A stretch of 64,000 nucleotides of DNA. Source: Sialis fuliginosa (Eukaryota; Arthropoda; Insecta; Megaloptera; Sialidae). Both the position numbers and the translations under genes were made by a program. Shown in pieces: positions 1 through 64,000 of the stretch. The stretch is taken from assembly GCA_961205875.1 (NCBI GenBank), contig OY540821.1, positions 4,216,001 through 4,280,000 on the forward strand, in the 5' to 3' direction. The notes beneath the pieces were generated by a model that saw nothing but the letters and a program-made list of their open reading frames with translations, had not been told where the DNA came from and did no database searches. Within the stretch, counting starts at the first letter, position 1, and each line of letters starts with the position of its first letter.

Positions 1-210
1 TTATTAAATATAAAGTTTAGAAAATTACCTACAATAAAGATCTTACAACTTTTTTCGTACAAGTAATCGTTTTCGTTTATTAAGAGGGTATGGGATTGTT
101 GGGGACTTTTGGTACCTTATTTATAAAGACAAAATGAAGGTATATACAAAAATTCAGCTTCTTGCGGATTTTTCCCCAGACACATCTATTTTTTGTCAAA
201 TAACAATAAC

Positions 211-418
211 ACAGCTACACAAAAAAGTGCTTGAATTTTGGGTTTGGCCAACTTGGAAAAATTCTACCTAAACCGAAAATTCAAGCTCAAATAAATAAAA
301 AAACTGGTATAGAGAAAATTCAAAAAATTTGGATTTCGACTATACTCGATCAATACTACAATGCTATATATGTATATAGGTCGCTTTTTTGGTTTCGCAC
401 TTTTTTTTGTGTAGCTGT
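211..418. mobile_element. Short non-autonomous TIR element (208 bp)
   Basis: Ends are inverted repeats of about 20 bp: ACAGCTACACAAAAAAGTGC at the left, and its near-complement, with two extra T in the homopolymer, at 397-418. The interior is AT-rich with no credible protein. No clear target-site duplication was found, so the superfamily is unassigned. Confidence 0.6.
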
Positions 419-559
419 CTAATTGAAGAAGTTAACATTTCTATGATTCAAAATCTTAATGTTTATAAAATATGGAATTTTTGGCTATTTGATTGACTTC
501 TGAATACTGTTAAATAAACGTTTAAAAATTTAAATTTTTTCGAATCTTATGATGCTTAC

Positions 560-1075
560 TTCTTACAGGTAATATATAACAGGTAAACGTTGAGAAGGGG
601 GGGGGGGGGGTAAATAAATTCATTTGGAACATTTCCTACCTACAAATATTATATAATATTCTTCTTACCGAATAACTATTTTTTCAAATGTCAAAATCAC
701 TTTTATATCAAAAACATTTTTTCTTAATGATAAAGAATAAACATAAACTACCAAATAACTTTAAAAAACTGATAAAACTATTTTATATAAATTAAAATAA
801 TATAATAATATTTTCCATTTTAATTATTATTGCAAAATATCAAAATCACTAATAGATATTAACAATATAACATTTTTTTAAAGAATAAAAAAACAATTTA
901 TATGTAGAATAAAAGACGTAAATACTGATAAATTGTATTATATGTGTAATTGAATGCCACAAATATGAATTTATTATCTTTATCAATACCTGTAATTCAG
1001 ATAGTATACTTATCTCAAAGATAATATATAAATGCAGGGCTGGACAAAATTGCAGCAAACTGTAGGTACTCGCTA
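560..1075 (+). repeat. Dispersed repeat family A, 5' half only
   Basis: A G-rich run at about 596-610 is followed by a 'taaattcatttgg' motif, then 'ttcttaccgaataac' and 'atgtcaaaatcactt'. The same order of blocks occurs at 5480-5960, 1190-1350 and 19225-19400. This copy lacks the GTCTGTCTGTCTG-containing 3' half seen at 1575-2295. The poly-G run varies in length between copies. Confidence 0.65.
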
Positions 1076-1189
1076 GACAAAATCAGGAATCACCTGCCTC
1101 AAAAAGAAATAATTTTAAACACAAAAAAAAATACATAACAGTTTTTAATACATATAATATGGTTTATTGGTTTAAAGATAATATAATAT

Positions 1190-2295
1190 AATAATGGGGG
1201 GAGGGTGATAAATTCATTCGTATGTGATACTTTCTACCCCTTATAATTATTGTAACATTTATTATAATTATTGTAACATTCTACTTACCGAATAACGACT
1301 TTTTTAAATGTTAAAATCACTATAATACCAAATGAGCATTTTTATAAGTAAAGTACGTAAAATCTATACACCCAATTCTGTTTTACACGGTAGATACGTA
1401 CAGCTTATCATCGTATAAAACAAGATTTGTTACTTATTTAATTTAAAATAAAATTTAACAAGAAAAAGAACTTTACTGTTCGAAAATATTAAATTGTATT
1501 CATTTTACGCTTTTTTACTTTCTTATACCATGTATGTATATGAAATATACATTAGTATAAGTAGGTAAGTATAGTGAAGCCGATTTTTTTCGAACTCCGG
1601 TTTTTGACGGAATTATCTATTTTGACCTTCCCTGAATCCATTCTGACTATTTTCGCCATGATGTCTGTGTGTCCGTCTGTCTGTCTGTCTGTAAGCGCTG
1701 TAACTCAAATACGACAAATCGTAGAAGGGTGATATTTTATATTTAAGATTAATTTTTGGCTGGGAAGAAAACGTCCTATTTTTGAAAACGATCTTTCAAC
1801 CGGATTCGGATGTTTACCTACGTCGATTTTTTAATTTTTCGAATTACTCTGAAACAGTGCGAAATAGAGAAAAATGGTCAAGATAAAAAATGTAGGTAAT
1901 ATCTATATCTATAATTTATGTTCTATTCATTTTTTTGTAAAAACGAATTTTTAAGAAAAAAATGTATTATAATTCAAATGGTTCATAACAGAGAAAAAAA
2001 TGTATGGGGAATAAATTATAGATAATAACATACTCGACATTTTTTTATCTAAAACATTTTTTTCTTATTTCAAAAATAATTCAAAAATCCAAAAATTTAC
2101 AAGAGTAAACATCCGTTTTCAGTTCTTACGTTAAAAAACATCACTTGTTATATAATATAAAATTATTCATTTTGTTCTTTCTTGTTAGTTTGTTAGAAAT
2201 GTTTTAATAAACAAAGAATCACGTATACAATTCACTGTTAGATTAGGTTAGGTTAGGTATAAGAAAGTCCCGTGGTTCCCAAGGCAGATATTTTT
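1190..2295 (+). repeat. Dispersed repeat family A, long copy 1
   Basis: This stretch aligns by eye over about 1.1 kb with 19225-20672. Shared landmarks are 'gtgaagccgatttttttcg' near 1576, a CTGT microsatellite near 1672-1692, 'gaaaacgatctttcaaccgg' near 1783, and the shared 3' end 'agaaagtcccgtggttccc' near 2262. No ORF is conserved between the copies, so it is non-coding or fully decayed. The element class is unknown. Confidence 0.75.
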
Positions 2296-3084
2296 TAAAT
2301 GAATCGTGTAATTGATTTGAATCAATAATACGTGTAAAAAAAATTTATTGTTATCGACCTTTGAATATAACTGTTGTTTTAGTGTTTGAAATGTAATAAT
2401 TCTATTACTTATTTAGTAAAATAACATATATTTTATACAAAACTCCAGACGTGGTTTACTATTTTATTTTTTATTTTACTTAAAGCTTTATGAAAATATT
2501 ATATCATAGCTGAAATAAAACTTATAAAAATTATATATAGCATATTAGTAAATAAATAATACATCAAAAATAACATTAATTCAACTTAATTAATTCCAAA
2601 TTATGTTATATATTTACAAATGTTTACATATATCTTATAACTAATACTGTTAAAAATGTCATGTAGGTAACTACAAGTGCTATGAATCTATTATCATGCA
2701 TAAATATAATTATTATTATTGTAAATATATAGTTTTCTATTTAAATTATAATTACAGTAAAAACTGTATATGTTTAGTGGTCTTTACATATTTCTATTTA
2801 TCTTTGAGTTATCTCGTACTAGCTAGAATAATACTAAAATAAAAACTTAAATAACAGCTTAATAAGTACGTAATATTTATGATTTATTAACAGAAGAAAA
2901 ATTACTTGAGAGATAGTATTGCTGCCAGTTATTCTAAAAGAAGTCAATAGTTTATCTGATACTGGAGGTAGCCCTGTCAGAGAAATATTATTCTAGTAAC
3001 TATTGAGTTAACTAATAAATATGAAAAAATGATAAGTCATTTTGCATAAACTTTTTTCTACCTTGATGGTATATAAGTTACTAA
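2296..3084. other. AT-rich intergenic stretch, 3' flank of the first ankyrin gene
   Basis: No gene or clear repeat is seen. A TTTATT at 2883-2888 reads AATAAA on the minus strand, about 200 nt past the stop codon of the ankyrin gene, and is a possible poly(A) signal. Confidence 0.35.
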
Positions 3085-4983
3085 TTATTTATTATAATAA
3101 TTATTAATATTATTGATAATAATAGTTTTTGCATGTTTAATATCACCCACATTTTGAGCGCTTGTATTATTGCTATCATTAAAACTTGTTGATAATATTT
3201 GACTGTCTAACACTGGAGATGTTGATTGAGGAGCATCAACAGGGCCACTTGTTGGAGAGTTGGTATTGCTACTAGTTACACTTGATGGTGGTATTTGAAT
3301 GTTTAATACTGGAGATATTGCTTGAGAAACATGAACAAGGTCGCTTGTTGGAGTGTTGGTATTGCTGCTAGTTAAACTTGATGGTATTTGATTGTCTAAC
3401 ACTGGAAATATTACTTCAGGAGCATCAACAAGGCCACTTGTTAGAGTGTTGGTATTGCTGCTAGTTACAGATGACAGTGGTATTTGATTGTTTAACATTG
3501 GAGATTTTTCTTGAGAAACATTAACAGGGTTAATTGTTTTTGTAAAGTCGTTATTATTACAAGTTATATTTAAAGGGGCCAGTTTTTTGCCTATTGGTGT
3601 TTTTTCTTGAGAAATATCAATAGGGTCACTTATTGGAAAGTTAGTTATGCTGCTAGATACACTTGATGGTGATATTTGATTGTTAAAGGCTGGATATTTT
3701 ACTTCAGAAGTAATATTTAGTTTGGGTTCATTTACTTTTAACTTTTCAGTTTGAGTTTTATTACTGACACTTATATAATTAGATAATAAGTTCACGATTT
3801 CAGTATAACCTTGACTACGGGCAACATCGTCAACTGTTCTTCTTCTATTAATTACGTTCACATCGGCTCCTTTCTCCAAAAGCACACGAATCACGTCGAT
3901 ATGGCCCCTTTTTGTTGCAAGCAGTAGAGCTGTGTCACCTTGTACATTAACTGCATTCACATTTGCGCCAATATTGAGTAACTCCTTCACTCTTTCTGTC
4001 TGTCCAATACTAGCTGCGTCGAGAAGATGTGAAGTAGTAGTGTCACTTGTACTTGATATTGGTAAAGAAACAGTGGTACTTGTTTTTAAAGGGTTTGTAT
4101 TGTTGCTTCTTCTAAAATTTACACTTGTTAGTTCATTTTGATTCACGGTTGAAGATTTTTCAATATTCAGTTCAGGTCCCTTTTCCTTTAAATTTTCAGT
4201 TTCTATTTTATCACTTACACTACTCAATAAGTTCACGATCTCTGTATGACCATTAATACTTGCATAGTCGCGGGCTGTTTTACCTTTTTGATTAATTACG
4301 TTTATATCTACACTTGTACTCAGTAGTTTTTTTACTACCTCCGTATGACCCCTAAAAGCAGCAATAATTAGACATGTATCACCGTCTTCATCGACTGCGT
4401 TAACATCTGAACCTTTCTCAATTAATTTAGAGACTACCTCTGTGTGGCCATTATTAGCAGCAAGAATTAGACTTGTATTGCCGTTTGTATTAACAATATT
4501 CACATCGGCACCTTTGTCTATTAACGCTTGGACTTCTTCTACATGACCATTCATAGAAGCAAGAGTCAGACCTGTATTACCCTTTGAGTTAACAATATTC
4601 ACATCGGCGCCATTGTCTATTAAGGTCCGAACTACCTTCGTATGACCTTTACTAGCAGCAAGAATTAGACCGGTGCTACCGTTTTTACTCACGATGTTTA
4701 TATCGGCACCGTTCTCAATTAGTACTTGGACTACCTTCGTGTGACCCCTATCAGCTGCAAGAATTAGACCTGTGTTGCCGTTTGTATTAACAATGTTTAC
4801 GTCGGCATCTTTCTTAAGCAATGCACGGACTACCTTTATGTGACCATTCATAGAAGCAACTTGTAAAGCTGTTCGATTATTTGTATCTGTAGTATTCACG
4901 TTGACTCCCTTTATTAATAATCTCTTTACTGTGTCTATATTACCATCGCGGGCTGCGTCGAAAAGAGATATATTTGAACCCAT
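3085..4983 (-). CDS. Ankyrin-repeat protein with Ser/Thr/Pro-rich repeated tail (632 aa, intronless)
   Basis: Residues 1-264 form eight 33-residue ankyrin repeats of the pattern 'G.T.L..A...GH..VV..LI..GADVNIVN'; the eighth is degenerate. Residues about 265-319 are a Ser/Thr-rich linker. Residues 320-408 carry three more ankyrin repeats. Residues 409-632 are a low-complexity tail in which a unit of about 32 residues ('SPVLN.QIP.SSVTSSNTN') recurs about five times. Ankyrin repeats are protein-binding scaffolds; no catalytic domain, signal peptide or membrane segment is visible, so the partner is unknown and a cytosolic or nuclear scaffold is an inference. The ATG at 4983 is chosen because it starts the first ankyrin helix directly and sits in the same context as the start of the paralogue at 13259. 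The gene lies about 3.2 kb downstream of that paralogue on the same strand. It could be a retrocopy, since it has no intron. The reading frame is certain; the function is not. Confidence 0.88.
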   Translation of the reverse strand: MGSNISLFDAARDGNIDTVKRLLIKGVNVNTTDTNNRTALQVASMNGHIKVVRALLKKDADVNIVNTNGNTGLILAADRGHTKVVQVLIENGADINIVSKNGSTGLILAASKGHTKVVRTLIDNGADVNIVNSKGNTGLTLASMNGHVEEVQALIDKGADVNIVNTNGNTSLILAANNGHTEVVSKLIEKGSDVNAVDEDGDTCLIIAAFRGHTEVVKKLLSTSVDINVINQKGKTARDYASINGHTEIVNLLSSVSDKIETENLKEKGPELNIEKSSTVNQNELTSVNFRRSNNTNPLKTSTTVSLPISSTSDTTTSHLLDAASIGQTERVKELLNIGANVNAVNVQGDTALLLATKRGHIDVIRVLLEKGADVNVINRRRTVDDVARSQGYTEIVNLLSNYISVSNKTQTEKLKVNEPKLNITSEVKYPAFNNQISPSSVSSSITNFPISDPIDISQEKTPIGKKLAPLNITCNNNDFTKTINPVNVSQEKSPMLNNQIPLSSVTSSNTNTLTSGLVDAPEVIFPVLDNQIPSSLTSSNTNTPTSDLVHVSQAISPVLNIQIPPSSVTSSNTNSPTSGPVDAPQSTSPVLDSQILSTSFNDSNNTSAQNVGDIKHAKTIIINNINNYYNK

Positions 4984-5070
4984 TGTTGCTGTAGTTCTTT
5001 AGAATTTCATATTGTAGGTGACGGATAGTTTATCTAAAATTAAAATTGTAATTATTATATAAATATCAAT
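4984..5070 (-). promoter_or_regulatory. 5' leader with three-codon uORF and TATA-like sequence
   Basis: Read on the minus strand, a TATTTATATAA-like box lies near 5056-5066. The leader contains ATGAAATTCTAA at 4999-5010, a complete Met-Lys-Phe-stop ORF 27 nt upstream of the main start. The 1690-aa paralogue has the equivalent ATGAACTTTTAA. The promoter assignment is weak; the uORF is directly visible. Confidence 0.4.
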
Positions 5071-5479
5071 AATGGTTTTATGGCATTTATATTGCTATAA
5101 AAAAATGTTTTGTAATTCCCCCCTCCCCAAAAGTTAATTAATTAATTAATTAAGCCCTTATTTGAGAGAGTCGGTCAAGAGATCGGTCAAGGCATATGTA
5201 TACCATTAGGGTTCCAAAGGTATTACGTGGACTATTTGTAGCCCGTCGAAGGTGACATTTTTGCGTTAGAAAAAAGGATCGAATTCTACTCATTAAGATC
5301 TACACATGCTTTACAAGGGAACCTTGTCAAGTGGCATATTCGGATCAAGTTTAAATTTTGTATATAGTTAGAGCGGGTCATGACTAGTAAGAAAAATATT
5401 ATCTTAACTGCGGTAAAACGGTTTAAGGGGATGAAATACCCCTATGAAAATGACAACAGTGGAAATTCGAAAAATGAAA
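5071..5479. other. Intergenic stretch without a gene
   Basis: It contains a short (TTAA)n run near 5132-5152 and a phrase near 5312-5330 ('ttacaagggaacctt') that resembles the terminus of the 45345-45881 element. Nothing else is recognised. Confidence 0.3.
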
Positions 5480-5960
5480 CATTTTTTTCAAATCTTATGG
5501 TGCTAATTTTACACAGGTATATATGACAGATAAAAATTAAATTCAGCGAGGAGTGGGGGAGGGTTAGATTAATTCATTTGGAACATTCCCTACTTACATA
5601 TATAATATACATATTATTATGTACAATTCATAGGTATAAAATTCTACTTACCAAAAAGCTATTTTTTTAAATGTAGAAATCACTTATACCAAAAACACTT
5701 TTTCTTAATGTTAATGAATACACATGAACTTCCAAAAAATATTAAAAAGCTGATAAAACTATTTTCTATGTTATAATTATTGCAAAATGTCAAAACCACT
5801 AGTAAATATTAACTTTTTTTTAAGAATTAAAAAACAATTCGACGAAAATTATGTTATATTAGAAAGAAATACTGTTAAATTCTATGTAATTTAATGCCAA
5901 AAATACAAATTTGTTCACTTTATCAATACTTGTTATTCAGATAATAGGTATCAAAAAGAT
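5480..5960 (+). repeat. Dispersed repeat family A, 5' half only
   Basis: The blocks 'aaattcagcgaggagtggg', 'attcatttggaacattccc', 'ttctacttaccaaaaagc' and 'aaaaacactttttcttaatg' follow in the same order as at 560-800. The GTCTGTC half is missing. Confidence 0.6.
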
Positions 5961-6776
5961 TAATATAAGCAGGGCGCGACAAATTGTGATAAAAACTTAA
6001 TCCGACTCGAAAAAGAAAAATGTTGATACCATTCAATTATTTATTTTATATTATTTAAATTATAATTTTTCACAAAATATAATAATAAATATATGAATAG
6101 TAATAATATTAAAAATATTTTAAATTAAAAGGAGATAACCCTTTCAATATTGACTGTAGTTTAATTTATAATATAATTTCATAATTTTAATTTTATAATG
6201 TTTGTACCCAAGGTTATTAAACTATACAGGTTGCCTCATAATGAAGCATTTGAGCAAGGGGACTGAGCGGGAGAGGAGTGTGTGTGACGTCACTGTTTAC
6301 TAACCTTGGTTTGTACCTACCTGGTTTAAGATTTTAGGCTTCCGTGGAGATCTTGGATGTAGATACGATTATCTACCAAGTTTTTTTAAATTGAATCCCT
6401 TTTTAAATAAATTATTCTACCTTATAAAAAATTAATAAAATTTATTAAAATTGATCTGAAAAATAATAATACGTGTACACTAAAAATAAAATGAACTATA
6501 AACATAAATTAAATATATCTAAATTATAATATAAATATATTTTTTATATACCTAAGAAACAGTCATTTTTTGGTAGAAAATATTATTAAAAAATACATGA
6601 ATGGTTCCATTAAATACCTGTCTGTGGAAGAAAGAGGGGTGGGGGTTGAAATAAAAGATTTATTCTTTATAAATTAATATATTATATTATGACTATATAT
6701 ATGACACTGAATACTATAATATTTATCGTTGAAATATAACATACAAATTCTATACAACTGTGCATATAAAGGTAAA
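5961..6776. other. AT-rich intergenic stretch
   Basis: No gene is recognised. A short imperfect inverted repeat around a TGACGTCA motif occurs near 6207-6312 ('caaggttattaaac' and 'gtttactaaccttg'). Confidence 0.3.
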
Positions 6777-7353
6777 TAAAGTAAAGGCACCAGTTATGGC
6801 CGCTATAAGAGCAAGTTTTCGTTTTTTGGATTAATGGGCTTGCTTTTGTAATTATCATGAACTCATGTTACTAATAAAACAAGTACCTAGGTTACTCTTT
6901 ATTTAATCAATTTAATTACCAAAGTCCGCAAATATAGTTTGTTTTTTAAATTATAGCCATTTATTTTGTTCATGTTTTTTCTCCAGTAATAGCAAAGGTA
7001 AAATCAGTAATAAGCACGCAGTGATGGACACTTGGTAATGATTGCGAAATGATAAGTACTACATCACAAAAGATATAAAAAAAAGAATCGTCAAATTTGA
7101 AACAATGTAAAGCAGTTGCTATGATAATATAATAATTAATAAATAAATTATACTGATAATTAATTTAAATGTCCACTATTTTAACACCTATTGGTCGATT
7201 GTCATCAAATCACGCTGTAAGACAGTTAAATGTATATAGATTAATATTTAGAAATGGCAGTAATCAAATATCAACACATATTTCTAATTCGGTACATTTA
7301 ATTAAAAATTTACCATTACTGGGGTCCTTGCCAAAACTGGTGCCACTACCTTA
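6777..7353 (+). mobile_element. MITE family B, copy 1 (577 bp)
   Basis: Termini are TAAAGTAAAGGCACCAGT at the left and the inverted form of TAAGGTAGTGGCACCAGT at the right. The interior matches 39474-40007 (inverted), 36436-37295 (ends only), 30345-30750 and 62964-63475. A short ORF at 7169-7375 is also open in the 39474 copy, but it is not kept in the others and is taken as chance. Flanking TA pairs at the 39474 copy suggest a TA-targeting family. Confidence 0.8.
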
Positions 7354-7894
7354 TACTATTAAAATATATATTTAAACCACATTAAATCAGTCTTAATACA
7401 AACATTACGACATTACGTTATATGTTTAATTTTAGCAATTTTAATATCACCTATTATTATAGGTGAAATAAAAAAATGCTATTCGTTACATTAAGTTGAA
7501 TAATTATCAATAATTAATATATCAGCTTGGCACGATCCTAAAGACTCAAACTTTTTTTTTAATATAGCTTACACCAAAAACTTTAAGAGTACCAATGGCT
7601 TAAGACCATTGCGACCCCTTTCAAAAAATCTGAATAATTTTGCAATTGAACCATGGTTTACCCCTAACGCGGACAACCAAAATCGGAGCAAACTTAGGGC
7701 ATTATTCTAATTCACATTTGTAACAAATCCTGTAAGTGGCAAAACTGAACCTAAAAATAATCTGTTTTAACCTCCACAGCATGGACTAACTGTCTGAGAA
7801 AGTAAATTAAAAAAAGTTGTCAAATTTTAATTTTGGTAGCAAACATATCAATTCAATTATTTTTTTATGATGGCAAATATTTGATTGGTCTAAA
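7354..7894. other. AT-rich intergenic stretch
   Basis: No gene, repeat copy or structured element was recognised here. Confidence 0.3.
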
Positions 7895-8020
7895 ACAGAG
7901 GTTACAAGATCATTCATTTATTCCATTCCATCAGTTCAGTCCGTGACCTTGATCAAGACTGAACGTGTAATGCATTGAATGCGGACTGATGGAATGACAG
8001 AATGATTATGTAACCTCTGT
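7895..8020. mobile_element. Hairpin MITE (126 bp)
   Basis: The ends ACAGAGGTTACA and TGTAACCTCTGT are perfect inverted repeats. Pairing continues inward imperfectly for about 40 bp per arm through 'ATTCCATCAGT' blocks. CTAA occurs just outside both ends (7890-7893 and 8021-8024), a possible 4-bp target duplication. Confidence 0.7.
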
Positions 8021-8032
8021 CTAACATTCTAA

Positions 8033-8038
8033 TTTATT
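8033..8038 (-). terminator. Candidate poly(A) signal of the 1690-aa ankyrin gene
   Basis: TTTATT on the plus strand reads AATAAA on the coding strand, about 150 nt past the stop codon at 8187-8189. In such AT-rich DNA the hexamer is common by chance. Confidence 0.4.
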
Positions 8039-8186
8039 ATTTCGATATAACATAATATTAAATAGCGTTATAATACTATTGGTAATACAGACATAATGTG
8101 ATGTTAAAGAGGTCTGATATCCTCCTCATTGACGCATTGTGTCATACTTTGTGGTTCTCCTCCCCCCATCTTCAAGTATGACGTTG

Positions 8187-11100
8187 TTAATGAATAATAC
8201 TGTTTGTATTCCCAATTACTACATCAGCACCTTTCTCGATTAACGCTCGGACTATCTCCTTGTGCCCTTTACTAGCAGCAAGAGATACAGCTGTATTGCC
8301 GGTTGAACTCACAATATTAACATCTGCATCTTTCTCGATTAATGCTCGAACTACCTCTAGGTGACCCCTATCAGCAGCAAGTAGTAGACCTGAATTACCG
8401 CTGGTATTCACAATGTTTACATCAGCACCATTCTCGATTAATACATGAACAATCTCTTTGCGGCCCATATTAGCAGCAAGTAGTAAAGCTGTATTGCCAG
8501 TTTTACTCACAATATTCACATCGGCATCTGCTTTGATTAATTCACTAACTATTTCCGTGTGGCCATTCAAAGCAGCAAGAATTAGTCCTGTATTACCGTT
8601 TGTATTCACAACGTTCAAATCGACACCTTTCTCGATTAAAACACTGACAACTTCCGTGTGCCCCTTACTAGCAGCAAGAAGTACAGCTGAATTGCTAGTT
8701 GAACTCACAATGTTCACATCGGCACCTTCCTCAATTAATGTTCGGACTATCTCAAGGTGACCCCTATCAGCAGCAAGTAGTAGACCTGAATTACCGCTAG
8801 TATTCACAACGTTCACATCGGCACCATTCTCGATTAATACATGGACAATCTCCTTGCGGCCCATACTACCAGCAAGTAGTAAAGCTGTATTGCCAGTTTT
8901 ACTCACAATATTCACATCGGCATCTGCTTTGATTAATTCACTAACTATTTCCGTGTGGCCATTCAAAGCAGCAAGAATTAGACCTGTATTACCGTTTGTA
9001 TTCACAACGTTCAAATCGGCACCTTTCTCGATTAAAACACTGACAACTTCCGTGTGCCCCTTACTAGCAGCAAGAAGTACAGCTGTATTGCTAGTTGAAC
9101 TCACAATGTTCACATCGGCACCTTCCTCGATTAATGTTCGGACTATCTCAAGGTGACCCCTATCAGCAGCAAGAATTAAACCTGAATTACCGTTTGTATT
9201 CACAATATTAACATCCGCACCATTTTCAATTAAAGCACAAACTACTTCCTTGTGGCCTTTACTAGCTGCAAGAAGTACGGCTGTATTACCGGTTTTACTA
9301 ACAATATTCACATCGGCACCATTCTCGATCAATGCTCGGACTATCTCCGTGTGACCATTCATAGCAGCAAGTATGAGAGCTGTATTGCCGTTTGTATTCG
9401 CTATATTCACATCGGCACCATTCTCGATTAATGCATGGACTATCTCCTTGTGACCTTTAGTAGCAGCATGCAATATAGCAGTATAACTAGTTAAACTCAC
9501 AATATTCACATCGGCACCTTTCTTGATTAATTCACGAACCACCTCCGTGTGACCATTCATAGCAGCAAGAATAAGACCTGTATTGCCGTTTGTAGTTGCT
9601 GTATTAACATCGGCACCCTTCTCAAGGAAGGCATGGACTACCTCCAGGTGACCATTTATAATTGCAAGTAGTGCAGCTGTGTAACCGATTGTATTCACAA
9701 TATTCACGTCAGCACCATTCTTAATTAATGCACGGACTACCTCCGTGTGACCCCTATCAGCAGAAAGCATTAGACCTGTATTACCGTTTGTATTTGCAAT
9801 ATTTACATCGGCACCTTTCTCGATTAATGCACGAACTACCTTCGTGTGGCCATTCATAGCAGCAAGTACTACAGCTGTATTTCTGTTTGTATTCGTAATA
9901 TTCACGTCTGCACCTATCTCAATTAATGTACGGACAACTTCCGTGTGACCCCTATCAGAAGCAAGAATTAGACTTGTGTTTCCATTTGTATTCGGAATAT
10001 TAACATCGGCACCTTTCTCGGAAAATGTACGCACTACATCCGCGTGACCATACAAAGCAGCTATCACAAGACCTGTATTGCCACTTGTATTCACAATATT
10101 CACATCGGCACCTTTCTCAATTAATGTACGAACTACCTCGTTGAAACCCTTACTAGCAGCAAGTAGCACAGCCGTATTTCCTGTTTTACTCACAAAATTC
10201 ACATCAGCACCTTTTTCAATTAATGTCTGGACTACTTCCTTGTGTCCATTGCCAGCAGCAAGAAATAGGACTGTATTATCGTTTGTATTCACAATATTCA
10301 CATCTGCACCCATCTCAATTAACACACGGACTGACTCCGTGTGGCCATTCATAGCAGCAAGTAGTAGAGCTGAATTACCGGCTGTACTCACAATGTTGAC
10401 ATCGGCACCTTGATTGATTAATGCTCGGACAACCTCAGTGTGACCATTCATAGCGGCTAGAATTAGACCTGTATTACCGTTTGTGTTCACAATATTCACA
10501 TCGGCCCCTTTCTCGATTAACACTTGGACTATCTCGGTGTGACCATTCATAGCAGCAAGAATTAGACCTGTATTACCGCTGGTATTCACAAAATTTACTT
10601 CGGCACCTTTCTCAATTAGTGCACGGACTATCTCCTTGTAGCCATTCAAAGCAGCTAGAATGAGACCTGTATTGCCGTTTACATTCACAATATTTACATC
10701 TGCACCATTCTCGATTAATGCACGGACTACCTCATAGTGCCCTTTACTAGCTGCATGTAGTACAGCTGAATTTCCGGTTGAACTCACAATGTTCACTTCG
10801 GCACCATTCTCGATTAATGCGAGGACTGCCTCCGTGTGACCATTCATAGCAGCAAGAATTAAACTTGTATTTCCATTTGTATTTACAATATTCACATTGG
10901 TTCCTTTAACGATAATTGCACGAACAATATCCGTGTATCCCCTATATGCCGCAAGAACTAGACATGTATTACCGTATGTATTCACAATGTTTACATCAGC
11001 ACCATTCTCAATTAATTCACTTACTACCTCTGTCTGACCCTTATCTGCAGAAAGAATTAGACCTGTGTTACCGTTTGTATTCACAATATTTACATCGGCA

Positions 11101-13259
11101 CCATTCTCGATTAGTGCACGAACTACCTCCGTATGACCATTTTTTACAGCTTGAATTAGACCTGTATTGCCGTCTTTATTCAAAATATTCATATCGGCAC
11201 CACTTTTGATTAACACACTGACTACCTCAGTGTATCCATTACTAGCAGCTAGAATCAGACCTGTATTACCGTTTTTATTTATAATATTCACATCGGCACC
11301 TTTCTCGATTAATGTACAAACTACCTCCATGTGACCATTCATAGCAGCAAGAACTAGACCTGTATTACCGTCTGTATTCACTATATTTACATCGGCACCT
11401 TCCTCGATTAATGCCCGAAGTACCTCATAGTGCCCTTTACTAGCTGCATGTAGTACAGCTGTATTTCCGGTTGAACTCACAATGTTCACTTCGGCACCTT
11501 CCTCGATTAATGCGAGGACTGCCTCCGTGTGACCATTCATAGCAGCAAGAATTAAACTTGTATTACCATTTGTATTCACAATATTCACATTGGCGCCTTT
11601 AACGATAATTGCACGAACAATATCCGTGTATCCCCTATATGCCGCAAGAACTAGACATGTGTTACCGTATGTATTCACAATGTTCACATCAGCACCATTC
11701 TCAATTAATTCACATACTACCTCTGTCTTCCCCTTATCTGCAGAAAGAATTAGACCTGTGTTACCGTTTGTATTCACAATATTAACATCGGCACCATTCT
11801 CGATTAGTGCACGAACTACCTCCGTATGACCATTTTTTGCGGCTTGAATTAGACCTGTATTGCCGTCTTTATTCAAAAAATTCATATCGGCACCTTTTTT
11901 GATTAACACACTGACTACCTCAGTGTGTCCATTACTAGCAGCTAGAATCAGACCTGTATTACCGTTTTTATTTACAATATTCACATCGGCACCTTTCTCG
12001 ATTAAAGTACAAACCACCTCCATGTGACCATTCATAGCAGCAAGAACTAGACCTGTATTACCATCTGTATTCACTGTATTTACATCGGCACCTTTCTCAA
12101 TTAGTGCATGGACTATCTTCTTGTGGCCATTCAAAGCAGCTAGAATGAGACCTGTATTGCCGTTTGTATTCACAATGTTTACATCGGCATCTTTCTCGAT
12201 TAATGTACGGATTACTTCCAAGTGACCATTCATAGCGGCAAGAGTTAGACCGGTTTCACCGTATGCATTCACTGTGTTCACATAGGCACCTTCCTCGATT
12301 AATGCTCGGACTACCTCCGTGTGACCATTCATAGCGGCAAGAGTTAAAGCTGGTTCACCTTCTGTATTTACTGTGTTTACATCGGCACCTTGCTCGATTA
12401 ATATACATACCACTTCTGTGTGACCATTCATAGCAGCTAGAGTCAGACCTGTTTCTTCGTCTGCATTTACTGTGTTCACATCAGCACCTTGCTCGATCAA
12501 TGCACAGACTACTTTTGCGTGACCATTCATAGCGGCAAGAGTGAGACTTGTATCACCTTGTGTATTTACAGTGTTCACATCGGCACCTTTCTCGATCAAT
12601 GCTCGGACTATCTCCGTGTGACCATTCATAGCAGCAAGAGTCAGGCCTGTTTCACCATCTTTATTCACCGTGTTCACATTGGCACCATTTTCGATTAACA
12701 CGCGGATAACCTCTGTATGACCTTTACTAGCAGCAAGGCTTAGACCTGATTCATCTTCTGTATTCACAATATTCACATCGGCACCTTTCTTGATTAAGTC
12801 TCGGACTATCTTCGTGTGACCATTCATAGCAGCAAGAATAAGACCTGTGTTACCGTTTGTCTTTACAATATTCACATCGGCACCTTTCTCGATCAATGCT
12901 CGGACTATTTCCGTGTGGCCATTCAAAGCGGCAAGAGTTAGACCTGTTTCACCGTATGTATTTACAATGTTCAAATCGGCACCTTTTTCGATTAATGCAT
13001 GGACTACTTCCGTGTGGCCATTCATAGCAGCAAAAGTTAGACTTGATTCACCGTATGCATTCACTGTGTTCACATCGGCACCATTTTCAATTAACGTTCG
13101 GACTATCTCCGTGTGACCCTTACTAGCAGCATTTAATATCGCGGTATGATTGAATTTATTATCTACGTTGACTCCCTTATCTAATAATCTCTTCACTGTG
13201 TCTATATCACCATCGTAGGTTGCGTCGACAATACATACATTAGATACATTTGAATCCAT
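8187..13259 (-). CDS. Giant ankyrin-repeat protein, about 50 uniform repeats (1690 aa, intronless)
   Basis: The first 34 residues form an N-terminal capping repeat closely related to that of the 632-aa paralogue (both contain 'DG[ND]IDTVKRLL.KGVNV'). After this the protein is an uninterrupted array of 33-residue ankyrin repeats with consensus 'NGNTGLILAAMNGHTEVVRALIEKGADVNIVNT', ending in a six-residue tail TNSIIH. The arithmetic 34 + 50x33 + 6 = 1690 fits exactly, so no repeat carries an indel. No other domain, signal peptide or membrane segment is present. Such an array should form a long superhelical protein-binding scaffold; the ligand is unknown. At the DNA level the gene is a 99-bp tandem array with 4-unit and 7-unit blocks duplicated. 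The ATG at 13259 is preceded by a leader matching that of the paralogue. Assembly collapse or expansion is possible in such an array, but the frame is intact throughout, which argues for selection. Confidence 0.9.
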   Translation of the reverse strand: MDSNVSNVCIVDATYDGDIDTVKRLLDKGVNVDNKFNHTAILNAASKGHTEIVRTLIENGADVNTVNAYGESSLTFAAMNGHTEVVHALIEKGADLNIVNTYGETGLTLAALNGHTEIVRALIEKGADVNIVKTNGNTGLILAAMNGHTKIVRDLIKKGADVNIVNTEDESGLSLAASKGHTEVIRVLIENGANVNTVNKDGETGLTLAAMNGHTEIVRALIEKGADVNTVNTQGDTSLTLAAMNGHAKVVCALIEQGADVNTVNADEETGLTLAAMNGHTEVVCILIEQGADVNTVNTEGEPALTLAAMNGHTEVVRALIEEGAYVNTVNAYGETGLTLAAMNGHLEVIRTLIEKDADVNIVNTNGNTGLILAALNGHKKIVHALIEKGADVNTVNTDGNTGLVLAAMNGHMEVVCTLIEKGADVNIVNKNGNTGLILAASNGHTEVVSVLIKKGADMNFLNKDGNTGLIQAAKNGHTEVVRALIENGADVNIVNTNGNTGLILSADKGKTEVVCELIENGADVNIVNTYGNTCLVLAAYRGYTDIVRAIIVKGANVNIVNTNGNTSLILAAMNGHTEAVLALIEEGAEVNIVSSTGNTAVLHAASKGHYEVLRALIEEGADVNIVNTDGNTGLVLAAMNGHMEVVCTLIEKGADVNIINKNGNTGLILAASNGYTEVVSVLIKSGADMNILNKDGNTGLIQAVKNGHTEVVRALIENGADVNIVNTNGNTGLILSADKGQTEVVSELIENGADVNIVNTYGNTCLVLAAYRGYTDIVRAIIVKGTNVNIVNTNGNTSLILAAMNGHTEAVLALIENGAEVNIVSSTGNSAVLHAASKGHYEVVRALIENGADVNIVNVNGNTGLILAALNGYKEIVRALIEKGAEVNFVNTSGNTGLILAAMNGHTEIVQVLIEKGADVNIVNTNGNTGLILAAMNGHTEVVRALINQGADVNIVSTAGNSALLLAAMNGHTESVRVLIEMGADVNIVNTNDNTVLFLAAGNGHKEVVQTLIEKGADVNFVSKTGNTAVLLAASKGFNEVVRTLIEKGADVNIVNTSGNTGLVIAALYGHADVVRTFSEKGADVNIPNTNGNTSLILASDRGHTEVVRTLIEIGADVNITNTNRNTAVVLAAMNGHTKVVRALIEKGADVNIANTNGNTGLMLSADRGHTEVVRALIKNGADVNIVNTIGYTAALLAIINGHLEVVHAFLEKGADVNTATTNGNTGLILAAMNGHTEVVRELIKKGADVNIVSLTSYTAILHAATKGHKEIVHALIENGADVNIANTNGNTALILAAMNGHTEIVRALIENGADVNIVSKTGNTAVLLAASKGHKEVVCALIENGADVNIVNTNGNSGLILAADRGHLEIVRTLIEEGADVNIVSSTSNTAVLLAASKGHTEVVSVLIEKGADLNVVNTNGNTGLILAALNGHTEIVSELIKADADVNIVSKTGNTALLLAGSMGRKEIVHVLIENGADVNVVNTSGNSGLLLAADRGHLEIVRTLIEEGADVNIVSSTSNSAVLLAASKGHTEVVSVLIEKGVDLNVVNTNGNTGLILAALNGHTEIVSELIKADADVNIVSKTGNTALLLAANMGRKEIVHVLIENGADVNIVNTSGNSGLLLAADRGHLEVVRALIEKDADVNIVSSTGNTAVSLAASKGHKEIVRALIEKGADVVIGNTNSIIH
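8355..9146 (-). repeat. Higher-order duplication of four ankyrin units (2 x 396 bp)
   Basis: Sequence from about 8355 to 8750 recurs at about 8751-9146 with an offset of exactly 396 bp (4 x 99), for example 'ggcccata' at 8462 and 8858. The two blocks differ by only scattered substitutions, more similar to each other than to the neighbouring units. This indicates a recent in-frame tandem duplication, probably by unequal crossing-over. Confidence 0.8.
10705..12090 (-). repeat. Higher-order duplication of seven ankyrin units (2 x 693 bp)
   Basis: Blocks from about 10705-11397 and 11398-12090 match unit by unit at an offset of 693 bp (7 x 99). Rare variants are shared: 'cctttaacgataattgcacg' occurs at 10903 and 11596, and 'ccatttttt' units occur at 11128 and 11829. 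A further related unit is found 1485 bp (15 x 99) away (10641 versus 12126). Confidence 0.8.
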
Positions 13260-13366
13260 TGTTGCAGTAGTTTTAGAGATCGTGTTTTAAAAGTTCATAT
13301 TGTATATGTCTGACAGTAGATCTGAAATTAAATATATAATATTATATAATAATTTTATAAAACTTA
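13260..13366 (-). promoter_or_regulatory. 5' leader with three-codon uORF
   Basis: On the minus strand the leader holds ATGAACTTTTAA (13287-13298), a Met-Asn-Phe-stop ORF 39 nt upstream of the main start. It lies within 'CAATATGAA', which is shared with the leader at 4984-5070. TATA-like AT runs lie near 13330-13358. The promoter assignment is weak. Confidence 0.4.
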
Positions 13367-13671
13367 TGTCCGGTATTATCAAGGATTTAACAAATTTGCT
13401 AGCTTGCAAGCACTTTAAAATCAGGTATTAATTCTGTGGTAGTATCTATGGATTCATTATAGAATTTAGAGCAGTGATACTTCAACTAATTAAAACACAA
13501 TTGACAACTCTAACCGTACAAATATCACTGTTTTACTACCGTTGGTGTTTATTTACCAACTTGTCAAACACTTCATGATACTTCAAGAGAACTGTCAGTT
13601 AGGTTTGGAAATCTCATTTGAAAGTGCTTGCAAGTTTGCAAATTTTGTTAGTTCGTTTATAATACCGAACA
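13367..13671 (+). mobile_element. MITE family F, copy 1 (305 bp, TTA target duplication)
   Basis: TTA flanks both ends (13364-13366 and 13672-13674). Termini are TGTCCGGTATTAT and the inverted ATACCGAACA. TIRs extend about 45 bp through 'AACAAATTTGCTAGC'. A 3-bp TTA duplication with long TIRs fits PIF/Harbinger-derived MITEs. Sister copies lie at 28254-28585 and 43366-43682, with a fragment at 55675-55812. Confidence 0.85.
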
Positions 13672-14240
13672 TTAGTTTGTCATTTTTGTTTTTAATAATA
13701 ATAATAATATAGGTAGTAGTATCAATAAGTATGAATTTACCTACTATAAAATCATTATGACAGTTTTAAGTACAAACATCTTAACCAAGTATTAATTAAT
13801 AATATATATTTTTAATAAATACTGAATAAATTTGATTTACTAATAGACCAGTACAATTGTAAAAATCACTTGCATTAATTCTTATGAGGAAAAAAATATT
13901 TGATTGGTCCGGTTTTATTCTTTGGATCGTGATGCATATATGAAACATTGCGCAATTGTTTAAACAATTTATAAACAATTATCAAAGTTACATGAATGGC
14001 TTTTTACCGAGAACTAAACAATATATGAAAAAATGCCTCAAAATCTTTCTTGTGAATCACAAAATTTTCTATCAAAAAGTAAACATGTCTAACTTATTTA
14101 GTTTAGGCGTGAGAAATGCCTAAGTGATCAAAAAATTTTGAAAAAATTCATCTATCATCAGAAATGAATACTGAATTTTTTTAACGTTAATTTGAAGCTT
14201 TTTTATGCATTTTTCGATTTCTTATAAACGAAAATATAAT
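13672..14240. other. AT-rich intergenic stretch
   Basis: No gene or recognisable repeat was found, apart from a short (ATA)n run near 13694-13710. Confidence 0.3.
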
Positions 14241-14823
14241 ATCGGTATGGAGAACCATACATGACTTCCATGTTCTTTAATATATTTTAAAATAATTTTT
14301 AATATATGAGAAATTTCAATGGGATTTGTCAGAAATAAAACTCACCTTTGTATAAATAATGTCCTAATGTCAAAAACATAATACACATTCGTAGAACAAC
14401 TAATTTGACAATTTGAATTTAGATTTTAGTTGCATTTGTTTCCAAGACAACATAAATTGATGACGTATTAATTATTATTTAAAATTTAAATTTTGAGGGT
14501 GTTTTCATCCCTTCAATGGCTGTTTAAGCACGTACAAATAATAAATGTCCATTAGGTTCAATTGAACTACAAATGTACCAAGTCTTATCAAAATTAGTGA
14601 GACAATACTCGCAACGTTCACTTTTTAGACGAAAATAGTTACAAAATTTCGAATATTTCCAAAACCCCTAATCCGATTAGCACCAAAATCAATAGGTCTG
14701 GAGTACTTACTGAGACAAACATTTTCCCCAAAAATAATTCAGATCGGTGCATTTGTACGGTAGTTATCGTGAACGAAATAAAATTCTATTAAATTAACTT
14801 TTCTTTACATTTTGAAGTTAGTA
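14241..14823 (+). repeat. Repeat family E, left part (interrupted)
   Basis: It begins near 'ggagaaccatacatgacttc' and aligns with the reverse complement of 53280-53940. Shared phrases are 'ggttcaattgaactac', 'caatactcgcaacgtt', 'ccgattagcaccaaaatcaa' and 'cagatcggtgcattt'. It stops abruptly at the end of the 4.2 kb element and resumes at 19070. The outer ends, ACTTCCATGTTCT near 14263 and its complement near 19140, form a short TIR. Confidence 0.8.
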
Positions 14824-15877
14824 CACGGAGAAAAACGGAGGTTGAAATATACGAAAAAATACTCTGATAAAATTAATATTTATAAAAAAATTTTTATATA
14901 TGACATATATAAGTAAATTTTATATAAAATCAAGAAAATGTAATAGACACACATAAAAATTTATAAAGCAGCTGAGTAATTTTTTGAGTCTTTAATTTTT
15001 AATAACCGAAATAAAAAAATATATTTTATTTTAAAAAAAAAGTAAAAAACAAGTCCTGAAATTTTGTGAATCGAAAGTAAAGTTTCAATAAATGATGGTC
15101 ATTTATTAAAGTATAAGTAGAAAAAATTATTTCCTTTCGGTTATAGTTTTTTAATAATTGATGTAAACATTTTTTCTAGTCTTTTTATCACAAATTGGCA
15201 ATGAATATAGAAAAATTCCTTTTTACTTGAGAAATTTTTCCCAAAAACCATTTTATTTTTATTTTACTTCATATAAATTTTATAATTTTTTTAGATTTTT
15301 TGTTATCGCTAAATTCTAAAGTTTCTTATGCTGACACAAAACAATAATCGTAAAGCTAGCATAATAAAAATTCATCACTTTTTAGATTTTTTTAAAGTAT
15401 TCTTTGGTAATTTTTATTTCATGGTTGGAGTATAATTTACATTACCAATATACAACAAATATTATTCTGCCAGCATAATAAAATTTGTCAGGCTTCAACT
15501 GATATTTAATCAATTGAAATAAACTTTTCATAGAACACTATTAAATTGTGAAAACTTACTAACAATTTTTGTATCTATTTGGTAAAATTTAATCCAAGTT
15601 TAGCAATTATTTATTTTTTTACTATAAAATTTTATTGCATTTAAGTCAAATTTACTACTTTAACCATACATAGTATTCTTTTGTTCTCAGCGCTAGACTG
15701 AGCTCGGCCATCACGGTGTACAGGGGGGTTCAGTACTTTGCCAACATTGTTCGGAGACGCATATCTAATCGTTCCATCGAGTTTTTAACTTAACGATTAT
15801 CAGAAGTTTATTGTTTCGAATCATTTAAATGTTGTGACAAGTGTGTAGTGATACTTATTTGAATTTCAAACATTATC

Positions 15878-17460
15878 ATGTGGGAGATGCTAACAGAATG
15901 GGGGTTAGGCCATCTGAAATCTACATTTGAAAGTAAGTTATATATATTTTTTTCTTTTTATTGTTGATTTGGTGAATATTTGTGATTTAAAATAATGTTA
16001 TTGCTATGCTTATTGTTTCAACTCGGTTATAAGTGCAACGCAGTTATTATTACAATGTAGAATATTTTGTTTCTACAATTACTACGATTATTAAGAATGT
16101 AAATTCATTTTATTTTTTTTATATACTTACAAGGGAACACAGAGGTGCATCGAGTTATGGGTAGAGAATCCACGTGGTTATAGTCGAGGCTTGATACCAA
16201 TCTAAAAATATTGGCAAGCCTACAGAATCAACCAGAAGCCACTTTATTAAAGAGCTGGAAAATTACATATCCCCATCGCAGGAAACTTCTTACAGAAAAC
16301 AAAATATGTGTCAAAGAGTATTATACACAATTTCCTTACTTACAAGCAGAAATCGGCACTAAATTTGTAAGTTAACTCACTGTAAATTTTCATTATTGAT
16401 TTTTTAGTTCTAAGAGAAATGATTAACAAAGTCGAAAAAAAAATATTTCGAATTTATTATTTCTTCATTTTTTGTAAATAATGTTTTAATAATTGCAAAC
16501 CGTACTAGCTATTACTTAAATAAAATAATATCAGCATTTAAGTTACATATATAAAATACATATAAACATTACTTTGTTTTTTTTTATTCATTTCTTATTT
16601 TTTACAGATAAGTTTCGACTTTGATTGCCTTTTCCTAAATTCAAGGAAACAATTATCGAATAGTTGGAATAACTTAAAAACGAAATTAACGGCATTACTG
16701 TCGGAAAAAAATTCACAGCTAAGAAATATTGATGATAGAACACTGGCAAATAGTTTGCGGCATATCAAAGAGGAAGGTAAAAAAAGAGTTTTATCCCTTT
16801 GGTCATTAATTTCATTCAATTAGTTTTTAATAATATTTTATGAACGTTTTTTCATTTCTCTTTTAGCTTGTAAAGATGCGATTATTTGGTATCTTTTATC
16901 AAGTTTAATAACTGGACTCTACATCTCAAATCCAGTTTCTGATGAAATCCAAGAAGGCGGTAAAGAAAATAGTCAATCAACAACCAAAAAACGTAACTCC
17001 TGCAGAAGCCCGTTATTCTTCATTTTTGATTGTGCCGGTAATTTAATTTGTCTTAGATATAATATACACTCCCTGAGAGAATACAATAATTTATTTTTTA
17101 CCATAATACATCATTGTTTTTCAGAATATTGCTGGAATTGAAGAAGCTGTGAAAAAAAGACAAGATTATCTTACACTTAATAATCTGAGTTGCCAACCTA
17201 TCGCAGTTCTCGTCGGAGCAATTGATCGAGTTGAAGATGCTTATGTTTACGTAGAAGACAAACGATACAGAACAAAGTTCACATTAGCAGCCCTCGATTT
17301 AACTTTTAAAAGCTTCTTTGCGCTTGATTGTGAATATCCACGAGCAGGAGTTCACATATGGACTTTTATTCAGCAGGTTGTATACGATATTCAACTACCT
17401 AAAAATGATTTTACGTCTACTAGTTTAAGTAACTTGATCAGTGACTTAACACAAAAGTAA
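15878..17460 (+). pseudogene. SAM-domain (SAMD3-like) gene copy, five exons, decayed
   Basis: Inferred exons are 15878-15932, 16134-16366, 16608-16776, 16867-17037 and 17125-17460, all with GT-AG boundaries (GTAAGT after exons 1 and 2). Exon 1 encodes MWEMLTEWGLGHLKSTFE, like the first helices of a SAM domain; the rest of a SAM domain is not found. Exons 2-5 encode segments typical of multi-copy insect and fish proteins annotated as SAM-domain or SAMD3-like: 'PYLQAEIGTKF', 'ISFDFDCLF', 'QPIAVLVG' and a C-terminal 'AALDLTFKSFFALDCEYP' followed by 'WTFIQQVVYDI'. The role of this family is unknown to me. Two lesions are visible: an in-frame TAG at 16181-16183 in exon 2, and a frame change inside exon 4 between 16912 and about 16990, because its start reads in one frame and its end ('TPAEARYSSFLIVP') in another, the one that joins exon 5. 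An AATAAA at 17568 fits its 3' end. The whole gene lies inside a TIR element. The family match is from memory and moderate; exon 5 is the strongest part. Confidence 0.65.
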
Positions 17461-17567
17461 TTTATTTTTGAACGGCGCTGCGAACTTTTTATATTTATTT
17501 TTACATTTAATGTTGTTATAGATATATCCGTTAAATTTTAATTATCATATATAATATTAATATAATT

Positions 17568-17573
17568 AATAAA
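17568..17573 (+). terminator. Candidate poly(A) signal of the SAM-type gene
   Basis: AATAAA lies about 110 nt downstream of the TAA stop at 17458-17460, a normal spacing. Confidence 0.45.
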
Positions 17574-17810
17574 ACATTTAAGAATATTACTTAATATCTT
17601 ACTTAGCATAAATATATTGATAAGTTTCTAAGGACAAATTACTACTTATCGAGATTTTAAGATATTTTTGAAATAATCTAATGCTAATTCAATAGCTTTA
17701 ATACTAATTTTAATTATAATTATTAATATAACATAACTATTCACTTTTTAATTTTTATATTTATTATTTGGTCATACTTTAATTTTATTTCAAATATATT
17801 GTAGACTTAA

Positions 17811-17908
17811 CCCTTTGAGTCCTGATTTTTTCAGTTGTGCGGACTAAGACGCTAGGAAATAATTTATAAATAGGTGGTTCCAGTGCGAAGCTACTAGGAC
17901 TCAAAGGA
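17811..17908. mobile_element. Tiny TTAA-flanked MITE (98 bp, piggyBac-like)
   Basis: TTAA occurs at 17807-17810 and 17909-17912. The ends CCCTTTGAGTCCT and AGGACTCAAAGGA are inverted repeats with one mismatch. TTAA duplication with C-rich termini is the piggyBac pattern. It is nested inside the 4.2 kb TIR element, downstream of the SAM-type gene. Confidence 0.8.
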
Positions 17909-18120
17909 TTAAGTAGTCACAATATATTTGGAGTATATTTTTTTGATTATATTTTAAAAAGATGGATTTCATTACTCTTTTTTTATAATATACAAAAATG
18001 TATTGTATTCATATTTGAATGTTTAATTAAAATAAAATAATATGTAATTAAAAAATTAGATAAATGTATTTTTTATTTTATACCTTTTATGCGAAATTAA
18101 TGTAATTAAGATACTCTGTA

Positions 18121-18552
18121 AAATTTATAATAGCAAATTAATGTTGATGGGACTTTTCTTTACTTTATAAGTTAAGCGTAATACAAATTGCAATTTTATT
18201 TCAAATATATTGTAGACTATTTAAAAATACCAATACTGTTGTAGTATATGACACCAATATACAAGATTACAAACACATACAGTGTACATTTTCCTATTGG
18301 TATCTTTCAAATAATTAATATTTAAACATATAACAACATATATATTTAAATATTAATTATTTGAAAGATACCAATAGGAAAATGTACACTGTATGTGTTT
18401 GTAATCTTGTATATTGGTGTCATATACTACAACAGTATTGGTATTTTTAAATAGTCTACAATATATTTGAAATAAAATTACAATTCGTATTACGCTTAAC
18501 TTATAAAGTAAAGAAAAGTCCAATCAAAATTAATTTGCTATTGCTATAAATT
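18121..18552. repeat. Long hairpin: 206-bp inverted arms, 18-bp loop
   Basis: Left arm 18121-18326 and right arm 18345-18552 are complementary. The inner 134 bp or so (18192-18326) pair without a mismatch by eye; the outer part has small differences. The arm phrase 'tttcaaatatattgtagact' also occurs upstream at 17787-17807, so the hairpin reuses sequence of the element itself. It lies about 660 bp past the SAM-type stop codon. A transcript through it would fold into a long double strand. Confidence 0.9.
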
Positions 18553-19069
18553 TTTAAAAGAGCCTCAATATTTATTGTATATCAGTACTATAATTTTTAT
18601 GAAGCTTAGTATACAAACTAAAAGAAAGAAACAAAAATTATTATCTCGTAATGTTAAATTTTAAGCATACTTAAACCATATATTTTAAATACTTTTAATA
18701 TTTTTTTCAATGCTTCATATTAAAAAAAAAAAAAAAATTTACAAAAATCGTTGCGTAAGTAGCATTTTTTATTATCGTGAGTTGATAGATATTGTACAAC
18801 AGCGACACAATTTTTGTGGTGTCAGTTATTCTAATTAAACAAGGTTATTTAATTTTTATTATGCTGTCCACGAAATTTTCTATTCTTTGAATAAAAAGTT
18901 TTACAAGAAAAGTTTAAATTTTATTATGCTGTAATACAAAAAATTACTACAATTTTAATAAAAAGTATGAGAATCTCATACGGTTTCATTTTTCATTAGC
19001 TGGCATAATAAAAATTCATTGATTTTTCAGTAAAATTTCATGGAATTTCTACCTTCATTTTTCTCCGTG

Positions 19070-19155
19070 TACAATCAGAATTTGTCATTTTCTCGGACAC
19101 GATTTTTCGATGGTATTACAATACTTCCATTTCTTTCAGAACATGGAAGTAAAAA
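19070..19155 (+). repeat. Repeat family E, right part
   Basis: 'aatcagaatttgtcat', 'cgatggtattacaatac' and 'ttccatttctttcagaacat' continue repeat E after the 4.2 kb insertion. They match 32543-32633 (inverted) almost base for base. Confidence 0.8.
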
Positions 19156-19224
19156 TTGTATATTATAATTTTTTATTTTCACGTGTTTATTATAGTAACG
19201 AAATTTGTTTTACCCCTTCCTCAG

Positions 19225-20672
19225 AGATTGATTTAAAGGTGGAAGGGAGTGTAAAGCATGCGATGCGAGATACTTAATAATAATTGTAACATTTTACTTA
19301 CCAATTTACGATTTTTTTAAACGTCAAAATCACTTTATATCAAACACTTTTTTTTAAGATAACGAATGAAAAAATTAACTATCAAAGAGCGTAAAAAGCT
19401 GTTAAATGTGTACTAGTTGGTTTATTATAATTTAAAGTATTTAAAGAACTATATTATTACTTTTACAAAACGAATCACTCATGAATATAAGCATTTTTTG
19501 TCAGAATTCAAAAACAATTCAGCTGACTAAGCTTACTGTGTTTGTACACAATCGTCAGTCACCCTATACTACGAGAATCTACGATGTGTTCCGAACGTAC
19601 CTAACATTGCATTACCGTATTTATTTTGTAGACCTGTATTCTTAACAATTGACTGATCACTGGCACTGCAATGCAAAATTACACCTTACGTTTCTGATAA
19701 TTACTCCTATCAATTTTTTATTGTTTTATAACTGGACTTACTTATTACTTTCCTATACTACATTTATATAAAATATACATATGTAGTATAGTGAAGCCGA
19801 TTTTTTTCGAAATCCGGATTTTGATGGAATTATCCATTTTGACCTTCCCTTAATCCATTCTGATAATTTTCGCCATGATGTCTGTGTGTCTATCTGTAAG
19901 CGCTGTAAGTCAAATACGACAAATCGTAGAACGATGAAATTTTATATTTAAGATTAATTTATGTCTGGGAAGAAAACGTCCTATTTTTGAAAACGATCTT
20001 TCAACCGGATACCGATGTTTACCTACGTCGATTTTTGAATTTTTTGAAATTACTCTGAAACAGTGCGAAATAGAGAAAAATGGTCAAGTTAAAAACTGTA
20101 GGTAATAACAATATCTATAATTTATGTTCTATTCATTTTTTCGTAAAAACGAATTTTTGAAAAAAAACAAATGGTTCATAACAAAGGAGAAATATCTGTC
20201 ATGAGTGTCATGGGACTTTCTTATACGTATTACAGAGATTGAACAGTGTGCGTGTTTGCCATAGGTACCATGGGACTTTCTTATACGTAATACTGAGAGT
20301 GAACAGTGTAGGCGAATCTAAATAATTACATAACAAAATTCTTTCTGGCTAAATCATAAATGTTGGAAAAAAATGTATGGGGAATAAATTAAAGATAATA
20401 ATATACTCGACATTTTTTATCTAAAACATTTTTTTCTTATTTCAAAAATAATTCGAAAATTCAAAAATTTACAAGAGTAAACAATGTTTTTAGTTATTAC
20501 GTTTAAAAAAAAATTGTTATATAATGTAGAGAATAATATTATCTATATTATTCATTTTATTCTATCTTGCAAGTTTGTCAGAAATTTTTAATAAAATAAG
20601 AATCACGTATACTATTTACTGTTAGGATTACGTATAAGAAAGTCCCGTGGTTCCCAAGGCAGATATTTTTGG
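19225..20672 (+). repeat. Dispersed repeat family A, long copy 2
   Basis: This is the same order of blocks as 1190-2295. It has extra sequence at 20195-20340, where a unit of about 65 bp ending 'tgggactttcttatacgta' is tandemly doubled. That phrase is the inverted form of the family's 3' end 'tacgtataagaaagtccc' near 20630, so the last 460 bp or so could form a stem-loop. Confidence 0.7.
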
Positions 20673-23370
20673 TTTGTGAATGACATATCTGTGTTAATTA
20701 ATTCATAATTATTATTTATGTTTACCTATACAGAAAATTAGATATATTAGTTAAAAATTTTATTTATCAAACATATGGATAGCGTGTGACACTTTTTTTA
20801 TTGACTCTAAAAATGTGTCAGACATATTTTTTTTAATAATACTAGCATGTAATGTATATCTACTAAACATATGTCATGTTGTTAATTATCTAAATGAATA
20901 TGTATTTTGAAAGTAGTGCAAATAGAATTATATCTATTTTAAAATATTGTATTGAAAGAAATAAAAAAAATATATTTGGTAGAAAGTAGAAACTAACAGA
21001 TTTTTAAAAGGAACGTATTTTTTTTAAATTATTTTTTAGGGCGGCATCTGGGTTTGAACCACGTCTTCGGGATAAGTTTTTACTTATTCTTCTTGCGACA
21101 GAATTTATTATTAGTAGAAATTTGAAATCACATTTTTAAAATAAAAAAATTTAATGTTTTAAAAACAAGGTATAAAATATGGAATTTTTCATCACTTTAT
21201 TTCAGTTAGCAGCAAAATAAGTAGCGCTTGTCAAAAAATACATTTTTATCTATTTTACAGAAACAATTTTCGAAAAACCTGTTTTTCAGGTCTAAGGGTC
21301 TTATGATTAAAGATTCATTAGAATTGAACCAGGTCACTTTTGGACCAAAATTAATATATTTTTTATCACTGACGTTATAAAAAAAACTAGTGTCTGTAGA
21401 TAGGGCATATCTAGGGGCGTTCAAAGATGTTTTTTCCCAGGATTGGGGGAAGCTTGTAGACAAATAACTACATCATACATTTTTATTTAATTTTTTTCAC
21501 AGAAGACATGAATTTAGAGGGGAAATGCTCCATTTGCCCCTTTCTGCGAACGCCCATGGGTGTACCTCTACTATTTTTAATTTTAATTAATCTCAGAAAA
21601 CTAACCAACTGTCAAAATCGCAAGGAATCAAATCATTCTGTTTTTTTTTCAACTTCACCCAAATCCAAAAACTTGATTTTGATAAATTTGAGTTCGAAAT
21701 TTTTATGATATTGTATAATTAATCAAATGGTATACTTCATTGAGTAAAAAGTAAAGTTAAAAATTGGAAAAAAAAATTACTTGTAAATCAACGATATAGT
21801 TAGTGATCCTACCTCGCATATCTTATGCGTTGATGAAAGAACTATATATTGAGAAGAAGGGGGAGTGGTGGGGGTGCGGGGAGGGGGTAAAGTGGCCTTC
21901 GCGAAGTCTGTGAGTGCCACAAGACTTGCTTGTGTACGGTCCATGTGTTCTTCGACAGAAACAACTGTTAGTTTTGCTTACGTGTTTAATATTTATAAAA
22001 AAGAATCCAACGGGCATAAGTGAAAAAAAAATTCGTACGATTTATTTTTATTTGTGTCGTTATTTTTGAAAAAAATTTGAGGTTAAAATTATTTCGATTA
22101 CGAGATAAAAATAATTTTTGTAGTGAAGTTAAAATATAATATACGTGCAATTTTCTTCTGTAATATTTTTGTGGCCAAATTCAGTGAGTGGAATTTTTAA
22201 TAAATAAAGTGATACCTATGTGTTAATATTATTAAAGGTGTGTTAAGTGTTATTCAATTCTGAATGAGTTATTTTCAACAATAACTAAGGCTTCATGCCC
22301 CCAAACGAGACTCTCTTAATAAGTCTCGTCGTAGATAATAATTATTTATTTAATATGATTTTAATTTTATGAAAAAAAAAATTGAACGAGACTACAAAAA
22401 TACGAGATCGGCTAAACTTTTTACAGACGAGATATATACTTATGTTAATACAAACTTACTAAAGAAATGTCTTTTAAATATTCCCGAAACATTTTAAATA
22501 GTTTAAAAAATATCGGTGTATTTAATAAACATTACATTCTATAGTCTTTATTAAATTTATTAATTTATCATTTATAAGATAAAAACAAATAAATCCACGT
22601 TTATCGAAAACTAGACTTGCTTTTCCATATTTTATGGTTCTAATTATTTTACTAATTGCTATTTAAATATGTATTACTGGAATTTTTATGGTTGTAGCAT
22701 AGACTCTACCTGCTAACTTTCATGTACCAGGTTTTTTAAGGTCTTTGACATTTTTATTGTACTTAAAATATCCGTTAGGTACCCGTGTCATCTTGCAGAC
22801 TGTAGTTTTTATAATTAAGTTGGCATACCTATGCGAATTTACTTTTAAATTAATTACATATATGTACTAAATTATAAATTAAATATAATAAAAAAAAGAA
22901 AACATTCAATATCGTGTTCAATTTCATAAAGGGGCTTCTATTAATTATAGGTACGTGGAGGGGGTATAAAATTAAAAAACAAACTTACGAATCCTAAAAT
23001 AATGGGTTAGAAAATTTATGTATATTTTGCTAAGTGATTTTTTTAAATTCATAAATATTATGAGTAGGATTTTAGTTAAAACTAATATTGTAGGGGCGCT
23101 ATTTTATAAAAAGCAGGGGTAGAACTATACATATATATATTATAAACTACCCTTTTAATTTTTTGACCTAGAGTTCTGGTTCCATTTTGAAAGCTTATAT
23201 TTCCGGAACTAATATTCGTAGATTAGCAATAATATATAGTCCCATTTACAATAAAATTAATTTAAACCCTCCATCCCGCAACCCTTAAATACAGTAGCAT
23301 AAAAAGTGTTGTAGTTTTATATTTTTAGTTGCGATCCCTTAAAAAAAAAACATATAAATACTTTTGAACT
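20673..23370. other. 2.7 kb without a recognised gene
   Basis: The stretch is mostly AT-rich. A less AT-rich patch at 21860-22020 and plain sequence at 22050-22320 could be an untranslated exon or promoter, but no splice-supported ORF was found. 'ggtcacttttggaccaaaa' near 21329 recurs near 51610 and partly near 52374, so part of it is repeat debris. Confidence 0.3.
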
Positions 23371-23911
23371 GGTGTCTCTACTTCAATAAGTGATTTCGGA
23401 GGCTTTTGACGTGCTGAACCCGAATCCGTCACCCGAATTGCTCCATCAGGTCAGGTTTTTGATATAACCTAACCTAAAAGTGTCAAAAATTATAATTTTG
23501 GTAATATTTAAGAATTTATTACCAAGTAGGTAATTTTTTTCTAAAGTTTTCGTTCGCGGTAAGAAAAAGTACTATCTTTTCTCTTTAAAACGAATTTTTA
23601 TTTTTTACTGTACGATTTTTTGTCGCCGAAATATACTAGTTTGAATATATTATATTTTTCTTAATACATTAAATATAACAATAACTTCAAACTAGTTTAT
23701 TTCGGTGAAAAAAAATCGTACAGTAGAAAGTAAAAATTTATTTTAAAGAGGAAAGATAGTACTACTTCTTACCGTGAACGAAAACTTTAGAAAAAAATTA
23801 CCTACTTGGTAATAAATTCTTAAATATTACCAAAATTGTCATTTTGGACACTTTTAGGTTCGGGTTCAGCACGTCAAAAGCCTCCGAAATCACCTATTAA
23901 GTAGAGATACC
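23371..23911. mobile_element. Foldback element (541 bp)
   Basis: The arms begin GGTGTCTCTACTT at 23371 and, inverted, GGTATCTCTACTT at 23911. They pair over more than 200 bp, including 'gaggcttttgacgtgctgaa', 'taccaagtaggtaa' and 'cgaaatatactagtttga'. The left arm holds an insertion of about 45 bp near 23425-23470 that the right arm lacks. No target duplication was identified. Confidence 0.85.
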
Positions 23912-24194
23912 AAAAATGATGTCGGCCTGTGTAATAGATGCATGGAAAAATTTAGTAATTATAATAAATAATTTCTTCTTGAATGAAATATTTCTATGCA
24001 ATATTTAAAGAAGTAGTAGTAAAGAGAGTAATGGGACTAAAACAAGTGAATAATACAATAGATTACGACATTGGTAGAATTGTATCACCAAAGTGTACAA
24101 TAGACTTTCGAATTTGAATTTCTCACATCTGTAACAGCGATAATGCAATTACAGATTTTGCTATGAAACCATTGCATCATGGTCTGCTGTGAAA

Positions 24195-25500
24195 TTAGTC
24201 CAGGGGTTGTCAATATTTTTATCAGAAAACGAAAATTTGCAGATATTAGAACTAAATTCATCTTGTTTCTTATAAAATTATGATTATTTTTAGATAAAGT
24301 TATAGTTAGTCAATTGGGGATCAATGCATTTTGAAATTCTATTAAATTAGACCAGGGGTTGTCAATATTTTTATTAGAAAACGAAAATTTGCAGAGATTA
24401 GAACTAAATTCACCTTGAGTCTTATAAAATTATGATTATTTTTAGATAAAGTTATAGTTAGTCGATTGGGGATCAATGCATTTTGAAATCCTATTAAATT
24501 AGACCAGGGGTTGTCAATATTTTGATCAGAAAACGAAGATTAATGGAGATAGGAACTAAATTAAGCTTAATTCTTATGAATTTGTGATTATTTCGGGCTA
24601 ACATTATAATTAGTTGGTTGGGAATCAATGCATTATGAAATTTTATTAAATTAGACCAGGAGTTGTCAATATTTGTATCAGAAAACGAAGATTAGTGGAG
24701 ATAAGAACTAAATTTAGCTTAATTATTATAAAATTGTGATTATTTCGGGATAAGATTATAATTAGTTGGTTGGGAATCAATGCATTATTAAATTCTATTA
24801 AATTAGACCAGGGGTTGTTTATATTTTTATCAGAAAACGAAAATTAGTACATATATGAACTAAATTCGGCTTCATTCTTATAAAAATTGTGTTCATTTCG
24901 GGATAATATTATTATAATTGAATTAGAAATCAATGCATTATAACATCTTATTAAATTAGATCAACAGTTGTTAATATTTTTATCAGAAATCGAAAATTAA
25001 CAATTAACAGAGATAAGAACTAAATTAATATTGATTCTTATAAAATTATCATTATTTTTGGATAAAATTATGACTTGTCCATTGAGGATCAATATACATT
25101 ATGAAATTCTATTAAATTATAACAGCAGTTGTCAATATTTTTATCTGGAAATGAAGTAGAGATAAGAACTAAAATCATCTTAATTCTTATAAAATTGAGA
25201 TTATTTTGGTATAAAATTATAGTTAGGAAATTACAGATCAGTGCATTATGAAATTCTATTAAATTAAACCAGCAGTTGTCAATATTTTTATCAAAAAATT
25301 AGTAGAGATAAGAACTAAATTTATCTTAAATCTTATAAAATTGAGATTATTTTTGCATAAAATTATAAAAGACCTATTAAATTAGATAAAGGGTTGTATA
25401 TATTTGATCAAATCAGAGAAAATTATTAGATGTACTTATTATAAAAACTTGTTTCATTCTTGATTCTTATAAAGTTGAATTTATTTTTATTATAAACTGT
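24195..25500. repeat. Tandem array, about 152-bp unit, 8-9 copies
   Basis: The phrase 'cagggg/cagcagTTGTCAATATTT' starts units at about 24201, 24353, 24505, 24657, 24809, 24962, 25123, 25270 and 25384. The first five are exactly 152 bp apart; later units drift (161, 147, 116). Each unit contains 'atcagaaaacgaa' and 'gatcaatgcattatgaaatt'. No ORF spans the array. It looks like satellite DNA decaying towards its right end. Confidence 0.88.
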
Positions 25501-26263
25501 TCCTTCACGTCATGCTTTGAAATGTGAACAGTGGTTCTCAAAATTTTTATATATCTAATTAAATAATAAATATATTGTTAAGAAAGCCGTTTTGACTTCT
25601 GAAGACAATAATATCTATGATATCACATTTATAAATAGGTACATACCTTCCTTCAAGTAGCAATTAATAGGGTTAATTAGGTCAATAATTCAATTGTGTT
25701 TTTAATACAGTGTTAAGATGGTGAAAAACTACAAAAGTGTGTCATAAAAATTCGTTTTTAGTGCATTGTGGATACACTTGAGGATTATATTATTTTTGGA
25801 TTATTTTCTTATTACATTTAAGGTAAGATTTTTTTGTATTTTTAATATACATGGTTTCTAGAAAGTAGCCACATTTTATTGGTTTTGTTATTCTTAAGTT
25901 TTTATACCTACCTTAAATCAGAAGTGGAAAATTTAACTAAATCGAGCAAAATATAATTTTTCAGGATACAATAAAAGTTTAATAATATTACTTTATATAT
26001 TTTACTTATAATTAGCAGATTTTGCAATTATACTGTCTATAGTTTTTGGGAAGCATAAGTGAATTGCAATTATTACTAGCAGTTTTTTTTTTAACTTTTA
26101 TTTTTATTTTTTTTAACGACCATATCTCGATCATGACGGTTATTCATTTGTTTAAAAGACGCAACTTTAGCTCAGAAACAAAATATATAAGATCTGTATA
26201 ATAAGAATTAATATTACTTCCTCAAAATCCATTTATAAAATTATTTTTAGTTTCTAGGATATG
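25501..26263. other. AT-rich stretch with an isolated exon-like patch
   Basis: 'cagtggttctcaaaattttt' near 25530 resembles hAT termini. At 25718-25747 a short ORF MVKNYKSVS-stop is followed by a good donor AAG|GTAAGA at 25823. It cannot be called a gene. Confidence 0.25.
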
Positions 26264-26619
26264 CAGTGTATTCCAAGTTAATTAAGACATAAGAAATTTA
26301 ACATGGTTGCAATTAGAAGTGCATTTTGAAATGCTGCCACAAAATTTAATAAAATAGTCATTAGTATTTTGTTTTTAAATTTAATCTGTCAAAAAATATT
26401 ATTATTATTTTATCTAGGGTGTTTATTTTAATTTCATTTATGTATTTTATTGTTGAAAACAAAATACTATTGATTTATTTAAAATTTATCAATTTGTTTC
26501 GAGGCGGCATTTCAAAATGCACCAATCACACATCGTTAAATTAGACCAAAGGCTACTACAACATTTCTAATTGTCCCCATGTTAAATTTCCTATGTCTTA
26601 ATCAACTTGAAATACACTA
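26264..26619 (+). mobile_element. MITE family G, copy 1 (356 bp, Tc1/mariner-like ends)
   Basis: It begins CAGTGTATTCCAAGTT and ends with the inverted form (last base changed). The arms contain 'taagacataRgaaatttaac', paired with 'ttaaatttcctatgtctta', and 'acaaaatacta' blocks, so it folds on itself. The copy at 44989-45903 has clean TA flanks, and CAGTG ends with TA duplication fit Tc1/mariner. Confidence 0.75.
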
Positions 26620-27419
26620 TATAAGTTATACATCTGTCCTTTGAATTTCGATTGTTGTTTCATTTGTAAAAAAAGACAAGACTTAAGCTTAGAAACAGAA
26701 TAATATATTTATATACTTACGTATTCAAAGAAATATGAATTATTATTGCAGCAGTGAGCGTGGGTTGTAGAACATTTTAAGACAAAGATATAAATATTTT
26801 TAATTCAACCTTGAAGTATAATTAACTGCATTTAATATTGTACAGTTACTTTCATTTATTTTACATATAACTTGTGGGATTCATATTGAAATCGTATCTT
26901 GTGGGTTCATTAAAATATGATAGTAAAACATTATGTTGTGAACAGAGATGAAATTCGCTAAAAAAAATGATAGAATTATTTATCAAGACATAAACAAGAA
27001 AATTAACAATAGAATCAAAACTATACCACAATATTGTATATTGTAACCTTATAATGTAGTTACACTGAAAGAAACGTTGTCTTGGGCCAAGAAATAACGA
27101 AAACCATATTTTCTTAATATCAGAAATATACTTTCTTGACAGTATTGCGATGTGATGTGACACCTAAAATTTTAAGCTTATTTCAGGATTTTTTTTCGTA
27201 ACAAATAAAATATAATCTTTTCAGTACTTTTATGTTTTTATTTAGAATTAAGATCTTAAATAAAATTTTTTTTTTGTAAATTTTATAAAACTTTATTTGT
27301 GTTTTTTTGGGGTTAAAGCGGACTCCTTAAAAACAAGTGGGTGGATGATGGGAAGCACATCTCCACTTATAGTGGTTTGAAACAGAAAACTTTTATATTA
27401 ATAAAAAACAAAATACGGA
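26620..27419. other. AT-rich stretch without a recognised gene
   Basis: No repeat family or supported ORF was recognised. A 100-codon minus-strand ORF near 26861-27163 has no family features and unremarkable composition. Confidence 0.25.
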
Positions 27420-28634
27420 CTTGTAAAAAAAAAGTTTGCAAAAATCATGTTTTTTTTTCGAGAAAAAAATAAGAAATTATGAATAAAAATAAATAATTTT
27501 TAATACGAAATTTTTTTTTTTTAGAATTTCGTTCATTCTAAATTTTTTCTCCTCCTTCACCTCTCACCATTCTCGAGTCAGGGCGTAAACGAACATATTT
27601 ATGAAATTTTTGTAGAATTAATTAGAGACACTTATCACCGTCGTCACTCGTCACCTTGCTCATATTCGAAATTAAAAGTAAAGTAAAATTATTTCACTAT
27701 CACGATTAACTATTAACGATAAATATTAAATACCAAGGTTTACATACATAGTCTCTATAGCTCCTTGACCAATCAGCGTTGGCGCGGGAATTGAAGTCAC
27801 CACGAAGACGTATTCAAATTTTATTAATGTATAATAGAATATCAATTACAAAAAAATCCTTCATTTATTCTTGTTTTCGTATTTTTTGATATTTTAACAA
27901 CACATACAATCAAAGAAGTGCAAATTCGACATTGCAAAATCATAGAAAGCTGTCAAATATCACTGAACGTATTGCCAACTTAAGAATAGTAAAAATGACA
28001 CTTCCTAAATAGACAAAATTGTCTGATAGCTTTGTCATGATTTTGCAATGTCGAATTTTTACTTCTTTGGTTGTATATGTTGTTAAAATATCAAAAAATA
28101 CGAAGATAAGAATAAATAAAGGATTTCTTGTAATTGATATTCTATTATACATTTATAACATTTGAATACGTCTTCGTGGTGACGTCAATTCCCGCGCCAA
28201 CGCTGATTGGTCAATGATCTATACATAACTTGATGGGAGCCCCTCTCGACTTATGTCCGGTATTATAATGGACCTAACAAAATTTGCTAGCTAACAATTA
28301 CATTCAAATGGGGTATTAATTCTGTACTAGTAGCTATGGATTAGTTATGGAATTTAGAGCAGTGACACTTCAACTAATTGTAACACAGTTGGCATCTTTG
28401 ACCGTACAAAATAATTTTCATAACATCACCACTGTTTTAATACCGTTTGTATTTACCTTCAACGCGTGCGCGAAACTTGTCAAAGTCATCAACAAACTCC
28501 AAAAGAACTGTCATATAAGTTTGATATCTCAGTTGAAAGTGCTTGCTAGCTAACAAATTTGTTAGGTCCTTTATGATATCGGACATTAGAATAAACGCGA
28601 CTTCCTCGTGTCAAAACAATTCAGAAGGCGACTG
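27420..28634 (+). mobile_element. Repeat family M, copy 1 (pogo-like end; interrupted by MITE F)
   Basis: It matches 48802-49785 in inverted orientation over more than 800 bp. The right end ...GACTG|TA (28634) corresponds to TA|CAGTCGGGACTCG at 48800, a terminus of pogo/Tigger type. The centre is an inverted repeat of about 200-bp arms ('tgcaaaatcat', 'aatatcaattacaa', 'cgtcttcgtggtgac'). MITE F sits at 28254-28585 between 'cctctcgac' and 'ataaacgcgacttcc', which are adjacent in copy 2. Both arms carry an E2F-like plus CCAAT module. Confidence 0.82.
28254..28585 (+). mobile_element. MITE family F, copy 2 (332 bp), nested in family M
   Basis: TTA flanks both ends (28251-28253 and 28586-28588). 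The ends TGTCCGGTATTAT and (inverted) TGTCCGATATCAT are TIRs. The uninterrupted family M copy at about 48870 gives the empty site. A 68-codon ORF (28347-28553) is also open in the 43366-43682 copy. Confidence 0.88.
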
Positions 28635-29309
28635 TACTTTGAATTTCGGTCTACAATTTTCACAGTATATTCTCAATATATTTTACTATCCAAATATGTA
28701 AAAAAATCGATTTTTTTACTGCCTTAAAGTAATTTTGTTAGTTTTGGATCTTTAATATTGAATGAATATTCATGTTCCGAATACATTTTTCATTCCATTT
28801 TGTCTCTCATCCCCTTTCCAGAATGCCATATTGAAAATTGCATGTTTCTCTATACTTATTTAAGGTAAACCAAACAATAGAGGGACAATATTCAATACAT
28901 ATTGAACGCAGATCGAGAAGTATATGTACATATTTTCTTTACATACCTTTTGTGCCCATACATATCTTTTTCAATCAAAAAAGCAATTTTCAACGAAAGT
29001 AGAATGCCGTAAACAGAAATTTTTATGTACAGATATGACATTGGGTTGGGGAAAAGGGTGGGGGAAGACCGGCGGTCTAACAGTAGCTATGTATTTTCAA
29101 TAAATAGTTCTTAATCGAGTTGTTATATTATATGTATTGATTTTACTGGAAAATAAATTTTGTACATTGTAGTTGAGACATTCACGATGAAACATAATTC
29201 CATCCTAATTTATATATATGTATATAGGTACAGTGGCGCACCCAAAAAATAATTCGGCAGGGGGGGGGGGGCAACTTTTTTATAATTGTATATAATAATT
29301 TTCATTTTT
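28635..29309. other. AT-rich stretch without a recognised gene
   Basis: Nothing is supported except 'cagtggcgcaccc' and a G-run near 29232-29272, similar to the terminal motif of hAT-like elements elsewhere in the window. Confidence 0.25.
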
Positions 29310-30100
29310 GCTTCCTCGCAATATCGAAAATACGAGAAACTTTGTGATCGTTTTAGAACGACACAAAAAAATGTTCTCGTATTTCAAAATTTTAAATTTA
29401 TCTTTCCGTTTCACGTCAAGACAAACACTTTTCGTTCCGTGTCTGTCTGTCTGTCCATCCGTGTGTCCGTCTGTCCCCTGAATCCTTGCAACACGCATAA
29501 CTCATGAACCTCTGAACCGATATTATTGAAACTTGGTCAGGTGGTTGGGTTTGGCTTGAGGACGGTACCATTTAAAAATCATCAAAATAGTGTGTAAGGG
29601 AGAGGAGTGACATCCTAAAATATTTATTTTTTCAAGATATCTCAAGAACGACACATGTTACGTGAAAATTTTATAGAATATTTTTTGTAGAGCATTCATT
29701 TTACTATAATATGGGTCTACAACGTTTGTTGTAAAATATTCCCTTACAAAGATTTATCTCAATTTATTTGTTTTGTTTTTCTAAATTGATATTTGCTTGG
29801 ATATATTAAATGTCATTTTGGCGTTTTAAATGTCATTTTGATGTTTTAAATGTCATTTTGACATTTGAATAAATTTAGATTTAGATTGAAAATGTCAAAA
29901 AATACATATATGAAAAAATATTCAGGTGCGTTTTAAAAAAAATTTCGAACTAATATTTTTTAGTAAAATTGTATAAAAATTAAATGGTTAACCAATTCCA
30001 GGCAATTTATATAAACACTATTTAAATTGTTGAATAATAATACCTTTGGTGAATTTAGCACGAGGAAGCACTGTGCATTTACTTGGCAGATGTTTTTTTT
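29310..30100 (+). repeat. Dispersed repeat family C, copy 1
   Basis: It runs from 'ttgcttcctcgcaatatcg' to 'gcacgaggaagcactgtgc' and 'acttggcagatgttttt'. Landmarks are a CTGTCTGT microsatellite near 29441-29478, 'ggtctacaacgtttgttgt', and a minisatellite of about 21 bp ('ttttaaatgtcattttgaYg') at 29808-29872. Other copies lie at 40084-40590, 50690-51412 (inverted, doubled) and 59050-59885 (inverted). No conserved ORF was found. Confidence 0.8.
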
Positions 30101-30344
30101 ATCTATTCCTTATGTTACCTAACGTAATACAATATTTACTGAAACCTGAACAAAAAACATATCTATAAATTAAAAAAAAACACGTAAATCAGATAAGTGG
30201 TTCTTGATTGATAAACGCACTAACGGACAGACAGACAGATAGAGAGACGTTGCGTTTTATAGCATATATATATAAAATATGTATATAGATAATAAATATA
30301 ATATTCCTAGAAAAAAGAGGGAACTATTAATTATTTAGTAAATA

Positions 30345-30750
30345 AAAATAATAATAAATAAAGTCTGCAAATATGTTGTTATTGTTTATTTTTTGAATTA
30401 TAGCCTTTTATTTTTTAGCATTTTTTTTTATTGGGCATCCAGTTATGGAACCTTGTTAGATTGCAAAAAGATATATAGGTACCTACTACAACACAAAAGT
30501 TATAAAATAAAGAATTGTAAAATTTGAAACAATATAAAGCAGATGCTATGTTAATATAATAGTTAATGAATAGATTTAACTAATAATTAGTTTAAATGCC
30601 CACCATTTTGATATTCATTAACCGATTGTCATCAAATTAAACTGGTTAGTTAAGTGTCTATAGATTATGATTCAGTAATGGCATTCATCAAATATCAACA
30701 AATATTTCTAATTTAGTACATTTAATTAAACAAGTATCTTACACTTTGGT
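30345..30750 (+). repeat. MITE family B, decayed copy
   Basis: The interior phrases 'aaatttgaaacaat.taaagcag' and 'caaatatcaacaaatatttc' follow the family B order, but the left TIR is missing and the right one is replaced. Divergence is higher than in other copies. Confidence 0.6.
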
Positions 30751-30769
30751 ATTATCCAGTATCTTACTA

Positions 30770-30865
30770 TACTCTGTTTCATTTAAGTTTGCAGTGAATG
30801 CCGGGGTTTTTGACGATACGAATTCTGAATCGTACCGTCTCTGCAAACTTAAATGAAACAGAGTA
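30770..30865. mobile_element. Mini-hairpin MITE family K, copy 1 (96 bp)
   Basis: TA flanks both ends. Arms run from TACTCTGTTTCATTTAAG to its complement, with an inner 'gacgatacg/cgtaccgtc' pairing. It is closely related to 35808-35917. Confidence 0.85.
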
Positions 30866-31007
30866 TAATATAGAATATAAATAAAAACAAACTTGTTTGT
30901 TTAAACGTCAAAATTTATTTAAGAAGAGGTAAACGCAAACTTTCGATTCACAGAATCATCGTCAGGCTAAAATATGATAAATAACAATTAAATACAATAA
31001 ATATAAT

Positions 31008-31818
31008 CATGGGCGTAGCCAGGGTGGGGCAGGGGGGGGCGCTTGCCCCCCCCCTAGCTTGTGGACAAAAAGTAATAAGTAAATCAGTATTATTGTCCAA
31101 ACAGGGATATTTCTAGACTTCTATGATGTCCATTGAATTTTTGAACGTAAATTTATATTTTGGATCCAGAAAATAAAATATCAAAGTTTTTTTTAATCAC
31201 AATCTTTTATTTTTACATGTAAACTAAAATATCAGGGAAAATTAAAAATAAAATAAAAACACCTAAAGGCAAAGGTCGCAGTATTGGCAACAGTGAAAAC
31301 TGTGTTTTGTGTTAAAATAACTACCCACAAAAGCATGGGCAAGGGGGGACGCTTGCCCCTCCCCCTAGCTCGTGAAGTAAGAGTAACAAATTAATCAGTT
31401 CATTGGCTAAATATTGACATTTTTAGATTCGAAAATTTAAATATCATTGTTTTTTTTTATTGTAAAGTTTTTTTTTAAGTATATTATCAATTCAAATTAG
31501 ATCGATTTTTTACATTAAATAAAAAAAAAAACACCAAAATAGCAACGTAGAGTACATTTTTGTAGAGGATTTTGTATTCAAAAAGATGCACATACATATA
31601 AATTTAATTGATTGAAAAAAATGTGGCGAAAATAAAAGAAAAAATGAAAAAAATAATGACTTTTCATTGTTACTTTTTGCGCACCTATCTAGAGATATAC
31701 CTAATAAATAATGAAAATGTTAATTTTTTCAATACTAGGCAAAACACACCGATCAATCGGTTTCAAAAAAAAAATTTGCCCCCCCCCCCCCCTGAACAAA
31801 ATCCTGGCTACGCCCATG
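31008..31818. mobile_element. hAT-type non-autonomous element (811 bp, 8-bp TSD)
   Basis: AATATAAT occurs exactly at 31000-31007 and 31819-31826. Termini are CATGGGCGTAGCCAGG and its complement, followed inside by G- or C-runs ('gcgcttgcccc'). The left G-rich segment is repeated inside at about 31334-31376, so the element holds an internal duplication. An 8-bp duplication fits the hAT superfamily. No transposase ORF is present. Confidence 0.93.
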
Positions 31819-31826
31819 AATATAAT

Positions 31827-32542
31827 GCAAAATATTGATATTTTAAAATAAAAATTCAGAAATATACCTATTAATAATGATATAAATTTGAGAACGATGT
31901 CGTTATCTCAATATATAGTATAGAATATAGATAATAAATAAATACGAAATTAATATCACATTTAAAAAACAGTTAAGGACCGCTGTTCCATTGGGTCAGA
32001 AATGACCGTTCCAATGCGGACATTCTCTGAATATCTTCTGATCTCATACATACACATAGAATTATGTGTGCTCTTTGAGAAATTCAAAAACACACAGTGT
32101 AGTAATAATAATCATACTCATTCGTGGAATGCGGCGCGGAATTTGTGCATAATGTCAAGAGAAAGGGGGGAGAAGGAAGGGCGACCCCCTTCGGGCGTAC
32201 AGTCAGTCTTACCGTATATATACGTACACGTATTTGTTGAATGTTTCGCGAAAGTTTACGGAAAATAATAACGATTGTTTGTGTGTACGGTAAGGTTTCT
32301 TTTTACGCTGTAGATACGTTCCATAGAAAAATGCATTACTTTGTAAAATTAGGGATACGTTCTATTATTTTCTAAAACAGCGTAAAATCAAATCAATTGA
32401 TTAAAATAGGCCGAAAATTGCATAAAAAAGTGTCGTCAAAATTTACGAAAATTAAAATTAAAAAAAGAAAATAAGTTCGAAAATCTGAAAAAATTGATAT
32501 AAAACTTATAATAATTTTATTGAAAAGTAACATTATTTTTAT
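31827..32542. other. Stretch without a recognised gene; GC-richer patch
   Basis: The patch at about 32120-32290 ('gcggcgcggaatttg', 'ccccttcgggcgtacag', 'cgtatatatacgtacacg') is richer in CpG than its surroundings and may be regulatory or an untranslated exon. No coding frame is supported. Confidence 0.25.
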
Positions 32543-32770
32543 TTCCATGTTCAGAAAGAAATGGAAGTATTGTAATACCATCGAAAAATCGTGTCAAAGA
32601 TAAGAGCAGATTCTGATTGTACTAACTTCAAAACTTAAAGAAAAGTTAATTTCCGCATGGCGGCTGTGCATGTGTCTGTGTGTCTGGATGTAGAATTTTC
32701 TTTCGTTCACGATAACTACTTTAAAAATGCACCGATCTGAATTATTTTTGGGGAAATTGTAATTTTTATT
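32543..32770 (-). repeat. Repeat family E, truncated copy giving the empty site
   Basis: It runs from 'ttccatgttcagaaagaaat' to 'cgatctgaattatttttgg'. It contains 'attctgattgtactaac' without insertion, exactly where the 4.2 kb TIR element sits in the 14.2-19.2 kb copy. It is truncated at about 32770. Confidence 0.8.
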
Positions 32771-33154
32771 AAAATCCAAGATTTTTGTATAGGTTGGTAC
32801 TAAAATTTTTATATCTCTGATTAACGATAAAAAAGTTTAGATACACAATAGCAACTGTGTTGCAAATCACAACTTTTTAATAATTAATTAACTTTTTACG
32901 CTATTCTATTTATGGGTTGAGGAATTGAGGGACAATTATTACTCTACAATTATTAGAATCGGAAATATTAGCTTTTTAAAAATGTGACATATTTCGTTAA
33001 ATTTGTGCTCCCAGTGGTATAGAGACCCTCTTTTGTACATTTTTTTCCAGGACCCCCCCCCCCCCACCCCAGACAGAAAAACAAAGAAGGTCGTGAGATA
33101 CTAATTTATCACTGGTAAATAGAATTGTAAAATTATTTTTATTTAGGGTCGAGC

Positions 33155-33651
33155 GGGGTAAATATGAAACACCAAAAAAAAGGGGTAAAAGTGAAACAAG
33201 CTTGCAATTAAACAACTAATTTGTTTATAGGAGAATTATAAAAACTGACATGTTTGTTAAAGCGACCTGAAAATATGAATCGCCTAATAAATGATGTGTC
33301 ACCCCTACAGATTTACCTGTTAGTCCATGTCAAAACGTGTGAATTAAATTTTAATTTTTTGCACATAACTTTCTGTATAGCTCAGATATAATTAACCTTT
33401 ATAGCTTTACTTTTAATTTTTTAAGAAATATTTTCCATTAGAGGCCTGTTTCACTTTTTCCCAAATTAGAGGTTAAAAATGAAACACACTTTTTTCATTT
33501 TTAAAGTCCGTGTTGTATCGTACAGTTCAAATGACATAAGTATTTAAAATGGTTATTCATAAGCGCATCTAGTAGAAAAATTAAAGTATGAATTTGTATA
33601 ATTAACTGTCAAAAAACATGAAAGATTTGTATTTTGTTTCATTTTTACCCC
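33155..33651. mobile_element. Possible TIR element (497 bp)
   Basis: Ends are GGGGTAAATATGAAAC and, inverted, GGGGTAAAAATGAAAC (15 of 16). Similar 'ggggtaaaagtgaaac' and 'gaggttaaaaatgaaacac' phrases recur inside. No target duplication is visible, so this could also be a decayed satellite-like repeat. Confidence 0.45.
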
Positions 33652-34484
33652 AGTATGCCAAATATGTTTCATGGACCCCCGGCAAAAGTTCAGTGTACCC
33701 GTGGGGATCCTCGGACCCTAGTTTAAGAACCACTGCCCTATAGTATCGTCGGGTAAGGCGTAGTTCTACGTCAAAAGCAAGTAAAAAAAATCATCCCAAA
33801 TTTTTGCACATATTATTTATGTATACAATATTTTGACAAAATTACACACAGTTCTGAGATATTTTACATATAAATATCATACAAAACTTTACATACATTA
33901 CATCACATTCCAGCCCCCCCCCCCCCCAAACCCCATTTCCCGTGGTTCTGTTTTATGTAAATGTAGATAGACGCTACCCCTTGGATTATATAATTTGTCA
34001 TTACTTAAACTGGAAACGGAAACCATGAGTGCGAACATAAACGCGCCCTCTGTGAATATTTGATCCATTTTATATGAACTACGAAAAGCTCGAGTCGTCC
34101 CCGCTTAAGAGGAATGTTAAATTTTGTTATTAGTTACTTTACAAGAGATATTATAGTAATAGAATGAATTGTTATTTATCCCTGAAATTAAAAATATTTA
34201 TTCTTTCTTTTTTATGAACATAGATTTTCAAATGGATGCAATTATTGAAATAATAAAAATTTTGTTGAGTCTGTAATTTTATTCGGGTTATGTTAGAAGC
34301 AAATACGTGCGTGTCAAAATGAATAATCTGACTTTTCCTCTCGAAAAGTGATTCTTTTCGAGAGGAAAAGTGTATGACAAATCTTGTTGGGCGGTTTCGT
34401 ATTAAATACGGAAAACATTGTTAAAAGTGAAATTACACTAAGAAGTAAATAACTCATTATTCGTTTAAACTTATGTGTTACGTT
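33652..34484. other. Stretch without a gene; hAT-like end and a short perfect hairpin
   Basis: 'agtttaagaaccactg' near 33721 resembles a hAT terminus. At 34331-34371 an 18-bp perfect stem (ACTTTTCCTCTCGAAAAG) with a 5-nt loop is present. No ORF is supported. Confidence 0.4.
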
Positions 34485-34498
34485 CTTAGACAAAGTAA

Positions 34499-35476
34499 TA
34501 GACCGGGAGCCATCAACCCCCAAAACATACGTCATCGAGTTTCGGGCTGAATTATATACCAAATTAAAGCTATAACAATCTACTTTTTAAATCATTCGGT
34601 CGGCCAGCTCATATCTTGGCAGGTAATGCAGACCGACCAAAAGAGGGGGGTTATTTTAAGGGCACTTTTACGTCATCGAGTTTCAGGCTGAATTATATGC
34701 CAAATTAAAGGTATAAAAATGTACTTTTTAAATCTTTCGGTCGGACAGCTCATATCTTGGCAGTTTGGTCAGTCCGACCAAATTTATCTTACAAAAAGGC
34801 CAATAACTCGCGAGGTGACCCTCACCTGATTTTGTTGCAATTTCGTATACCTACTAATAGTCCAATCAATTCTAAGGGACACGTATTTTTTATATAAGTG
34901 ATAACAACCATTTAAGGGGTGAAAACCTCTCAAAATTTTACGAATTTTTCGTTTTTCTGTATAACGCAAAAACTGTACACCCTAGAAGAAAGTGTTACAT
35001 ACATAAAAACATTGTTTTTTTATAAGTATTTCAATGGTATAGTAAAAAAAAATTTTTGTAAAATTTTGAGAGAGATTTTCACCCCTTAAATGGTCGTTAT
35101 CACAAATATAAAAAAATACATGCCCTTAGAATTGATTGGACTATTAGTATACGAAATTGCAACAAAATCGGCGGGAGTCACCTCGCGAATTATTGGATTT
35201 TTTAAAGATAAATTTGGTCGGACTGACCAAACTGCCAAGATATGAGCTGGCCGACCGAAAGATTTAAAAAGTACATTGTTATAGCTTTAATTTGGCATAT
35301 AATTCAGCCCGAAACTCGATGACGTAAAAGTCGACCTAAAATAAGCACCTTACACCCGCGCTAGCACATAACTGGACAAGATATGTTTTACCTACTGTAG
35401 AAAAACTATTCGAATATAAATAATTCAGCCCGAAAATCGATGACGTATGTTTTGGGGGTTGATGGCTCCCGGTCTA
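34499..35476. mobile_element. Large foldback element (978 bp, TAA TSD)
   Basis: TAA flanks both ends (34496-34498 and 35477-35479). Termini TAGACCGGGAGCCATCAACC pair with the other end over about 59 bp with one mismatch. Inner arms also pair for about 150 bp ('tttggtcggactgaccaaac', 'ctaatagtccaatcaattct'). A segment of about 110 bp with 'gtcatcgagtttc.ggctgaa' and 'cagctcatatcttggca' occurs twice in the left arm (about 34530 and 34670) and once in the right. The 3-bp TAA duplication fits PIF/Harbinger-type insertion. Confidence 0.88.
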
Positions 35477-35807
35477 TAAAACAAAGAACTCATAACACAC
35501 TACCTAGCGTTGTTACCATATCGCTCCACGATTGACGTATCATTCGGATTTTAAAATTAAAATCAATTGTTTGGAATTATAAAATTAATTTATAATAAAT
35601 GTTTTTTATTGCCTTTAAAACAATTTTAGTGATAAATGATTAATAGAGGAACGTCTATTTGAAACTATCATCTATCATACTAAATTCAATTGTAATTTAA
35701 AGATTATTTGCATATTATAAATTTTCGACTGACGCCTCTTCATAGAAACGACATATGATACAAGATGGCCGCCATAAGTTTTGGTAACAGTTTTATAATA
35801 TGTACTA

Positions 35808-35917
35808 TACTCTATTTCATTTAAGAATGCAGTGGTTGCCGTGGTTTTTGACGGTAAAATGCACGATTCGTACCGTCAAAACCCCGGCACCACTGCATTC
35901 TTAAATGAAATAGAGTA
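35808..35917. mobile_element. Mini-hairpin MITE family K, copy 2 (110 bp)
   Basis: TA flanks both ends. Arms of about 33 bp start TACTCTATTTCATTTAAG, and the inner segment 'gtggtttttgacggta' pairs with 'taccgtcaaaaccccgg'. It interrupts element J; the 58252-58665 copy shows the uninterrupted sequence. Confidence 0.88.
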
Positions 35918-35950
35918 TAGTATTGGTTGTTATGTTTTTCCTAATCTAAG

Positions 35951-36435
35951 GTTACGTTCCTTCATTTTTGGGCAATAAATCTGCATTGATATCATTTTGT
36001 ATGTTATTTTTACAGAATTATCAATAATCTTAGCATATTTTTCACTAATGAAATAAATTAATGCACAAATATTTTATAAAATTTTATCTTTACCTATTTA
36101 TTTACTTTATTCTTTTCAACGATATTTTTTTTTCAATAATTAATAATTGCATTCATTTGAAAATGACAGCTGATAAGTTTCAATACCTTTCCATGGGACA
36201 CCCTGTATTATAATACAGAGTGTATTTAATAATATTGATTGAAAAAATCAGAAAATACGACTCTGAGTGAGTCTTGGCTACTACAATCAACCAGAAATCT
36301 ATTCGGGTTGTCAGAACTCTTATTATGAGTATTTCTAGATAAGTTTCGTATCGGACTCGTCTAATAAAAATTGAACCCTTAACGTCTCTGCTTTGTGTCA
36401 TAAAAAATAAGTGATTCTACTGTGGTAAAATTTTA
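35951..36435. other. AT-rich stretch
   Basis: A short inverted pair 'gacaccctgtatta/taatacagagtgt' near 36199-36226 looks like abutting element ends. No gene is seen. Confidence 0.3.
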
Positions 36436-37295
36436 TAAGGTAAAGGCACCAGTTATGGCCGCTATAAGAACAAGTTTTCGGTTTTTTTTTTATTAATGGG
36501 TTTGTTTTTTGTAATTCTCAAGTAACTACACTCATCCAAACAATTAAAGGAACAAGAAATTAAACATTTTTTTGGGTGTTTTTTGAAGTGCTGTATCTTT
36601 GTGAAAAATGGACGTATCGAAATTTAAAAAAAGCATTTTAAAGCTTCAAGTTTCTAGTTTTGAGATTTTTTAGCATAATTTTTTTTTGAGTTACGGTTAT
36701 CGCGCAATCATAAGAAATAGTGGGACACAAAAATTTTCCAATTTTTTAAAAAAATTTTAAGGGTCCGCGGGCTTGGGAAATTTTTTTTTCAGTTAAACCA
36801 ATGCAATTGGTCAGTTAATTTGTTTATTCAGCTTTAATTTGTTTTTTTTTTGGCCTCTTTTAAATTTTTTTGCCGAGATATCTGACTTTAAATGAAAAAT
36901 GATTCTTTTGTCTTCGATCATCAATATATCAGCAACTAATGATTAAACAGTTAATTTAAGGGCAGTTTTAAACACTTGAATTTTCCTACAAGACCCTTTC
37001 ATGACTTTATTAGAAAAAAAATTTTTTTACCCTCACTATTAGTTTGAAAAAGTACAAAAAAATGACCTTTTATGGTCTTTTAGTAAATCTATCGCTACTT
37101 TACAAATATTGATGGAAAGACTAATGTTGCCAGGTATTGTCATCAAATCACGCTGTAAGACAGTTAAATGTATATATGTAGATTAATATTCAGAAATGGT
37201 AGTAATCAAATATCAACACATATTTCTAATTCAGTACATTTAATTACAAATTTGCCATTACTGAGGTCCTTGCCAAGACTGGTGCCACTACCTTA
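36436..37295 (+). mobile_element. MITE family B, copy with foreign interior
   Basis: Both ends match family B (TAAGGTAAAGGCACCAGT, and 'ctggtgccactacctta'). From about 36535 to 37135 the interior is unrelated to the other copies and replaces about 300 bp. The block starts 'actcatccaaacaattaaag'; its ends show no clear TIR. Confidence 0.75.
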
Positions 37296-37612
37296 TGTCA
37301 TTTTAAGAAATAAATGTAATTTATACGAGGGTTGTCCATAATTCATTTAAAAACAATTCCATAAGTGATGTATGGTAATGAAACACTTTCCCATTTATAA
37401 ATACATATATGTAAAGGGTCGTTTCACGTATCTGAATCAATATTTCGTCTGCTTCAAACGGTTATACCCTCGCCATAAACGAGCTCTTTATTTATTTATG
37501 AGAAAAACGGATTGCATATAAACACATGCGTAAGGGATGTCAAATTTGAAATATTTAATAATAATAGAAAAATACATTTGGAACAAAAGTTATAAAGAAT
37601 GTTAGTTATTAT

Positions 37613-37902
37613 TAGAGATTGGAAAAATAGTTGTTATTTTTAATGAAATAGTTACTAGTTGAATTTTTTTTTCGGAATAGTTGATAAATAGTTTTTTTTA
37701 CGATTTAATAATAAATCAGTGCAAACAAAGCAGTAAAAAGTGTCGCAAATAGTTTTAAAATAGTTGGAAAGGTAGTTGCAAATAGTTGATTTCAAGTTGT
37801 GTTCAATCAAACCAGTTTTCTGAAAACGGTGGAGATATGTAATAAAAATTACAATAAATGTATTTTTACGCGATAGTTGAAAAACTATTTTTCCAATCTC
37901 TA
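37613..37902 (+). mobile_element. hAT-type MITE family I, copy 1 (290 bp, 8-bp TSD)
   Basis: GTTATTAT occurs at 37605-37612 and 37903-37910. Ends are TAGAGATTGGAAAAATAGTT and its complement. The interior is full of 'aatagttg' repeats. Related to 46977-47493. Confidence 0.93.
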
Positions 37903-38057
37903 GTTATTATCTATACAAGTAATCTGGTCAAAAATGAAAACCTGTTTAATGTAGTCTAGAGGTAAAAAAACATTATATAATTTTTTTTATACTCCAAAAG
38001 TTTATCCCGACCCCAAAATATCAAATTAAAAAAAAAAAAAACTTTTCAAACGCTTCC

Positions 38058-38520
38058 AATAGGCATGATGCCAGTAACAAAGTATCACTGAAATTATGAT
38101 TTTAAATAATGAAATAATGAAAAATGTATTAATTTTTATATTAAAAGCGAGATTAATATGATTTTTGTTAAAATAAAAACGCAAAATACAGCAATCCGCC
38201 ATGTTTGATAAAACACCAGTCAGAGTGGATGACGTCACGGCTAAGTAAACGTCATTTTTGTTTCATTAATATCTGCACTGTTTATAAATTATTTTGTAGC
38301 TTTAAATTATCAAAAAAATAAAAATAAAAAAACCGAGAATGGAACAAGGATTTATTATAGTTGACAAGAAGTGTTTACATAGGCGTGACGTCAAAAATGT
38401 GCCATGACACTTGCGTCAAATTCAAAATTAGTTTTAAAAGGGTCAATTTTTGTGATTAAACCTTTATTTTCTGCAGAAATAAGCATTTTTTTGGAAATAA
38501 GAGACACGTAAGATAAACAT
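38058..38520 (+). repeat. Repeat family H, copy 1 (right end missing)
   Basis: It begins AATAGGCATGATGCCAGTAAC. It contains 'ccgccatgtttgata', 'gatgacgtcac', 'aggcgtgacgtcaaaaatg' and 'ttttaaaagggtcaattttt', matching 43860-44338 in inverted orientation. The far end seen at 42855-42925 is missing after about 38520. Confidence 0.75.
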
Positions 38521-39473
38521 GGAAAACGCATGAAAAATAATAAGTTATAAATATTGTTTCGTACCTTGTTGTAATAATTCAACTCTTCACTCTAATAGAG
38601 TAATCCGGAAATTATATTTTTCAGTATAACGAACGATTTTGAAGATATTAGATGCTGTAAGCTAGTTGTAATTTTCAAACCCTATAACTCGATAATGGGA
38701 ATATATATTTAAACGATTTATATTTTAAAATGAAGAGTAACTTAAGTAGGTACTTAAAACTGGTATATAAGTCTTTAAAAAAAAAATATCAGGAATAGAG
38801 AAATTCTAAAATTGTTTTTTTCGTAAAGGTTGAGAAAAAATTAATTTTAAGTAGGATTTTAAACTAAAATTATACACCTTAACCACAATAAAATTTTATT
38901 GTAGTCAAGGTGTATAATTTTAGTTTAAGTGACTAGAAACCACAGTTTCTTCGTTTTTCCAGCTGTTTTAAGTAGGATAATTATACTCAAACATAATAAA
39001 TTATAAACCAAATTAAAGCCGATTAATTCTTCTTTAACTTAACCTAAATCTCATAAAAATATATGTTCCTATTATCGAGTTTCAAGGTTCGAAAATCAAA
39101 ACTCTTTAAAATACAGTATGAATATTTTACAAAATATGATACATTTTCAGGTAGACTTGGCTATCCCTACTCACACCCACACTTACACACACACATCCGT
39201 AAATCCTTCAACCTGTTTGTTTAGAATTTGTAAGCTTCACGCATCGAATTGTTGAATCTCTTAAAGCGTCCTTGTTATGCTTTTTTTATATATATCTTTT
39301 ATTTCGTTCAACCCTTTGTATTCTATTGAAGACTTAGCGAAAATACCTTCTAAATTATCTATTTTATTTTATAGCATTACAATTCACCCCCCCCCCCCCC
39401 TTCATCCTTCCTCCACCTACCCACTCTCACCCAACTTGAGAAATTACTCACAGTAAAAAATATTTAAAATATA
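38521..39473. other. AT-rich stretch with satellite-like fragments
   Basis: Fragments such as 'acttaagtaggtacttaaaa' resemble, inverted, the unit of the array at 40915-42515. Short CA and poly-C runs occur near 39180 and 39387. No gene is seen. Confidence 0.3.
38861..38925. repeat. Near-perfect 65-bp palindrome
   Basis: AAACTAAAATTATACACCTT at 38861-38880 is matched by its complement at 38906-38925. The centre 'caataaaattttattg' is itself palindromic. There is no spacer, so it would extrude as a cruciform. Confidence 0.85.
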
Positions 39474-40007
39474 TAAGGTGGTGGCACCAGTCTTGGCAAG
39501 GACCCCAGTAATGGCAAATTTTTACTTAAATGTACTGAATTAGAAATATGTGTTGATATTTGATTACTACCATTTCTGAATATTAATCTATATACATTTA
39601 ACTGTCTTACAGCGTGATTTGATGACAATCGGCCAATAGGTGTCAAAATGGTGGACATAATTATTAGTATAATTTATTTATTAATTATTATATTATCATA
39701 GTAACTGCTTTACATTGTTTCAAATTTTACGATTCTTTCTTTTATATCTTTTGTGTCGTAGTACTAATCATTTTGTTATCATTAGCAAGTGTCCATCAAT
39801 GCGTGCTCATTATTGGTTTTACCTTTGCCATTACTTGAGAAAAAACATGAACTAAATAGAAGCCTATAATTTAAAAAAAGAAATTAAATAAAGAGTTACT
39901 TGTTTTATTAGTAACATGAGTTCATGAGAATTACAAAAAACAAGCCCATTAAAAAAAAACAACGAAAACTTACTCTTATAACGGCCATTACTGGTGCCTT
40001 TACCTTA
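39474..40007 (-). mobile_element. MITE family B, copy 2 (534 bp)
   Basis: Ends are TAAGGTGGTGGCACCAGT and (inverted) TAAGGTAAAGGCACCAGT, flanked by TA on both sides. It is the closest relative of 6777-7353, reversed. Confidence 0.85.
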
Positions 40008-40083
40008 TACTTCCTAAATAGCTTACAAAAAATATATTTTACTAAATCGGTATCACGTTAATTTATTTAAAATAACCCCAGTT

Positions 40084-40590
40084 TTGCTTCCTCACAATAT
40101 CGAAGATACGAGAAGCATTGTGATCGTTTCAGATTGAGACAAAAATCATCAAAATCGTGTGTAAGGGGGATGGGTGGCATTCCAAAATATTTATTTTTTC
40201 AAGATATCTCAAGAACTACACATTTTAAGTGAAAATTTTATAGAATCTTTTTTGTATAGCATTAAATTTCCTATAATATGGGTCTACAACGTTTGTTGTA
40301 AAATATTCCCTTACAAAGATTTATCTCAATTTATTTTTAAAATTCGTGTTTTGTTTTTCTGAATTGACATGTCAAAAAATTAAAAATATACGAAAAAATA
40401 ATCAGGTGTGTCTTGAGAAAAATTTCGAACTAATATTTTTTAGTAAAATTGTATAAAAATTAAATGGTTAACCAATTCCAGGCAATTTATCAAAACACTA
40501 TCGGTTTTTATTTAAATTGTTCAATAATTAACTACCTTTGGTGAATTTAGCACGAGGAAGCACTGTACATTTACTTGGCAGATGTTTTTA
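40084..40590 (+). repeat. Dispersed repeat family C, internally deleted copy
   Basis: 'ttgcttcctcacaatatcg' to 'gcacgaggaagcactgtac'. It lacks the CTGTCTGT and 21-bp minisatellite sections of the copy at 29310-30100. Confidence 0.75.
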
Positions 40591-40914
40591 TTGATAGATT
40601 ACATATAGATGCAACATTTAAAAATCAATCAATCCACACATCTATTTTGTCATTTAGGTATATTAACAGTAGAATCTCTCCTTGTGTTGTAATATGTTAA
40701 TGTAGAAGAAAGTATAAAAAAAACAGGCGTGTAACTTCTTTATTCTTGTCTCGATCTCTTACACATGAACAAATGTACATAGTTACGGATACAGTTATAA
40801 CTGTAAAACAAATCAATTAACTGTAAAAAACAAACCTATTTTGTCCTATCTCAATTTTTATTCCTATAAGTATATTATTATTGAATTAACATATTCGGTA
40901 ATAAGAATAATAGA

Positions 40915-42515
40915 AAAACTTTTTTAAGAGTTCGCAAAAATTTCATTTTTAAGTAGTTATACTAGTATAGTGGATTTGAATTGTATATCATTTTAAACCC
41001 ACTTAAGTACTCTTTAATTTGAATCTAAAATCCCATCTTAAAATTTTTTCTTATTATTAAATTATAAAGTTCGAAAATACACCCATTTCGTAGAGCGCTG
41101 AAATTCATTTTTGAAGAGTTTATAAAAATGTATTTTTTATATAATTGTACTATTAAAAATGTTTTAGAGTTACATATCATTTTAAAGCTATTTAAGCACT
41201 CTTTAATTTAAAGTTAATCCCATTTCAATATTTGTTTTCTATTATGTACAATAGCATGAATATTTAAGAATCAATTTTTTGAAAAGGTTTAAAAAATTTC
41301 CTTTTTAAGTAGTTGCACTATTACAAATGTTTATGAATTATATACCTATTTGAAGACACTTAAGCACTCTATATTTTAAAACTTATCTCCTCTTCTTAAT
41401 ATATGTTCCCATTATTGAACTATGATGCCCGAGAATAGTGTCATGTATTTTTTTGAAAAGTTTACAAATATTTTCATTTTTAAGTAGTTATATCATAATA
41501 AATTTTCGTATGTTATATACCATTTTAAAGCTACTTAAGTACATTTTAATTAAGCGCTCATGCTTTATCAATATCTGTTCCCATTATCGAATTATGAGGT
41601 TGGGAAATGTTCTTTTGAATGTTTTTTTTGAAGAGTTCATAAATATTTTCATTTTTAAGTAGTTATACTACTATAAAGAAATGTACATAAGTTATATCCC
41701 ATTTTTAAGCTACTTAAGTAAACTTTAATTAAGCATCTCATCCTATATCAATATTTGTTCCCACTATCGAATTATGAGGTCCGGAAATGTTTTTTGGAAA
41801 AATTTACAAAGATTTAAAATTTTTTAAGTAGTTATACTGTAAAACTGTAAACAAATGTTCATAAGTTATATACCATTTTAAAACTACTTAAGTACACTTT
41901 AATTTAGCGTTTATCCTATATCAATATTTGTTCCCGTTATCGAATTATTAGGTCCAGGAATAATTTCAAGTATTTGGAATGTATTTTTTGAAGAATTTAC
42001 AAAAAAAAATCATTTTTAAGTAATTATACTATAATAAATGTTTATAAGTTATATACCATTTTAAAGCTACTTAAGTACACTTTATTTTAACACTCATCCT
42101 ATTTCAATATATGTTCCCGTTATCGAATTATGAGTTCCGGGAATAATTCCAAGTATTTGGAATGTATTTTTTGAAGAATTTACAAAAAAATTTAATTTTT
42201 AAGTAATTATACTATAATAAATGTTTATAAGTTATATACCATTTTAAAGCTACTTAAGTACACTTTATTTTAATACTCATCCTATTTCAATATCTGTTCC
42301 CGTTATCGAATCATGAAGTCCGGGAATAATTCCAAGTATTTAGAATATATTTTTTGAAGAGTTTACAAAAAAAAAATCATTTTTAAGTAGTTATACTATA
42401 ATAAATGTTTATAAGTAATATACCATTTTAAAGCTACTTAAGTACACTTTATTTTAACACTCATCCTATGTATATCAATATCTGTTCCCGTTATCGGATT
42501 ACAAGTTTCGAAAAT
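40915..42515. repeat. Tandem array, 166-192-bp unit, nine copies
   Basis: 'tttttaagtagttatac' or a variant marks units at about 40951, 41141, 41307, 41482, 41657, 41826, 42018, 42201 and 42385. Each unit also holds 'ataccattttaaagctactt' and 'tgttcccgttatcgaattat'. The left units are more divergent and the right three very alike, so homogenisation is strongest at the right end. No ORF spans it. Confidence 0.88.
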
Positions 42516-42840
42516 AGGTATATTTTTAAAACACACTGATTTTTTTATACTCATATTATATTGTGTGTGAGTTTGAGAGAGAAAGAGTGAGAGAGAAGGA
42601 GGTAGTTAACAACAATCTTTATAAAGCAGTTACTACCTACGTGAACGCGGCAGAAATGTCTTTCTCTAGCTTTCATTAACGCACTGATAAGGCAAGGCGC
42701 ACGTAGTACTAGTTGTAATACTTGAGATGTTATTATATAATTACAGCATTACCTGTATTATAGACGTTAGTTTAGACTGTTGGCAGCTACTTTATAGTTT
42801 CGAATTAACGTATTTCACAGATAATATTAATTACCAAATT
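42516..42840. other. Unique stretch, GA-rich and mixed composition
   Basis: A (GA)n-like run at about 42573-42600 is followed by 'gcggcagaaatgtctttc' and 'ggcaaggcgcacgtag', less AT-rich than the surroundings. It may be a regulatory or untranslated segment; no coding frame is found. Confidence 0.25.
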
Positions 42841-42976
42841 GAAACTATGTATCAAACAATAGGCATGATGCCTAATTTTTAATGATAATCTTACGTGCCT
42901 CCTATTTCCAAAAAAATACTTATTTCGGTAAATGCGGAGAGTCTGAAAATCACATGTTGATGTGTTAGAATAGAGT

Positions 42977-43253
42977 CAGTGGCGTAGAGAAAATTCAAAG
43001 ATTCAAAGATTTTGTTTTTAAACTTCTAAAGCATGAACAAATAAATGGGGAAAATTTGGTAAATTAAGAGTAAAAAAAAAAATAAAAAATTTTTTTAGTA
43101 ATAAAGCAAACGAAATACAAATTATATGATCAAAAACAAAAAAAGTCATTCGATTTTAAATTACATCGATAATTATTTTTCGCATATTTTAGATGCCCCT
43201 CAGTCGCCACTTGTCATATCGCCCCCCATCGTAAAAAGCTATCTACGCCACTG
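42977..43253. mobile_element. hAT-like MITE (277 bp)
   Basis: Ends CAGTGGCGTAGA and TCTACGCCACTG are inverted repeats with at most one mismatch. The flanks AATAGAGT and AATATGCT agree at 6 of 8 positions, an imperfect 8-bp target duplication. Confidence 0.7.
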
Positions 43254-43365
43254 AATATGCTGTATCTATGTTAATTATTATTTAGTGCAGAGACAGAAAT
43301 TCATAAACCTAACCTAACCCTATTTGAAAACGAACCAATCTATCTATCTGGACTACTCTAACTTA

Positions 43366-43682
43366 AGGACCTAACAAATTTGTTAGCTAGCAAGCACTTT
43401 CAATTGAGATATCAAACTTATATGACAGTTCTTTTGGAGTTTGTTGATGACTTTGACAAGTTTCGCGCACGCGTTGTAGATAAATACAAACGGTATTAAA
43501 ACAGTGGTGATGTTATGAAAATTATTTTGTACGGTGAAAGATGCCAACTGTGTTACAATTAGTTGAAGTGTCACTGCTCTAAATTCCATAACTAATCCAT
43601 AGATACTAGTACAGAATTAATACCCCATTTGAAAGTAATTGCTAGCTAGCAAATTTTGTTAGGTCCTTTATAATACCGGACA
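43366..43682 (-). mobile_element. MITE family F, copy 3 (317 bp)
   Basis: TTA lies on both sides (43363-43365 and 43683-43685). The right end has the full terminus (inverted TGTCCGGTATTAT); the left lacks the outer 14 bp or so. It carries the same 68-codon ORF as copy 2 (43383-43589, minus strand), with few substitutions. Confidence 0.85.
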
Positions 43683-44352
43683 TTAAACTAAATAATTAAA
43701 TATAACATAGCTAAACGTGGCCAATCGTTTTATAAAATGCGTAATTTATAAAAGTTGGTAACCCTGATCTAGTCACGCATGTGCGTCAACCCTATTCTGA
43801 ATAACTATATACGTGATTTTTCACAAATTTGACAGAGGACCCCAGACTCTCCGTATTAGACCTTATTTCTGCAGAAAATCAAAGTTTAATCACAAAAATT
43901 GACCCTTTTAAAACTAATTTTGAATTTGACGCCAAAACGCTCGCAGGTGTCATGGCGCATTTTTGACATCACGCCTATGTAAACACTCCTTGTCAACAAT
44001 AATGAATCCTTGTTCCATCGCTAACGTTTCTCGGTTTTAGTTTTGGTAACACAAAACTGAGCAAATTGATAATTTAAAATCATAAAATAATTTATAAACA
44101 GTGCAGATATTAATGAAACAAAAATGATGTTTACTTAAACGTGACGTCACGCACTCTGATTGGTGTTCCATCTAACATGGCGGATTGCTGTATTTTGTGT
44201 TTTTATTTTAACAAAAATTATATTAATCTCGCTTTAAATATAAAAACAAATATATTTTTTAGAATCTTTTTAACCTATTTCATTACTTAAAATCATAATT
44301 TCAGTAATACTTTGTTACTGACATCATGCCTATTACAAAATCGAAACTATGT

Positions 44353-44986
44353 TGTGGTAAAAATATTCGTATAAAATCGGGAAAAAGTATTTTAAAATTG
44401 AAATTACATTAATTTCCCATTAACTAATAAAATACAAAAATAAACAAAAATGATGCTCGGTTTCACAAAAGATAGTTACTCGCAGTTTATCTCAAACTAT
44501 TTTGTAAAATTATTGATGGAACTATTTTTTTATTATTTTTGAAACGCTTCGTAATATAAAAAAATGTTTTAGAGAAAAGTTATAGAGAATATCATTATCT
44601 AAAAAATAAGTTCTATACATTTTTTCGATAAGATGAACCGTTTTGAAAATATCAGTTCATGTATTGGTCATAGCATTTTACTTCAGTCAATTGCAGTAGA
44701 TATATTTTAAAAGTAATTCTTTTATAAAATATATCCCTTTACATGCATATATAATGCAATTCTTTCACGTATCATATAGAATACCTTACTCCAAAAGGAA
44801 AGAGAGAGAGAGTGAAATTATAAAAAGGAGTAATAGTAATAAGATTGCTTGTTCACTAAAATATAACTTTAAAAAACCCCATTTCTGAAATAATACCATG
44901 GCTCGTTTATTTTTACGTATAGAGAAAAACCGTATTTTTCTACAGGGGCGTATCCTAGGAAGGATAACAGACGAAATAGATATAGT
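44353..44986. other. AT-rich stretch
   Basis: Nothing is recognised apart from a short (GA)n run near 44804. Confidence 0.25.
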
Positions 44987-44988
44987 TA

Positions 44989-45903
44989 CAGTGTATTCCA
45001 AGTTGATTAAGACATAGGAAATTTAACATGGGGGTAATTAGAAGTGTTGTAGTAACCTTTGGTCAAATTTAACGATGTGTGATTGGTGCATTTTGAAATG
45101 TCGTCACAAAATTTAATAAAATAGTAATTCGTATTTTGTTTTCAAATTTATATATATGCCAAAATATATTATTATAATTTTATCTAGGATGTTTACTTTA
45201 ATGTATTTTATTGTTGAAAACAAAATACTGTTGATTAATTTAAAATTTAGGCATTTCAAATTGCACCAATGACACATCGTTAAATTTGACCAAAGGTTAC
45301 TACAACATTTCTAATTGTCCCCATGTTAAATTTTCTATGTCTTACAAGGGGAACCCTTGAACTTGTTCTTTCCGATATTCTTCATATTGAAATATGTTGT
45401 AGAGGCGGGTTCCCTGATAACACCTATACCCGGTTTTGGGCGTAGACGGGTAATAGTTTAGAAGATATGATTCAAAATATTTTTTAATGCTGCATATACT
45501 TATACCTATTTGTTAAAACTGTAGACACAAGCGTATGTTCGCATAGCGGTAATGATAATAGACCTGCGCGTTCGATTCCCAGTCTGTGCTTTCAAATTTT
45601 TATTTTTAATTGCACACAGTGACATTATTTAAATATATAGTTATTCTATAAAATATCTTGTGAATTTATTTTCAATGTTTATTTTTGAAAATGTTTGTTA
45701 AAACTGTAGACATAACCATAGTATATGTATATGCAGTATTAAAAAATATTTTGAATCATATCTTCTAAACTATTACCCGTCTACGCCCAAAACCGGGTAT
45801 AGGTGTTATCAGGGAACCCTCCTTTACAACATATTTCAATATGAAGAAAATCGGAAAGAACAAGTTCAAGGGTTCCCCTTGTTAATCAACTTGGAATACA
45901 CTG
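44989..45903 (+). mobile_element. MITE family G, copy 2 (TA-flanked), with nested insertion
   Basis: TA at 44987-44988 and 45904-45905 flanks CAGTGTATTCCAAGTTGATT and its complement. Removing the 537-bp insert plus 3 bp leaves about 375 bp, close to copy 1 (356 bp). CAGTG ends with TA duplication fit Tc1/mariner. Confidence 0.9.
45345..45881. mobile_element. Foldback element with TTA TSD (537 bp), nested in MITE G
   Basis: TTA at 45342-45344 and 45882-45884. Ends CAAGGGGAACCCTTGAACTT pair with the other end, and the arms stay complementary for about 150 bp ('cccggttttgggcgtagacg' and its complement). Copy 1 of G reads straight through this point ('atgtcttaatcaactt'). The interior holds GTTCGATTC at 45570, a perfect tRNA B-box match. 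The 3-bp TTA duplication fits PIF/Harbinger. Confidence 0.9.
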
Positions 45904-45905
45904 TA

Positions 45906-46968
45906 TAGTAATAAGTCTTCTAAATTTTGTGAATTCGATGTATATTTAATATAGGCTTTGAGAGAACTTCAATGGGGCTCGGGCTAAACATTATTTTGGG
46001 GGGCCCATACCCCTCCGTGTCGCAAGCATTAGGAAATTGCTAACTAATTCCGTATTATCCTTAAATTTAGTTTGAACTCGTATTATGTAAGTTAATATAA
46101 ATAATGAATATGAATGTAAAATATAAATAATTTTCGGGCACCCTGAAGCCCAGAGGCTACCCCCCCCCTCTATCTGGGCCTGATCTAATACATATATATA
46201 TAAAGAATAATTAAATGTAATATTTAAAAAAATGTGATAGGAAATCTTTCTTTTTAAAAATATAAGAAATGTTTCAAATATTTTCATAGTTTTTATTATT
46301 TTTTTCAATTTCTGAGTTGTGATTTTTTAAAATGTTATATTTATAAAATTGACCTATATCTGTCCCTGATAATCCCACGGCTCGTTACCTCAGCATAGTA
46401 ATCTACAGCCACACAAAATGCAGTAGTTTATGTGTATTTTTACGTAGGTCGCTTACAAATATACAGAATGGATAAAAAGTATAGAACATAGATTATTACG
46501 AAACAAATATTTCTTGTACGGTTATTCGCAGCATAACTCAAAAAACTACTGGACCGATTGAACTGAAATTTAGAATAAATATGTATAATTGCATGACATT
46601 TCAAGAAAAATAACAATTATCATATAAAAGTAATGAATTTATCAAGATTTAAAAAATCGATTACAAAAAAAAACGCGTCTTGTTGAACTGATTTCAAAAA
46701 TACGTATGTACATATTATACGAGTACTTTTAAAAAATCATTTATCCGTGAAATATTATTATATTACTGCAGAAACCTTTTGGAATCGATGCTTTCTTTAA
46801 ATAACTTACAAACGAAACTTAAAATGTGATTGAAAATTGGGTCGCAAATACTAAAAAGTTAAGAAACACTGCTTTAAGAGATTTCATTGTCGTTACTTCG
46901 GATTTCGAAAAATAATTAAATATAGAATCAATTCAATTAATATATTCTATGAAATCTCTTAAAGTTAT
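45906..46968. other. AT-rich stretch without a gene
   Basis: 'ctttaagagatttcat' near 46871 and its complement near 46948 bracket about 93 bp and may be a tiny MITE. A C-run with 'gatctgggcc'-like text near 46158-46181 is decayed repeat. The minus-strand ORF at 45991-46308 crosses these and is not convincing. Confidence 0.3.
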
Positions 46969-46976
46969 CTTATTTA

Positions 46977-47493
46977 TAGAGATTGGAAAAATAGTTTTTC
47001 AACTATTGCGAAAAATGTAACTATTGCAATTTTTATTACATATCTCCACCGATTTCAGAAAACTGGTTTGATTGAACCCAATTTGAAATCAACTATTTGC
47101 AACTATTTTACCTTTCCAACTATTTTAAAACTATTTGCCTTTTTTTATCCAACGTGAAAAATTTTGTAGTTTTATATATTTAAAAAAATACATTTTGTCT
47201 ATTATACAGATATTTTTATAGATATTTATGTTGTGTTTTTACATATTTATATATATTTGTTTTTCCTTTTTTTTAGCTTCTAAAATCTATCTAGAATCGC
47301 ATAACATGTTTTCCTCGAAAATTTCAGATTTGACACTTTTTACTAATACGTTAATGTCACTAATTATTGATTAAATCGAAAAAAAAAATATTATTTCACA
47401 ACTAGTTTGATTAAAAAAAACTATTTGCCAACTATTTTACAGAAAAAAAATCAACTATTTCATTTAAAATACCAACTATTTTTCCAATCTCTA
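46977..47493 (-). mobile_element. hAT-type MITE family I, copy 2 (517 bp, 8-bp TSD)
   Basis: CTTATTTA occurs exactly at 46969-46976 and 47494-47501. Termini TAGAGATTGGAAAAATAGTT are identical to copy 1. It is longer than copy 1 by about 230 bp of internal AT-rich sequence, so it is closer to the parent element. Confidence 0.93.
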
Positions 47494-47700
47494 CTTATTT
47501 ATTAATTTTTAATAAAATAGGTTGTAATTATGTACTAAGCCGGAACTATGTATATTTACCATAGATTTTGACACGCTGATTTCAAATCTGTCGACTAAAA
47601 GCACTATTCCTGCAAAAATACTATTTTCTTATAAAGCCCCATTAATTTTTTAGCAACCTCACCTGGTCAGTTTCATTACAGAATCACGTTTACTACTTTC

Positions 47701-48406
47701 TAGGGTTGCCAGAAGCTCAAGATGAAAAAAGAGAACTAGTTCATTAAAAAAAGAGGACAAAAAGAGGACAAATTGAAAAAATCAAAAAAATTATATTGTG
47801 GTTTACGGAAATCGATAAAATTGGTCAAATATATAAACATATTATATTTTTATTAAATAAATCTTTCTTTTTCTGATTTTAAATACTTTACATATTCAAA
47901 CACATTTTGAAGTTATTTTATTTATTATTATACAGTTATGTTATCTATAAAACCCTGTGTCCACGATACAAGAACTTGGTACTTTTCGGACCAAGTTATT
48001 GGATCATGGCTTAACTTACAGTTACAAATTTATAATCTTACTTATATTATTTAAAATAATATTTAAATTAATAAAATTAAATTGTTTTAAAATATTCCAC
48101 AATAAATGTAACGTATTCACTATTCACCAAAATCCAAAAATTATAGTACATAATAGTACCTACATATGACATTCAAATTGGAATTCGTCTACAATTGAAT
48201 CTGTATCACGACATTTGTGACCTGATATTGTTAGTAAATACAGTTTAGGTACCTTGAAGTTTTATATGTACAAAAATTTAAATCAAAATATACCCAATTA
48301 AAAAAAGAGAACAAAAGAGGACATTTCAATATAAATAAAGAAAAAGAAAGATCCAAGCTAAAAAAGAGAACATGTTCTCTTTAAAAGAGACATTCTGGCA
48401 ACCCTA
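47701..48406. mobile_element. hAT-type element (706 bp, 8-bp TSD)
   Basis: CTACTTTC occurs at 47693-47700 and 48407-48414. Ends TAGGGTTGCCAGAAG and, inverted, TAGGGTTGCCAGAATG form the TIR, followed by several 'aaaagaggaca/aaaagagaaca' subterminal repeats on both sides. No transposase ORF is present. Confidence 0.93.
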
Positions 48407-48414
48407 CTACTTTC

Positions 48415-48799
48415 AACCCATCCTGTACCATACACAGAGACCATAGCCGCTCCTTTACTTGTTATTTCATGACTCGTGACACATTCAATGTAAAAACTTT
48501 TGCCTTTCTTGCGGTGGTTACGTCATTTCGCTCTCACACACTAATCCCGTCTCTTTCTGACGCGCGTTGTACAGAGAGAGACGAGTATAGGATCTTAGCA
48601 AGCGTTGTTATTTACTGCAAACGGTCTGGCGGTTAGTAATGATAAAATAACTACACAAATAGATGTAATAATATTACTTAATGTATATAGTATAGCGTTG
48701 ATTACATGTAGTTATCTCGAGATTTAGGGGGGTATAGGGAAACGGGGATGTGTCCAGTTAATTTTAAATGTATGTAGGGTAATAAAAAAGTAATAAAGG
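48415..48799. other. Less AT-rich unique stretch
   Basis: 'tctcacacactaatcccgtc', 'ctgacgcgcgttgtacag' and a gagag run at 48530-48590 stand out in composition and may be a promoter or untranslated exon. No coding frame is supported. Confidence 0.25.
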
Positions 48800-48801
48800 T
48801 A

Positions 48802-49785
48802 CAGTCGGGACTCGTTTATTCGAAGCCTTCTGAATCGTTTTGAATCGAGGAAGTCGCGTTTAATCGAAGTCGAGAGGGGCTCCCATCAAGTTATGTATAG
48901 ATCATTGACCAATCAGCGTTAGCGCGGGAATTAATGTCACCACGAAGATGTATAATAGAATATCAATTACAAGAAATCCTTTATTTATTCTTGTTTTTGT
49001 ATTTTTTGATATTTTAACAACATATACAATCAAAGAAGTACAAATTCGACATTGCAAAATCATGAAAAAGCTATCACAGATAATTTTGTCTATTCGGGAA
49101 GTGTCATTTTTACTATTCGTAAGTTGGTAATACGTTCTGCGATTTTTGACAGCTTTCTATGATTTTGCAATGTCGAATTTGTACTTCTTTGATTGTATGT
49201 GTTGTTAAAATATCAAAAAATACAAAAACAAGAATAAATGAAGGATTTTTTTGTAATTGATATTCTATTATACATAATTAAAATTTGAATACGTCTTCGT
49301 GGTGACTTCAATTCCCGCGCCAACGCTGATTGGTCAAGGAGCTATAGAGACTATGTATGTAAACCTTGGTATTTAATATTTATCGTTAATAGTTAATCGT
49401 GATAGTGAAATAATTTTACTTTACTTTTAATTTCGAATATGAGCAAGGTGACGAGTGACGACGGTGATAAGTGTCTCTAATTAATTCTACAAAAATTTCA
49501 AAAATATGTTCGTTTACGCCATGACTCGAGAATGGTGGGAGGTGAAGGAGGAGAAAAAATTTAGAATAAATGAAACTCAGCATTTCATATAATTACTAAA
49601 TCTTTGAAAGCGTTTTTCTCGAAACCAATTTTTTCGGTTGATGGGAAGCAGAAACGAAATTCTAAAAAAAAAAATTTTCGTATTAAAAATTATTTATTTT
49701 TATTCATAATTTCTTATTTTTTTCTCGATTTTCAACGAAAAAAAAACATGATTTTTGCAAACTTTTTTTTTACAAGTTATACATT
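48802..49785 (-). mobile_element. Repeat family M, copy 2 (pogo-like end)
   Basis: It starts TA|CAGTCGGGACTCGTTTATTC and runs, inverted relative to 27420-28634, to about 49785. It is uninterrupted by MITE F. The internal arms contain CCAAT (GACCAATCAGCGTT) next to GCGCGGGAATT at about 48907-48931 and 49310-49336. A short ORF at 48948 reads through the arm, as in copy 1 antisense, and is not considered coding. Confidence 0.82.
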
Positions 49786-50689
49786 TATAACATTTGAATA
49801 AAAGAAATTGGCGGAACTAAAAAAAAAGTCTTCATTTTTTATTTTACCTAACCTTATTTATTAAATAAAATTTAGAAATTCAAATTAATACGACCAAAAA
49901 AAAAAAGATCTTCAGTTGCATATTCTGGCCTATGGCCTTTAGTAAATTGGGTTTATGTTATACGGCCCAAAAGGTTCACAAGGTTGGTCTTAAGGACCAT
50001 TTGGTGCCCGGGGCATGATAGACCCCCTTGCCACGCCACTGTGAGACTCGATTTTTGAATCAGATGCACCTGTGGTAAAAACCAAAAAAAAAAATGTGAA
50101 AATCTATCGACTATAATTAATTTTTAAAATGAAAATATTGCTTCAAGTTCAAGGGCTGTAACTTTTAAACTAATTTACAGTTTGAAACTGTTAAATTAGG
50201 GTATACAGCAAACATTTTCATCCATTTCCGAAGTTGACGTGACTTATAGTTTCCACTAAAAACAGCTCGCTATATAAAATTAATATACAATTATAAACTA
50301 ACTACTACACACAATAAGACTGGAATGGAAGTTCTACGTACGTCACAAATTCAGCAATTACTCGCTCTTAATAGAATACATACATAGCGAAAGGGTGGGA
50401 GATAATAGAATACAATCCGCGACACAAGGTCTGTGCTGTTTCACTACAGTTAGTATCTAGTCTATGGTATTTCCGGAAAACGGTAAGAGTTTACGAAATG
50501 TACACATTAAAAGTAATTATTAGTTTGGTCTGTTCGGCAAGTTCACGAGCATCTAGATCGTAAATAATAAATGTAATTATAATAAACAAGTTTGTTATAG
50601 TTCTTCTTCCGAGTTGTATTTATACACTAATATACTATTTTTAAATCGGTGAATGTCCGCACGAATGGTTGATCTAATAAAACACTTAA
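49786..50689. other. Stretch without a recognised gene
   Basis: 'ccttgccacgccactg' near 50028 is a hAT-like terminal motif without a partner. 'tctatggtatttccggaaaacg|gtaaga'-type text near 50463-50490 could be an untranslated exon with a donor site, unsupported. Confidence 0.25.
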
Positions 50690-51412
50690 AAAAAAACATC
50701 TGCCAAGTAAATGCACAGTGCAGGTACTTAATTATTATTGAACAATTTAAATAATTTTTTGACAAATGTCAAAATGACATTTAAAACGTCAAAATGACAT
50801 TTAATATATTTAATCAAATATCAATTTAGAAAAACAAATCACGAATTTTTTAAATAAATTGAGATAAATCTTTGTAAGGGAATATTCTACAACAAACGTT
50901 GTAGACCCATAGGAAATTTAATGCTCTACAAAAAACATCTGCCAAGTAAATGCACAGTGTTTCCTCGTGCTAAATTCACCAAAGGTAGTTTTATTATTAT
51001 TGAACAATTTAAATAAAAACCGATAATGTTGAGAAAAATTGCCTGGAATTGGTTAACCATTTAATTTTTATACAATTTTACTAAAAAATATTAGTTTAAA
51101 AGACGCACCTGATTGTGTTTTCGTATATTTTAAATTTTTTGACAAATGTCAAAATGACATTTAAAATGTCAAAATGACATTTAATATGTCCAAGCAAATA
51201 TCAATTTAGAAAAACAAAACACGAATTTTTAAAATAAATTGAGATAAATCTTTGTAAGTGAATATTTTACAACAAACGTTGTAGACCCATAGGAAATTTA
51301 ATACTCTACAAAAAATATTCTATACAATTTGCACGTAACATGTGCCGTTTTTTGTCTCAATCTGAAACGATCACAAAGCTTCTCGTATCTTCGATATTGT
51401 GAGGAAGCAAAA
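50690..51412 (-). repeat. Dispersed repeat family C, partly duplicated copy
   Basis: 'acatctgccaagtaaatgcac' occurs at about 50697 and again at about 50934. Each is followed by 'aacaatttaaat' and the minisatellite 'tgtcaaaatgacatttaaaa', and the block ends 'gatattgtgaggaagcaaa' near 51410. One copy appears inserted in or tandem to another. Confidence 0.75.
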
Positions 51413-53220
51413 CTAAAAACACTGAAAAGTATATAATAATAAATTTTTTACAGTTTTTGAAATCGGTTTTCTTTTTTTCTTTTTAAAAATTTTTTTATTG
51501 ACTTTTGGCACCGACTTCAAAAACTTAAATTTAATGATTACATACTTTTCAGCGTTTTTAGTTTTTTTTTTTTATATTTTGAAACGTAAAGATTCATGAA
51601 AATTGAGCAAGGTCACTTTTGGACCAAAACCAATACGAAATGCCAAAAAGTAATTATAAACTTCCCATTAGGAAGTTATTGTAATCGGTCTGAAAATCAA
51701 AATCAAAATTTTCAACATATTTGTATATTTCGAGGTCACTATACTATATTTACACTCTTTTCAGAAAAATGTATGTGTGTGTGTGTGTACGTATGTGAGT
51801 TTCAATTTTTACGTGTACGAAATCTTGCAAATAAAAAATGCTATTAACTTCGTTGGAGTGCCAATTGAAGCGTCTTGACGTGAATATGATCTGAAAGAAA
51901 ACATTTTTCGAAATTGAATCCCTACGGGGATAAAAAGGGGTGTAAAGTTTTTTTTTGGTCGGATTTACTTGAAACTAACTATTCTACAATACAAATAATG
52001 AAACATGTATTTTTTTATACGTGCCTAAACAGCCATTGAAGGGGTGAAAATCATCCTCAAAATTTGAATTTTAATAATAAATATTTACTTGTTGCCTGGA
52101 AAACAAACGCAATTAAATTTAAATTTTCAGAGTAGTTATTCTAAAATTGGAATAAGAGAAAACTAATATTCATAATACAACGGTGACAAATTCTGACAAA
52201 TTCCATTAAAATTGTTTATGTAGATACATATTAAAAAAATATTCACATAAACTATATGGAAACAATAAATAATATAATCAGTATTCAAGTATTTATAGTC
52301 ATATCATGTTGGGAAATTGATTGTGTGGACTTAAAGGGTCTCACCCCAACCCAATGCTTTTTTTTTAAACGTTTTGGACCAAAACCAATACGAAATGCAA
52401 AAAAGTAATTATTTGTAGTATAATTAATGTTAAATTTAAATATGAATTAGATAAGTGATTAAAATAGAAATGAATTGTTTAAGTTCTGTTTTTGTCCAAG
52501 ATTGTTCAGACTGCATAGGACTGTGGCAGCGAACAGAAGTGTATAACAATTAAATATGTAAATTATATTATAATTTAGAACCAGTGTCTTTTCATTATTA
52601 TAAAGCCTATTAAAATAGAACATTATTTATTATTGGGTTGTAAAGCCGATGTTTTACTGTATATTCTATTTAAAGACAGTACCGTGTGACATGTTGACGG
52701 TACAGTGTGTGATATATCCGGTAACGTGGAACCCGCAGAGATCAGGTTCCAGCACCGTAATCCCATGGAACCAACAAAGATGCTGCGCGAGAGTTTATAA
52801 TTAATTCATCTCTCCAGATAAAAGAGTGGGCGCAGAAGGATTTAATATTTAAATTCAATCAAAACTCTACGTAAAGTACACGGCAGGGGTGTGGGGGAGG
52901 GAGGGGCGAGTGTCAAGTCGGAGGGGGGAGGCAGGATGTTCTCAAAGGAGGTTTGTTTCTTTTACACTGGAAAAAGTTTTCAAGTATTTTTTCTTCATTT
53001 TTTAAATTTAATTATCAGCTTTAGTTTTTTTGGACGTTGATTGTCGGTTGAGAGTGGGGGGGGGGGGGTGATTGTTTTTGAAGGGAAAAATCAAATTTGA
53101 TACAGTAGAAACCGTCAAATTTTTCGATTGATTGACATACCTTTTTTAATTGATTTCCAGAACATTATTTTTTGTATTTTTTTTTAAATTTGCGTTGCTA
53201 ACTTCAAACATATGTTTTTT
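51413..53220. other. Repeat debris and mixed unique sequence
   Basis: 51980-52150 carries family E phrases ('gtgcctaaacagccattgaa', 'aaatttgaattttaataa'). 'ttttggaccaaaaccaatac' occurs twice (51618 and 52374). 52670-52860 is less AT-rich ('ggtaacgtggaacccgcag', 'ccatggaaccaacaaag') and may be an untranslated exon or old gene remnant. A G-run lies near 53056. No supported ORF. Confidence 0.3.
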
Positions 53221-53935
53221 ACTTCCATGTACCGAAGGAAATGGAGGTATTGTAATGCCGTCGAGATAATGACAGATTCTGATTGTACCAACTTCAAAAC
53301 TTAAAGAAAAGTTAATTTCCGCATGGCGGATGTGCGTGAGTCTGTGTGTCTGGATGTAGAATTTTCTTTTGTTCACGATAACTACTGTAAAAATGCACCG
53401 ATCTGAATTATTTTTGGGGAAAATATTTGTCTCAGTGAGTACTCCAGACTTATTGATTTTGGTGCTAATCGGATAAGGGGTTTTCGAAATATTCGAAATT
53501 TCATCGTCTAAAAAGTAAACGTTGCGAGTATTGTCTCACTAATTTTGATAAGACTTGGTACATTCGTAGTTCAATTGAACCTAAGAGACATTTATTATTT
53601 GTACGTGCCTAAACAGCCATTGAAGGGGTAAAAACACCTTCAAAATTTGAATTTTAAATAATAATTAATACGTCATCAGTTTATGTTGTCTTGGAAACAA
53701 ATGCAACTAAAATCTAAATTCAAATTGTCAAATTACTTGTTCTACGAATGTGTATTATGTTTTTGACTTTAGGACATTAGAAAACTAATATTTATGTACA
53801 AATAGCAACAGCTACTGTAACCGTTGTAAGTATATGTGTTTTTTATGTATTACGAAATTTATACAATATTAAAAAAAAAAAAATATTTAAAAATTATTGA
53901 AAAAGATAGAAAGAACATGGAAATCATGTATGGTT
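53221..53935 (-). repeat. Repeat family E, full-length copy
   Basis: It runs from ACTTCCATGTACCGAAGG to 'agaacatggaaatcatg'. It matches 14241-14823 plus 19070-19155 as one continuous unit and so provides a second empty site for the 4.2 kb TIR element ('gattgtaccaacttc' near 53280). Contains 'gtgtgtctggatgtagaat'. No conserved ORF. Confidence 0.82.
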
Positions 53936-54856
53936 CTCCATACGGATATTTACATAAAACTACACTTTCCTGGCTACACACAACCATAGACATTCATATA
54001 GATATTGATAAAAAAAAAATTCCGATAACATTTACCGAGGGATAATGGAGAAAAAAATTTTTTTTGGTCTTCATATCGAGGCTCATAACTTTGTAAATTT
54101 TTTTAAATAAAAATTTGTAATGAATAGGTTGAATATACATATAATTAATAAAATGTTTTTTACCTGATCCTAAAAAATAATTAGTTATACCTATGAAAAA
54201 AATTTCAAAACATTGACATTTTGGCTTTCCCTCTTAAGAATAAAGCTGCTTCGACATAACTACCTTAAACCAATAAATTCAACTTATCTAAATTTAGCAC
54301 GGGTTAAATTATTTCCTTAACCCTGTTTTTTTCTCTTCTCATGTAGAATCTTCCAGCTGTAAATTTCTTTTACCGCGCAAATAGACCGGGTGTCTCTGTC
54401 TCACACATACACACCACCTCTCTGTCTCTCCTTGGGGAAATATTTTCTTATCATACCTGTTGTATTTATTTATATATACTTTATTTTTAACTCGGTGACA
54501 CTTTTTTTATATACATTCAGTGGCCCATATATAATAATTATAAAAATGTATTTTTCTTTTTGAGATATGTACTCGTTTTTTTATTGTTACTCCCAAGAGG
54601 CATTAAAAGACTTCATATTATGAATATTTTACTTACTCTTACACTAACAGGATACCCGAATGGATGTCGGAATGTCACCATACATATTTATTAAATTTTT
54701 GTGGATATCGTTTTTATTAAATTTCGCGTTGATAAGATCCAAAACGAAATTGATAAATTATCTACTAAAGATGGATATACAGTGGAACTTCGTTAATACG
54801 TTTTTGAAGAGACTGGTGGAAAACACGTACTACAACAATTCTAATTGCCCCATGTT
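53936..54856. other. AT-rich stretch without a recognised gene
   Basis: Only low-complexity A/T runs and an isolated 'tacagtggaacttcgttaat' near 54778 are seen, the latter typical of a mariner-type end. Confidence 0.25.
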
Positions 54857-55626
54857 AAAGGACCTCGCAGTTTTTGATAGGGAAATGGCTTTCAGTCAAT
54901 CTCTTTGAAACCAACTGGAAAATATTCTCTAAATCATCCCGATTAAAAGTCTCAATGGTTGCAACCGCCTAAGTTCTCGAGGTCTCGCTGTTTTGTACCT
55001 AATACTGCAATAAAAAATCGATATAGTACAGGATTTCCCAAGTTCAATATTTAATTTATTAGAACAAATGGAAGAAAACTTTAAATACAAAAGTTGTCAG
55101 GCTTGACAAACAGCATATTTTTAAAATAGTTACATTTATATAAGGTGTCCCATAAGTGTGTTACAAATCAAAGTTATATTTTTATGACAACTAATTTTCT
55201 ATTGTTTTTATTTTACAATTTAATATTTTTAATACTATCGCTAATAGCTGGCACTGACGGCACTACACATACCTTAACATGTTTTATAAAAACTTTATTA
55301 TAATCCATAAAACAATTTGCTAGAACTTGCAAACTTTAACAACATAAAAATCTAGAAATTAAATAAACAAAACGATACATAAAACTTAATTTCTTTGTTC
55401 AAAATGTCCTGTACTATATCGATTTTTTTATTGCATTATTAGGTACAAAACAGCACTTTGCGCGAGACCTCGGGAACTTAGGCGGTTGCGACCATTGAAA
55501 CTTTTAATCGGGATGATTTAGAGAATATTTTCCAGTTGGTTTCAAAGAGATTGACTGAAAGCCATTTCCCTATCAAAAACTGCGGTGTCCTTTCCCATGT
55601 CTTAATCAACTTGGAATACACCGTAT
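54857..55626. mobile_element. Foldback structure related to MITE G
   Basis: Arms 54857-55032 and 55408-55593 are complementary and nearly identical over about 175 bp ('gggaaatggctttcagtcaa', 'aatcatcccgattaaaag', 'atcgatatagtacagg'). The spacer is about 375 bp. The right flank 'catgtcttaatcaacttgga' to 'atacaccgTA' and the left flank 'ctaattgccccatgttaaa' are MITE G ends, so this is a G element with its centre replaced. Confidence 0.8.
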
Positions 55627-55674
55627 ATGTTTGATATCACTGGTATAAGATATTTATCGTATACGAGTACATCC

Positions 55675-55812
55675 ACTATTTTGGTACCGTTGTATTTACT
55701 TACCGCGCTAATCTGTCAATAAACGTCATGGAACTGTCATATAAGTTGGATTTCCCGTTCAAAGTACTTGTTAGCTAACAAAATTTTAGCCAATTTCTTT
55801 GTAATATCGTAT
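55675..55812 (+). repeat. MITE family F, 3' fragment
   Basis: 'taccgttgtatttactta', 'aactgtcatataagttggat' and 'gtacttgttagctaac' follow the order of the right half of family F. The terminus is decayed ('aatatcgtatgcttga'). Confidence 0.6.
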
Positions 55813-57284
55813 GCTTGATATTTTAATTAAAATTTTTCTGAGGTTGTAAAATCCTGTATCACGAAACCCGATACATTTTATTCTTTGCGTATATTTTTTT
55901 CTGCCGTCATTATTAACTGTTTCTAGATTTGTAACAGAGAGTATGCACATATTTTAATTATAAACAGTAATTTATTCATACGTTAAAATATAAATAATAA
56001 AGCACCGCTGAAAAATCAGGCAAATTGATCGTAAATTTCAACCCCGCTAATTATTATTTATTTATGTTCCCCGATACTTTCACCCTAATTAAAAAATACT
56101 GCGGAATGTACACAAAATTTACACACACGCACGCACACACACACACACACAAACACAAACACACCCACACAAGTAAAAAATGGAATGCTTGCCCGAATTA
56201 AATCTACATTCATTTTAATTATATAATCTCCATACTTCTACTTCATATCTCACCCCCCAACCTTCCCCCCCTACCCCATCTCTCGTGATACATGCACGGC
56301 TTTTGTGGTATTTATTTTTTATTCTAAATTTTACGTAAATTATTTTTTTACCATTAAATAAATAAAATATGTCTTTTTTTAATTAATACAATAGTTAATT
56401 CATGCTACGTCAGCTTAAAGTAAATTTTCAGTTGTTTTTAAATCTTATTGTTGATTTTCATAGCCATCTTTGGATCATACAATGTATTAAATAAATAAAA
56501 AATACTTTTTGATTATTTTTTGAGATATTTTGAAAAGTAAGTGCATCAAGTTGCAAATCGTTGAAAAGGTAATAAAATCTTCTGTTCAAAAATTACAAAA
56601 TTTCATATTGCTCCTATTTAAGAAAACAAAAGTTAGTCTCATATCTCAAAAACTACGAGATTTCTGAAAATTAAAAAAATATTTCTAAATAGACAATACT
56701 AAACCTTACAGCATTTATTTGATACATTTTTTTAAATTTCAAGTCACTTAAGAAATATTCACGATAGAAAAATTCGGACTAAAATGGTTTTTGGCTAATA
56801 TCTAGTAGGCTATGAAATTTTTGTGAAATGTAAATACACCATTGAACTGTCCCCTCTTAAAGGTAACTTTTCTCTCATTTAACCGAATCTCTATCTCTTA
56901 TAGTTTCCGAGATCCCCATACTGCCCCCTGTTATTTAGACACCCTGTATATAGGTACTAATTTCTGTACTTTCTTATTTTTTGTTCATGATTGTTCTTAT
57001 TTTCCGATTATATTATTGAGGAACCTATTTTTCGTGCATTGAAATAATAATACCAGCCACGTCCAATCACTAGTCCCAGTGAAATTTGATATATAAAAAA
57101 AAAATTGCAGAGCTTGCTTTCGACTAGAAAATTTTTTGAAGTCGGTGCCATGCCAATAAAAACTTTTTATTAAAGAAAAAAGAAAACCAAAAACTGTTAA
57201 TTAAATTATTAGGCATACTTTTCAATGTTTTTAGGGTTTTCTTAAGTCTGTTTTATTTTTTTACATCTTTCTGGTGATATGCCA
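55813..57284. other. AT-rich stretch without a recognised gene
   Basis: Contains a (CA)n microsatellite at about 56123-56164, poly-C patches near 56252-56276, and 'gacaccctgtatataggtac' near 56938 (an element-end motif). No supported ORF. Confidence 0.3.
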
Positions 57285-58770
57285 TGAACGTTATGTATAC
57301 ATATATGTATTACTTGGGGAATAATTTGATTATTGTTTCATATAAATCTGTTCAGCGATTTATGAGATATTTGCGTTAACAAACAAGTAAATTTACCAAG
57401 AAAAAAAGTGATTTTTAATATTTTATTTTTTTGTAAAAATCTATCCTTCAATCTGCCCTTGTGCGTTAATACGAACATCCTGCTAAATTATTATTTTCTT
57501 CATAAATAATACGTTAATGAATGTTTTATGCAAATCGGTTTAACACTTTATGAGATATTATTAAGAAACAAATAAATTCACCAAGGAAAAAAAGTTTTAT
57601 TTTTTATCAAAACTTACTCTTTAGTCCGCTCCTGTGCATTAATACGGACATCCTGCTAAATTATTCTTTTCTTCATAAATAATACGTTAATGAATGTGTC
57701 ATGAAAATCGGTTTAACCGTTTATGAGATATTATTAAGAAACAAATAAATTCACCAAGGAAAAAAAGTTTTATTTTTTATCAAAACCTACTCTTTAGTCC
57801 GCTCCTGTGCATTAATACGAACATCATAAATAATACGTTGATGAATGTGCCATGCAAATCGGTTCAGCACTTCATGAGATATTAGCATTAAGAAATAAAT
57901 AAATTCACCTAGAAGAAAAGTGAATTTTTAAAATTTTATTTTTTATTAAAAATTACCCTTTAGTTCGCCTCTGTGCATTAATACGAACATCATAAATAAT
58001 ACGTTGATGAATGTGCTATGCAAATCGGTTCAGCACGAAGAAGAAGAAGAAACAAATAAATTCACCAAGGAAAAAAAGTGAATTTGAATTTTATTTTTTT
58101 TTATCAAAATCTACCCTTTAGTCCGCCCCTGTGCATTAATACGGACTTCCTGCTAAATTATTATTTTCTTCATAAATAATACGTTAGTGAATGTGTCATG
58201 CAAATCAGATCAGCACTTTATGAGATATTAGCATTAAGAAACAAATAAATTCTTAGATTAGGAAAGACTATGGATACATAACAACCAATGCCAGCTCGTA
58301 TATGAAAGTGTTACCAAAATTTGTCGGTGGCCATCTTTTTTCAATTGTCAAAACCGCATATTATCCCAGAGGCGTCAGTTGAAAATTTATAATATGCAAA
58401 TATGCTTTAAATTACAATTGAATTTAGTATGTATGAGAGATGATAGTTCCAAATAGACATTTCTCTGTTAATCAATTATCACTGAAATACTTTTAAACTC
58501 AATATAAAACATTTTTTTATTAATTAGTTTTATAATTCAAAACAATTGATATTTATTTTGAAATCTGAATGATACGCCAATGATCCGTGGTGCGATTTTT
58601 CGTGGTGCGATATGGTAACAACGCTAGGTAATGTGTTATTTGTCCTTTATCTTTCCTTGTCTAAGAATAAATTCACCAAGGAAAAAAGTTTTATTTTTTA
58701 TCAAAACCTACCCTTTAGTCCGACCCTGTGCATTAATACGGACATCCTGCTAGATTATTCTTTTCTCTTT
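57285..58770. repeat. Tandem array, 158-173-bp unit, about seven copies, interrupted
   Basis: 'ctgtgcattaatacggacat' or a variant marks units at about 57461, 57634, 57807, 57973, 58131 and, after the insertion at 58252-58665, 58728; a diverged first unit starts near 57285. Units share 'cataaataatacgtt.atgaa', 'tttatgagatatta' and 'aaataaattcaccaaggaaa'. The fourth to fifth units carry small deletions. Confidence 0.85.
58252..58665 (+). mobile_element. hAT-type MITE family J (414 bp, 8-bp TSD) inside the satellite
   Basis: AATAAATT occurs at 58244-58251 and 58666-58673, itself part of the satellite unit ('aaacaaataaattcacc'), so the pre-insertion sequence is known. Ends CTTAGATTAGGAAAGA and, inverted, CTTAGACAAGGAAAGA. 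Uninterrupted relative of 34485-35950. Confidence 0.93.
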
Positions 58771-59049
58771 CGAGGCCGATCATCATTGCAGATATATATT
58801 AAAATTTAAACGCGAATCTAAAGCGATAAAATATATGGGATTTGAATTAAGTTTAAATTACAATGCTCACGAAAATGAGTTGAATTGGCCGATTATAGAA
58901 GTTGGGGGGAGTGGGGGGCTGTCGAATAAATTTTATAAGTTATGAATTTATATTCCGTACGAAGTTTGATGTTTTATTACTACAGCGGTCCTCAAAATGG
59001 GATGCATAAAACTATTTATTTTACTGTTATATTGGAAGACAAAAACAAA

Positions 59050-59885
59050 AAAATCTGCCAAGTAAATGCACAGTGCTTCCTCGTGCGAAATTCACCAAAG
59101 GTATAATAGTTAATTATTCAACAATTTAAATAAAAACCGATAGTGTTTAGATAAATTGCCTGGAATTGGTTAATCATTTAATTTTTATACAATTTTACTA
59201 AAAAATATTAGTTCGAAATTTTTTTTTCTTTCTGGATATTTTTTCGAATATTTATAATTTTTTGACAATTTTAATCTAAATCTTAATTTATGCAAACGTC
59301 AGAATGACATTTAAAACATCAAAATGACATTTAAAACACCAAAATGACATTTAAAACTGACGTTTTAAATATGTCCAAGTAAATATCAGTTTAGAAAAAC
59401 AAAACACGAATTTTAAAAATAAATTGAGATAAATCTTTGTAAAGGAATATTTTACAATAAACGTTGTAGACCCATATTATAGTAAATTGAATGCTCTACA
59501 AAAAATATTCTATAAAATTTTCACGTAACATGTGTCGTTCTTGAGATATTTTGAAAAAATAAATATTTTGGGGTGTCACCCCTCCCCCTTACACACGATT
59601 TTGATGATTTTGAAATGGGACCGTCCTCAAGCCAGACCCAACCAACAACAATATCGGTTCAGTGGTTCATGAGTTATGTGTGTGACAAGGATTCAGGAGA
59701 CAGACGGACACACGGTTGGACGGACGGACAGACAAACAGACACGGAACGAAAAGTGTTTGTCTTGACATAAAACGAAAAGATTAATTTAAAATTTAGAAT
59801 TCGGAGAACATTTTTTTTGTTTCAATCTGAAACAATCACAAAGCTTCTCGACTTCTCGTATCTTCGTTATTGCGAGAAAGCAATT
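59050..59885 (-). repeat. Dispersed repeat family C, long copy
   Basis: From 'atctgccaagtaaatgcaca' to 'ttattgcgagaaagcaa'. Contains the minisatellite 'catttaaaacaYcaaaatga' at about 59307-59357 and the inverted CTGT block near 59699-59745. The plus-strand ORF at 59573-59785 is antisense repeat sequence. Confidence 0.8.
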
Positions 59886-62609
59886 GATTATATTATTATA
59901 TCCAGAAGCCAAGATACAATAGCTATTAATTTTACTGCTTGCACTTTATTTGTGTTTGTAATAACTTGGGGAACTTTTCAAAAATAATTTTACTGTTTAA
60001 CTTGAATTGCAGCAAATAATAAAAAAAACATCTTTTGCTGGTAAAGTTTTGAAGAGTTTTATTTAAATTGGAGACACCTCAGGGCAGAGAATAGAGTGAG
60101 AGAGAGAAGTATAAGTGCTAAAAATATTTATTTTCAAGATTAGACTTTGATTTCTTGCAATAACTGAGTTCTTATGTTTTTATTTGACTTGTTATTTTGT
60201 ATCAGAAAATCGTATTTATTTTTATAACTGATTAGATATTGGAAAATAGGAATTGCAGATTTTATATGTAAGTAAATATCTGATTGGATTTTCTTATACA
60301 TGTATAAAACATGAATTTTTTTTCAATATTATACATATGTATTTATAATGAAATATTTAAATCTGTGGGATTTGTCTATGTAATGTAAATATTTTATGTT
60401 TTTTGATTTTATAAACTATATTATGTTACCTGTAAAATAGGAATTTTAATTTGATTTTTTTATTCTTATAAATTTGGCTGGCATATTGTTTTAATACTTT
60501 TTTGTAAATTGTTTTTTAAAATTTAATATTCAATAATACAATGTATATTTCCTTTCAAACTGAATTTTAAATTTTAATGTTTAAATAATCTTATTTTCTT
60601 ATCTTTAAATTAATATTTCTAACCATTCCCGAGATATGGCCTCTTAAATTTTTTTTTTTTAATTTTGGAAAAAATAGTTTTAACTTTTCAACGCGTGGTT
60701 GGAATTGATTTTAGTTGACGGATTTGAAATCAGCTTGTCGAAATCTAATATAATGACATGTGTAATATTTTAAAATCCGACGAAAATTTTTGACCAAAAA
60801 TCGATTTTTTTTTATTTGTCCATGTTATCTCAGGAACAGTTTGAGATACAGACCTGCGGTTTGAAAAATTTCAACTTTTCACGTCATTTTCTATATAATA
60901 AACATACTTTTAACGAAATTCAAAACTCAAAAGTTTTTAGTCAAATTTTATAGTTCTAATTTCACTTTTCATAGAAATTTCATAGAAAATTTTTAACTCT
61001 TCAGAGAAATAGGTATCAACTCGAATACATTTTTAAAGTTAATTTATAACAAAATATATTAAATTTTGTCACGAGTGTGACCGGGCGTGAGTAAAATATA
61101 CAATTCGTGAGCAAAAATTACTCACACGCCCAACTTAATCCATGGTGGTACCAAAATTCGTTTAATTTGTAGAAACTCATCAAAAAAATTAAAGGATAAT
61201 TTTTAAAAAGCAAATTTTTTACGAATTTTCAAACAGTTATATCTCAGCGAAAAATGATTGGATTTGCATGATCCAAAGCTCATTCGTAAGCTTGTACTTT
61301 CTAGTTTTTGAATCAAGGGCTTAATAATTTTTATCATCCCTGCCGCTCTGTGCCAAGGGTTAAAAGAGTTCTGTTTTCAGCAGATAGTGAGAAGGGATAG
61401 ATTCTAAAATGGTCTTAACTAAAAAAGGGTTCGTCGAGTCCCGCCCAAGACCAGAAAAAATATAAAATCAATGCACAATTCTAGAAATGAGAATAATATT
61501 TTTTTTGCAGTTCAATAATTTTGTTTTCCTTAACTGAAAAATAGCTTTTCGAGCCCTGCAAAAAATCTAAAATCAGTTTACTCGATTCACGTAAATAACT
61601 TCATTAATAAATCAATTCAATCCGTCTTCTAGAAATAACTGAACGTAGAGTATTTATAAGTATTACTTCTGAAGCTTTATTTACCTTTTATTTCTTTCTC
61701 ACATTACAAGTATCGCAGCCCACGCGATCGTCGTTGTGAATTGTTTCAAAGTCTTTTTGAAATACTTCCGAAGTTGAGCGCTAGGGGCATTAATAACAAT
61801 CCCTTTCTTCTAACCTCAAAATCTGTAATATCTGTGGCCCTGGGGATACAATATACACCCCCTTTACCCCTTCTTTTCCAACCGCCATATCATACCCGTG
61901 CAAGCAGTGGCGTATCAAAAATATACACTCGTGAAAAAATTTGGATAGTATTTAAAACGATAAAAAGTTTGTAAAGAATCTAACCCTAGCAAGAAGTTTT
62001 AAATATTAAAATTTTTGAGTACCTATTCATTCCACAAATATCGCAAGAAAAATAAAAAATAATACAATACATTACATATATAATCAAGATCGGTGCAGCC
62101 GTTTTTGAGAAAAAATATTTTAATTTTTTTATTTGTCTTGCAATAATTTTTGAATAAATCAATATTTCGATCTAAAATTTTAGATTGTGTGTGGTGGGAA
62201 GGGGGAAGGGAGGGGGGGGGAGGGTAAAAATTACAAATAAAAATATTGATGCTATTCGATTGCGAATAGTTTCAAAATACTTTTTTTATTTTTTTTATAT
62301 TTACAATTTTTTTGGCAGAATCTTTCGACATTTAGTAAAACTGTCATTTTTATTTGAAACCGTGCCGCTACTGACTTTATATATACGAGATAATGGTCCA
62401 CAGAATTAGATAAATCGGTTTATATTTTATTTTACTTTGCTGTTACATTCGTAATATCGATATTTTAAAAATAGTTCAACGAAAAAAATATAAAGGTACA
62501 CATTTTAAATAAAAATAAATTACCCCTACATGCTAATACGAAACCGAGACGAGACTGCTTTGCTTGAATTTAAATGATACGAGACCACTAGGATATCAAC
62601 AATATCTGG
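59886..62609. other. 2.7 kb without a recognised gene
   Basis: AT-rich. A short inverted pair 'gggcgtgagtaa/ttactcacacgccc' lies at about 61084-61130, and 'gcagtggcgtatc' near 61905 is a hAT-like terminal motif without a partner. 61690-61900 is less AT-rich but has no splice-supported frame. 'ctggcaccagtcttggccgc' near 62611 is an isolated family B end. Confidence 0.3.
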
Positions 62610-62963
62610 TACTGGCACCAGTCTTGGCCGCTTTAACACACCTGTTACTAGCCCAAAAAATGCTTTGAATTTAACTGAAATGTTTAATTAGTTTTGATTG
62701 TTATAACATAAATTATTATATAAAAATCCACACAGTAACTACCAAAAAGAGTTTGTGAGTAGATATGCTTACTACAAAAAATAACTTTAAGGTGCATTTG
62801 GGGTTCAAATTCAAAGTTTATTGGTGTGATTACTTTTCATCATGTCCTGGAAAATATACATTTCTAGAATGTTACTATTTGCTAATATATATATTTTGTT
62901 ATTTTTCCTTGAGAATATTAGATAAACCTATCAAATAAAGAAATAAAGTTTTTTATATTTTGA

Positions 62964-63475
62964 TAAAGTAAAGGCACCAGTTATGGCCGCTATAAGAGTA
63001 AGTTTTCGTTTTTTGTAATTATCATCAACTCATGTTACTAATAAAACAAGTAACTCTTTGTTTAATTAATTTAATTACCAAAGTCACCAAATATAGTTCG
63101 TTTCTTAAATTATAGTATTTTATATTATTAATGTTTTTTCTCCAGTAATGGCAAATGTAAAACCAGTAATGAGCACACGGTGATGGACACTTGCTAATGA
63201 TTAAAAAACTATGACACAAAAGATATAAAAGAAAGAATCGTCAAATTTAAAACAATGTAAAGCAGTTGCTGTGATAATAATAATATAATAATTAATAAAT
63301 AAATTATACTAATAATTAGTTTAATTGTCCACCATTTGTAAAACAGTTAAATGTATATAGATTAAATATTCAGAAATGGTAGTAATCAAATATCAACACA
63401 TACATATTTCTAATTCAGTACATTTAATTAAAAATTTGCCATTACTGGATGTCCAACACTGGAGTATTATCCAAG
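62964..63475 (+). mobile_element. MITE family B, copy with altered right end
   Basis: TAAAGTAAAGGCACCAGTTA starts it, and the interior follows 6777-7353 closely. A segment of about 40 bp ('cctattggtcgattgtcatc' in copy 1) is missing near 63336, and the right end reads 'ccattactggatgtccaaca' then 'ccaagactggtgcttcg', so the right TIR is damaged. Confidence 0.78.
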
Positions 63476-64000
63476 ACTGGTGCTTCGTCGAGAATTTCGG
63501 TTTCAAAGGATTGTCTATAATTAATATGATTATTTTAATAAAATTGAATTAAATTTGAAAAACCTTTGTCTTTGGTTGTAAATGGGTTAATATAATATAT
63601 TACAATGCTCTCTGAACTAAATTTAGATTTATCTGATAACCGATAGCATGAAATTAAAACTTACTTGAAAAGATCCTGTTCAAATGGAGAGAGATAGATA
63701 TACATGAAGATAGAAAGAGGAGATATTTTTTTCAGAACAAAAGTCCGTTAATTGTAATTTGCTCATCGGGAACTTTGTCCGGAGACTTTTACTCAAAAAG
63801 ACAATAGTTTGAATAACAAGAAGAAGACGAAGAAGAGAAAAGCTTCTTTTGCAGCTCTAATCCGCTAAGTAAGGACGAAAGATTTTCTTTTAAAAGTTGC
63901 CGATGTTGTTTCTGGTTATTAACACTTTAGCTACTGCTGAATGAGATGTAATAAGAAATATAGAACGTAAAAAAATATTAACACTTTAGCTGCAAAGGTT
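63476..64000. other. Unique stretch to the window end
   Basis: No gene. 'ttaacactttagct.c' occurs twice in the same direction (about 63918 and 63978). TTAA followed by CACTTTAGC could be the start of a piggyBac-like element running off the window. Confidence 0.25.

What the first reader, a model, noticed from the sequence alone, without database searches (positions are those of the whole stretch)
14824..19069. SAM-type gene enclosed in a 4.2 kb TIR element with a proven empty site
Seen: imperfect 24-bp TIRs (CACGGAGAAAAA...), a GTAC or TA duplication, and insertion into repeat E, two other copies of which in the same window (near 32620 and 53290) keep the unoccupied site. The only gene inside is a five-exon SAMD3-like copy with its own poly(A) signal; there is no transposase. 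Known: this protein family is multi-copy in insects and fish and has no settled function. Inference: either a transposon is mobilising a host gene, or this protein family belongs to an undescribed element and explains its own multi-copy spread.
Basis: partly seen in the sequence, partly recalled or inferred. Interest (0 to 1): 0.85.

Follow-up and report, generated by a model that had tools for sequence, protein, structure and literature searches.

The report
CACTA transposon keeping only helper gene
The 4.2 kb insertion is a cut-down copy of a two-gene jumping element of the CACTA (EnSpm) type: it has lost its transposase but still carries the first gene, a SAM-like protein gene whose many copies in this genome are largely explained by such elements.

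Summary
The element at 14824-19069 is real: CACGGAGAAAAA inverted ends, a TA duplication (not GTAC), and an empty site shown by two other copies of the host repeat. Its genome holds four more complete copies (96-99.5% identical), all flanked by TA. One of them (C6) and a partial copy (C11) still carry, right after the SAM-type gene, part of an EnSpm/CACTA-type transposase; the window copy lacks it at one breakpoint (17780). A different 6.2 kb element with the same 12-bp ends (C14) carries both genes. Two further families (CACTG ends) have the SAM-type gene followed by an open 816- or 835-aa transposase frame. Of 23 transposase loci found, 15 have the SAM-type gene alongside, 3 do not within 1.5 kb upstream, 5 were not examined. 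So the SAM-type gene is gene 1 of a two-gene CACTA lineage, and the window element is a non-autonomous deletion derivative. The window gene is truncated and shows no sign of selection, so a mobilised host gene is unlikely. A TnpA-like role for the protein is inferred. The full-text searches made showed no report of this pairing. Other species were not tested.

The parts
14822..14823 (.). left copy of the target-site duplication (TA)
   Evidence: empty site; TA on both sides in 5 of 5 complete copies
14824..19069 (+). non-autonomous CACTA/EnSpm-type element, 4246 bp
14824..14848 (+). 5' terminal inverted repeat CACGGAGAAAAA...
   Evidence: I7
19045..19069 (-). 3' terminal inverted repeat
   Evidence: I7
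15358..15372 (+). subterminal repeat AGCATAATAAAAATT
15472..15486 (+). subterminal repeat, 1 mismatch
18851..18865 (-). subterminal repeat
18916..18930 (-). subterminal repeat, 1 mismatch
19002..19016 (+). subterminal repeat, 1 mismatch
15878..15932 (+). first exon of the SAM-type gene (MWEMLTEWGLGHLKSTFE), first half of a SAM-like domain by eye
   Evidence: open frame; resembles by eye a family B frame
16155..16189 (+). scar: 35 bp here against about 290 bp in the C6 copy (FPTE...GKL coding stretch)
16184..16369 (+). coding block LDTNLKILASLQNQPEATLL...
16608..16775 (+). coding block ISFDFDCLF...
16870..17010 (+). coding block ACKDAIIWYLL... (limits approximate)
17125..17460 (+). last exon: conserved C-terminal domain of the SAM-type protein, with stop
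17780..17780 (.). breakpoint: about 1.32 kb holding the transposase remnant in copy C6 is absent here
17945..18218 (+). copy of the 3' tail of the transposase region (94.9% to C6), with codons like the transposase C-terminus YILKRWI
18129..18542 (.). large inverted repeat inside the element (204-nt arms, 98%, 6-nt loop)
   Evidence: I1
19070..19071 (.). right copy of the target-site duplication (TA)

Best explanation
The feature is an internal-deletion (non-autonomous) copy of a two-gene DNA transposon of the EnSpm/CACTA kind. The two-gene elements have CAC...GTG ends, 2-bp target duplications and, in most families looked at, repeats near the ends. They carry on one strand first a multi-exon SAM-type (SAMD3-like) gene, then a transposase gene with a DDE core, C(2)C and H(3)H, a conserved DxMHDxxEG and, by weak matches, zinc fingers at its start. 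The window copy lacks the transposase by one clean deletion of about 1.32 kb (and lost part of gene 1), and presumably was moved by a transposase made elsewhere. The SAM-type protein is most likely the TnpA-like partner: it would bind subterminal repeats, perhaps oligomerising through its SAM-like domain, and bring the ends together for the transposase. Shown: anatomy, copies, empty site, linkage, deletion relative to C6. Inferred: supply in trans and the role of the SAM-type protein (about 0.55).
For: Five complete copies with the same ends and TA/TA flanks, pairwise 96.05-99.48% identical. Copy C6 holds a transposase start joined to a C-terminal half right after the SAM-type gene (tblastn with families A and B: 2.6e-39, 6.9e-41); partial copy C11 likewise (3.2e-43, 4.6e-48). 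The window lacks this exactly at 17780. The C14 element of 6229 bp has ends identical to the window's in the first 12 bp, TA on both sides and both genes. Family A (8.8 kb, CACTG ends, 99.99% identical on two contigs) has the SAM-type gene and an 835-aa frame; family B (CACTG left end, four copies) has the SAM-type gene and an 816-aa frame. 15 of 23 transposase loci have the SAM-type gene adjacent. DDE/C2C/HxxxH motifs in A and B: matching the CMC description in PMC12730594 (passages). 5 of 5 hits of the repeat core with <=1 mismatch in 64 kb lie in the element. 24 of 30 sampled CACGGAGAAAAA ends follow a YR dinucleotide against a background of 23.9%.
Against: Pfam support is below threshold: Transposase_21 E=0.01, 15.5 bits against a cutoff of 28.6, for the first of two frames of C14; for family A DUF4218 E=0.018 comes second to FOXP-CC E=0.0012, both below cutoff; family B (700 of 816 aa) gave only weak zinc-finger and other hits. 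No Pfam SAM match. 3 of 18 examined transposase loci show no SAM-type gene within 1.5 kb upstream; five loci were not examined. Five SAM-type loci (2 of group C, C14:4758772, 2 of group D) have no transposase found, one of them unread. The C14 transposase has one stop and its element shares little DNA with the window's beyond the ends, nor the window's subterminal motif near its ends; no intact two-gene element with CACGG ends was found. PMC1636069 (passages) suggests a CCC, not CAC, core for animal CACTA-like TIRs. No experiment shows what the SAM-type protein does.
Confidence: 0.93

Rival explanations
1. A CACTA transposon has captured a host SAM-type gene (transduplication) and now mobilises it as cargo.
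For: CACTA elements are known to capture gene fragments (recalled). The window copy has the gene and no transposase.
Against: The gene lies in the same order and strand beside the transposase in families A, B, C14, at C13:6061553 and C4:26138016, and in the window family, while the five other C-terminal domains compared are only 25-32% identical to the window's, so the pairing is old. In the window family the coding blocks show 26 non-synonymous against 7 synonymous codon differences summed over copies (shared changes counted more than once; few changes, so little power) and identity like the noncoding parts.
Confidence: 0.04
2. The SAM-type protein acts not on the ends but against host silencing or as a regulator of the element's own promoter.
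For: PMC1636069 (passages) states that plant TNPA reactivates a methylated promoter and represses an unmethylated one, so an accessory protein can have this role.
Against: Nothing here tests it; the subterminal repeats fit an end-binding role at least as well.
Confidence: 0.3
3. The ends belong to a TA-targeting Tc1/mariner-type or other element, and the neighbouring CACTA-type transposase is a coincidence.
For: TA is the duplication in 5 of 5 complete SAM-type copies of the window family.
Against: Three family A copies have TA, CA and CG duplications; 24 of 30 sampled CACGGAGAAAAA ends follow TA, CA, TG or CG; the C14 element has both genes inside the same 12-bp ends.
Confidence: 0.02

Closest known systems
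EnSpm/CACTA DNA transposons (CMC/CMCT clade)
   Same: CAC...GTG ends, short duplication, DDE transposase with C(2)C and H(3-4)H between second D and E (PMC12730594 passages); repeats near the ends and a second gene, as recalled for plant CACTA.
   Different: Gene 1 is a SAM-type (SAMD3-like) gene, not seen for CACTA in the searches made; the duplication is 2 bp at YR; the window copy lacks the transposase.
SmTRC1, animal CACTA-like element of Schistosoma
   Same: Animal element with Transposase_21 similarity; a transcript with two ORFs in tandem and shorter transcripts without the transposase domain (PMC1636069 passages).
   Different: SmTRC1 TIRs begin CCC; a passage says no similarity was detected between its accessory proteins and other sequences; no SAM-type gene is mentioned in the passages seen (12 of 32 places).
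Maize En/Spm TnpA-TnpD system
   Same: A second, non-catalytic protein beside the transposase (roles of TNPA/TNPD from PMC1636069 passages; binding of TnpA to subterminal repeats recalled), and end-proximal repeats it could bind.
   Different: No sequence comparison with TnpA was made here; domains differ as far as recalled.
ESTA (EnSpm-like transposons with TA TSDs, fungi)
   Same: CMCT transposase group, TA duplication (PMC12730594 passages).
   Different: Here the related family A also uses CA and CG; ESTA was described in fungi with TET/JBP genes.

Membership tests
EnSpm/CACTA (CMC) transposon | termini 5'-CAC...GTG-3' as inverted repeats | tested here: met
   window family CACGGAGAAAAA, C14 CACGGAGAAAAATTTC, A CACTGAAAGAATTTTT; B left end CACTGAGAAAAATATT only, right end not reached
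EnSpm/CACTA (CMC) transposon | short (2-5 bp across the clade) target-site duplication | tested here: met
   2 bp: TA in 5 of 5 complete window-family copies; TA, CA, CG in three family A copies; of the other three A copies one gave only its left end and two gave no end in the stretches fetched
EnSpm/CACTA (CMC) transposon | transposase DDE core with C(2)C and H(3-4)H between second D and last E | tested here: met
   motif scan: all found in families A and B; in C14 all but the pattern written for the last E. The window copy itself has no transposase
EnSpm/CACTA (CMC) transposon | Pfam Transposase_21 / DUF4218 | tested here: inconclusive
   below the curated cutoffs: PF02992 15.5 vs 28.6 bits for C14, its only hit; PF13960 15.3 vs 27 bits for A, after FOXP-CC 19.7 bits; none for B, 700 of 816 aa scanned
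EnSpm/CACTA (CMC) transposon | subterminal repeats near both ends | tested here: met
   window copy: five copies of the GCATAATAAAA core (<=1 mismatch), none elsewhere in the window (no shuffles made at that setting); 15-mer at <=2 mismatches 8 hits, 7 in the element, against 2.62 expected. Family A has repeats near both ends. The C14 element lacks the window's motif near its ends
EnSpm/CACTA (CMC) transposon | placement with EnSpm in a transposase tree | not tested
   no reference EnSpm protein set is at hand in the tools
SAMD3-like protein family | SAM domain at the N-terminus | tested here: inconclusive
   no Pfam SAM hit for the window protein, a family A exon or two joined family B exons; likeness by eye only; no SAMD3 sequence was compared
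Tc1/mariner | invariable TA duplication | tested here: not met
   CA and CG duplications in the related family A; the window family itself shows TA in 5 of 5

The most novel reading that the evidence does not exclude
The multi-copy SAMD3-like genes of animals in general are the gene-1 (TnpA-equivalent) proteins of a widespread animal CACTA lineage, using a SAM-type domain to polymerise on end repeats; and single-copy vertebrate SAMD3 is a domesticated descendant of such a transposon gene.
Probability: 0.2. Interest if true: 0.8.

Novelty: new variant of a known kind. Interest (0 to 1): 0.6.

Why it matters
It turns a puzzling multi-copy 'host' gene family into a transposon gene. If it holds in other animals, many SAMD3-like models in genome annotations are transposon parts, counts of gene-family expansion based on them are wrong, and the question of what animal CACTA elements use as a second protein becomes testable with a defined protein, ends and repeats.

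Tried and rejected
GTAC as the duplication: rejected, copies C3, C4 and C5 share only TA. Tc1/mariner: rejected. SAM domain by Pfam, PHROGs or PDB sequence search: nothing significant. PDB profile searches gave only weak zinc-finger hits for the transposase N-terminus (best E=0.05) and weak DARK hits for the C-terminal domain (best E=0.08). Relatives in viral contigs and prokaryote contigs: none confirmed. Family B right end: not reached. Ends of the C14 and C1 copies of family A: not found in the stretches fetched. Papers: ten searches; others listed none; of the others I saw listings only (20 of 1,401, 20 of 1,486, 1, 20 of 88, 3, 6 and 2 papers), and none of the titles or abstract starts points to a SAM-type gene in a CACTA element. 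Passages of two papers were read with a term search. Repbase is not searchable here. Not done: tree of transposases, any other species, the genome search with family B's SAM-type protein, structure prediction (not accepted).
Full report
Observation. The element runs from 14824 to 19069, 4246 bp, with inverted ends CACGGAGAAAAA. Joining its flanks reproduces the sequence of two other copies of the host repeat, near 32620 and 53290, which have a single GTAC where the element sits. From this site alone the duplication could be TA or GTAC. Other copies decide for TA: C3 has TTAGTA|CACGG...CCGTG|TAGTAA, C4 TTGGTA|...|TAGGAT, C5 ATTCTA|...|TACTAA; C6, AACGTA|...|TACAAA, fits either.

The end sequence. 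Exact CACGGAGAAAAA occurs 549 times in the genome, against 43 for the reversed control. Of the 30 places fetched (all on contig C1), 24 follow TA, CA, TG or CG, against a background of 23.9% for these dinucleotides. Of 16 candidate partner ends within the fetched 1.5 kb (some surely false; L021 and L022 are two ends of one element), 8 share the same 2-bp flank and none shares 3 bp. So many short elements use these ends, with 2-bp duplications at YR.

Subterminal repeats. The core GCATAATAAAA occurs five times in the 64-kb window with at most one mismatch, all five in the element: at 534 and 648 from the left end and about 67, 153 and 218 from the right (no shuffle control at this setting). The 15-mer with two mismatches has 8 hits in the window, 7 in the element, against 2.62 expected in shuffles (1 of 100 shuffles reached 8). 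The motif was chosen after looking at the element's repeats.

Copies of the gene. The window protein finds 34 exon matches, which I group into 22 loci: the window family 6 (C13, C3, C4, C5, C6, C11), family A 6, family B 4, groups C and D 2 each, and single loci at C14:6762423 and C14:4758772. Five of the six window-family copies are complete with both ends (4134-5871 bp, pairwise 96.05-99.48% identical where aligned); no intact end was found for C11 in the stretches read. The extra 1567 bp of C5 is a large palindromic insert and its extra 288 bp did not match the other copies; I take both to be nested insertions.

The lost transposase. Copy C6 has about 1.32 kb that the window lacks at position 17780. 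It encodes a transposase-like start (MFVCFGCEEAF) joined to a C-terminal half, found by tblastn with families A and B at 2.6e-39 and 6.9e-41; C11 has the same region (3.2e-43, 4.6e-48). The window keeps a stretch, 17945-18218, that is a second copy of the end of this region (94.9% to C6) and reads YILKRWI like the transposase end in C6; the C14 protein ends YIPKRWV. The window also lost a coding stretch of gene 1: about 290 bp in C6 against 35 bp at 16155-16189. C6 and C11 show what the window lost, though they are themselves defective.

Two-gene elements. C14:6759087-6765315 is 6229 bp, with an inverted repeat that I read as about 47 bp from the printed ends, starting CACGGAGAAAAATTTCAAG, and TA on both sides. 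It has SAM-type exons followed by transposase frames 2975-4399 and 4403-5242, separated by one stop. Beyond the ends it shares little DNA with the window element (best 44 bp at 79.5%) and not the window's subterminal motif near its ends, so it is a relative, not the parent. Family A is 8803 bp with CACTGAAAGAATTTTT ends; two copies are 99.99% identical over 8807 aligned bp on contigs C4 and C12; duplications are TA, CA and, in a third copy, CG. Its SAM-type last exon is followed at once by an 835-aa frame, open in four of six copies. Family B has its left end at CACTGAGAAAAATATTTC with TA before it in one copy and CA in another; its SAM-type gene is followed by an 816-aa frame in all four copies.

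Linkage. A search with family B's transposase (700 of 816 aa) gave 31 matches, which I group into 23 loci. Fifteen have the SAM-type gene adjacent: A 6, B 4, C14:6760452, C6 and C11 (coordinates; sequences for all but one B copy), C13:6061553 and C4:26138016. At those last two the SAM-type exon matches in broken frames. Three have none within about 1.5 kb upstream: C11:820811, C14:6271419, C14:648667. Five were not examined: C14:6279861, C14:6184506, C14:6261387, C14:6305489, C6:4833961. Conversely 13 of 22 SAM-type loci lie beside a transposase; of the other nine, four are complete window-family copies without one (C13, C3, C4, C5), and for five (groups C and D, C14:4758772) none was found in what was read; for one of group C only 1.5 kb on each side was read, and one of group D was not read at all. 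The tool calls its counts lower bounds.

Class of transposase. Families A and B have Y.D[DE]...PLGSH, GDN..[VM]N with C..C, DxMHDxxEG, KHHxxxH and R[YF]E.KH in order, which fits the C(2)C and H(3-4)H features given for EnSpm, Mirage and Chapaev in PMC12730594 (passages); that the D and E in these motifs are the catalytic ones is my inference. Pfam gives Transposase_21 (E=0.01) for C14 and DUF4218 (E=0.018, after FOXP-CC at 0.0012) for A, all below their cutoffs, and neither for B. I therefore file the elements as EnSpm/CACTA on ends, duplication, repeats and motifs, with the tree not done.

Does the window gene still do anything? In four coding blocks the other window-family copies differ from the window by 26 non-synonymous and 7 synonymous codons in total, with shared changes counted more than once (C4 gave no row for one block), and identity (96.0-100%) is like that of the noncoding parts (97.1-99.6%). 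There is no sign of selection, as expected for dead or parasitic copies, but the numbers are small. Between families the C-terminal domain keeps nine invariant columns at 25-32% identity to the window protein, and the frames of families A and B are open.

Mechanism. Most likely the transposase cuts at the CAC ends and the SAM-type protein helps it assemble on subterminal repeats, as TnpA does for TnpD in maize (recalled; in part in PMC1636069 passages). This step is inferred, at about 0.55. An anti-silencing or regulatory role is the main rival.

Literature. The searches named in Tried and rejected showed no account of a SAM-type gene in a CACTA element; I saw their listings, not the papers. 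Repbase and most subscription papers are outside the library, so this is a weak negative.

Noticed in passing
window 3085-4998 and 8187-13286 (- strand): Two long uninterrupted frames of 637 and 1699 aa, full of ankyrin-like repeats by eye (no domain search), beside the element.
   Followed up: no
window 18129-18542: Inside the element, an almost perfect 204-nt inverted repeat with a 6-nt loop; similar in the C3 and C4 copies. A transcript through it would form a long hairpin, possibly a source of small RNAs.
   Followed up: partly
G000:C4:8074163-8082965, C12, C5 (two places): Four family A copies are 99.9-100% identical over the stretches compared, with an open 835-aa transposase frame each: it looks recently active. 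Two further copies (C1, C14) are about 99% identical and broken.
   Followed up: partly
G000:C14, about 6.18-6.31 Mb: Cluster of more distant transposase loci (6184k, 6261k, 6271k, 6279k, 6305k).
   Followed up: partly
copy C5, G000:C5 about 33.03 Mb (L035/L042/L068/L072): A 1567-bp palindromic insert starting TACAGGGTAG is nested in the C5 copy.
   Followed up: no
G000:C13:6061553-6063598 and G000:C4:26138016-26139904: Related transposase frames (813 aa open at C13) whose adjacent SAM-type exon is interrupted at the same spacing in both copies: perhaps an intron, perhaps shared decay.
   Followed up: partly
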